Shown piece by piece: positions 1 through 33,997 of a stretch of DNA of 33,997 nt. The first letter of the stretch is position 1; every line of letters starts with the position of its first letter. The position numbers and the translations under genes are program-made. Below the pieces are notes generated by a model that worked only from the letters and a program-made list of their open reading frames with translations, did no database searches and was not told the origin of the DNA. Origin of the DNA: a virus; IMG/VR virus record IMGVR_UViG_3300028198_000009, positions 1 to 33,997 of that record. One strand, given 5' to 3'.

Positions 1-143
1 CCTCAATATGGTTGATACAGAGAGCTGGCACTGAGCTCAGAGTCGTCGGTTACTATGAAAACAATGGAGAGGGCCTTCAACACTACATCAATTGGCTGCA
101 TGACTTTCGAGATACCCATGGGATTACCTTCGGAGATCACTGG
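1..143. repeat. Terminal direct repeat, left copy (circular contig overlap)
   Basis: These 143 bases are the same as the last 143 bases of the window except at one position: A at 17 here, C at 33871 there. Both versions encode Ile (ATA or ATC) in the terminase frame, so the difference is silent. The reading frame of the large terminase continues without a break from the right end into this copy. The simplest reading is the overlap of a circular or circularly permuted genome. A true packaged terminal repeat cannot be excluded from sequence alone. Confidence 0.95.
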
Positions 144-509
144 GCCCCACATGATATTCAAGTTCGAGAGCTGACAACTGGTAAGTCAAGAAAGGATCAA
201 GCGCGCCAAATGGGAATTGTGTTCCGAGTGACACCGAATCTACCGATCATGGATGGCATTGAAGCTGCCAGGAGAATATTGCCCAGGTGTTATTTCGATG
301 AGAAGCGCTGTGCTGATGGCATTCGAGCTTTAAGTTATTACCGCTGCGAATATGATGAGGACAAAAGAGTTTACAAGGATCGCCCGCTGCACGATTGGAG
401 CTCACATGGAGCTGATGCCTTCCGATATTTTGCTGTTGCCTGGATCGATAAACGTCATGAAGGAATGACCGGTCCAGCTGTACTCAAGCAAGATTGGAAG
501 ATCTTTTGA
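3..509 (+). CDS. Terminase large subunit, C-terminal part (nuclease domain)
   Basis: This is the 3' part of the DNA-packaging motor gene that begins at 33089. Reading from the right end gives 256 codons before base 33857, which equals base 3, and 168 more codons here, for 424 residues in all. That is a normal length for the family. The C-terminal half of large terminases is an RNase H-fold nuclease that cuts the concatemer. Candidate metal-binding acids are the Asp residues in FWDLGIAD just before the join, and the Asp in SSHGADAFRYF near the end. The TTG at 12 is an internal Leu codon and not a start. The gene is broken only by where the contig was cut. Confidence 0.93.
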   Translation, partial: SIWLIQRAGTELRVVGYYENNGEGLQHYINWLHDFRDTHGITFGDHWAPHDIQVRELTTGKSRKDQARQMGIVFRVTPNLPIMDGIEAARRILPRCYFDEKRCADGIRALSYYRCEYDEDKRVYKDRPLHDWSSHGADAFRYFAVAWIDKRHEGMTGPAVLKQDWKIF

Positions 510-976
510 GTTGGCTCAAGCACTCACTCATTGAAGAGTGGAAGTATGATTTTGCTGAATGGTATATTTGTTTTGAGCATGGCGATATGCCTTGGAAACT
601 TGCCAAATTACTTAAACCAGGTTATCGGCATGTATGGGCAGTACGTTGGGATGGCTTCAACTGGATTCGCTTTAATGCCAGGCTTGGCGGGACTGACATC
701 GAAGTTTTACCCTTTGGTCCACAACATAAGATACAAAATGTTGTCAAAGATACTAATTGTAGTGTTATAATCCACGTTAATATTCGTCGAGATAATACCA
801 GGATCCGAAATCCCTGGCCTACACTTTGCACATGTGTAGAACAAACAAAGGCTTTACTGGGGATTGGCGGATTAAGAACCTGGCATATTTATACCGGGTA
901 TCAATTGTATAAATATTTAATTAAGGAGCATCATGGGACGACGCAGATCAGCACCACCACCACCACCACCAGCTAA
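494..976 (+). CDS. Hypothetical protein between terminase and portal
   Basis: An ORF of 160 codons opens with TTG inside the terminase stop region and runs into the next small gene. TTG at 506 is an equally possible start, with GGAAG just upstream. The protein is rich in Trp and aromatic residues (KPGYRHVWAVRWDGFNWIRF) and ends in a Thr-rich tail, partly an effect of the CAC-repeat DNA shared with the next gene. Small proteins with a GxRHVWAxxxDG-type core are common between terminase and portal in phages, but I know no function. It overlaps both neighbours, as expected for a compact late operon. Confidence 0.6.
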   Translation: MEDLLSWLKHSLIEEWKYDFAEWYICFEHGDMPWKLAKLLKPGYRHVWAVRWDGFNWIRFNARLGGTDIEVLPFGPQHKIQNVVKDTNCSVIIHVNIRRDNTRIRNPWPTLCTCVEQTKALLGIGGLRTWHIYTGYQLYKYLIKEHHGTTQISTTTTTTS

Positions 977-1133
977 AACTAAAGCTGAAGTTAGGCAAGA
1001 GAAAGAAGAAATTAAAGTTGACAAGCAAATTGAAGCTAGAGAGAAAGCTCGTACACGCGCTAAGACAGGACGTAGAAGCTTGATTTCTGGTACGAAAGAT
1101 GAAAGAGGTATTTACAGCAACACTTTAGGTTAA
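933..1133 (+). CDS. Small basic proline-rich phage protein
   Basis: 66 residues, starting at an ATG that follows GGAGC at good spacing. The N-terminus has a run of six prolines (APPPPPPAK), encoded by a CAC/CCA repeat at 953-973. A long charged helix rich in Lys, Glu and Arg follows, and the end is RRSLISGTKDERGIYSNTLG. Short proteins with a poly-Pro start and an RRSLISG-type end occur just before the portal in several podoviruses. Their role is not known; a packaging or head-assembly accessory is a guess from position. The stop is two bases from the portal start, so translation is probably coupled. Confidence 0.7.
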   Translation: MGRRRSAPPPPPPAKTKAEVRQEKEEIKVDKQIEAREKARTRAKTGRRSLISGTKDERGIYSNTLG

Positions 1134-1134
1134 T

Positions 1135-2694
1135 ATGTCTAAATTTAAAATCCCTAAAGAGCTAGGGACAGTCAAAGAACTGATAGCTCGATATGAAGCA
1201 GCGAAGAGCAGAAAAGAGCCTTGGATCAATCATCTAAGAGAATGCTATGATTTTGCACTGCCCCAGCGTGAAAACTTTTCCCTTCATACACCAGGACAAA
1301 AAAAGAATGTTGACATCTATGACTCGACAGCAGTCATGGGAGTCCAGAAGTTTGCTTCAAGATTACAAGCAACTCTCATTCCGCCCTGGCGACAATGGAC
1401 CAAATTGGTTGTTGGATCTGAAATTAGGGAAGATGAAGATGAAGTCCAGGAGTATTTGGACGAAGCTAATGACATCCTATTTGATCACATTAATCATTCA
1501 AACTTTGCTACCCAGGCACATGAAGCTTTACTAGATCTCAGCGTTTCAACAGGCGCTTTGATGTTAGAAGAAGCCGAGCCAGGTGGTGATTCATTATTAC
1601 ATTTCACAGCAGTTCCGCTTGCAGATCTTTATCCAGAGGAAGGGCCGAAAGGATCTATCGAAACGATCTGGAGAGCTCATAGCGTACCAGCCAGGCATAT
1701 CGAAAGGATCTGGCCAGGCGCTGATCTATCAGATGAAGCTGCAAGAAAAGTCAAAGACAAGCCAGATGCTAAGATCGATCTGATCGAAGGCACTGTATTT
1801 GCTCCAAAAGAAAACGCTTATTATCAGTGCGTGATCGAGAGAGAGCATCAAAAAGTTATATTCACACGTTTTTATGAAGTTTCTCCTTGGATCGTGTTCC
1901 GGGAAATGGTTGTACCAGGTGAGATCCTTGGTCGAGGTAGAGTGATGCAAGTGCTACCAGCGATCAAAACAGTTAATAAAGTTAGTGAATTTGCGCTTCG
2001 CAATGCAGCTCTCGCTATTTCTGGGATCTACACAGTAACTGATGATGGAGTTATCAATCCATATAACATCAATCTGGAGCCAGGCACAGCCATCCCGGTC
2101 GGATCTAATGATAGTTCTAATCCTACACTTCGCCCTCTGGAAAGAGCTGGTGACTTTAATGTGTCTGAATTAGTCATGGAGGATCTGAGAGAAAGCATTA
2201 ACAAATGTTTGTTTGCAGATCCTTATGGCGGTATGGACTCTCCAACTAAGACAGCCACTGAAATGTCAATGCGTGGTCAAGAATTGGTTATGGATGCTGG
2301 ATCAGCTTTCTCCAGGCTGCAGACTGAGTTTATTGAAAAGATTATTAAGCGATCTGTCTATATCTTAAAGAAGAATGGCAAGCTTGGTGAGTTTAAAGTC
2401 GATGGTCGCGAAGTTACGATCAAGCACACTTCACCTTTAGCCAGGGCCCAGGATCAAGAAGATATGTTAGCAATTCAGCAATACATGGAAATGACAATGG
2501 CCCTTGGACCAGAAGTCTTTGCGTTGGGAACAAAGATGGAAGATATGCCGAGCTATATAGGTAAGAAGCTTGGTATCGATCAAGAGTTATTAAGATCTCA
2601 AGAAGAGAGAACAGAAATGCAAGCGCAAGCAGCAGAAGCAATGCAAGCGCAGCAAGAACAGGAGATGCAAGGTGGCGGAGAGCAGTTGGGATAA
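1135..2694 (+). CDS. Portal protein (podovirus head-to-tail connector)
   Basis: 519 residues, the expected size for the T7 gp8-like head-tail connector family (PF12236). The portal forms the twelve-subunit ring through which the terminase pumps DNA and to which the tail attaches. The N-terminal region holds the family-like pattern RYEAAKSRKEPWINHLRECYD, followed by GVQKFASRLQATLIPPWRQW near residues 65-85 and GRGRVMQVLPAIKTVN near 265. The C-terminus is a Gln/Met/Ala-rich helix from about 485. It lies directly behind the terminase region and ahead of scaffold and capsid, the standard order. The last 23 bases overlap the next gene. Confidence 0.92.
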   Translation: MSKFKIPKELGTVKELIARYEAAKSRKEPWINHLRECYDFALPQRENFSLHTPGQKKNVDIYDSTAVMGVQKFASRLQATLIPPWRQWTKLVVGSEIREDEDEVQEYLDEANDILFDHINHSNFATQAHEALLDLSVSTGALMLEEAEPGGDSLLHFTAVPLADLYPEEGPKGSIETIWRAHSVPARHIERIWPGADLSDEAARKVKDKPDAKIDLIEGTVFAPKENAYYQCVIEREHQKVIFTRFYEVSPWIVFREMVVPGEILGRGRVMQVLPAIKTVNKVSEFALRNAALAISGIYTVTDDGVINPYNINLEPGTAIPVGSNDSSNPTLRPLERAGDFNVSELVMEDLRESINKCLFADPYGGMDSPTKTATEMSMRGQELVMDAGSAFSRLQTEFIEKIIKRSVYILKKNGKLGEFKVDGREVTIKHTSPLARAQDQEDMLAIQQYMEMTMALGPEVFALGTKMEDMPSYIGKKLGIDQELLRSQEERTEMQAQAAEAMQAQQEQEMQGGGEQLG

Positions 2695-2950
2695 ATTAGA
2701 TCTTGATGGAAAAGAAATACAAAAAACCAGGGAAGAGAACCAAGCCAAGTCGAATGAAATAGCTGGTCAATTCCAAGAATGTTTTAGTACAGATTCGGGG
2801 CAATATGTTCTGAATCGGTTGAAATCTATTACGATTGATAAACCAGTGCTAAATCCAAACTCGACACAGTTCGGTGCCGGGTTAAGAGAAGGTCAAAACA
2901 ATATAGTCAGACAGATTATGGACCAATTGTCTTTGACAGATAAAAAATAA
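2672..2950 (+). CDS. Bbp19-like phage protein
   Basis: 92 residues with a GTG start inside the 3' end of the portal gene. GGAG lies at 2661-2664. The core pattern is FSTDSGQYVLNRLKSITIDKP, then GLREGQNNIVRQIMD. It fits the short family seen behind the portal in BPP-1-like and related podoviruses (Bbp19), where a DG-xx-VL-xx-L core is followed by a REGQR-type motif. Function is unknown; a structural or assembly role is likely from position. It ends 14 bases before the scaffold start. The family assignment is from memory of the motif. Confidence 0.7.
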   Translation: MAESSWDKLDLDGKEIQKTREENQAKSNEIAGQFQECFSTDSGQYVLNRLKSITIDKPVLNPNSTQFGAGLREGQNNIVRQIMDQLSLTDKK

Positions 2951-2964
2951 CTTTGGAGATAAAT

Positions 2965-3669
2965 ATGAGCGAAGAAGAAACTTTGATAGAAGAAAACCCA
3001 GTAGAAGAAGCTGCAGCAGAAGAAGTCGTTGAGTCAACTGAAGTCGAAGCAGCAGCGCCAGAAGAAGGTGAAAAGCCAGAATGGTTGAAAGATAAATACA
3101 AATCAGTGGAGGACCAGGCAAAAGCCTATGCTGAACTAGAAAAAAAGTTCGGAGGTTTTACTGGATCGCCCGAAGGCGACTACGAAATGAAAGTGCCAGA
3201 AGGTATAAGCGGAGAATATGACATGGATGATCCGCGTATTGAATGGTTCCAAGATGTAGCAAAAGAAAACAATATGAGCCAGGCTACATTTGATCAGATG
3301 TTAAGTGGCTTTGTAAAAATGGAACAAGAAGCGAATGATCCAGAAGCAGCAAAGAACATTGAGATCCAGGCATTAGGTAAGAATGCAAATGCCAGGTTAA
3401 GAGATCTTGGTGATTGGGGTAAAGCAAATTTAGATACAGATCAATACGAAGGTTTCAAAGGTTTAGCAACGACAGCTGCTGGTGTTCAAGTATTAGAAGC
3501 TTTAATTGCTAAAACAGGTGAGGGCAAAATGCCAACATCAAACACAGTCAGATCTCCAGGATTAACTAAGGAGATGTTAGACGATATGATTGCGGATCCG
3601 AAGTATCAAACGTCAGCAGCATATAGATCAGAAGTCGCACAGAAGTTTGTTGATTACCATGGAGAATAA
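2965..3669 (+). CDS. Capsid scaffolding protein
   Basis: 234 residues from the ATG at 2965, preferred over the upstream TTG at 2953 because GGAG at 2955-2958 is well spaced for it. The N-terminal 40 residues are strongly acidic and Ala-rich (EEETLIEENPVEEAAAEE). Next come EKPEWLKDKYKSVEDQAKAY and GSPEGDYEMKVPEGI, a pattern typical of podovirus scaffold proteins, then a helical C-terminus. Scaffolds guide assembly of the procapsid and leave before DNA fills it. The position between portal and major capsid gene supports the call. Confidence 0.88.
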   Translation: MSEEETLIEENPVEEAAAEEVVESTEVEAAAPEEGEKPEWLKDKYKSVEDQAKAYAELEKKFGGFTGSPEGDYEMKVPEGISGEYDMDDPRIEWFQDVAKENNMSQATFDQMLSGFVKMEQEANDPEAAKNIEIQALGKNANARLRDLGDWGKANLDTDQYEGFKGLATTAAGVQVLEALIAKTGEGKMPTSNTVRSPGLTKEMLDDMIADPKYQTSAAYRSEVAQKFVDYHGE

Positions 3670-3868
3670 CAGCTGGCGGAAAGGAAAACCATTGGCCTGG
3701 CAATCGGGTTGGCTTTGTGCTAAAGATGGAAAGCCACACGATCTTGTGTATGGATCAGAAGAAATATTAAAAGAATACAATGCGGGATATGAAGCTTACG
3801 AAAATTTCTCCCAGGTTCACTGCCAATCTAAGAAGGTTGATAGCTCTCCTCATATATCTCCGGCCTAA
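3659..3868 (+). CDS. Small RMF/CrpP-like protein (tentative)
   Basis: 69 residues from the ATG at 3659, which overlaps the last codons of the scaffold gene and has GTTGATTACC rather than a clear ribosome site before it. The core runs W..G..LAWQSGWLCAKDGKPHDL and, after a short helix, EILKEYNAGYEAYENF. Two helices with AxxxGW and YNAGYxA motifs joined by a Pro-containing loop resemble ribosome modulation factor and CrpP-fold proteins, which are small and appear in some phages. If correct, it could bind ribosomes or RNA late in infection. The resemblance is by pattern only, and a head-assembly accessory is the alternative. Confidence 0.5.
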   Translation: MENNSWRKGKPLAWQSGWLCAKDGKPHDLVYGSEEILKEYNAGYEAYENFSQVHCQSKKVDSSPHISPA

Positions 3869-4069
3869 TTAGATACAAGTGGGATTAGTTGCCCTAAGTA
3901 ACTACTAAAAAAAGATACAATTTGTTGCATAAGATAACAAATGTAGCGTACAATCAGAGAAAATCCAACCATTGGACACTTCTTTATAGAACCCAGCCAG
4001 GAAGGACTCGGCCCACATTAGTGGACACCCGGCAAAAGGTAATATTAATTTAACTATAAAGGAGGACTT
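3869..4069 (+). other. Non-coding leader of the major capsid gene
   Basis: This 201-base gap holds no gene. After the candidate promoter, the probable untranslated leader contains a GC-richer, hairpin-forming stretch at about 3990-4037. A small stem CCAC-ATTA-GTGG at about 4015-4026 sits inside an outer CGG/CCG pairing. An excellent ribosome site, AAAGGAGG, sits just before the capsid ATG. The leader is much longer than any other gap in the late region, which suggests RNA control or stabilisation of the most abundant virion mRNA. Confidence 0.4.
3925..3954 (+). promoter_or_regulatory. Candidate sigma70 promoter for the capsid gene
   Basis: TTGCAT at 3925-3930 and TACAAT at 3949-3954 are separated by 18 bases, giving a reasonable sigma70 match ahead of the major capsid gene. 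GATACAATTTGT at 3914-3925 recurs exactly at 30378-30389 beside the immunity palindrome, so the phage repressor or Cro-like protein may act here too. The TACAAT -10 box is the same as that proposed for the rightward early promoter. Confidence 0.45.
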
Positions 4070-4894
4070 ATGTCCGCAAATCTATCTTCAGCTGCCCAGC
4101 AGCTATTCGACAGTGAAGTGAAACATGTGTTTCAAACAGCTGGCGGTTTAAAGGACACTGTAACGAATCGTAATGACGTTATCGGTGATATTTATAAATT
4201 CAGAGCAATGGGTAAAGGCCTAGCAAATCAGAAAGCTACTTCAGCTGATGTTGTTGCTATGGGCATTTCTCATTCATTGATCAACTGTACACTTGGCAAC
4301 TGGAACGCGCCAGAGTACACAGACATCTTTGACGCTAAAGAAGTAAACTTCGATGAAAAGACTGAGCTACAGACAACAATTGCTGGTGCTCTTGGTCGTC
4401 GTCGTGATCAACTTGTTTTAGATGCTATGGACGCAGCAACTGCGGGTACTACAATTGCCCATGGTTCTACAGGTCTTACTCTAGCCAAGCTTATTACAGC
4501 TTCAAAATCATTGACTGATAAAGGAGTACCATCGAGCGATCGTCACATCGCAGTATCAGCAGCTGGTCTTGAGGATCTATTAAGTGTAACTCAAGTACAA
4601 AGCGCTGACTACAACTCAGTACGTTCTTTGGTATCTGGCGAGCTAGACACTTTCATGGGTTTCAAATTCCACGTTATTGAATCACGCGCGGAAGGCGGAC
4701 TTGATATTGCTTCAAGTGTTCGTGAAGGTTTTGCTTGGCATTCTTCAGCAGTTGGACTAGCAACTGGAATTGAAATCACAGCGAAAGTTGATTGGGTTCC
4801 ACAGAAAACTTCATGGCTATGTAATGGCATGATGAAAGCTGGTGCTGTTGTTCGTGATGCAGATGGACTTGTTTCTATCAGCTGGCAAGAGTAA
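4070..4894 (+). CDS. Major capsid protein
   Basis: 274 residues with the strongest ribosome site in the late block (AAAGGAGGACTT before ATG). The position behind the scaffold gene, the isolated transcription unit and the compact size identify the shell protein. Family-like features include the N-terminal TVTNRNDVIGDIYKFRAMG, NAPEYTDIFDAKEVNFDEKT near residue 80, LGRRRDQLVLDAMDAA near 105, and a C-terminal YNSVRSLVSGELDTFMGFKF segment common in HK97-fold capsids of marine podoviruses. It probably forms the T=7 head. A leader upstream and a strong terminator downstream frame it, consistent with high separate expression. Confidence 0.9.
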   Translation: MSANLSSAAQQLFDSEVKHVFQTAGGLKDTVTNRNDVIGDIYKFRAMGKGLANQKATSADVVAMGISHSLINCTLGNWNAPEYTDIFDAKEVNFDEKTELQTTIAGALGRRRDQLVLDAMDAATAGTTIAHGSTGLTLAKLITASKSLTDKGVPSSDRHIAVSAAGLEDLLSVTQVQSADYNSVRSLVSGELDTFMGFKFHVIESRAEGGLDIASSVREGFAWHSSAVGLATGIEITAKVDWVPQKTSWLCNGMMKAGAVVRDADGLVSISWQE

Positions 4895-4908
4895 TTAAGT
4901 TGTAACCG

Positions 4909-4947
4909 AATGGTGGTATCTCATATAGGGGTACTGCCATTTTTTTT
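4909..4947 (+). terminator. Intrinsic terminator after the capsid gene
   Basis: A 14-base-pair stem (4909-4922 with 4928-4941, including G-T pairs) closes a five-base ATATA loop and runs into eight T residues at 4940-4947. It lies between the capsid stop and the first tail gene. Some read-through must occur for tail expression unless there is another promoter, so it probably sets a high capsid-to-tail mRNA ratio. Confidence 0.88.
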
Positions 4948-4958
4948 AAGGAATTATT

Positions 4959-5510
4959 ATGGCAACATCAATTGAGATATGTTCTAACGCATTAAATTTG
5001 ATAGGCCATGGCTCAATCGCTAGTTTCACAGATGGTGGAGCCGGAGCCAACATTGCAGATGCTTTATACGAAACAACGTACAAGGATCTGTTATCACAAC
5101 ATCGCTGGAGATTTGCTTCAGCTAAAGTCAATTTATCGCAATTAGTAGCTACTCCAGTTAATACCTGGGATTATGCTTATCAGCTTCCGGCTGATTATAT
5201 TATTGCTACCTCAGTCTACCCAAATATGAACTATGAGATCTATGAGGATAAGCTTTATACAAATTCACAAACTGTTGATCTGGATTATGTTTATCAAGCA
5301 CCAGAAGCAGAAATGCCCGCTTACTTTCAAAGAATATTAGAGTATCTTTTAGCTTCGGTTTTTGCTATTGCGATCACTGACAACTCTAACAAAGCAGAAG
5401 AGTATCGTCGGATGTTTGATTACAATTTGAGAAGAGCCAGGTTTACTGACGCACAGTCAAGACCAACCAAAGCAATTGTCGATTCTCCATTTATTGAGGC
5501 CCGACAGTAA
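4959..5510 (+). CDS. Tail tubular protein A-like (gp11-like adaptor)
   Basis: 183 residues. The opening MATSIEICSNALNLIGHGSI is typical of the gp11-like tail tubular protein A family (phage adaptors), as are LLSQHRWRFAS near residue 45 and YAYQLPADYI near residue 71. In T7 this protein forms the ring that attaches the nozzle to the portal. It ends in a TAATG overlap with the nozzle gene, so the two are translationally coupled. AAGGAATT precedes the ATG. Confidence 0.9.
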   Translation: MATSIEICSNALNLIGHGSIASFTDGGAGANIADALYETTYKDLLSQHRWRFASAKVNLSQLVATPVNTWDYAYQLPADYIIATSVYPNMNYEIYEDKLYTNSQTVDLDYVYQAPEAEMPAYFQRILEYLLASVFAIAITDNSNKAEEYRRMFDYNLRRARFTDAQSRPTKAIVDSPFIEARQ

Positions 5511-7192
5511 TGCCAAAAGTTATTACGCTGCAGACTTCTTTTGTATCTGGTGTGTTGGATCCACGTCTTGCTTCCAGGACAGATCTAAAACATTTCTACC
5601 AGGGCGCTGAAGTTGCTGAGAACGTAGTAACAATGCCACAAGGCGGAATCAAACGTCGTCCAGGCTTTAAATACCTTGCTAATACCGCATCAAATAATGA
5701 AGCTAGATTAGCTTCTTTTGCATTTAACGTAGAGCAAACTTACTTATTAGTCTTTACTAATACAAGTGTTGCAGTTTATAAAGATGGTGTTCACCAGGCA
5801 AATGTTACAACACCTTACACGACTGCTCAATTATTTGAATTATCCTGGACACAATCAGCTGACACTATGATCCTGGTCCACAAAGATCATGCGCCAAGAA
5901 AATTAGTCAGAGGTGCTTCACATACTTCCTGGACACTTTCAACGATCAGTTTAAGCAATATTCCTCAATTTAATTATGGATCTGGCAATGAAAACGTCTG
6001 GTCTGGATCAAGAGGATGGCCAAAAAGCGCTACATTCTTCCAGGCACGTTTATGGTTTGGTGGATCCTTATCAAGACCACAAACTTTATGGGGATCTAAA
6101 ACAAATGATTTCTATAATTTTGATGTTGGGACATCTTTAGATGATGAAGGAATCGATGTCACATTAGATACAGATCAAGTTAATGCTATTACAGCTGTTT
6201 ATTCTGGAAGGCATTTACAAATATTTACAACTGGTGGTGAGTTTTCAATGCAAGACTCTCCTATTACACCAGCAAAAAGTGCAGTCAGACGTGAAACATT
6301 ATTTGGATCTGGCGCAGTTCCACCTAAAAATATTGATGGCGCTGTAATCTTTGTAGATCGTACTGGTAAATCAGTTAGAGAGTTTTTATTTTCTTACAAT
6401 GAGGATTCTTATACAGCTGGTACAGTTTCATTGTTGGCTTCGCATTTGCTCAATGCTCCGGTCGATATGGACGTGTTAAAGGGTACAGCCACCGATGATG
6501 CAAACTACGTTTATTTCGTCAATGGTGATGGCTCATTAGCAGTTTATAACACATTAAGATCTCAAGAAGTTAGTGGCTGGACTAAATGGACTACTTCTGG
6601 CGAAATCGAGTCAGTAGCAGTTGTAGTAGATGAAGTTTACTTTGTTGTTAAACGCACAATTAATGGAGCTGTTGTTCGACACCTGGAGCAACTCGACTCC
6701 TCAACTTATACCGACGCAAACAAAACAGTGACATTAGGATCACCAGGAACTGCGGTTACTGGATTAGCACACTTAAATGGGCAGCTATCTCGCGTTAGAG
6801 CAGATGGCGAAGTCAGATCAAGTGCTACACCAGCGTCCGGAGCAATTACCCTGTCAGAAACAGCAACAGTTATAGAAGTTGGCCTGGACTACACAACAAC
6901 AGTAACAACTATGCCGATCAACATGGATTTCCAGGATGGACCAACACTCACCAGGAAAAAAAGAATTGTTAAAGTTGTACCTAATGTTTATCAATCTCTA
7001 GGTATGAGTATTAATGGAGATCGGTTTATTGATCGTAACTTTGGTATGTCTTTAGATAGCGCACCAACTGCTTACACAGGGCTGAAAGAAATGTATTTAT
7101 TAGGGTGGACTGAGCTGGCCCAGGTCACGATCACTCAAACAGATCCAACACCAATGACTGTGCTTGGATTAGCAATAGAGGTAGAAGCGTAA
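5510..7192 (+). CDS. Tail tubular protein B-like (gp12-like nozzle)
   Basis: 560 residues. The N-terminus has the hallmark pattern TSFVSGVLDPRLASRTDLKH followed by GAEVAENVVTMPQGGIKRRP, seen in gp12-like nozzle proteins of podoviruses. The rest is beta-rich, as expected for the propeller-like nozzle at the end of the short tail. FYNFDVGTSLDDEGIDVTLD near residue 200 is another typical segment. It is shorter than T7 gp12 (about 790 residues), as in BPP-1-like and marine relatives. The stop and the next start overlap (TAATG). Confidence 0.88.
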   Translation: MPKVITLQTSFVSGVLDPRLASRTDLKHFYQGAEVAENVVTMPQGGIKRRPGFKYLANTASNNEARLASFAFNVEQTYLLVFTNTSVAVYKDGVHQANVTTPYTTAQLFELSWTQSADTMILVHKDHAPRKLVRGASHTSWTLSTISLSNIPQFNYGSGNENVWSGSRGWPKSATFFQARLWFGGSLSRPQTLWGSKTNDFYNFDVGTSLDDEGIDVTLDTDQVNAITAVYSGRHLQIFTTGGEFSMQDSPITPAKSAVRRETLFGSGAVPPKNIDGAVIFVDRTGKSVREFLFSYNEDSYTAGTVSLLASHLLNAPVDMDVLKGTATDDANYVYFVNGDGSLAVYNTLRSQEVSGWTKWTTSGEIESVAVVVDEVYFVVKRTINGAVVRHLEQLDSSTYTDANKTVTLGSPGTAVTGLAHLNGQLSRVRADGEVRSSATPASGAITLSETATVIEVGLDYTTTVTTMPINMDFQDGPTLTRKKRIVKVVPNVYQSLGMSINGDRFIDRNFGMSLDSAPTAYTGLKEMYLLGWTELAQVTITQTDPTPMTVLGLAIEVEA

Positions 7193-7578
7193 TGGGATTG
7201 TTAATGGCAATAGCTAGTGCCAGTGCGAGTATTCAAGCTGGTAAAGCTAAAGAAGAAGCTTACAAACGAGATGCTGACAGAGAAACTTTTGCAGCAAAGG
7301 ATAAAGAGATCCAAAGAAAGAAACGATTAGTGGCTGCACTAGCAACTCAAAACGCTGTAAGAGGTGCTCAAGGTATTCGAGCATTTGAAGGATCATCACT
7401 TAACTTAATGAATCAAGATGTAGAAACATTTGAATACGATCAAGATATGGGAGCAGCTAACCTGGCTATGAAACGACAATCATTATTAGAAGAAGGAAAA
7501 GCTGCCAAACGCTATGGTTATGCAAGTGCTGCTAATACTATATTAAATGCTGCTCAGACTTCAAGCAACATAGGATAA
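7192..7578 (+). CDS. Internal virion protein, gp14-like
   Basis: 128 residues. The N-terminal helix is Ala/Ser-rich and weakly hydrophobic (MGLLMAIASASASIQAG). A long charged helix and the pattern GAQGIRAFEGSSLNLMNQD near residue 60 follow. This matches the small internal virion proteins (T7 gp14-like) that leave the head first and form the outer-membrane part of the ejection channel. The place between the nozzle gene and two large internal proteins is the T7-like order. Assignment is by pattern and position. Confidence 0.72.
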   Translation: MGLLMAIASASASIQAGKAKEEAYKRDADRETFAAKDKEIQRKKRLVAALATQNAVRGAQGIRAFEGSSLNLMNQDVETFEYDQDMGAANLAMKRQSLLEEGKAAKRYGYASAANTILNAAQTSSNIG

Positions 7579-7579
7579 T

Positions 7580-9892
7580 ATGGCTGAAATAACAAGATAC
7601 CAAAGATCTGAAGCTGCCCAGGCAGTTCCAACATCAAAAGCGGAAGCTAATAATTTAAACTCTTTAGCGGATCGGCTGCGTCAATTTTCCAATAGACAGT
7701 TTGAAAGAGAAGCTCAACAAGCTGGTATCGAAGGAAAGCAAGCTGGTCAATTAGCTGCCAGTGGAAAGATTGGTGGTTTAGATCTCAGTGATAACTCAAC
7801 AATTAGATCCAGGGCATTTAACTCTGGTGCTCAACTCGCTCACGCAGCTCAGATCAAAATCGACATCAATGAAAATATCTCCAGGCTAAAAATGGAGAAC
7901 CCTTACGATGTTGCAGCCTTTCAAGAATTATCAGCTGGCTATAAAAAAGGCTTATTAGCTGAAGTAGATCCAAGCATGAGAGCTTTAGCAGAAGCTGATC
8001 TTAATACCGCCATTTCTAATGGAACGATAAGAATTGGTGAAGATTTCATGAAGAAAGAGAAAAAAGCTCAAGTTGCTACGATTACTCAAGGTGTTGAGTT
8101 AGCAAAAGAGTTGACGCTGCAATTATTTGCTAAAGGCGATATTGAAGGTGGTGAAGATCAGATGATGCAAATAAAAGCTGCATTAGAAGAGGGTGTCACT
8201 TTAAACCTTTTAGATCAAGCTGAAGTTAATACAACTTTAAATAATTTATCAGAATTGGCTGACTATGAATTAATCCTGGGCACATTTAAAAGAGAACTCG
8301 AAGAAAATGGTGTTGAAGCTGCAGAAGCTGCTATAGATGCTTTTGAATCATATGAAGATGAGTTAATTGATGATGAAGGCAATGAAAGAAGCATTGAGCC
8401 AAAGACTAAAAGAACCATCATCACTAAGATGAATACAATGATCAATAGAGTTAAAGCTGATGAAAATGCTGACGCAGCTGCAGCAAAAGCTTTAAAAAAT
8501 GCAGAAAAAGCTATATTAAAAGATTCAGTACAAGATCATATAAAAGCTTTAGATCTTAATCAATTTCCAGAAACACTTGAAGATCTAAAACTAAAACTTG
8601 CTGGATTTCCAGATTTGCAGTCTGACTTAGCAAAAGCAGAATCAGAAGCTGCAGCAGCAGCTGTTTATATGAAGCTTGCTCCATCGACAATGGAATTTGT
8701 GATTCAGGATTTAAGTAGCAAGAAAGATCTATCACCCGCTAAAGCACAATTATTAGAGCGCTATAAAAAGATCCATGCCGATACAAAGGCCAGGATGAAT
8801 ACAGATATATTAAATCTTGGAATAGATCATGGAATTATTGAAGGTGTTGATGTTTTAGATTTTTCAAATGGCGAACAAATTAAAAAAAGAGTATTGCAGT
8901 ATCGACAACTTCAAGATCATTATGGAGTATCTGGAGGATCCCCATTAACGCAATTAGAAAGAGATAATTTAATAACTAGGTTAGAAGATACAGAAACAGG
9001 ATCAAGAGAGAAGTTGGTCATTTTATCAAGTCTTGTTGATGGCTTTGGTAAAGCGTCTGTAGATCTATTTGAAAGCATGTTTGAAGATGCTTCTCCAGAA
9101 TACATAATGGTTGGCGAATTGATAAGTGAATCAAGATCAACTGGAAATTTTGGCTTAGTCAAAGTCGGTGAAAATATTTTATTAGGTTTAGAAGCGATAG
9201 ACAAAGGATTAGTTGAAGTAGATCCAGATCTCAAAAATATAATCTTAACTTCAATGGGAAATGCTGCTGGTCAAAACCCAGATTACACGCAAATGGTAAT
9301 TCGGTCAGCAACAGCACTGTACGTTAATAAACACAGAGGTAACTCAGATAACGTGCCAGATATGCAAAAAGAAGTAGAGAAATTTATCACTCAAATAACT
9401 GGCGGTGTATTAGAAATAAATGGATCAAAACTTATTGCACCAAATAGAAACATTAAGACAGAAATGTTTGAAGATAAGTTAAAGGAATTAGAGCGTAATG
9501 ATCTTAATGCTATGGGTGGTGTTGATCTTAACCGATACACAGCTACGGAAGCATTAGAAATGGTTAAAGATGGTAGGTTTGTAAGTGTGGGCCAAGGTGA
9601 GTATGTTGTCATTATTAATGAAGGTCCACCAGCAGAAGAATTAAGAAACCAATATGGTGAAACATTTATCTTTAATTATGATACTAATTGGGGTGATAAA
9701 AAATCCTGGACTGAAGATGGTTTTGCTGAAGATTATAAAAAAATAGAAGCAGAAGCAAAAGCTAAAAAAGAAGCTGAAAAAGAAGCCAAAAAACTTGAAG
9801 ATGAAAAAATACCGACAATTGAAGAGCAGAAAAAGCTTATTGATCCAGAACAAAAAATAGGGATATTTACAGTCCCGGATGATGAGGATTAA
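7580..9892 (+). CDS. Large internal virion protein, predicted coiled coil
   Basis: 770 residues, almost entirely helical and charged. The N-terminus (ITRYQRSEAAQAVPTSKAEA) and the early segment NRQFEREAQQAGIEGKQAGQ are typical of T7 gp15-like internal core proteins. The last 70 residues are a Lys/Glu-rich coiled coil (EAEAKAKKEAEKEAKKLEDE). It probably stacks on the portal inside the head and is ejected into the periplasm at infection. I see no enzyme motif. It starts one base after the previous stop and ends just before the next ATG, so the internal proteins are one translational unit. Confidence 0.75.
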   Translation: MAEITRYQRSEAAQAVPTSKAEANNLNSLADRLRQFSNRQFEREAQQAGIEGKQAGQLAASGKIGGLDLSDNSTIRSRAFNSGAQLAHAAQIKIDINENISRLKMENPYDVAAFQELSAGYKKGLLAEVDPSMRALAEADLNTAISNGTIRIGEDFMKKEKKAQVATITQGVELAKELTLQLFAKGDIEGGEDQMMQIKAALEEGVTLNLLDQAEVNTTLNNLSELADYELILGTFKRELEENGVEAAEAAIDAFESYEDELIDDEGNERSIEPKTKRTIITKMNTMINRVKADENADAAAAKALKNAEKAILKDSVQDHIKALDLNQFPETLEDLKLKLAGFPDLQSDLAKAESEAAAAAVYMKLAPSTMEFVIQDLSSKKDLSPAKAQLLERYKKIHADTKARMNTDILNLGIDHGIIEGVDVLDFSNGEQIKKRVLQYRQLQDHYGVSGGSPLTQLERDNLITRLEDTETGSREKLVILSSLVDGFGKASVDLFESMFEDASPEYIMVGELISESRSTGNFGLVKVGENILLGLEAIDKGLVEVDPDLKNIILTSMGNAAGQNPDYTQMVIRSATALYVNKHRGNSDNVPDMQKEVEKFITQITGGVLEINGSKLIAPNRNIKTEMFEDKLKELERNDLNAMGGVDLNRYTATEALEMVKDGRFVSVGQGEYVVIINEGPPAEELRNQYGETFIFNYDTNWGDKKSWTEDGFAEDYKKIEAEAKAKKEAEKEAKKLEDEKIPTIEEQKKLIDPEQKIGIFTVPDDED

Positions 9893-12874
9893 ATGGGTGT
9901 ACTAGATTCCGGATCCAGCGATTATCTCAATAGATTGAGCTTTCATTCTGGGCCAGCTCCCGATGTCGCTGGTCTGGAAACGACTTTTAAAGATAACTTT
10001 ACTGCGTCCGCAGAAAACTTTGCATATCACTTTAAATCAACTTCTGAAGAAGAAGTAATGACTGATTTAATTAATAGTCAATTAGATCTTGTGTATCAAG
10101 CTCATAACCCAGATATGCGCTTTAATCCTCAAGTTTCGTCAGAAGGTTTAAAGTCGCCAAAAAGAGATCTGACAACTATAGAAAAAACTTTGTTATTAAC
10201 ATCACCTCTTACAAGAACAGCGGTAATGGCAAACATGGTTGATGGTAAGTCATTAAATGATTTTGGTTATGAAGGTAAAAAACAAAGATTTAAAGATCTA
10301 ACTTTCGATATTTTAAAGTTGCAAGAACAGTTTCCAGATATGGGACTTAAAACTTGGGATCAGATTATGCAAGATGCCCAAAAAGAATCGACAAGATTAA
10401 AAGAAGTAATGTCCCAGGTATCAAATAACAGAACATGGGGTGGTGTTGCTGGAATGCTTACTGGTGTTATGAAAGAAGCTTTAACTGATCCAATTGTTTT
10501 AGCATCAATGATGTTTGGAACTTCTAAAATTGCTGGCGGTACAAAATCAATGAATGCTATGAAAGCATTTTATACAGAATTTTTAATTGGCGCTGGATCT
10601 GAAACAGTAATACAACCTTTTGTAATGGATTGGTCAGCTAAATTAGAAACACCTTGGGATCTAAAAGATGCAGCAGTCACAATATTAACAGTCGGTGGAT
10701 TTGCTGGTGTTACTAGAGCCGGTGGTAGTTATGTTGTTGATTTAATTGATGCAGCAAAAGCAGCAAAAAAATTAAGGGCCCAGGGAGAAAATGTAAAAGC
10801 ACAAACTCTGGAGAATTACATTGATCTATACAACGGAGCTCCGCCAGCTAGAAGTGTATTAGAGCAAGATGCACAACTTAAAGCTATTAATGATATTCAA
10901 AAAGCAATTGATGATGGCAAGTCTGGTCCAGAACTACAACTTGAAATAGAAAGAATAGCAAAAGAAACTGGTATAGATGCAGCAAAGTTAAATACAAAAG
11001 ATTTAGATCTTTCAATAGATCAGCCAAAAGTTGAAATTAATGTTGTAGGCGATCGATACGATGGCGGGTTAGTAGTTACAACTAAATCTGGCGGAAAAGT
11101 TATTGATGAACAAATTCTTGGTGGTGAGCAAGCTTATTTGTACAAAGGAAAAGAATACGATGACTATGATAATTTTGCAGCAGCAATAGCAAAAGATAAC
11201 AATATCGATGCTTCACTAATAAAGAGAACAACAGATGAAGGAGAAGTGGCTCCAGAAATATCTATAAATGTTGTAGGAGATAGATATGATGGTGGAGTAG
11301 TTGTTTCTACAAAAGTGGGAGGCAAACAAGTAGATGAACAAATATTAGATGGTGAGCAAAACTATTTATGGAAAGGTAAAGAGTATGAAGATTATAACTC
11401 GTTTAGTAAAGCAGTTGCTGATGAGTATGGAGAAAGTCCATTATTTGTAAAAAGAACTACAGACGAAGGAGAGCCAGCTCCAGAAATATTAGTGAATGTA
11501 GTTGGAGATCGATATGATGGTGGATTAGTTGTAACTACAACAGCAGCTGGAAAAAAAATAGATGAGCAAATTCTTGATGGCGAACAGGCATATACATTTA
11601 AAGGAAAAGAATATGATAGTTATGATGGTTATGCAAAAGCTGTAGCAGAAGAATATGGAACAAGTCCACTTTTTGTAAAGCGTTCAACTAACGATGATTT
11701 TGGCATTGAACCAGAAATTGGCAAACCAGTAAGACTGCAAGATCTTGATCAAGCTGGAATAGGAAAAGCTGAAGATAAATTTAGACAGCCAGGAATCGAT
11801 CAAAATTTAACTGCAAATCAATACCATAAAAAAGCTGGGCCAAATCAAAAAGAGTTAGATACTTTAGGTAAAGAGTTAGGTGATGATTTTGGCGATAAAG
11901 TTTTGTTTCTTTCACCAGGACTAAAAGATTTAGAAAAAGTAAAGGACAAAATATTAAGAAAAAAGTACGATACTACTGGTGAATTAACAGATGTTATTAG
12001 ATCTGGTTTTGCAGTAAAAAATTATGAGGATGTACTTGAGTTAATTACCAGGATCTCAAATAAATATGAAGTATTAGATGAAGGCTTCATAATGAATGGA
12101 GCTGGCTATTATGATCATAAAATATTAATAAGATTTAAAAATGGCCAGATCGGAGAAATTCAGCTTTGGGAGCCACATTTATTAGCAGCAAAAGAAGGTC
12201 GTGGATATGTAAGAAAACACTTTACTAAAGATATGAAAGATTACATATCTGGATATGATGTACCTTTAAGAAAAGATAGTGGTCATAATATTTATGACAA
12301 ACAAAAGAAATTATTTGATGAAGATGGAAACATTAAAAACCAAAAGAAATATGATGAGCTTAATAAAAAGCAAGATAAAGTTTATTCAGCAGCAAGTCTA
12401 TCTGCAAACCCTTCCTGGAAATCAGCTTTAGAGAGTATTCTTCCAGACTCTAAGATCTCTAAAGGAGAAGCTGGCTCCCAATCTCCTCTCTCAGCTGCAC
12501 GACGTATTACAAATCCTAGTAAGCGTCCATCTGGAGGTGATACGACTACTGCTGGTCGCCCTTCCCAAGATACCCAATCTAGTACATCTGACTCATTAAA
12601 CATAAATTCCACCTCTAAACCCATTATAACAGGTGCTACTGAGCGTATCTTATTAAATGATCCAGAGATGGCTCGGATTATAGAGGAAGATTTTATTGAA
12701 GTGCAGCGCATTATTGATGAAGCCGGTGATGAATTTGAGATCCCATTCACTGTAATTGATGATCTTGGCAATGAAACGACTGTTATTCAATCAATTAAAA
12801 AAGTTTTTAACGATATAGAGAACGATGAAAATTCTTTAGCTTCTCTAAATAAATGTATGGGGAGGGCAGCGTAA
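9893..12874 (+). CDS. Internal virion protein with triple repeat and RelA/SpoT-like domain
   Basis: 993 residues. The N-terminal part (to about 300) looks like an ejection protein, with a hydrophobic helical region around residues 180-285 (GVAGMLTGVMKEALTDP, AVTILTVGGFAGVT). Residues 378-605 are three consecutive 76-residue repeats, each starting near NVVGDRYDGG. Residues about 650-810 resemble a RelA/SpoT-type nucleotidyltransferase: LRKKYDTTGELTDVIRSGF has the RxKxxxT and DxxR elements, and GQIGEIQLWEPHLLAAKEG has the ExQ element. A Ser/Thr/Pro-rich linker (about 860-915) leads to an acidic C-terminal helix. A virion protein carrying an enzyme-like domain fits the polyvalent ejected-protein idea. 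Catalysis is not shown. Confidence 0.72.
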   Translation: MGVLDSGSSDYLNRLSFHSGPAPDVAGLETTFKDNFTASAENFAYHFKSTSEEEVMTDLINSQLDLVYQAHNPDMRFNPQVSSEGLKSPKRDLTTIEKTLLLTSPLTRTAVMANMVDGKSLNDFGYEGKKQRFKDLTFDILKLQEQFPDMGLKTWDQIMQDAQKESTRLKEVMSQVSNNRTWGGVAGMLTGVMKEALTDPIVLASMMFGTSKIAGGTKSMNAMKAFYTEFLIGAGSETVIQPFVMDWSAKLETPWDLKDAAVTILTVGGFAGVTRAGGSYVVDLIDAAKAAKKLRAQGENVKAQTLENYIDLYNGAPPARSVLEQDAQLKAINDIQKAIDDGKSGPELQLEIERIAKETGIDAAKLNTKDLDLSIDQPKVEINVVGDRYDGGLVVTTKSGGKVIDEQILGGEQAYLYKGKEYDDYDNFAAAIAKDNNIDASLIKRTTDEGEVAPEISINVVGDRYDGGVVVSTKVGGKQVDEQILDGEQNYLWKGKEYEDYNSFSKAVADEYGESPLFVKRTTDEGEPAPEILVNVVGDRYDGGLVVTTTAAGKKIDEQILDGEQAYTFKGKEYDSYDGYAKAVAEEYGTSPLFVKRSTNDDFGIEPEIGKPVRLQDLDQAGIGKAEDKFRQPGIDQNLTANQYHKKAGPNQKELDTLGKELGDDFGDKVLFLSPGLKDLEKVKDKILRKKYDTTGELTDVIRSGFAVKNYEDVLELITRISNKYEVLDEGFIMNGAGYYDHKILIRFKNGQIGEIQLWEPHLLAAKEGRGYVRKHFTKDMKDYISGYDVPLRKDSGHNIYDKQKKLFDEDGNIKNQKKYDELNKKQDKVYSAASLSANPSWKSALESILPDSKISKGEAGSQSPLSAARRITNPSKRPSGGDTTTAGRPSQDTQSSTSDSLNINSTSKPIITGATERILLNDPEMARIIEEDFIEVQRIIDEAGDEFEIPFTVIDDLGNETTVIQSIKKVFNDIENDENSLASLNKCMGRAA
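11024..11707 (+). repeat. Three tandem 228-base repeats inside the 993-residue virion gene
   Basis: Units start at 11024, 11252 and 11480 with an exact 228-base period and no gaps. Each encodes 76 residues of the form NVVGDRYDGG, then a GK..DEQIL.GEQ stretch, then KGKEY.DY and a final KR(T/S)T. The DNA copies differ at many third positions while the protein is conserved, so the duplication is old and held by selection. The third unit differs most at its end. Confidence 0.9.
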
Positions 12875-15297
12875 TGGCTACATTAATTCAATGTATTGGT
12901 GAAGCGACACAAGCTAGAGAAATTCCAGAACAACTAGCAGCAGAATTAGAAGCAGCTTTAGATAAGTTTATTGCTAAATACATTAAAGAAGGTTTAGATC
13001 CTAGTGCAGCTAAAAGAATGGCACAAGCAGATGTTATTGAATCAAAAATGGCAGAGCTTGCGATGCAAAAAAGACAAAAAGCATTACAGATTATTAAAGT
13101 TAATGAAGCTATAAAAGAAGCGGGCAGTCATTCAGTAAGCTTTAGACGTGGTGTTGTGTCAATTATTACTAAAGATATTCAAGATATATTAAGTGAAACT
13201 AATATTGATTTTAGAGCAAAAACAGTATTAGGCCAATTTCACATGAAGATCGCTAAAGGTATGGAAGCTTTTAGAACCAAGACGCTAGGATTGCGCCAGG
13301 ATATTGCTGGAATGCGAGATGTTGTTCGAGAAATAGAAGGTGTAAATACTGGCAACAAAATAGCAAAAGAGTTTGCCCAGGAGGTCGCTGGTGTATTTGA
13401 AGATGCTAGGCTGCGTTTTAATCGTGCTGGTGGAAATATTAGAAAACTAGAAAACTGGTGGCCCCATTGGTGGGATCCAAAATTAATAGCAAAGATTAGC
13501 GAAGAAGATTTTATTACTCAATTTGGATCTAAGCTAGATCGTGAAAGAATGATCAATGATCTAGGTATAGCAATGGATGATGCTGAAATAAAGATTTTGC
13601 TAGGTAATGCTTACAACGATATAAAAACAAATGGCCTACACAGTTTAAAACCGACTATGACAGGTGGTGGTAAGAAAATGGCTAATAGACACCAGGAACA
13701 CAGAGTCTTGGTATTTAAGAATGTAGATGATTGGTTAGATCTAAATGATCAATATGGTCGTCCAGATTTATATACAACAATGATGGATCATGTGTCTAAT
13801 ATGAGTCATGAGATTTCTATGATGGAGATCCTTGGTCCAAACCCACAAGCCACTTTTAACTACCTTAGACAAATGGCACAAAAACAAGGCGCTTCAGAAC
13901 CAGGACTAGCGTCTTTAGATGCTTTATGGAATGTTGCGTCTGGCAAGGTTAATAACACTGTATGGGTTGCTGGTGCTGATTTCATGAAAACAACCAGGAG
14001 TTTATTAGTTGCTGCTCAATTAGGCGGTGCCTTCCTATCTTCATTGAACGATCCCTGGATTGCAAGAATGACAGCTAAGATGAATGGCATTCCAACAATG
14101 AAAGTTTTTTCAGAAGCACTAAAACAATTTAACCCGGCCAACAAAGCAGATCGTATAGCAGCTGTAGAAATGGGATTAGTTGCAGAAGCCTGGACAACTA
14201 GAGCGTTAGCAGCTAACAGATTTACAGAACTTACTGGAGCTGACTTTGCAGCTAAAGCAGCTGACTTTACAATGAGAGCTTCATTGCTATCTCCTTGGAC
14301 TGACGCATTAAGAAAAGGCTATGGTATGGCTACTTTCTCTCAAATGGCTATAGACTCTGCAAAATCATTTAAAAATCTACCTAAAAAACGTCAAGAAGCT
14401 TTAACCAGGTACAAGATTACTCCAGAAGATTGGGATCTAATTAGATCTACGAATCCTATTAATCATAAAGGAGCCAAGTATTGGTCCATAGAAAATATGA
14501 TGAAGAGAACAGATCTTGATCAAAAAGTTAAAGATAGACTTACAACTAAAGTACATGAGATGGTATTAAGTGAAGTGGATCAAGCTGTTCTTATGCCAGA
14601 TTTTAGATCTCAAGCTATTGCTACCCTAGGAGCTAGACGAGGTGGTTTAGGAGAAGTTACCAGGACTGTTGCAATGTATAAATCTTTCCCTGTCTTGATG
14701 ATTACTAAACAATTATATAGAGGAGCATCACAAAGGGCCCTAGGATCAAAGATACAATACTTAGCAGAGCTTTCTATTGGTTTGCTAGTGTTTGGTGCCA
14801 TTGCGCTCCAAGCGAAGGAAATAGCGAAAGGTAGGAACCCAAGAGATATGACAGAGCCAAAGTTTTGGGCAGCTGCTCATCTACAAGGCGGTGGCCTAGG
14901 TATCTTTGGCGATTTCTTACATTCTGATCAAAATAGATATGGAAATACACTTACAAAAACAATAATGGGACCAGGGTTTGGACTTGCAGATGATATAGCA
15001 AAATTAACAATAGGAAATCTGCAACAATTTATTGCTGGAGAAGATACAAATATTAGCGCAGATATGATACAATTCCTACGACGTTATACACCTGGAAGTT
15101 CGGTGTGGTTTATAAGAGGAGTTTATGAACGTGCGATATTAGATCAATTAATGAATATGACAGATCCAAAATCTTACAAAAAATTTAGAGATCAAATGAA
15201 GAAAAGAGAAAAAGAATATGGACAAGGATATTGGTGGAAGCCAGGAAGTATGACACCAGAATCTGCCCCGGATATGTCAAAAACAGGAGTCTTATAA
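12874..15297 (+). CDS. Largest-class internal virion (DNA ejection) protein
   Basis: 807 residues from the ATG at 12874. This start is preferred over 12853 because GGGGAGGG at 12859-12866 is ideally spaced for it, and because the ATG overlaps the previous stop (TAATG). The protein is mostly helical. A segment near residues 195-205 is WWPHWWDP, and GARRGGLGEVTRTVAMYKSF near residue 590 precedes a hydrophobic stretch, LAELSIGLLVFGAIAL. This pattern occurs in large internal proteins of marine and BPP-1-like podoviruses, corresponding to T7 gp16. It is likely part of the trans-envelope ejection channel. I see no lytic transglycosylase motif. Confidence 0.75.
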   Translation: MATLIQCIGEATQAREIPEQLAAELEAALDKFIAKYIKEGLDPSAAKRMAQADVIESKMAELAMQKRQKALQIIKVNEAIKEAGSHSVSFRRGVVSIITKDIQDILSETNIDFRAKTVLGQFHMKIAKGMEAFRTKTLGLRQDIAGMRDVVREIEGVNTGNKIAKEFAQEVAGVFEDARLRFNRAGGNIRKLENWWPHWWDPKLIAKISEEDFITQFGSKLDRERMINDLGIAMDDAEIKILLGNAYNDIKTNGLHSLKPTMTGGGKKMANRHQEHRVLVFKNVDDWLDLNDQYGRPDLYTTMMDHVSNMSHEISMMEILGPNPQATFNYLRQMAQKQGASEPGLASLDALWNVASGKVNNTVWVAGADFMKTTRSLLVAAQLGGAFLSSLNDPWIARMTAKMNGIPTMKVFSEALKQFNPANKADRIAAVEMGLVAEAWTTRALAANRFTELTGADFAAKAADFTMRASLLSPWTDALRKGYGMATFSQMAIDSAKSFKNLPKKRQEALTRYKITPEDWDLIRSTNPINHKGAKYWSIENMMKRTDLDQKVKDRLTTKVHEMVLSEVDQAVLMPDFRSQAIATLGARRGGLGEVTRTVAMYKSFPVLMITKQLYRGASQRALGSKIQYLAELSIGLLVFGAIALQAKEIAKGRNPRDMTEPKFWAAAHLQGGGLGIFGDFLHSDQNRYGNTLTKTIMGPGFGLADDIAKLTIGNLQQFIAGEDTNISADMIQFLRRYTPGSSVWFIRGVYERAILDQLMNMTDPKSYKKFRDQMKKREKEYGQGYWWKPGSMTPESAPDMSKTGVL

Positions 15298-16965
15298 ATG
15301 GCAACATTAACAGTTGGTGATATTACACCACGCGTCCAATACACCGCAAGTGCGGGCCAAACAACATTCGCTTACGCGTTTCCAATATTTGTAAATACAG
15401 ATCTTAAAGTTTATATAGGATCAACCCTTAAAACATTAACAACTCATTACACAGTTACTGGGGCCGGTGGTAGTTCTGGTGGAAATGTTGTATTAGGGAC
15501 CGGAGCTTCAGCTGGAGAAATTATAACGATCTATAGAGATCTTCCAGTAGCTAGAAGCTCAGATTATCAAACTGGCGGAACCTTTAGAGCTGAAACATTA
15601 AACGACGATCTGGATTCATTAGCAATGATGATCCAGCAAGTTGAATATGATCTTAATAATAGAGTATTAAGGTTTGGTCAATTTACTACTGGTATTCCAT
15701 TATCTGAATTTACAGAGAGTGATACTGATCGTGCTAACAAAGTTTTATCATTTTCTTCTACAGGTGATCCTACAATTACCCAGGAGCTTGGAGTTTGGAG
15801 AGGAAACTGGGCAGCTGCAACATCATACGTTGTTCGTGATCTAGTTAAAGACACATCAAACTCAAATGTATATATTTGCTTAACTGCTCATACAGCAGCT
15901 GGAGCTCAACCATTAACATCAAATGCTGGGTATGGTAATTGGGCCTTATTAATAGATTCGGCAGCAGCAGCGACTTCAGCTTCGGCAGCAGCAACAAGTG
16001 CCACAGCAGCTGCAAGTTCTGCTACAGCAGCAGCCAGTTCAGCAACCGCAGCAGCCACATCTAAAACTGGAGCAGATACTGCTAAGACAGCAGCGGAAAC
16101 AGCCAAGACTGCAGCGGAAACAGCGGAAACAAATGCAGAAACTGCAGAAACTAATGCTGAAACAGCGGAAACTGCAGCAGCAGCAAGTCAAACAGCAGCA
16201 GCATCAAGCGCAACTTCAGCAGCTGGATCAGCTACAACAGCAACGTCCCAGGCATCAACAGCAACAACTAAAGCTTCTGAGGCTTCAACTTCTGCAACAG
16301 CAGCAGCAACATCAGCTACAGCATCAGCAACATCGGCTACAGCTGCAGCGGGATCCGCAACTTCAGCTACATCTTCTGCTTCAACAGCAACGACTCAAGC
16401 TGGCACAGCGACTACCCAGGCAACTAATGCTGGGACCAGTGCTACAGCAGCAGCAGCTTCGGCAGCAGCAGCAGCAGCTTCAGCAGACGCATTCGATGAT
16501 AGCTACCTGGGAGCAAAAAGTTCTGATCCTACAGTAGATAACGATGGCGATGCTTTAACAGCTGGCGATATGTATTACAACACCAGCACAAACAGAATGA
16601 GAGTTTATTCTGGATCTTCCTGGTCAGATGTAGCTTTAGATGCTGCAACAATAGTTTCTAAAACTTCAGCCACAGGATCCGGAGTTTTACCAGCTGGAAC
16701 CACAGCACAAAGGGATGGATCCCCAGCAGCTGGTTACATGAGATTCAATACTACAGATACGAGTGCTGAGATTTACGATGGTTCAGCTTGGAGTCCAGTA
16801 GGCGGTGGTAACACTACAGACAAAGGTCTATACGAAATGGCTAACACCATAGCAGCTAACTATAGCATAACGAGTGGCAACAACGCTATGACTGCTGGGC
16901 CTATTACAATCAATTCAGGGGTATCAGTCACAGTACCTACTGGTTCAACTTGGGTTATAGCATAG
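15298..16965 (+). CDS. Tail fibre protein with T7-type N-terminal attachment domain
   Basis: 555 residues. Residues 1-125 match the T7 tail-fibre N-terminal domain (PF03906): QYTASAGQTTFAYAFPIF, then ITIYRDLPVARSSDY and LNDDLDSLAMMIQQ. This part docks on the tail. Residues about 221-399 are a long Ala/Ser/Thr repeat predicted to form a trimeric coiled-coil stalk. The C-terminus is a small beta domain (GDMYYNTSTNRMRVYSGSSW, repeated in variant form), found where many marine-phage fibres carry receptor or chaperone domains. It is rich in GATC, unlike the next genes. Confidence 0.9.
   Translation: MATLTVGDITPRVQYTASAGQTTFAYAFPIFVNTDLKVYIGSTLKTLTTHYTVTGAGGSSGGNVVLGTGASAGEIITIYRDLPVARSSDYQTGGTFRAETLNDDLDSLAMMIQQVEYDLNNRVLRFGQFTTGIPLSEFTESDTDRANKVLSFSSTGDPTITQELGVWRGNWAAATSYVVRDLVKDTSNSNVYICLTAHTAAGAQPLTSNAGYGNWALLIDSAAAATSASAAATSATAAASSATAAASSATAAATSKTGADTAKTAAETAKTAAETAETNAETAETNAETAETAAAASQTAAASSATSAAGSATTATSQASTATTKASEASTSATAAATSATASATSATAAAGSATSATSSASTATTQAGTATTQATNAGTSATAAAASAAAAAASADAFDDSYLGAKSSDPTVDNDGDALTAGDMYYNTSTNRMRVYSGSSWSDVALDAATIVSKTSATGSGVLPAGTTAQRDGSPAAGYMRFNTTDTSAEIYDGSAWSPVGGGNTTDKGLYEMANTIAANYSITSGNNAMTAGPITINSGVSVTVPTGSTWVIA
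15958..16493 (+). repeat. Alanine-rich heptad-like repeat (fibre stalk)
   Basis: The DNA is a long series of imperfect GCA/GCT-rich triplet repeats encoding runs such as AATSATAAASSATAAA and TAKTAAETAETNAE. It lies entirely in the fibre frame. Such repeats change length easily by slippage and recombination, so stalk length may vary between relatives. Long Gln-rich and Ala/Val-rich ORFs in other frames are by-products of the repeat. Confidence 0.85.
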
Positions 16966-16974
16966 GAGATATAC

Positions 16975-18366
16975 ATGGCAAAAGTTAAAATTCAAGGACA
17001 CGCTTCAGGAACAGGTATTCTGACAGTTACTGCTCCAAATACGAGTACGGATAGAACGATAACACTACCTGATGCTACAGCTACGATAGCAACAACTGCT
17101 GATGTAACTGCTGCTACTTTTAACCCTGATGCTGCACAAGTATTTAACGAATCAAGTGCTGATGTAGACTTTAGAGTTGAATCTAATACTAATGCTAATG
17201 CATTATTTGTTGATGGTAGGGGCGGTGCTGTTGGTATTGCTGTTGTTCCTTCGTATTGGAATGAAACTTATCGAACAGCATTACAAGTTGCTCACTCAGG
17301 TTCTCTATCAGGACATCTTTCTACGAATATTGTTGATTTAAGTAATAATGCTTTTTATGATGGTGGTGATACTCGTTGGGAGTATATCAACTCTTCCGAA
17401 GAAGCCTCACAAATTGAGCTGGGTTCAAACGGTGCGATTGATTTTAAAGTAGCACCATCAGGCACAGCAGACGCAGCAGTTACTTGGACTACTGCTATGA
17501 CTATTGATAATAGTGGTTATGTTCTTATAGGAACAACAGTTAATAATCTTTTAGGTCACGGTGCATCAAACTCTATTAACACAGATAGCAACGGACACGC
17601 GGTCGCATTAACTGTTAATAATAACTCTTATAGCGAAGCAGGAGGAGGAGCACTTCCTATTGGATGTCTAAGAAGTAACAGTTCCGCTTATGCTTTTGCT
17701 GGATTTTATTCAGGTAATGGAACAACTGCATTTGCCGATAAAGAGTTTGAATTCCGCGGTGATGGTCAAGCGTATTGCGAAGGTTCTTGGAATGGTGGTG
17801 GTGCTGATTATGCAGAATACTTTGAATGGAAAGATGGTAATGCTTCAGATGAAGATAGACGAGGTATATCAGTTGTATTAGATGGTGATAAGATTAGACC
17901 AGCAGTAGAAGGTGAAACACCTATTGGTGTTATCTCTGGTAATCCTTCGGCTGTCGGTGATTCTGCTTCCAACAAGTGGGCTGGTAAATATACTCGTGAT
18001 GATTTTGGCACTTATATCTTTGAAGAATACACCCTAACCGAATGGGAAGCACAAGAAGTTAATAATGATGGTGACACAATTACTGTTAAAAAGTCATTTG
18101 AAACCGACAGGATTCCAGCAAGTGAAACTGCACCAGCAGACGCTACTGTTATTTCGGTAGATGATAATGGTAAAACTTTTATGCGTAGAACACTTAACCC
18201 AGATTGGAATCCAGATACTACCTATGTATCTCGTGAAGATAGAAAGGAGTGGGATACAGTTGGTTTAATGGGTAAGTTAAGAATACGCAAAGGACAACCG
18301 ACAGGTTCAAATTGGATAAAAATGCGTGATGTGTCAGATGCTGTTGAAGAATGGCTAATTAAATAG
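16975..18366 (+). CDS. Tail fibre/spike protein with peptidase-G2-like C-terminal domain
   Basis: 463 residues with a good ribosome site (GGAGATAT before ATG). The N-terminus (GTGILTVTAPNTSTDRTITL, then PDATATIATTADV) is the short beta module common in marine phage fibres. The C-terminal third begins GGADYAEYFEWKDGN, continues DRRGISVVLDGDKI and IGVISGNPSAVGD, and ends in a helical segment. This fits the peptidase G2 / intramolecular-chaperone family (PF11962), which assists trimer folding and then cuts itself off. The probable job is receptor binding with self-processing. It is the first gene of a GATC-free block. Confidence 0.82.
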   Translation: MAKVKIQGHASGTGILTVTAPNTSTDRTITLPDATATIATTADVTAATFNPDAAQVFNESSADVDFRVESNTNANALFVDGRGGAVGIAVVPSYWNETYRTALQVAHSGSLSGHLSTNIVDLSNNAFYDGGDTRWEYINSSEEASQIELGSNGAIDFKVAPSGTADAAVTWTTAMTIDNSGYVLIGTTVNNLLGHGASNSINTDSNGHAVALTVNNNSYSEAGGGALPIGCLRSNSSAYAFAGFYSGNGTTAFADKEFEFRGDGQAYCEGSWNGGGADYAEYFEWKDGNASDEDRRGISVVLDGDKIRPAVEGETPIGVISGNPSAVGDSASNKWAGKYTRDDFGTYIFEEYTLTEWEAQEVNNDGDTITVKKSFETDRIPASETAPADATVISVDDNGKTFMRRTLNPDWNPDTTYVSREDRKEWDTVGLMGKLRIRKGQPTGSNWIKMRDVSDAVEEWLIK

Positions 18367-18377
18367 GAGTAACGTAG

Positions 18378-19031
18378 ATGGCAATAGTAATTAACGCAAA
18401 CGATGGCACAATTTCTGGCATATCAGTCGGTGGACTTCCTGATGGAACAGTCGATGCTGGAACACTAGCCACAGATTCAGTAGTAACTGGCAAGATAGCA
18501 GATGGCACGATAGCCAATGCAGATATAGCTGACTTAGCAGCCAGTAAACTAACTGGTGCTTTACCAGCAATTAGTGGTGCTAGTCTTACAGGATTTACTG
18601 ATGCACAGATGCCAGCGGGTAGTGTGTTACAGGTTGTTACTGCTACTAACACAAATACAGCTAATAGTGGTTTTCTTTTAGCAACTAACTCAACTTCTTA
18701 TAGTGCCGCAGCTTTAGCAGCTGCCATAACACCATCTTCATCAAGCTCCAAGATAATGGTTTTTATCAGTACTACCCATCATAGGGGTGACACTACCTCA
18801 TTCACTATATACAGAGGTTCAACTAATCTTGGAGGTTCTACTTACGGAATGCTTAGACTGTCAGGAGCACAAGCCTATTGGATGCCTATAGGACTTACAC
18901 ATTTAGATTCTCCAAGCACAACTTCAGCTGTTACATATACATTATATGCAAGGGCAGAGTCAGGCACTTTCTATATTGGTGGTGACGGTGATATGAAAAG
19001 TAATATAACACTTATGGAGATAGCGGGATGA
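18378..19031 (+). CDS. Receptor-binding tail protein, copy 1 of a duplicated cassette
   Basis: 217 residues. The N-terminal half is a low-complexity Asp/Ala/Thr/Gly repeat (DGTVDAGTLATDSVVTGKIA) ending in KLTGALPAISGASLTGFT. The C-terminal 110 residues form a beta-rich domain with SSKIMVFIS, LTHLDSPSTTSAVTYTLYA and a final MEIAG. The same domain plan recurs in the protein at 19331. Such domains end many marine phage fibres and probably touch the host surface. It overlaps the following chaperone-like gene by four bases (ATGA). Confidence 0.75.
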   Translation: MAIVINANDGTISGISVGGLPDGTVDAGTLATDSVVTGKIADGTIANADIADLAASKLTGALPAISGASLTGFTDAQMPAGSVLQVVTATNTNTANSGFLLATNSTSYSAAALAAAITPSSSSSKIMVFISTTHHRGDTTSFTIYRGSTNLGGSTYGMLRLSGAQAYWMPIGLTHLDSPSTTSAVTYTLYARAESGTFYIGGDGDMKSNITLMEIAG

Positions 19032-19321
19032 TAACAACAGTAGACGCATTATTAAGTTTAAAGCCAAACTCTGAATGGTCTATGGTGGGTTCAAATATTA
19101 ACTGGCTAGACTCAGAACAAACTGAACCTACAGCACTAGAACTATCTAATGAAGTAACTAGACTCCAAGCAGTCTATGACTCTCAGCTATACGCTAGAAC
19201 TCGCAAAGCTAAATACGACCTACTCAATCAAGACGAAATGCGGTATGACGATGTAAAGAATTCAACAACAACTTGGGTAGATGCTATTGATGCAATCAAA
19301 GCAGCCCATCCGAAACCATAG
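19028..19321 (+). CDS. Tail fibre assembly chaperone-like protein, copy 1
   Basis: 97 residues. The N-terminal half is variable (SLKPNSEWSMVGSNINWLD). The C-terminal half is a helix with EVTRLQAVYDSQLYARTRKA and a closing AIKAAHPKP. The second half lines up with the protein at 19944, which has the standard fibre-chaperone ending. The ATGA overlap with the receptor-binding gene indicates coupled expression of the pair. A fibre-folding helper role is inferred from this context and the family pattern. Confidence 0.7.
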   Translation: MITTVDALLSLKPNSEWSMVGSNINWLDSEQTEPTALELSNEVTRLQAVYDSQLYARTRKAKYDLLNQDEMRYDDVKNSTTTWVDAIDAIKAAHPKP

Positions 19322-19330
19322 GAGTTATAA

Positions 19331-19942
19331 ATGAGTACAGTAAAGAGTGACAATTCAGACATAACGATTAACGCTTCGGGTTCTGGACGCGACATAAAGT
19401 TCCAAGCCAACGGAGTAGAGAAAGCGAGTATCAGTTCTAGCGGTGCGTTTACTTCTACTACGATTGATGCGACCAAGCTGACAGGTAATCTTCCAGCAAT
19501 TAGTGGAGCTAGTTTAACTGGTATTACTACAGGTAAAGTGTTGCAAATTGTAGAAGCACAAGCCACTTCATCAGAAACTGCTCCAACTAACAGCTGGGGT
19601 GATGTAGCTGGTTCATCTATTACAATAACTCCGTCTGCAACAACAAGTAAGATTTTACTTATGTGGAATTGTGGTGGTATGGCTCAAGGTGGTAACGATA
19701 GTATGGGAATTAGATGTAGACGAGGTACAACAACTATAAGACTAATGAACAGGTATGGGTATGAATCAGGTACAGCATGGAAACCTTGTCCTTTAGCTGT
19801 TCAATATTTAGATGAGCCTTCAACTACATCAGCAACGACATACAAATTACAAGCTCTGAGTACAACTAATAACGATTGGAGAATTAATAGTGACCCTCAA
19901 ACAGACAGTTTTGTAGTAATAGCAATGGAAATAGGAGCGTAA
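19331..19942 (+). CDS. Receptor-binding tail protein, copy 2 of a duplicated cassette
   Basis: 203 residues, start supported by GGAG upstream. The N-terminus (SDITINASGSGRDIKFQANG) is a short fibre beta module unlike copy 1, then KLTGNLPAISGASLTGIT matches copy 1 closely. The C-terminal domain is homologous to copy 1: SSITITPSATTSKILLMW, YLDEPSTTSATTYKLQAL and a final MEIGA. The sequences differ most in the loops between conserved strands, as expected for proteins that bind different surface targets. Confidence 0.75.
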   Translation: MSTVKSDNSDITINASGSGRDIKFQANGVEKASISSSGAFTSTTIDATKLTGNLPAISGASLTGITTGKVLQIVEAQATSSETAPTNSWGDVAGSSITITPSATTSKILLMWNCGGMAQGGNDSMGIRCRRGTTTIRLMNRYGYESGTAWKPCPLAVQYLDEPSTTSATTYKLQALSTTNNDWRINSDPQTDSFVVIAMEIGA

Positions 19943-19943
19943 T

Positions 19944-20258
19944 ATGAAACCAACATTAACTGATGCAATCAAATCATTAGTAGGTAGAAATACAGCTTTT
20001 TCTACTGCTAATGGTAAAATTACTAATTGGGATTTTTCAGAAATAAAATCTAATGTTACACAACCTACTGAAGCAGAATTAGAAACAGAGTTAGCTAGAC
20101 TCCAAGCAGCATACGACAACGCAGCTTATCAAAGAAATAGAGCAGCAGAATACCCATCAATAGGCGACCAGTTAGATATGATTTACCATAACGGAGATGG
20201 TGGTGCTACATTTCAAGCAGCAATTAAAGCAGTTAAAGATAAATATCCTAAACCATAA
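19944..20258 (+). CDS. Tail fibre assembly chaperone-like protein, copy 2
   Basis: 104 residues. The helix ELETELARLQAAYDNAAYQR is followed by EYPSIGDQLDMIYHNGDGG and a C-terminal AIKAVKDKYPKP. This is the pattern of the small fibre-chaperone-like proteins common in marine phages and cyanophages. It starts one base after the stop of its partner gene. It aligns with the protein at 19028 over the C-terminal half, so the adhesin-chaperone pair has been duplicated as a unit. Confidence 0.78.
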   Translation: MKPTLTDAIKSLVGRNTAFSTANGKITNWDFSEIKSNVTQPTEAELETELARLQAAYDNAAYQRNRAAEYPSIGDQLDMIYHNGDGGATFQAAIKAVKDKYPKP

Positions 20259-20292
20259 TGTCTGACAGACTGCGTAACAATGTAGAAGCCTA

Positions 20293-20589
20293 ATGTCTAA
20301 AACATTTTTTACAATTATCTTTGTATTAGCAGTTGCTCAAGCGTCTGCTTTTGGTTACGCCTTAAATATGAATAATCGTCTGGCAATATTAGAAACACAA
20401 GATATGCAAAGCAGTCCAGAACTTGATTCTATAGTCAAAAACCAAGCATTACTCAATACAGATATTCATCACATTATTAAAGTAATTAAAGGTTTGATAA
20501 TCCAAGTTCAATATCTGACTAATGAAGTAGAAAAAGACAAAGTTAAAAAGCAAGAAAGGGTTAAACAAGACAATCTAAAAATGGGATAA
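20293..20589 (+). CDS. Small membrane-anchored coiled-coil protein
   Basis: 98 residues. Residues 4-24 form a hydrophobic helix that may be a signal anchor (FFTIIFVLAVAQASAFGYAL). The rest is a charged helix, with EVEKDKVKKQERVKQDNLKM at the end. The shape (inner-membrane anchor plus periplasmic coiled coil) and the place beside a holin gene resemble an inner-membrane spanin. No lipoprotein partner is visible. The ribosome site is weak (AGAAG). Confidence 0.6.
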   Translation: MSKTFFTIIFVLAVAQASAFGYALNMNNRLAILETQDMQSSPELDSIVKNQALLNTDIHHIIKVIKGLIIQVQYLTNEVEKDKVKKQERVKQDNLKMG

Positions 20590-20591
20590 GT

Positions 20592-20810
20592 ATGACTACT
20601 GAAAGATGGCATTTAAGCAAAACAATATCACTGTCGCATATCGCTACAACAGCAACAATGATTATTTTAATGGTGTTGTATGTAACTGATATTGAGCGAG
20701 ATGTCGCTGTTCTACAATCACAACAACTGGCTACTGAAAAAAACTTTGATACCATCGAACTTAAGTTAGAAAAGATTATTGATTTGGTTTTGGATATAAA
20801 TAAAAAATGA
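20592..20810 (+). CDS. Small single-span membrane protein
   Basis: 72 residues. A transmembrane helix lies at about 17-35 (IATTATMIILMVLYVTDI), followed by a coiled-coil-like segment, DVAVLQSQQLATEKNFDTIE, up to the C-terminus. It begins two bases after the previous stop. The topology is similar to the 98-residue neighbour, and both could be lysis-associated or anchor proteins. No family is recognised. Confidence 0.6.
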   Translation: MTTERWHLSKTISLSHIATTATMIILMVLYVTDIERDVAVLQSQQLATEKNFDTIELKLEKIIDLVLDINKK

Positions 20811-20872
20811 ATACAGCCATCTTAATAATTGTTGCACAAATAGTAGTAATTTTATTAACGGAAGGAGCTTGA
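20807..20872 (+). CDS. 21-residue hydrophobic micro-protein (candidate)
   Basis: An ATG overlapping the previous stop (ATGA) opens a 21-codon frame, MNTAILIIVAQIVVILLTEG plus Ala. It is almost wholly a membrane helix. There is no clear ribosome site, so expression would depend on coupling. Its stop lies immediately before the next small membrane gene. It may instead be chance coding in AT-rich DNA. Confidence 0.4.
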   Translation: MNTAILIIVAQIVVILLTEGA

Positions 20873-20873
20873 T

Positions 20874-20972
20874 ATGAATGAAAAAATAATGGACTTAATA
20901 AAGAAAAATAGATCACTATCAATATTTGTCGCGATCGTAGTTGTTGGCATGTTGGTAAATCTTCTCGGCTAG
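20874..20972 (+). CDS. 32-residue single-span membrane protein
   Basis: The ATG follows a strong GGAAGGAG at 20861-20868. The protein has a basic N-terminus (MNEKIMDLIKKNRS) and one membrane helix (LSIFVAIVVVGMLVNLLG). Its stop shares a base with the GTG start of the holin-like gene. The good ribosome site makes it likely to be translated. A holin regulator or antiholin is a guess from position. Confidence 0.6.
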   Translation: MNEKIMDLIKKNRSLSIFVAIVVVGMLVNLLG

Positions 20973-21406
20973 TGTTTGGAATTCCCCTTGAAGTAGTTAC
21001 TATGCTGGGTAGCACAGTAGGAGGGGCAGTGATGCGTATCTGGTCCCAATCTAATGCTGACAAAGCTGAACAATGGAAGATGGCCCTGGAAGCTGGTAGA
21101 GAAAATGAATTATCAAGATCAGCTGCAAGAGAGTGGAGTACACCTCACGCTAACTGGACTCGTAAATTCTTAGTCGTTTCATTTATGGCAATGGCTATGT
21201 TTCTAATACTTGCTCCGTTACTAGGGCAGACAAGCCAAGTCCCAGTAATTTCAACTGAAGGTTTTAAAATTCTTTTCCTGGACTTTACAAAAGAAGTTAC
21301 GCAGTATGTTGAGCTAGAAGGAATCGTTACACCAGAGTGGTTAAGTCACGCAATCATGGCTGTCGTAGGCCTATATTTTGGGAGTAGCATTTCCTCTCGT
21401 AGATAA
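20972..21406 (+). CDS. Three-helix holin-like protein (GTA_holin_3TM type)
   Basis: 144 residues, GTG start overlapping the previous stop. Hydrophobic segments lie at about 5-18 (weak), 67-86 (FLVVSFMAMAMFLILAPLL) and 124-139 (LSHAIMAVVGLYFGSS). Between the first two is a charged helix with WSQSNADKAEQWKMALEAG and a conserved HANWTRKFLV segment. This fits the 3TM holin family first seen in gene transfer agents (PF11351). It would make lesions in the inner membrane at the end of infection. No endolysin gene is recognised next to it. Confidence 0.75.
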   Translation: MFGIPLEVVTMLGSTVGGAVMRIWSQSNADKAEQWKMALEAGRENELSRSAAREWSTPHANWTRKFLVVSFMAMAMFLILAPLLGQTSQVPVISTEGFKILFLDFTKEVTQYVELEGIVTPEWLSHAIMAVVGLYFGSSISSRR

Positions 21407-22560
21407 TGAAACATTTATTAGAGTTTTGTAATACAGACGTTCAGCGTAAAAAAATAGAGCTATATATAAAGTATGGCAATATGCGAAAGGCTGGTGAAGA
21501 GCTTGGTGTTTCTCATCAAAATATCTCTAAAACAATTAAGACTATACAAAAGCGAGCAGCTGTTAAGGGTATTGCTCCGGAAGCTGATTTAAATCACGTT
21601 GCTCCCCAGGGATTTAATGTTAAAGGAACATCTACTTTATATGATGAAGATGGCCAGGTAAAGATCCAATGGGTAAAGACGCAGCAAGATGGATTAGATC
21701 CAGAGGAAGTTGCTAATGTTTTTAATGAAATGTTGGCAGATTTTTCTGCTGCGCCTGTGTCCCCTCCTAAAGAAGTTGAAGCAGATCTCCTTGCAGTTTA
21801 TCCAATTGGAGATCCTCATATTGGAATGCTGGCCCATAGAGAGGAAGCTGGAGAGGACTTTGATTTAAAGATTGCTACTCGTGATTTACAAAAAGCTACT
21901 AAGATGTTAGTTGAGAGATCACCTAATACTGACGAGGCAGTCGTGCTGGGCCTCGGTGATTTCTATCATTCTGATAACCCACAAAATAGAACAGAGCGAG
22001 GAGGTAATGCTTTAGACGTAGATGGTAGATGGCACAAGGTTTTAAAGGTTGGTATTAACTTAATGATCGAGCTTGTTATGTCCGCACTAGCTAAACACAA
22101 GCATGTCACAGTTAAAAATATTTGTGGAAATCATGACTCCAATTCTGCCCATTTCTTGGGAATTGCAATGGAAGCTTACTTTAGAAATGAACCTAGGGTA
22201 ACAATTGACACTTCACCATCTAAGTTTTGGTATTTCGAATTTGGAAAAATACTAATTGGCAGCACGCATGGTGACACTGCTAAACCAGAAAAGCTCCCAG
22301 GAATTATGGCTGCAGACCAGCCAGAAAGATGGGGCAAAGCAAATTTTAGATATTGGTACACTGGCCATATCCATAACAAACAAGCAATGGAATTTCCTGG
22401 TGTACTCTGGGAGTCATTTAGAACTTTAGCTGCTAAAGATGCTTGGCATTCTTCCATGGGATATAGATCCTCGCGCGACATGAGCTGCATAATTCATCAT
22501 AAAGAATATGGAGAGATCGGAAGGAATACTGCTTCTTTACAACTTATAAGATCTCAGTAA
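21406..22560 (+). CDS. HTH-metallophosphoesterase fusion protein
   Basis: 384 residues. Residues 1-50 are a helix-turn-helix of the sigma-factor type (GNMRKAGEELGVSHQNISKT). The C-terminal domain is a calcineurin-like phosphoesterase with all main metal motifs: GDPHIG at 135-140, GD at 184-185, GNHD at 241-244, THGD at 297-300 and GHIH at 320-323. Such fusions occur in many phages, but the substrate is not established; DNA or nucleotide is plausible given the HTH. It starts in the holin stop (TAATG). Its 3' end overlaps the integrase gene, on the opposite strand, by 17 bases. Confidence 0.85.
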   Translation: MKHLLEFCNTDVQRKKIELYIKYGNMRKAGEELGVSHQNISKTIKTIQKRAAVKGIAPEADLNHVAPQGFNVKGTSTLYDEDGQVKIQWVKTQQDGLDPEEVANVFNEMLADFSAAPVSPPKEVEADLLAVYPIGDPHIGMLAHREEAGEDFDLKIATRDLQKATKMLVERSPNTDEAVVLGLGDFYHSDNPQNRTERGGNALDVDGRWHKVLKVGINLMIELVMSALAKHKHVTVKNICGNHDSNSAHFLGIAMEAYFRNEPRVTIDTSPSKFWYFEFGKILIGSTHGDTAKPEKLPGIMAADQPERWGKANFRYWYTGHIHNKQAMEFPGVLWESFRTLAAKDAWHSSMGYRSSRDMSCIIHHKEYGEIGRNTASLQLIRSQ

Positions 22561-23686
22561 CCCAATCCAGGGACTTCTCAATATAAGCAGCTTTGTTTGT
22601 TATATCTGTTGGAGATCCGTAAAGCTCTGATACTGAACTGGCCCAACCACCTAATTCTTTTCTCATGTACTCTGGACATTCTACTGATCTTAACCTGGTA
22701 GCTAGTGTGTGGCGAAACGAATGTGAGGTTGGAGATCCTGGTCCAAGTATTCTATGTAGCCTATTATTTACATTTGCATTAGCAGTATCTTTACCACGAT
22801 CTTTCTTTAGCCATCTTGGAAAAATCCACTCTTCTGTAAGATCTAAAGATTTTGCTGCAGCCAGGGAAGATCCGACCAGGGGAATGATCCTTTGTGAGCT
22901 TCTATTCTTTAGCCTACGCATAGGATTCTTGTGCAAGATGACATGTGGTATTCGGCCCAGGCTTATGTCACGAGAAGCTAATCCTACTGCTTCTGAAGAT
23001 CTCATGCCAGTGTCAATTAATAATCCTATGATCTGTTCAGTTTTGTTATCAGATCCTCCAACAACATCTCTTAATAAATCTAATTGATCTGAGCTAAAAT
23101 CATCTCGCTCTTCACTATCTAATCCTAGGTTTGGTATGTTTAATTTTCGGAAACGATGGAAGTGATCAATCTCATGTTCTTCATAAACTAAATTAAAAAC
23201 AGCACAGATCGAATTTAATTCTCGACGTACAGAAGTTGTCTTGACAGATCTTAAACGATCTCTTATAAAACTATTGATCTCAACTTTAGAATAATCATGT
23301 GGTGGATGATCTCCTAAATTATCAGTTAAATATCCTATGTTCCTAACGACATCATCATAAGCTTTTGTAGTTTTATCTAATCCTTTTAGTTCAGCATAAG
23401 CTTCAATAAAATCAGAAGCAGCTTCTAACTCTTTTTGTTTTTTTCTAAATGGATCTATACCTAAAGCAAACTGTTTTCTATATTCTCTTACTTGATCTCG
23501 TGCTTCAGCTAATTCTATTTCTGGATATTTGCCCAGGCTTTTAGAAGTTTTTTTAAAACGAAATCTCCATGTTTTTCCACCACCTTCAGCAGCTGGACCA
23601 ACCCTTAAATACAAGCCATCATAATCTGAAACCCATTGCGGTTTGTCAGTAGGCTTTATAGATTTAATTTTACGATCATTTAACAT
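22544..23686 (-). CDS. int: Tyrosine integrase (P4-like)
   Basis: 380 residues. The N-terminus (KIKSIKPTDKPQWVSDYDGL) is the DUF4102-type arm-binding domain of P4-like integrases. The catalytic domain shows R229 in IDTGMRSSEA, H322 and R325 in SHSFRHTLATRL, Trp348 in place of the second His (LGGWASS), and the likely nucleophile Y356 in VSELYGS. It recombines attP with the bacterial tRNA site. A 10-base repeat thought to be its arm site lies just upstream of the start, so the protein may repress its own gene. The 3' end overlaps the convergent phosphoesterase gene. Confidence 0.95.
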   Translation of the reverse strand: MLNDRKIKSIKPTDKPQWVSDYDGLYLRVGPAAEGGGKTWRFRFKKTSKSLGKYPEIELAEARDQVREYRKQFALGIDPFRKKQKELEAASDFIEAYAELKGLDKTTKAYDDVVRNIGYLTDNLGDHPPHDYSKVEINSFIRDRLRSVKTTSVRRELNSICAVFNLVYEEHEIDHFHRFRKLNIPNLGLDSEERDDFSSDQLDLLRDVVGGSDNKTEQIIGLLIDTGMRSSEAVGLASRDISLGRIPHVILHKNPMRRLKNRSSQRIIPLVGSSLAAAKSLDLTEEWIFPRWLKKDRGKDTANANVNNRLHRILGPGSPTSHSFRHTLATRLRSVECPEYMRKELGGWASSVSELYGSPTDITNKAAYIEKSLDWVTEIL

Positions 23687-23694
23687 ATTGTTCC

Positions 23695-23716
23695 ACTGGC
23701 ACAGTTACTGGCACAG
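23695..23716. repeat. Arm-type integrase sites, integrase side
   Basis: Two direct copies of ACTGGCACAG (23695-23704 and 23707-23716) with a 12-base period. The same pair, in the same orientation and spacing, occurs at 23915-23936. The copies lie 9 bases upstream of the integrase start codon. Confidence 0.8.
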
Positions 23717-23746
23717 TTTACAGTAATATTAGACAATAGGAAAGAG

Positions 23747-23775
23747 AGTGTATGATAGGCTACAATAATTATCAA
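23747..23775 (-). promoter_or_regulatory. Candidate integrase promoter
   Basis: On the minus strand, TTGATA (23770-23775) and TACACT (23747-23752) are 17 bases apart and point into the integrase gene. The spacer contains TTGTAGC, a motif also seen in the immunity region. It lies downstream of the attP terminator, so integrase would be transcribed independently of the early operon and of the host tRNA. Confidence 0.4.
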
Positions 23776-23802
23776 TGTAAAGAATACTTGACATTCAGAC
23801 AC

Positions 23803-23826
23803 AAAAAAGCAGCCATTAAGACTGCT
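23803..23826 (-). terminator. Intrinsic terminator beside attP
   Basis: On the minus strand, AGCAGTC pairs with GGCTGCT (one G-T pair) around a five-base loop, and TTTTTT follows. It begins 14 bases past the end of the tRNA-like core, where a tRNA gene's own terminator would be. It would stop leftward transcription before the integrase gene. Confidence 0.75.
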
Positions 23827-23840
23827 TGATAGTTTTTGCT

Positions 23841-23860
23841 TGGTGCCCGGGGCCGGAATC
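23841..23860 (-). other. attP: attP core: tRNA 3' end
   Basis: Minus-strand reading is GATTCCGGCCCCGGGCACCA: end of a T-loop (GATT), the T-stem 3' strand CCGGC, the acceptor 3' strand CCCGGGC, the discriminator A, then CCA. No other tRNA parts are present, so this is a fragment that restores the host gene after integration. A host acceptor beginning GCCCGGG, as in many tRNA-Phe genes, is implied. The extent of the crossover region cannot be seen without the host site. Confidence 0.82.
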
Positions 23861-23914
23861 TAACTAATTGACTAGAGCCCTGTTACAAAAGGATTTACAA
23901 AATTTTTAAGATTT

Positions 23915-23936
23915 ACTGGCACAGTTACTGGCACAA
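23915..23936. repeat. Arm-type integrase sites, excisionase side
   Basis: Copies ACTGGCACAG (23915-23924) and ACTGGCACAA (23927-23936) repeat the integrase-side pair with the same 12-base period. They lie between the tRNA core and the end of the excisionase gene, 55 bases from the core. Confidence 0.8.
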
Positions 23937-23942
23937 TTTGAT

Positions 23943-24137
23943 CTAGTTTCGATTGGCTAAACACGCGTTCAAATACTCCTCAATTTCACGATGAACCCAC
24001 CTGGTTGTGTTACCCGCTATCTTAACAGATTTTGGGAACTTACCTTCCTTTTGTAAACGATAAATTGAAGGCTCAGATAGCGATGTCATTTCAGCTACTT
24101 GTTTGATCTTAATAAACTTATGTGAATAGATGTTCAT
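23943..24137 (-). CDS. AlpA-family excisionase/regulator
   Basis: 64 residues from the ATG at 24137, chosen over GTG at 24143 because CGGAG is then five bases upstream. The HTH pattern is typical of AlpA/MerR-like excisionases: FIKIKQVAEMTSLSEPSIYR, then GKFPKSVKIAGNTTRW and HREIEEYLNA. It ends beside the attP arm sites, so a directionality factor for excision is the best call. It is the last gene of the leftward early operon. Confidence 0.85.
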   Translation of the reverse strand: MNIYSHKFIKIKQVAEMTSLSEPSIYRLQKEGKFPKSVKIAGNTTRWVHREIEEYLNACLANRN

Positions 24138-24304
24138 AAACACTCCGGGTTTAATTGTTTGTGATCATAAACTTCACCGGAGCATACTGCTTCGATATAA
24201 AAATTATGATCATTAATTTCATCCTGGTAGTCCATAGCACCAGCAACTCCCAGGATAATGAAAAAATAAATGCCAACTGCGATATGTTTAAAAACCAATA
24301 TCAT
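24134..24304 (-). CDS. Small single-span membrane protein
   Basis: 56 residues from the ATG at 24304, with GGAG eight bases before it. The reading frame extends upstream to 24436, but that part lies over the previous gene and looks like shadow coding. One membrane helix (IAVGIYFFIILGVAGAM) is followed by a short exposed tail with VCSGEVYDHKQLNPEC. A tail of the form VCxG...LxPEC recurs in many small phage proteins of unknown role. An ATGA overlap couples it to the excisionase. Confidence 0.6.
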   Translation of the reverse strand: MILVFKHIAVGIYFFIILGVAGAMDYQDEINDHNFYIEAVCSGEVYDHKQLNPECL

Positions 24305-24605
24305 CTTCTGGATCTCCAGTTGGTGTGACTCGTTGTTGTTGTTGTGGAGATCTTGGCGGTGTTGGAGTTCCGTTATTTTGATCTTTAACCTCAAACAAAC
24401 TAACTGAAATAGAATCACGAGGATTCCCAGAATCATCTAATGTAACTGGAAGGCCAGCGGGATTAAATGTTCGATCAATTAAAAGATACTTACTGCCATC
24501 CTTTCCAGGCATAACTGCACCAATGTTTTTCCATCGGCTTTTTGTTGCTCCAGTTTGATCCTGGTACTTACCTGTTGATACTGCTAAATCATATAACTTT
24601 GCCAT
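24288..24605 (-). CDS. Hypothetical early protein, possible ssDNA/recombination accessory
   Basis: 105 residues. The first 75 are compact and beta-rich (MAKLYDLAVSTGKYQDQTG, KNIGAVMPGKDGSKYLLIDR). The tail is disordered and ends in acidic residues (GDPEDDIGF). Acidic C-terminal tips with Phe after a Pro/Gln-rich linker are typical of single-strand-binding proteins, and the gene lies in the recombination operon, so an SSB-like role is possible. I do not recognise the fold. The start has AGAATAAG upstream on the coding strand. Confidence 0.65.
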   Translation of the reverse strand: MAKLYDLAVSTGKYQDQTGATKSRWKNIGAVMPGKDGSKYLLIDRTFNPAGLPVTLDDSGNPRDSISVSLFEVKDQNNGTPTPPRSPQQQQRVTPTGDPEDDIGF

Positions 24606-24606
24606 C

Positions 24607-24822
24607 TTATTCTCCTATGCGGTTTTTAGTATTAGCCTCAATGTACGCTAGTACATCTGACTCTCTATAACGGATTGCTCCGTTTATTCCAAACTTCACG
24701 AATGGAATCGAACCAATTCCAGCTTCTGAACTTTTAGATCTCGAATTTGCCAAAGTCTTTGACTGAATGCCAAACATCTCCGCTACTTGGTGTGTATTGA
24801 ACAACTTTTGTAGTGTTGCCAT
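24607..24822 (-). CDS. Second excisionase-like HTH protein
   Basis: 71 residues. LFNTHQVAEMFGIQSKTLAN is a MerR/AlpA-type helix-turn-helix, followed by a basic wing (IPFVKFGINGAIRYRESD) and a C-terminal helix. It is distant from the AlpA-like protein at 23943. One may act as excisionase and the other as a transcription regulator. AACGGAGAATAAG before the ATG supplies the ribosome site. Confidence 0.72.
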   Translation of the reverse strand: MATLQKLFNTHQVAEMFGIQSKTLANSRSKSSEAGIGSIPFVKFGINGAIRYRESDVLAYIEANTKNRIGE

Positions 24823-24823
24823 C

Positions 24824-25048
24824 TTATTCTCCGTTGTAATTAATTAATTTATATAGCGCATGCCAACCTTTGTTACCCTCAACATCTGTATGGGGTTCTT
24901 CAATAGTTTTAATATCAAACCCATCTTTATGTTTTAGATCAGCAATTCGTTGAGTTAGTGAAGTTCCTGGTGGAAAATCAAACGCGGTAATACCGCCATT
25001 CGGCCAGGCTTCAACTAGCTTTTTTAATATTCTTTTCTTTAGGGACAT
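24824..25048 (-). CDS. Winged-helix-like small protein (HTH_39 type)
   Basis: 74 residues from the ATG at 25048, chosen because AAGGAGATCAAG precedes it; the frame continues upstream to 25111 over the RecT gene. A helical start is followed by GGITAFDFPPGTSLTQRIAD and LKHKDGFDIKTIEE. This is the layout of small phage winged-helix proteins where an RI-x-DL-x-x-x-G motif precedes a beta hairpin. A DNA-binding role is likely; the target is unknown. Confidence 0.65.
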   Translation of the reverse strand: MSLKKRILKKLVEAWPNGGITAFDFPPGTSLTQRIADLKHKDGFDIKTIEEPHTDVEGNKGWHALYKLINYNGE

Positions 25049-25640
25049 CTTGATCTCCTTTATTAAGTAATTTTTGTTTAACAGATTCAGCTCCTTTAAC
25101 TTCTGAATCAACCACTACTACCTTTTCTACATGATCACCACGATCAAATTCATCTTGATCTTCAATGCCACTAAATGAAAATGCAATCCTGGCTGCTTGA
25201 ATCATTGCTTTGTGTCGCAGCATCCTTGCCGGCCATTGTTTCCAAGGTTGAGTATTTCTCATACACTCTTTCATGTACTCAGTAACTTCAACTGAATGCT
25301 TACGATCTTTACGATAGATCTGTACAGTAATAGAAATTAAATTTCCATCTTTATCCAGGTTGTCTGTGCTTTTCATCCCATCATATTGAGGATGATTGTT
25401 AATGATCTTCATCCAACCATCAACTGATACCAGTGGACGAATGCCACCCTGGGAAGGAAACGCATAGATCTCCCTGGTAAGAGGGTTTAAATTATGTTCT
25501 TTAGCAACTATAAGAAAGGCTGCAAATTGTCCATCAGTAATATTACCTGGGACCGCAGTTTCTTTTAGCGCTTGAATAAATGGAGCTGGAGCCATATTGA
25601 ACTTAGCTGCCATTAATTCTGTTAATTTTTTATCTGCCAT
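25011..25640 (-). CDS. RecT/Bet family single-strand annealing protein
   Basis: 209 residues. The pattern is clear: FAAFLIVAKEHNLNPLTREI, YAFPSQGGIRPLVSVDGW, then KQWPARMLRHKAMIQAARIAF near residue 135-155. These are the core motifs of the phage Bet/RecT family, which anneals complementary single strands. It works with the exonuclease encoded just upstream (25650), as in lambda Red. The C-terminal 40 residues are charged and flexible. The 3' end overlaps the next gene by 38 bases. Confidence 0.95.
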   Translation of the reverse strand: MADKKLTELMAAKFNMAPAPFIQALKETAVPGNITDGQFAAFLIVAKEHNLNPLTREIYAFPSQGGIRPLVSVDGWMKIINNHPQYDGMKSTDNLDKDGNLISITVQIYRKDRKHSVEVTEYMKECMRNTQPWKQWPARMLRHKAMIQAARIAFSFSGIEDQDEFDRGDHVEKVVVVDSEVKGAESVKQKLLNKGDQDVPKEKNIKKAS

Positions 25641-25649
25641 ATATATCTC

Positions 25650-26564
25650 CTATATTTTTAAACGAAAGGTGCGACTCGAAGATTCAGTAGCGTATTTGTC
25701 ATACATCCCATCGTCTTTGAGTCGCTTGGTGTCAACGCGACGCGTGGTGCTCTCCTTCCAGGTCGCGAGAAGTTGGCCTTTATCATCAGCGAGTGATGAA
25801 TGATCAGCCATCTCTTTTTGGATCTCAACTTGTACTTCACTTTTAATCTTTGTGAGATCTCGAATTTTCATATTGATCCCACTAAGCTTTAAGCATTTGG
25901 CTACAAGTGATTTAGAGATCAATGTTTCGCCATTGTCATGTGGCCATTTGTTTTTAATATCTGCAGTGTTGATCGGATCCGGTTGAACTTTAGCCAGGAC
26001 ATTATCATTCCAAAACTCAATTTCCCTTTTAACCAGGTGATCTATAATTTCCTGGTCCCTGGGTATGTGGTAGATCCTAAAATCATTTCCGTTGATCAGA
26101 ACTGCAACGTCAGCAAACTCAGCATCAGTCACAGCCATGTAGTGATAAACCTGGGCAAGATAATATTCTGGAATATCAGTTGATCCAAGCTCCCCCCAAT
26201 CTGGAGAATAGCCAGAAGTTTTACACTCCAGGATTCCATTCTTGCCGACGATCTCTCTGTCCAGGTTAGCAAGTATGAAGCCATGATCTTTGTGAGCAAT
26301 GATCCTGTTGTTACGTCGGACTTTATTGCCAGATCTTTTTTCATACTCAGCTGCGACTATATCCTCCAGGGTTCGGCCCCAATACATACGTTCGCTATCT
26401 GGTGTATCTTCTGAGCTACCAATCTTATCCAGGTAAACATCAAGAGGAGATCTCCATTTACTTAATCCAAGGATCGCACCAGCGTCCGATCCGCCTATCC
26501 CATGCCTTCTAGCTGCAAGCCATTCGTCATGAGTCATATCTTTTGTGTTAGTATTTTTATTCAT
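25650..26564 (-). CDS. YqaJ-type viral exonuclease
   Basis: About 304 residues from the ATG at 26564; ATGs at 26597 and 26537 are alternatives. The signature is WLAARRHGIGGSDAGAILGL, then DVYLDKIG and MYWGRTLEDIVAAEYE. The PD-(D/E)XK-type core includes LANLDREIV and GILECKTSGY, where D, E and K bind metal. It is a lambda-exonuclease relative that resects double-strand ends for the RecT partner. A TATAAT box lies 10 bases before the ATG, so the mRNA from the local promoter could be nearly leaderless. Confidence 0.93.
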   Translation of the reverse strand: MNKNTNTKDMTHDEWLAARRHGIGGSDAGAILGLSKWRSPLDVYLDKIGSSEDTPDSERMYWGRTLEDIVAAEYEKRSGNKVRRNNRIIAHKDHGFILANLDREIVGKNGILECKTSGYSPDWGELGSTDIPEYYLAQVYHYMAVTDAEFADVAVLINGNDFRIYHIPRDQEIIDHLVKREIEFWNDNVLAKVQPDPINTADIKNKWPHDNGETLISKSLVAKCLKLSGINMKIRDLTKIKSEVQVEIQKEMADHSSLADDKGQLLATWKESTTRRVDTKRLKDDGMYDKYATESSSRTFRLKI

Positions 26565-26573
26565 AGTAGTAGT

Positions 26574-26617
26574 ATTATATGCTATTTTATGTATCATGCG
26601 CTATTATTTGTATCACT
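26574..26617 (-). promoter_or_regulatory. Operator-like repeats and -10 box before the exonuclease gene
   Basis: On the plus strand, GCTATT(N3)TGTATCA occurs twice with a 19-base period (26581-26596 and 26600-26615). TATAAT for leftward transcription is at 26574-26579. TGTATC is the half-site also found in the palindrome at 30357 and in the leftward promoter at 29190. No good -35 box is visible, so the promoter part is less certain than the repeats. Confidence 0.5.
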
Positions 26618-26825
26618 TAAAGACGTTAAAAAAAGCAACATGTGATTGTGCATCCTGGACCACAAGATCTCTTTCCTTCAGCCATTTCTCTCCCTGGTCA
26701 ATTGCTTCAGATCTTGACATACCTCCAATAACTAAATCTCGAACAGCATCCCAAATCGATTTTGGAAAATGAGCGCACTCATCTCTGAAGTCACAATAAT
26801 TATCTTTCTGTTCAATGTAATCCAT
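26613..26825 (-). CDS. Hypothetical early protein
   Basis: 70 residues, good ribosome site (GGAGGTGATCG before ATG). Contains two Cys in DNYCDFRDECAHFPKS and a helical segment, AVRDLVIGGMSRSEAIDQGE. I recognise no family. It lies in the leftward operon and overlaps the upstream gene by 14 bases. Confidence 0.65.
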   Translation of the reverse strand: MDYIEQKDNYCDFRDECAHFPKSIWDAVRDLVIGGMSRSEAIDQGEKWLKERDLVVQDAQSHVAFFNVFK

Positions 26826-27102
26826 CGATCACCTCCGGTAATTTTTCTATTAAATGATTAAATTCTGAGTTCACACTCTTTGTCCGATCAAGAGCTTCTA
26901 TACATTTTTTGAGATCCTTAGAAACTTTTGGATCAATACCACGATGATCAGCAATCTGATTTAAATGAACTATTAGATTGTGTATTAACATATTGATCTG
27001 TGAAACTTTGAATTGCAGCACGCTGTATCTTTCTGCACTTTGATCTACTATCTTTAATGAATCTAATCGATCTGGCTTATCTATTGTTACTGTTTTTTTC
27101 AT
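26812..27102 (-). CDS. Hypothetical early protein, helical
   Basis: 96 residues from the ATG at 27102, chosen because GGAGGAGAA precedes it and because it overlaps the previous stop (ATGA). Mostly helical, with VSQINMLIHNLIVHLNQIAD in the middle and a final PEVIDGLH. No catalytic or binding motif is seen. Confidence 0.65.
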   Translation of the reverse strand: MKKTVTIDKPDRLDSLKIVDQSAERYSVLQFKVSQINMLIHNLIVHLNQIADHRGIDPKVSKDLKKCIEALDRTKSVNSEFNHLIEKLPEVIDGLH

Positions 27103-27329
27103 TTCTCCTCCTTTTTCCAATATAAAAGACTCTTGCCAATAACTTTAGATTTGAAGTTTTTATTAAATAAACACTTAAACCAAAACATTTCAAGAGCATC
27201 ACAACTATGAAATGTTTTTTTATAAACAATCTTATTGTGATCTGTTGATCCAAGAACACTGTCATAGTAATAATTAGGAATACTTGAATGCTCCCCATAC
27301 TCAACCCATTTTTCAAAACCTTTTATCAT
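27099..27329 (-). CDS. Hypothetical early protein
   Basis: 76 residues, ATG overlapping the upstream stop (ATGA). Rich in Lys, Tyr and Phe (KWVEYGEHSSIPNYYYDSVL, KCLFNKNFKSKVIGKSLLYW). A second frame of similar length (27077-27316) runs through the same bases, but lacks the stop-start overlaps with both neighbours, so this frame is preferred. Confidence 0.55.
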   Translation of the reverse strand: MIKGFEKWVEYGEHSSIPNYYYDSVLGSTDHNKIVYKKTFHSCDALEMFWFKCLFNKNFKSKVIGKSLLYWKKEEK

Positions 27330-27583
27330 TCCACTCTCCTTAAAATTGTTCCATAAGTTTCTGGATCATATTCCAGCTTATTCAAACCATAGGGCGAACC
27401 CATCTTAAATTCTAAAACACCGCCAGACTTATTACAGCTTGGACAATAAGCACCCTCACCTGGATCTTGTGAACTAAATGCTACATCTCCATCCTCATAA
27501 TTTTCGCCACGCTCTAACGGATAATTAGTCCCTGGTATTTCAAGAAACTCGTAACGACAATTGTTACATTTCAAATGTTTCAT
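27326..27583 (-). CDS. Small zinc-ribbon protein
   Basis: 85 residues. CNNC near the N-terminus (HLKCNNCRYEFLEI) and CPSC in the middle (GAYCPSCNKSGG) form a likely four-Cys zinc ribbon. Such proteins often bind nucleic acid or proteins. It overlaps both neighbours by four bases, so the small genes here form one translated chain. Confidence 0.7.
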   Translation of the reverse strand: MKHLKCNNCRYEFLEIPGTNYPLERGENYEDGDVAFSSQDPGEGAYCPSCNKSGGVLEFKMGSPYGLNKLEYDPETYGTILRRVE

Positions 27584-27798
27584 ACTACCTCCCCATTTAA
27601 AATTCTATTAAACTCTAAAGATCCATATTTATGAAATCCTCTTTCCACAATTTCATAACCTAAACTATGAATTGATTCAAGAGCTCTCGGTGTTAATGTT
27701 TTTGATTCCGCGATCTTTGCAAACATTTCTGCTGCTCTGCATACTGGGTAAACCAAAGGCTTACCATAAACATTTTTTACTTTAACGATTATTTCCAT
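27580..27798 (-). CDS. Conserved-type small phage protein (VKNVYG family)
   Basis: 72 residues. Opens IIVKVKNVYGKPLVYPVCRA, then KIAESKTLTPRALESIHSLG. The combination NVYG..xxYPxC and KTLTPxxL..I..LG is one I associate with a small family widespread in phages, with no known function. It has the leader CTAGGAGAAGCAA, almost identical to that of the gene at 28067. Confidence 0.68.
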   Translation of the reverse strand: MEIIVKVKNVYGKPLVYPVCRAAEMFAKIAESKTLTPRALESIHSLGYEIVERGFHKYGSLEFNRILNGEVV

Positions 27799-27806
27799 TG
27801 CTTCTC

Positions 27807-28067
27807 CTAGTTATAGTAATAATTACCTGTTCCATTCTTGCCTACAACAAGAATACAAGGCTTAGCTCCTATTAAATAAAATGCCTTTTTAACAGCTTCT
27901 TTTTCTACTTCAAAAACAAAACAACTTGTATCATGTTCATTGCGAATCTTAAAAGCTTTGAATATTTCCTCAAAGTTGTAACAAGTTTTTTTATGACTCC
28001 CTTTACCAACTTCAAATCTATTTATGTAATAAGTTGGTTTAATACTAATAATTGAACTTAAATCCAT
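27807..28067 (-). CDS. Hypothetical early protein
   Basis: 86 residues, alpha/beta in look: SIISIKPTYYINRFEVGKGS, TSCFVFEVEKEAVKKAFYLI, then ILVVGKNGTGNYYYN. The final part contains GKNGTG, which is not a proper Walker A motif. No family recognised. Leader CTAGGAGAAGCAA is shared with the following gene. Confidence 0.6.
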   Translation of the reverse strand: MDLSSIISIKPTYYINRFEVGKGSHKKTCYNFEEIFKAFKIRNEHDTSCFVFEVEKEAVKKAFYLIGAKPCILVVGKNGTGNYYYN

Positions 28068-28096
28068 TTGCTTCTCCTAGTTGACAAAATAATGCC

Positions 28097-28112
28097 CCTG
28101 GCAAATGCCAGG
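28097..28112 (-). other. Short hairpin between early genes
   Basis: CCTGGC-AAAT-GCCAGG is a perfect six-pair stem in the 58-base gap between the genes at 28126 and 28067. On the leftward mRNA it is followed by GGCATTATTTTG, too short of T for a good terminator. It may be a processing or stability element. Confidence 0.4.
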
Positions 28113-28125
28113 AGCTCCTTCCTAC

Positions 28126-28494
28126 TCACGCTACCTCCTTAAAAACAAACTCACTTGCAATATGAGAATCAATTGATTTCTCCTCAATCTTTCGAGCTTC
28201 CTCAATCCAATTCTCCCCATAAAGATTTTTTAACCAAGCTGGGGCATCACAATCTTCCTCAAGGTAAACCCAAGGATCTTCCCCATGGAGATCTAAATAA
28301 GAATAATCAGAAACTTCCCAGTTTTCATTCTCCAGGACCTTTCGCTTTACTCTTAAATATCCATGTGATGGAGTGACAATCCAAAGCATAGGATCGATCA
28401 CTCGCGACTCGGCCCAAGTGTTTCCATTCAAAATACATGGATCACCTGGTCCACCTGTTAATGCGTATTCAACACCATCAATTGGTTTATTCAT
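28126..28494 (-). CDS. Hypothetical early protein, acidic
   Basis: 122 residues with many Trp and acidic residues (YLDLHGEDPWVYLEEDCDAP, WLKNLYGENWIEEARKIEE). No known domain. An acidic surface is common in phage proteins that mimic DNA or block host enzymes, but that is only a possibility. The start has the leader AAGGAGGGAGT, identical to that of the upstream gene. Confidence 0.65.
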   Translation of the reverse strand: MNKPIDGVEYALTGGPGDPCILNGNTWAESRVIDPMLWIVTPSHGYLRVKRKVLENENWEVSDYSYLDLHGEDPWVYLEEDCDAPAWLKNLYGENWIEEARKIEEKSIDSHIASEFVFKEVA

Positions 28495-28503
28495 ACTCCC
28501 TCC

Positions 28504-28764
28504 TTAATTCCAAGCAAACAAAGTGCCACTATCGTATGGCTCCGCAAACCAACCAGCATCATCTAAGATCTCAGCCAGTTTGGGATGAACCCCATCTGAC
28601 ATACTGGCCCAGGCATCATAAATAAGCTCATCGTCCGGGCCATAATCCTCACTACCCCGAAACCAGATCCCATCCATACAGCTCTCATCCCATTCAATCC
28701 CTGGTGTAGCTTTCGCTTCCGGGATCTCCCTGTTGATCTTTTTAATTAAAGCATTTATTTTCAT
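28504..28764 (-). CDS. Hypothetical early protein, acidic
   Basis: 86 residues, rich in Asp, Glu and Trp (GIEWDESCMDGIWFRGSEDY, AGWFAEPYDSGTLFAWN). Starts in an ATGA overlap with the upstream gene and has the AAGGAGGGAGT leader. No family recognised; the sequence is compact and probably folded. Confidence 0.65.
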   Translation of the reverse strand: MKINALIKKINREIPEAKATPGIEWDESCMDGIWFRGSEDYGPDDELIYDAWASMSDGVHPKLAEILDDAGWFAEPYDSGTLFAWN

Positions 28765-28961
28765 ACTCCCTCCTTAATTGCTGATTGAAATTCTGAAATT
28801 ATTTCTTTAATCTCAGTTGTTGTGAAAGCAAACCCAACTGGCACTCTAAAGATTCGATTTTTATATCTTGATCTTTTAGTTGGCCATTCACCATAATCTC
28901 GATCTTCCGGACCGATCTTATGCCAGTTTCCATCCTGGCCTTTAACGTGCTTAATATCCAT
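28761..28961 (-). CDS. Hypothetical early protein
   Basis: 66 residues, N-terminal half basic and aromatic (HVKGQDGNWHKIGPEDRDYG, KRSRYKNRIFRVPVGF), C-terminal half an amphipathic helix (EIKEIISEFQSAIKE). Its ATG overlaps the upstream stop (TAATG). No family recognised. Confidence 0.62.
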   Translation of the reverse strand: MDIKHVKGQDGNWHKIGPEDRDYGEWPTKRSRYKNRIFRVPVGFAFTTTEIKEIISEFQSAIKEGV

Positions 28962-29152
28962 TAACCTACTCCCGCTAGTTTGAATCGAGCCTTAACAACA
29001 AACATATTACATTCATTGCAACATTCGTCATCTTCTCGATTAGATAATGGCCAAGGGTTATTACCCCAGCCTTCAAAGAAATTATTACAAACACAACAAG
29101 ACCAATAATCATGGCCCTTGTGATTGATACGCTTTGTTGGTTTAGTTCTCAA
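28961..29152 (-). CDS. First leftward early gene: small Cys-rich zinc-finger-like protein
   Basis: 63 residues with a TTG start, fixed by an unusually strong ribosome site (AAAGGAGGTG) six bases upstream. Cys pairs CCVC and CCNEC (YWSCCVCNNFFEGW, EDDECCNECNMF) suggest a zinc-binding fold. It is the promoter-proximal gene of the leftward operon, about 30 bases past the -10 box, so it is probably made first after infection. Role unknown. Confidence 0.68.
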   Translation of the reverse strand: MRTKPTKRINHKGHDYWSCCVCNNFFEGWGNNPWPLSNREDDECCNECNMFVVKARFKLAGVG

Positions 29153-29183
29153 TTGACACCTCCTTTCTTATTAAATCAACTAC

Positions 29184-29213
29184 ATTATAGAATACGATAT
29201 GTATCCTTGTCAA
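29184..29213 (-). promoter_or_regulatory. Main leftward early promoter with operator
   Basis: On the minus strand, TTGACA (29208-29213) and TATAAT (29184-29189) are both perfect consensus boxes, 18 bases apart. The spacer is a near-palindrome, GAATAC-GATAT-GTATCC on the plus strand at 29190-29206, containing the GTATC half-site of the immunity palindrome. A repressor bound here would block RNA polymerase directly, like lambda OL/PL. Confidence 0.82.
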
Positions 29214-29251
29214 CAATTAATTACACACAGTATCTAAAATAAGATAAGAAA

Positions 29252-29273
29252 TGTAGGCCCCTAAAGGCCTACA
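29252..29273 (-). terminator. Hairpin ending the repressor transcript
   Basis: TGTAGGCC pairs perfectly with GGCCTACA around a six-base loop. On the minus strand it is followed by a T-rich stretch (TTTCTTATCTTATTTT). It lies between the end of the repressor-side genes and the leftward promoter, where transcription of the lysogenic genes should stop. Confidence 0.6.
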
Positions 29274-29293
29274 GAAGTAAAAATAATTTTAAA

Positions 29294-29530
29294 TTAATGG
29301 ATAAAGAGGTTATCCAAGGGGGGGGGGGATGTGTGTATAAAATGACCATAATTTATATCATGATGTATGAGATACACTAATAAGGAAACAACAGCAATTA
29401 CAAAACAGAATTTTGTAACCCTTGAAAACTTTGATTCTAAAATCATCCGTTGAGCAATTTTCTTTCTTAAAGTTCTTCTTTTATAAAGATCCCGAAGAAT
29501 ATCTGAATCTATAACATATTTATTTATCAT
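29294..29530 (-). CDS. Small membrane protein in the repressor transcript, with poly-C tract
   Basis: 78 residues. A basic N-terminal helix (LYKRRTLRKKIAQRM) precedes one membrane span (FCFVIAVVSLLVYLIHH). The C-terminal HTSPPPLDNLFIH is encoded across 11 consecutive C. It is downstream of the repressor on the same strand, so it may be expressed in lysogens, where small membrane proteins often give superinfection exclusion. That role is inferred from place and topology only. Confidence 0.55.
   Translation of the reverse strand: MINKYVIDSDILRDLYKRRTLRKKIAQRMILESKFSRVTKFCFVIAVVSLLVYLIHHDINYGHFIHTSPPPLDNLFIH
29318..29328. repeat. Homopolymer of 11 G (11 C in the coding strand)
   Basis: This is the longest G/C homopolymer noticed in an AT-rich genome. 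It lies in the last codons of the membrane-protein gene. Loss of one base would replace the last residues with a longer tail running to a TAG near 29254; gain of one base would end the protein within three codons. A seven-base inverted repeat (TGGATAA/TTATCCA, 29298-29316) lies next to it. Confidence 0.85.
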
Positions 29531-29549
29531 ATTCTCTCCATTTGTTCTT

Positions 29550-29834
29550 TTATACTTGTACGAATGACCTACTCATGTTGAGTACATCAGCTCTGAATAA
29601 TCTGAGCCGAAACCAAGTGTACTTATAGATGTTTACGACAAGCCAAAATGACTTTCGTAAGTACCATCTTCCTTTAAGTTTTTTAGAAGCTACTTTAACA
29701 GATTGCTCTGAACTACCTTCATCTGCAAGTATGTTGAGAAAACCATTCTGCTTTAATTTGTTACTCACTGCTTCCAGAATCAGTCGAGTCCTAGGCACTT
29801 TGATTATAGTGAGGTTCTTATAGGCTTTTCTCAC
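29550..29834 (-). CDS. Doubtful basic protein downstream of the repressor
   Basis: 94 residues with a GTG start and no good ribosome site. Very basic, with a hydrophobic and aromatic stretch (YLRKSFWLVVNIYKYTWFRL). The opposite strand has an ORF of 64 residues over the same bases, so coding is uncertain. It could instead be untranslated RNA between the repressor and the membrane protein. Confidence 0.35.
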   Translation of the reverse strand: MRKAYKNLTIIKVPRTRLILEAVSNKLKQNGFLNILADEGSSEQSVKVASKKLKGRWYLRKSFWLVVNIYKYTWFRLRLFRADVLNMSRSFVQV

Positions 29835-29858
29835 TTAATGCAATTATGTTGCAATTTG

Positions 29859-29876
29859 AATTATAATACTATAATT
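29859..29876. promoter_or_regulatory. AT palindrome behind the repressor gene
   Basis: AATTATA-ATAC-TATAATT is a perfect seven-base inverted repeat just past the repressor stop, and it contains TATAAT on the minus strand. It may hold a promoter for the downstream small genes or be a protein site. AT-rich DNA makes chance occurrence possible. Confidence 0.35.
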
Positions 29877-29881
29877 ATCCT

Positions 29882-30280
29882 TTATGAGGTTACTAATGTT
29901 ATCAATTCTGCTGCACGTTTATTATTAATCTCTTGACCATCCTTTGCAGCTCTGTATAAATACGTTGTCATTCTTGCAGCTTGAGTTGGCGATAAAATAA
30001 TATCAGCTTCAGCTTCAGCTTCTTCAACCAGGCGTAAGCAATCTTCTAATGTATCGTCGTCGACTGCAGTATTTTCTCCAGTGTCTGAAACCAGCCAACT
30101 CAGCGATACACCAAGGAACTTGGCTAATCCTTCCAGTTGATCCAGTGTTGGTTTCGATCGTCCAGTAAAATAATGTCCGATTGCTCCGCGAGTATTTTTA
30201 CCCATTGAAGGTGCAATATCTGTTTGCGTTAATTTATTTTCAGCCATTTTACTTTTGGCCCGTGAAATCCAGCTTCCCAT
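29882..30280 (-). CDS. Prophage repressor (CI-like, Xre HTH, no protease domain)
   Basis: 132 residues from the ATG at 30280; ATG at 30286 is an alternative but only three bases from GGAG. The Xre-type helix-turn-helix is ENKLTQTDIAPSMGKNTRGA followed by YFTGRSKPTLDQLEGLAKFL. Residues after 75 form an acidic helical region and a C-terminal helix, not the S24 self-cleavage domain of lambda CI. It is divergent from the YdaS/Cro-like gene across a palindromic operator, the normal arrangement for a lysogeny switch. Without S24, induction would need an antirepressor or another route. Confidence 0.85.
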   Translation of the reverse strand: MGSWISRAKSKMAENKLTQTDIAPSMGKNTRGAIGHYFTGRSKPTLDQLEGLAKFLGVSLSWLVSDTGENTAVDDDTLEDCLRLVEEAEAEADIILSPTQAARMTTYLYRAAKDGQEINNKRAAELITLVTS

Positions 30281-30286
30281 AAGCAT

Positions 30287-30416
30287 TATCTCCGTTTAAA
30301 TTTGTAGCTCTCTAATGCTATATTTTACCAGATATGTAGCAATTTTAGAATAATGTTTGTATCTTATTGAGCAATATGATACAATTTGTCACAATTTATT
30401 GGGAGATTATGAAAAA
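30287..30416. promoter_or_regulatory. Immunity switch region between repressor and Cro-like gene
   Basis: A 28-base palindrome at 30357-30384 has arms TTGTATC and GATACAA plus an inner ATTG/CAAT pair, with one mismatched pair. Its ends coincide with -35 (TTGTAT, 30357-30362) and -10 (TACAAT, 30380-30385) boxes 17 bases apart for rightward transcription. For the repressor, TTCTAA and TAAAAT on the minus strand (30345-30350 and 30322-30327) are also 17 bases apart. TGTAGC and GCTATA motifs at about 30302-30341 are further half-site candidates. Confidence 0.75.
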
Positions 30417-30656
30417 ATGACATTAATTGAGTACGGAAGGAAAGAAAAAGCACTCGGCAACTACAGATCCCTTAATCAGATCTGGGTAAGTATAGCACAA
30501 GAGCTTGGAGTATCGACTCCGTTGGTAAAGCTTTGGGCGAATAAGCAAAGAAGAGTAGCTGATTTACATGTGATCAATCTTGAGAAAGCAACCCAGGGCG
30601 AAGTATCTCGGCATCATACCAGGCCAGATATATATCCACCGGAGGAAGCACAATGA
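30417..30656 (+). CDS. YdaS/Cro-like transcription regulator
   Basis: 79 residues from the ATG at 30417, chosen over TTG at 30357, which lies inside the operator. GGGAG is at 30401-30405. A four-codon frame (ATG AAA AAA TGA) overlaps the start and might modulate translation. The HTH is VSIAQELGVSTPLVKLWANK, followed by NLEKATQGEVSRHHTRPDIY. The IE-x-AT-x-G-x-V-x-R...RPDxYP ending is the hallmark of YdaS-type Cro proteins. It should turn off repressor synthesis during lytic growth. It overlaps the next gene by four bases. Confidence 0.85.
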   Translation: MTLIEYGRKEKALGNYRSLNQIWVSIAQELGVSTPLVKLWANKQRRVADLHVINLEKATQGEVSRHHTRPDIYPPEEAQ

Positions 30657-31300
30657 AAACTAAAAGAGATTCGATTGTTGTTTATAGATCTTTTTATGAA
30701 GCTGCTAAAGCTTTGGGAGATCAAGAAGAGTTAGAGCTTTATAGAGCGATCTTTGAGTTTGGCTTGGATCATAAGAATACTGACATGGGACCAATGGCTG
30801 CAGCAATGTTCAAGCTCATTCAACCCCAGCTGGAAGCTAACTATAAGAAATGGCAGAGCAGTCAAAAGGGTGCCCAGGCTACTAAAGATAAATGGGCAAA
30901 GGTAGGCCAAGAGCAAGACGAAAAGAAGGCCAAAGGAGGGCCAAAGGAAGGCCAAAAGGAAACCAAAGATAAGCCTAATGTAAATGTTAATGTTAATGAT
31001 AATGTAAATGATAATGCTAATGTCTTTATTGGGTTGCAGCTCAATGATAAATCCCTTTTTCCAATCTATGAGGATGATCTCGTAAAGTATAGAGATCTAT
31101 ATCCGGCTGTTGATGTTGAGCAAGAGCTTCGCAATATGGTGGGTTGGATTGATGGTAATCCTACGAAACGTAAAACTAAATCTGGGATCAAGAAGTTTGT
31201 CAATTCCTGGTTGTCTAAAGAACAGGATCAAGGCGGTAGGAGAACTCAAGGACCAGCCAAAAGAGCTGGACTTAACTTATTGAAGGAGGTTGCAAGATGA
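30653..31300 (+). CDS. DUF6291-type replication protein (O-like)
   Basis: 215 residues, GGAGG before the ATG. The N-terminal 75 residues (SIVVYRSFYEAAKALGDQEE, YRAIFEFGLDHK, AMFKLIQPQLEANYKKWQ) match the DUF6291 domain. A low-complexity linker of Lys/Glu/Gly repeats and then NVNVNVNDNVNDNANV follows. The C-terminus (RNMVGWIDGNPTKRKTKSGI, KKFVNSWLSKEQ) is the DNA-binding end seen on many phage replisome organisers. It is likely the initiator, paired with the lambda-P-like protein. The linker DNA has iteron-like repeats. Confidence 0.8.
   Translation: MKTKRDSIVVYRSFYEAAKALGDQEELELYRAIFEFGLDHKNTDMGPMAAAMFKLIQPQLEANYKKWQSSQKGAQATKDKWAKVGQEQDEKKAKGGPKEGQKETKDKPNVNVNVNDNVNDNANVFIGLQLNDKSLFPIYEDDLVKYRDLYPAVDVEQELRNMVGWIDGNPTKRKTKSGIKKFVNSWLSKEQDQGGRRTQGPAKRAGLNLLKEVAR
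30905..31022 (+). other. Candidate replication origin inside the initiator gene
   Basis: GGCCAAAGGAG, GGCCAAAGGAA and GGCCAAAAGGAA stand head to tail at 30928, 30939 and 30950, with a degenerate copy (ACCAAAG) at 30962 and a partial one at 30905. An AT-rich stretch of AATGTT/AATGAT-like hexamers follows at 30977-31022. Iterons plus an AT-rich segment within the initiator gene is the lambda ori plan. The repeats also encode a plausible protein linker, so the assignment is tentative. Confidence 0.45.
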
Positions 31301-31881
31301 TGGTAGCTGAAGAGAAAAAAATAGCGGGGAGAGTGATTGCCAGGTTCAAAGTAATGTTTCCTTCATTTGGTGCCAGGTTGGATGATGATGAAGATTGGAT
31401 GAACTTAACGCTCGATGAATGGTCAAAAGGTTTGTCTGGGATTGCAACAGTGGATGTTTTACATGCGATCGAATTAGTTAGAAGATCTGGATCTGAGTTT
31501 GCGCCATCGCTTCCAAAGTTTATTGAATATTGTGGTGGTCGACCAAAGCTTAACAAGGCTTTAGAAAACAAAAAAGAATCCCAGAGAGATTATGCTCAGA
31601 TGTGGATGAATGCTGATGACAAAGGAAAGTATCGATTCTTTGTTGATCATCCCTTTCATGAAGTCCCTGGTTATGTCCAGGTCTGGTTTAAGAATTACAA
31701 CAAGCAGCATAGAGGTTGGACCAATCACGAGTCGGATATGATGCTTCGATTCTGGGCGCAGCCACAATGGTTGGACGTGTCTGATGATGAGCAAGACACA
31801 AGAAGGGAGCGCATTAATCAAATGATCGATGAGCACCAGAAAAACATTATTAATTATTTTATCAATAGGAAAAGCGCATGA
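31297..31881 (+). CDS. Lambda P-like replication protein (helicase loader)
   Basis: 194 residues, AAGGAGG seven bases before the ATG. The core RVIARFKVMFPSFGARLDDD, LDEWSKGLSGIATVDVLHAI, then GSEFAPSLPKFIEYCGGRPK fits the lambda P-like family, in which a helical domain of WA-x-GL type precedes PxxxEFxxxC. It would recruit the host DnaB helicase to the origin. Its position directly behind the O-like gene supports the call. The stop overlaps the next start (ATGA). Confidence 0.75.
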   Translation: MMVAEEKKIAGRVIARFKVMFPSFGARLDDDEDWMNLTLDEWSKGLSGIATVDVLHAIELVRRSGSEFAPSLPKFIEYCGGRPKLNKALENKKESQRDYAQMWMNADDKGKYRFFVDHPFHEVPGYVQVWFKNYNKQHRGWTNHESDMMLRFWAQPQWLDVSDDEQDTRRERINQMIDEHQKNIINYFINRKSA

Positions 31882-32021
31882 GTGAAGAGCTAAAAAAAGC
31901 AATACTAGAATTGAGAGAAAGAGTTGAAGGAGCTGAGAAGCATTCTGGAAAGTGGCCAGATCCTTGGATGGTGAAGCTCGCAAAAGCTATGGAAAAAACA
32001 GTAGTGCCTAAGAAAAAATAG
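31878..32021 (+). CDS. Small basic helical protein
   Basis: 47 residues in an ATGA overlap with the P-like gene and a TAGTG overlap with the nuclease gene. Highly charged helix with a basic end (LKKAILELRERVEGAEKHSG, VVPKKK). Too short to place in a family. The two overlaps argue that it is translated. Confidence 0.55.
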   Translation: MSEELKKAILELRERVEGAEKHSGKWPDPWMVKLAKAMEKTVVPKKK

Positions 32022-32413
32022 TGGCTGACGTTGAGCACCAGGTACAAAAAGCAATATGTGATTTGCTAGATCTTCACAACATTTGTTATTGGGCAGTTCC
32101 AAATGGTGGCAGCAGAAATCTAAAAACTGGTACCAAATTGAAAAGAGAAGGAGTTAAACCTGGTGTCCCAGATCTCACGATCGTTCATTCTGGAAGATAT
32201 ATTGGTTTGGAAGTTAAAAAGCCTAAGACTAATTCTCCGAAGGGAAGGTTAAGCAAAGTCCAGGTGGAGTTCCATAAAAAGATCGAAGCTGCGGGTGGAC
32301 ATGTTGAAGTTGTTTACTCTTTGGAAGATGTAATAGAAGTCATTGATCGGTTGATGATCAGTGTTGATAAAGAATATAAATTTATAGAGGATCAATGGTG
32401 GGCCAAAGTATGA
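32021..32413 (+). CDS. VRR-NUC domain nuclease
   Basis: 130 residues, GTG start sharing a base with the preceding stop. The motifs are those of the VRR-NUC family: E in VEHQVQKAICDLL, NGGSRN, then GVKPGVPDLTIVHSGRYIGL and EVKKPKTN, where the acidic residues and Lys are the PD-(D/E)XK site. A final Val-rich stretch (GGHVEVVYSLEDVIEVI) is also typical. It probably cuts branched DNA before packaging, taking the place of a RusA-type resolvase. It precedes the terminase genes, where resolvases often lie. Confidence 0.9.
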   Translation: MADVEHQVQKAICDLLDLHNICYWAVPNGGSRNLKTGTKLKREGVKPGVPDLTIVHSGRYIGLEVKKPKTNSPKGRLSKVQVEFHKKIEAAGGHVEVVYSLEDVIEVIDRLMISVDKEYKFIEDQWWAKV

Positions 32414-32814
32414 ATAAGTTAACAACAAAGCAAGAGAAGTTTTGCAAATCTTTCATTGAAACAGGGAATGCAAGTGAAGCATATCGACAGAGTTATGACT
32501 GTCAAAAAATGAAAGGACCAACAATAAATCGAAATGCAGTAGCACTTCTTGATAACAGCAAGATTGCAACAAGAGTCGGTGAGCTGCAATTAAACCTACA
32601 AAAAAAGTTTGAGGTGACTGTTGAATCACTATCAAAAGAACTTGACGAGGATCGACAATTAGCTAGATCTCTGGGCCAACCTGGTGCAGCTATCTCAGCT
32701 CTGAACGTCAAAGCCAGGATCCATGGACTAGATAAGCAAGTGATGTCCAACGATCCAGAGAATCCAATGCCAGCAACAATACAAGTGGAGATATTAAGAA
32801 ATGAAAATAATTAA
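32395..32814 (+). CDS. Terminase small subunit
   Basis: 139 residues from the ATG at 32395 (AGAGG five bases upstream), or 134 from the ATG at 32410, which overlaps the nuclease stop (ATGA). The N-terminal HTH region, NKLTTKQEKFCKSFIETGNA followed by SEAYRQSYD, is the Terminase_2 (PF03592) signature. It ends with the usual ALNVKARIHGLDKQ. It recognises phage DNA for packaging and works with the large subunit encoded at 33089. The last 14 bases overlap the next small gene. Confidence 0.92.
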   Translation: MVGQSMNKLTTKQEKFCKSFIETGNASEAYRQSYDCQKMKGPTINRNAVALLDNSKIATRVGELQLNLQKKFEVTVESLSKELDEDRQLARSLGQPGAAISALNVKARIHGLDKQVMSNDPENPMPATIQVEILRNENN

Positions 32815-32947
32815 ACAACCAGTGGATTATCCGATTGAAGTCGAAGTTCATAAACAACCAACTAACAAACTATACCTGGGGATCTTCCTTGGGTTTTGGC
32901 TTGGTTACGCTCCTTATATCATCCATCAAATGCAATGGCTCCGATAG
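32801..32947 (+). CDS. Small membrane protein between terminase genes
   Basis: 48 residues overlapping the small-terminase stop. A hydrophilic start (IIKQPVDYPIEVEVHKQPT) is followed by a single membrane helix (LYLGIFLGFWLGYAPYII). AGTGGAG is a ribosome site at modest distance. It overlaps the next ORF by 13 bases. Role unknown. Confidence 0.6.
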   Translation: MKIIKQPVDYPIEVEVHKQPTNKLYLGIFLGFWLGYAPYIIHQMQWLR

Positions 32948-33120
32948 AACACACATGCAATGTTTGTGGCAGTGAATATGACGAAGAAGAGGGTGGGATC
33001 GAAGGTTTCTTCGGGATCACTGAAGTAGCTTTTTGTTGCTGGTGTTATTCATCCATAGTTGATATGGTCCATTATCACGATTCTAATTATGACGACGAAA
33101 CTCCGCATACAAATCACTGA
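32935..33120 (+). CDS. Small Cys-rich zinc-ribbon-like protein
   Basis: 61 residues from the ATG at 32935, within the end of the membrane-protein gene. CNVC (IEHTCNVCGSEYDEEE) and CCWC (VAFCCWCYSS) give a likely zinc site, and the C-terminus is acidic and His-rich. The upstream TTG at 32896 is less likely as a start because it lies wholly in the other gene. No family recognised. The terminase gene starts inside its 3' end. Confidence 0.62.
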   Translation: MAPIEHTCNVCGSEYDEEEGGIEGFFGITEVAFCCWCYSSIVDMVHYHDSNYDDETPHTNH

Positions 33121-33997
33121 GAAGTTTGAGCCATTCCTGGAGCCACATCGTTATAAAGTGGCTCATGGCGGACGAGGATCATCGAAATCCTGGACGATTG
33201 CGCAGCTGCTGGTGCTCAAAGCTTACAAAGAAAAGACCAGGATCTTGTGTGCCAGGGAGATCCAGAAGTCAATCAATGACTCAGTGCTGCTGCTTCTTGC
33301 TGATACGATCGAACGTATGGGGCTGCAAGATTTCTTTGAGATACAAAAGACACAGATCATTGGTCGCAATGGCTCACGCTTTAGCTTTGAAGGACTCAGA
33401 TCAAACATCACCAAGATCAAATCAATGGAAGGAATCCAGGTGGTATGGTTGGAAGAAGCTGAGAAGATAACCGCATCCAGTTACGATACCCTTATTCCGA
33501 CCATAAGAGCTCCAGGCAGTGAGATCTGGATCTCATTCAATGCCCAGGATCTACTGGATCCAACTTACCAAAGATTCGTAGTCAATCCGCCAGAGGACTC
33601 ATACGTTGTCAAAGTCAACTATGTTGATAATCCTTGGTTTCCAAAAGAATTAGAGAAGGAAAGACTACACCTGGAGAAAGTCGATAAAGCTTTATATAAG
33701 CATATTTGGCTCGGAGAACCACTAGAAAACAGGAAGGGAGCTTACTATGCCAGGCAGATCGAAGCAGCCAGGGAGGATAGCAGAATTACTAAGGTTCCGA
33801 TTGATCCTGTGCTACCAGTAAATTCATTCTGGGATCTTGGAATCGCGGACGCAACCTCAATATGGTTGATCCAGAGAGCTGGCACTGAGCTCAGAGTCGT
33901 CGGTTACTATGAAAACAATGGAGAGGGCCTTCAACACTACATCAATTGGCTGCATGACTTTCGAGATACCCATGGGATTACCTTCGGAGATCACTGG
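33089..33997 (+). CDS. Terminase large subunit, N-terminal part (ATPase domain)
   Basis: 303 codons run off the window end; 256 of them lie before the repeat and the rest duplicate bases 3-143. The Walker A-like motif is HGGRGSSKS at residues 26-34 and the Walker B motif is VVWLEEAE at 118-125. The layout fits the PBSX/Terminase_3 type large subunit. The ATP-driven motor pushes DNA through the portal. The start at 33089 has no good ribosome site and lies inside the preceding gene, so coupling is likely. Joined with bases 3-509, the protein has 424 residues. Confidence 0.95.
   Translation, partial: MTTKLRIQITEKFEPFLEPHRYKVAHGGRGSSKSWTIAQLLVLKAYKEKTRILCAREIQKSINDSVLLLLADTIERMGLQDFFEIQKTQIIGRNGSRFSFEGLRSNITKIKSMEGIQVVWLEEAEKITASSYDTLIPTIRAPGSEIWISFNAQDLLDPTYQRFVVNPPEDSYVVKVNYVDNPWFPKELEKERLHLEKVDKALYKHIWLGEPLENRKGAYYARQIEAAREDSRITKVPIDPVLPVNSFWDLGIADATSIWLIQRAGTELRVVGYYENNGEGLQHYINWLHDFRDTHGITFGDHW
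33855..33997. repeat. Terminal direct repeat, right copy
   Basis: Identical to bases 1-143 apart from C at 33871 (A at 17). Lies inside the large terminase gene. It marks the contig overlap that closes the genome into a circle of about 33,854 bp. Confidence 0.95.

What the first reader, a model, noticed from the sequence alone, without database searches (positions are those of the whole stretch)
9893..12874. Ejected virion protein with a RelA/SpoT-like domain
The sequence shows a large internal virion protein whose residues about 650-810 carry LRKKYDTTGELTDVIRSGF and GEIQLWEPHLLAAKEG. These match in order and spacing the RxKxxx(S/T), DxxR and ExQ elements of RelA/SpoT-type nucleotidyltransferases. 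Known: polyvalent phage proteins that enter the cell with the DNA can carry effector domains, including RelA/SpoT-like ones. Inference: the phage may inject a nucleotide-signalling or tRNA-modifying enzyme at the first moment of infection. The domain may be inactive.
Basis: partly seen in the sequence, partly recalled or inferred. Interest (0 to 1): 0.72.

Follow-up and report, generated by a model that had tools for sequence, protein, structure and literature searches.

The report
Phage ejection protein carrying alarmone-synthetase domain

Summary
The domain is real. In the 993-aa ORF at 9893-12874, residues about 648-853 form a complete RelA/SpoT-type nucleotidyltransferase (SYNTH) domain. 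A 26-sequence alignment folds with pLDDT 94.3 and pTM 0.89, and every top PDB match is a RelA/SpoT enzyme. The best is Tas1/Apk1, a secreted (p)ppApp synthetase (Foldseek E=1.8e-9; profile search E=3.6e-13). Catalytic positions K678, D700, R703, Y739, E755 and Q757 are invariant in 26 homologues. Single-sequence family searches missed it.

RxKxxx(S/T) was misplaced: the true basic motif is K678/K686, and its leading R is absent, as in Tas1.

The gene sits in the ejection-protein slot of an epsilon15/phiV10-like temperate podophage. Homologues without the domain exist, and the domain appears to move by recombination. No immunity gene lies next to it, unlike the MuF-linked Apk2 toxins. The acceptor motif (DxK) matches neither the (p)ppGpp (SxH) nor the (p)ppApp (GxN) pattern, so the product is unknown.

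Ejection and catalysis are inferred, not shown. RelA/SpoT domains in phage polyvalent proteins were reported in 2017, so this is a new variant of a known kind.

The parts
9893..12874 (+). 993-aa gp16-position ejection-type protein with a RelA/SpoT-like domain (P0001)
   Evidence: Open ORF; syntenic with phiV10p19 / epsilon15 gp16; N-terminus homologous to a Vibrio podophage protein
9893..10762 (+). Residues 1-290, conserved N-terminal region with two moderately hydrophobic Gly-rich stretches (about 185-215 and 256-285)
   Evidence: 28-75% identity to 11 relatives; profile hits a ZCVPP1 616-aa protein E=1.8e-44 and an SI2 792-aa protein E=1.4e-5, both without the RelA-like domain; hydropathy
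11036..11692 (+). Residues 382-600: three 76-aa repeats (starts 382, 458, 534) in the exchangeable middle slot
   Evidence: Repeat starts; isolated segment matches PF15633 Tox-ART-HYD1 at 27.2 bits, gathering score 25; relatives carry other modules here
11834..12451 (+). Residues 648-853: RelA/SpoT-type SYNTH domain, Apk1/Tas1-like
   Evidence: A4 profile vs PDB Tas1 E=3.6e-13; AF2 pLDDT 94.3, pTM 0.89; Foldseek Tas1 E=1.8e-9, then SAS/Rel enzymes
11924..11950 (+). K678...K686, phosphate-binding basic motif (equivalent by alignment and spacing to FaRel2 K66/K74)
   Evidence: K678 26/26; K686 K 25/26, R 1/26; FaRel2 roles from PMC11782079
11990..12001 (+). D700-x-x-R703, Mg-binding Asp and donor-adenine Arg (Apk1 R330)
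   Evidence: 26/26 both; Apk1/SaEAS active-site residues from PMC12691689
12107..12121 (+). Y739 (acceptor base) and D741-x-K743, an atypical syn3 motif
   Evidence: Y 26/26, D 25/26, K 22/26; SxH in ppGpp enzymes and GxN in ppApp enzymes
12155..12163 (+). E755-x-Q757, catalytic Glu and adenine-contact Gln (Apk1 E382 and the Gln two residues on)
   Evidence: 26/26 both
12548..12568 (+). TAGRPSQ (886-892), conserved short motif downstream of the domain
   Evidence: TAG[RK]x[SA]Q or close variant in most homologues, amid an unalignable linker
12647..12871 (+). C-terminal tail (about 919-993) with a near-terminal Cys
   Evidence: Similar tails ending in a Cys motif in relatives; similarity to the domain-less homologues is not significant
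12853..15297 (+). Next gene, phrog_684 virion structural protein; its likely true start is the in-frame ATG at about 12874, so no immunity gene intervenes
   Evidence: phrog_684 E=2e-180; 39% identity to a ZCVPP1 'structural protein', about 31% to phiV10 'virion structural protein'; same adjacency in 16 loci
7580..9892 (+). Upstream neighbour, 770 aa, at the position of phiV10p18 (epsilon15 gp15)
   Evidence: phrog_9153 E=9.1e-13; synteny

Best explanation
P0001 is a gp16-position ejection protein of an epsilon15/phiV10-like temperate podophage, with an extra cargo domain inserted before its C-terminal tail. The cargo (residues 648-853) is a RelA/SpoT-fold pyrophosphotransferase whose nearest solved relative is the (p)ppApp synthetase Tas1/Apk1. 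Proposed mechanism: the protein is packaged in the head, leaves with the core proteins, and its C-terminal part reaches the cytoplasm. There the domain moves pyrophosphate from ATP to the 3'-OH of a purine nucleotide, most likely an adenosine nucleotide. A few copies would tilt host purine and ATP metabolism and growth control early in infection, or hinder rival phages. Shown by computation: fold, family, catalytic residues, gene order, modularity, no adjacent immunity gene. Inferred: packaging, delivery, activity, substrate and benefit.
For: Profile match to Tas1 E=3.1e-9 and 3.6e-13 over nearly the whole domain. Predicted structure pLDDT 94.3; all top PDB matches are RelA/SpoT enzymes, Tas1 first at TM 0.67-0.70. 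Catalytic positions invariant in 26 homologues down to 26% identity. Purifying selection: domain dN/dS 0.085-0.48 in eight pairs. Gene order as in phiV10, where epsilon15 gp15 and gp17/16 are listed as parts of the packaging/injection device (PMC12391199) and ejected internal proteins are established for epsilon15 (PMC8954989). In pairs L007/L009 and L002/L012 the domain is far less diverged synonymously than the rest of the same gene, consistent with a cargo module moved by recombination. Related phage toxins (MuF-Apk2) make (p)ppApp in vitro (PMC12226406).
Against: No activity, virion proteomics or infection data exist for this phage or any close relative found here. The syn3 position is DxK, not GxN or SxH, and Apk1 N370 aligns with K743, so (p)ppApp is not assured. 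No immunity gene is adjacent, although the known toxic members have one; this suggests weak or restrained activity, or a different product. The protein has no significant sequence match to phiV10p19 itself, so that link is synteny only.
Confidence: 0.6

Rival explanations
1. The domain is catalytic but uses another acceptor, for example the tRNA 3'-CCA end as in FaRel2/CapRel, or makes (p)ppGpp.
For: The acceptor motif (syn3 DxK) and syn4 (LW) fit neither the (p)ppApp nor the (p)ppGpp pattern. tRNA pyrophosphorylation by toxSAS enzymes is established (PMC11782079).
Against: Tas1 is by far the best sequence and structure match; tRNA-modifying toxSAS structures are not among the listed hits. The D+3 Arg and the lost first Arg of RxK are shared with Tas1.
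Confidence: 0.22
2. The domain is a catalytically weak or dead remnant kept for structure, DNA binding or packaging.
For: No adjacent immunity gene; apparent loss of the ATP-contacting Asn (N370 to K743) and of the first Arg of RxK.
Against: Mg-binding Asp, catalytic Glu, Gln, Lys, Arg and acceptor Tyr are all invariant; Tas1 also lacks the first Arg and is active; homologous ejection-type proteins do without the domain, so it is not needed structurally.
Confidence: 0.13
3. The protein is a phage toxin whose benefit is to the lysogen, killing competitors through released particles (polymorphic-toxin logic as proposed for MuF toxins), rather than an aid to infection.
For: MuF-Apk2 and Bxa prophage toxins have antibacterial activity (PMC12226406, PMC11699363). 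The window phage is temperate (integrase; HTH repressor-like protein).
Against: No toxin-immunity arrangement next to the gene in 16 loci. The integral position in the ejection operon suggests use in every infection.
Confidence: 0.15

Closest known systems
Tas1/Apk1 (T6SS (p)ppApp synthetase, PDB 6ox6)
   Same: Best sequence-profile and structural match; D-x-x-R, E-x-Q and acceptor Tyr; no first Arg in the RxK motif; effector carried at the end of a delivery protein
   Different: PAAR/T6SS delivery and Tis1 immunity there; here a podophage ejection-type protein, syn3 DxK instead of GxN, W after the ExQ strand, no adjacent immunity gene
Apk2 MuF-linked prophage toxins (PMC12226406)
   Same: Phage head-module protein carrying an Apk1-like synthetase domain
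   Different: MuF minor capsid protein, exclusive (p)ppApp synthesis shown in vitro, iapK and aph1 immunity genes; here a gp16-position protein with neither
RelA/SpoT domains in phage polyvalent proteins (Iyer et al. 2017, PMC5512222)
   Same: RelA/SpoT domain together with exchangeable modules such as ddrB-ParB and ART in large phage proteins
   Different: That study names Spirochaete and epsilonproteobacterial prophages and MuF fusions; the passages read do not mention the podophage ejection operon, and its assignments are sequence-based without activity data
Exported alarmone synthetases (SaEAS, PMC12691689)
   Same: Apk1-like SYNTH domains attached to export or delivery modules
   Different: That survey of 1,369 homologues lists Sec, WXG/LXG, XopAD, MuF, DUF4157 and Rhs/PAAR, not podophage ejection proteins
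phiV10p19 / epsilon15 gp16
   Same: Gene position between phiV10p18 and the virion structural protein phiV10p20
   Different: 600 aa in phiV10, no RelA-like domain, no significant sequence similarity detected

Membership tests
RelA/SpoT (SYNTH) nucleotidyltransferases | SYNTH fold: central beta sheet flanked by helices | tested here: met
   AF2 model pLDDT 94.3 with five main strands; all top Foldseek PDB hits are RelA/SpoT enzymes
RelA/SpoT (SYNTH) nucleotidyltransferases | Mg-binding Asp and catalytic Glu with the ExQ motif | tested here: met
   D700, E755, Q757 invariant in 26/26
RelA/SpoT (SYNTH) nucleotidyltransferases | RxKxxxSxxxK phosphate-binding motif | tested here: inconclusive
   Both Lys present (K678 26/26; K686 K 25, R 1) but first Arg is Gly in 24/26 and Ser is not conserved; Tas1 likewise lacks the Arg
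RelA/SpoT (SYNTH) nucleotidyltransferases | Pyrophosphotransferase activity | not testable with these tools
   Needs biochemistry
Pfam PF04607 RelA_SpoT | Score above the curated cut-off | tested here: not met
   No hit for the window domain; only 2 of 26 relatives weakly, best E=0.047
Adenosine 3'-pyrophosphokinases (Apk1/Apk2) | Closest sequence relationship to Apk1 | tested here: met
   Only significant PDB hit, E=3.6e-13
Adenosine 3'-pyrophosphokinases (Apk1/Apk2) | syn3 GxN signature | tested here: not met
   DxK: D 25/26, K 22/26 (signature)
Adenosine 3'-pyrophosphokinases (Apk1/Apk2) | Adjacent immunity genes (iapK, aph1 or Tis1) | tested here: not met
   Next large ORF follows directly in 16 loci; no alarmone-hydrolase family matched the 10 further window ORFs scanned
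Phage polyvalent proteins (Iyer 2017) | Several exchangeable effector-type domains in one large phage late-gene protein | tested here: met
   Middle slot varies: repeats, ddrB-ParB (PF18763), ART-PolyVal-like (below cut-off in L007), ParB-like by inspection; domain exchange
Podophage ejection (internal virion) proteins | Position in the ejection operon | tested here: met
   Same gene order as phiV10
Podophage ejection (internal virion) proteins | Presence in virion and delivery to the cell | not testable with these tools
   Needs virion proteomics and a translocation assay

The most novel reading that the evidence does not exclude
Podophages eject a working RelA/SpoT-type enzyme of an undescribed subfamily (DxK acceptor motif, no adjacent immunity gene) that makes a product other than (p)ppGpp or (p)ppApp, as a routine first step of infection.
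Probability: 0.2. Interest if true: 0.8.

Novelty: new variant of a known kind. Interest (0 to 1): 0.55.

Why it matters
If the domain is active on delivery, the phage alters the host nucleotide pool before any phage gene is transcribed. It would extend Apk1-like alarmone synthetases to another delivery route, the podophage ejectosome, apparently without an adjacent immunity gene. It would also give a clean test of what an injected alarmone synthetase does for a phage, and of what the acceptor motif specifies. The case also shows that a whole catalytic domain can be missed by single-sequence searches of Pfam, PHROGs, NCBIfam and PADLOC, so such cargo may be more common than annotation suggests.

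Tried and rejected
Single-sequence searches of the domain in Pfam, PHROGs, PADLOC, NCBIfam, INPHARED and PLSDB found no homologue (first rows); phmmer against PDB gave only weak hits, with Tas1 at E=0.58 and 1. Single-sequence AF2 was poor (pLDDT 44.7); the alignment was needed. Chance alphaRep and ribosomal-protein L23 matches were rejected as composition or short-segment hits. The isolated middle repeats match Tox-ART-HYD1 just above the cut-off (27.2 vs 25 bits) but below it in the full protein (21.5); not claimed as an ART. Homology of P0001 to phiV10p19 was not supported by BLASTP or a profile; only synteny is claimed. No match to an alarmone-hydrolase family among the 10 further window ORFs scanned. 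TTAGRPSQ was searched in IMG/VR in one codon spelling: the only real protein hit was this family. Whole-genome relatives could not be drawn because the window is a virus record. The Tas1 paper itself is not in the library, so its active-site details come from PMC12691689.

Full report
What was checked. The ORF 9893-12874 encodes 993 aa with no interruption. The record is a 33,997-base virus contig with a head-tail connector (1135-2694, PF12236), an integrase (22544-23686, minus strand) and an exonuclease-type gene, and an HTH repressor-like protein (29882-30286, minus): a temperate podophage.

Finding the domain. Alone, the domain region has no homologue in Pfam, INPHARED or PLSDB, and Tas1 only at E=0.58-1 in PDB by phmmer. 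Relatives from IMG/VR and GTDB genomes gave alignments A2 (10 sequences), A3 and A4 (26 sequences). Profile searches of the PDB then gave Tas1 (6ox6) at E=3.1e-9 (A2) and E=3.6e-13 (A4), aligned from the first helix through the Gly-His-x2-Tyr element. Other alarmone synthetases appear below significance (2be3 at 0.54; SaSAS at 0.096). AlphaFold2 on A4 gave pLDDT 94.3, pTM 0.89. Foldseek against PDB: Tas1 E=1.8e-9 (TM 0.67/0.70), then small alarmone synthetases and Rel/RelA. Against viral models it matched RelA/SpoT, ART-PolyVal and DdrB annotated proteins of uncultured Caudovirales and a 'Tas1' siphovirus protein.

Catalytic residues. Invariant or nearly so in 26 sequences: K678, K686 (R in one), D700, R703, E730, Y739, D741, R747, E755, Q757, K767. 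Mapped to published active sites (FaRel2, PMC11782079; Apk1/SaEAS, PMC12691689): K678 and K686 hold phosphates, D700 binds Mg, R703/E755/Q757 form the donor-adenine site, and Y739 stacks on the acceptor. The acceptor motif syn3 is DxK, where (p)ppGpp synthetases have SxH and Apk2 enzymes GxN (PMC12226406). The substrate therefore cannot be assigned from sequence; published attempts to convert these motifs failed to change specificity, so the motif is only suggestive.

Context. The downstream gene (phrog_684) is 39% identical to a ZCVPP1 'structural protein' and about 31% to the phiV10 'virion structural protein'. phiV10 gene order is tail protein, two internal virion proteins, p18 (head protein), p19, p20 (virion structural); the window order is the same apart from one internal virion gene where phiV10 has two, placing P0001 at p19 (epsilon15 gp16). 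epsilon15 gp15 and gp17/16 are listed as parts of the packaging/injection device (PMC12391199) and epsilon15 is known to eject internal proteins (PMC8954989). The N-terminal 290 aa match a 616-aa ZCVPP1 protein (E=1.8e-44) and a 792-aa SI2 protein (E=1.4e-5) that have no RelA-like domain. The domain is thus an optional insert in an ejection-type protein.

Modularity and selection. Between relatives, the middle is the least conserved part (23-35% identity, against 39-63% for the domain, excluding L036 whose domain boundary was not found). The middle holds repeats in the window, ddrB-ParB in L004, a below-cut-off ART-PolyVal match in L007, and ParB-like segments seen by inspection in several others. 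Domain dN/dS is 0.085-0.48 in eight pairs. L007/L009 and L002/L012 have much lower synonymous divergence in the domain (0.54 and 0.39) than in the rest of the same gene (1.09 and 1.57), consistent with recombination of the module. In 16 loci, the window included, the next large ORF begins within tens of bases of the stop codon, leaving no room for an immunity gene. The domain is rare in sampled genomes: 5 of 385 in the class of L017 and 2 of 369 in the class of L016, each count including the seed genome. Three domain queries found no tblastn match in INPHARED.

Compared with what is known. RelA/SpoT domains in phage polyvalent proteins were described in 2017 (PMC5512222), with a predicted alarmone-like response. 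MuF-Apk2 prophage toxins make only (p)ppApp in vitro and have immunity genes (PMC12226406). A 2025 survey of Apk1-like exported synthetases lists MuF but not podophage ejection proteins (PMC12691689). What appears new here: this carrier, the missing immunity gene, and the acceptor-site signature. It works like, and is homologous to, Apk1; it is not filed as an Apk because the syn3 and immunity features were tested and not met.

Mechanism and limits. Shown by computation: fold, family, catalytic residues, gene order, modularity. Inferred: packaging, passage into the cytoplasm, activity, product, benefit. My weights for the product: adenosine alarmone about 0.45, other nucleotide or tRNA acceptor about 0.35, little or no activity about 0.15, remainder other.

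Noticed in passing
window 12548-12568 (P0001 residues 886-892): Short motif TAG[RK]x[SA]Q lies 105-133 residues after the GE[IV]Q motif in most homologues, including otherwise unrelated large polyvalent proteins (L040, L022), amid an unalignable Ser/Thr-rich linker; absent from the domain-less homologues. It could be a cleavage or docking site.
   Followed up: partly
window 11036-11692 (P0001 residues 382-600): Three 76-aa protein-level repeats in the middle slot, not detected as DNA tandem repeats; the isolated segment matches PF15633 Tox-ART-HYD1 just above its cut-off.
   Followed up: partly
window 12830-12920: The protein ends in a Cys-containing tail (KCMGRAA) and the next protein begins with a similar Cys motif (MATLIQCIGEA); the same pairing recurs in several relatives.
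   Followed up: no
window 12451-12548 (P0001 residues about 854-884): A second conserved segment right after the domain, P[DE]SxISxGE..SQ.P, seen in several relatives.
   Followed up: no
L004:7790-11002 and L015/L018: Alphaproteobacterial relatives combine ddrB-ParB (PF18763) and the RelA-like domain in one protein.
   Followed up: partly
L023:4808-9736 and L050: Very divergent relatives: L023 (Akkermansia MAG, 1642 aa) pairs the domain with PBECR5 and ART-PolyVal and has GEII in place of GEIQ, and L050 has GEVI; possibly altered active sites.
   Followed up: no
window 30357-30656: Small ORF matching PF15943 YdaS (42.9 bits, cut-off 30), next to the repressor-like gene.
   Followed up: no
window 16975-18366: Tail-associated protein with a Peptidase_G2 (IMC autoproteolytic) domain.
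   Followed up: no
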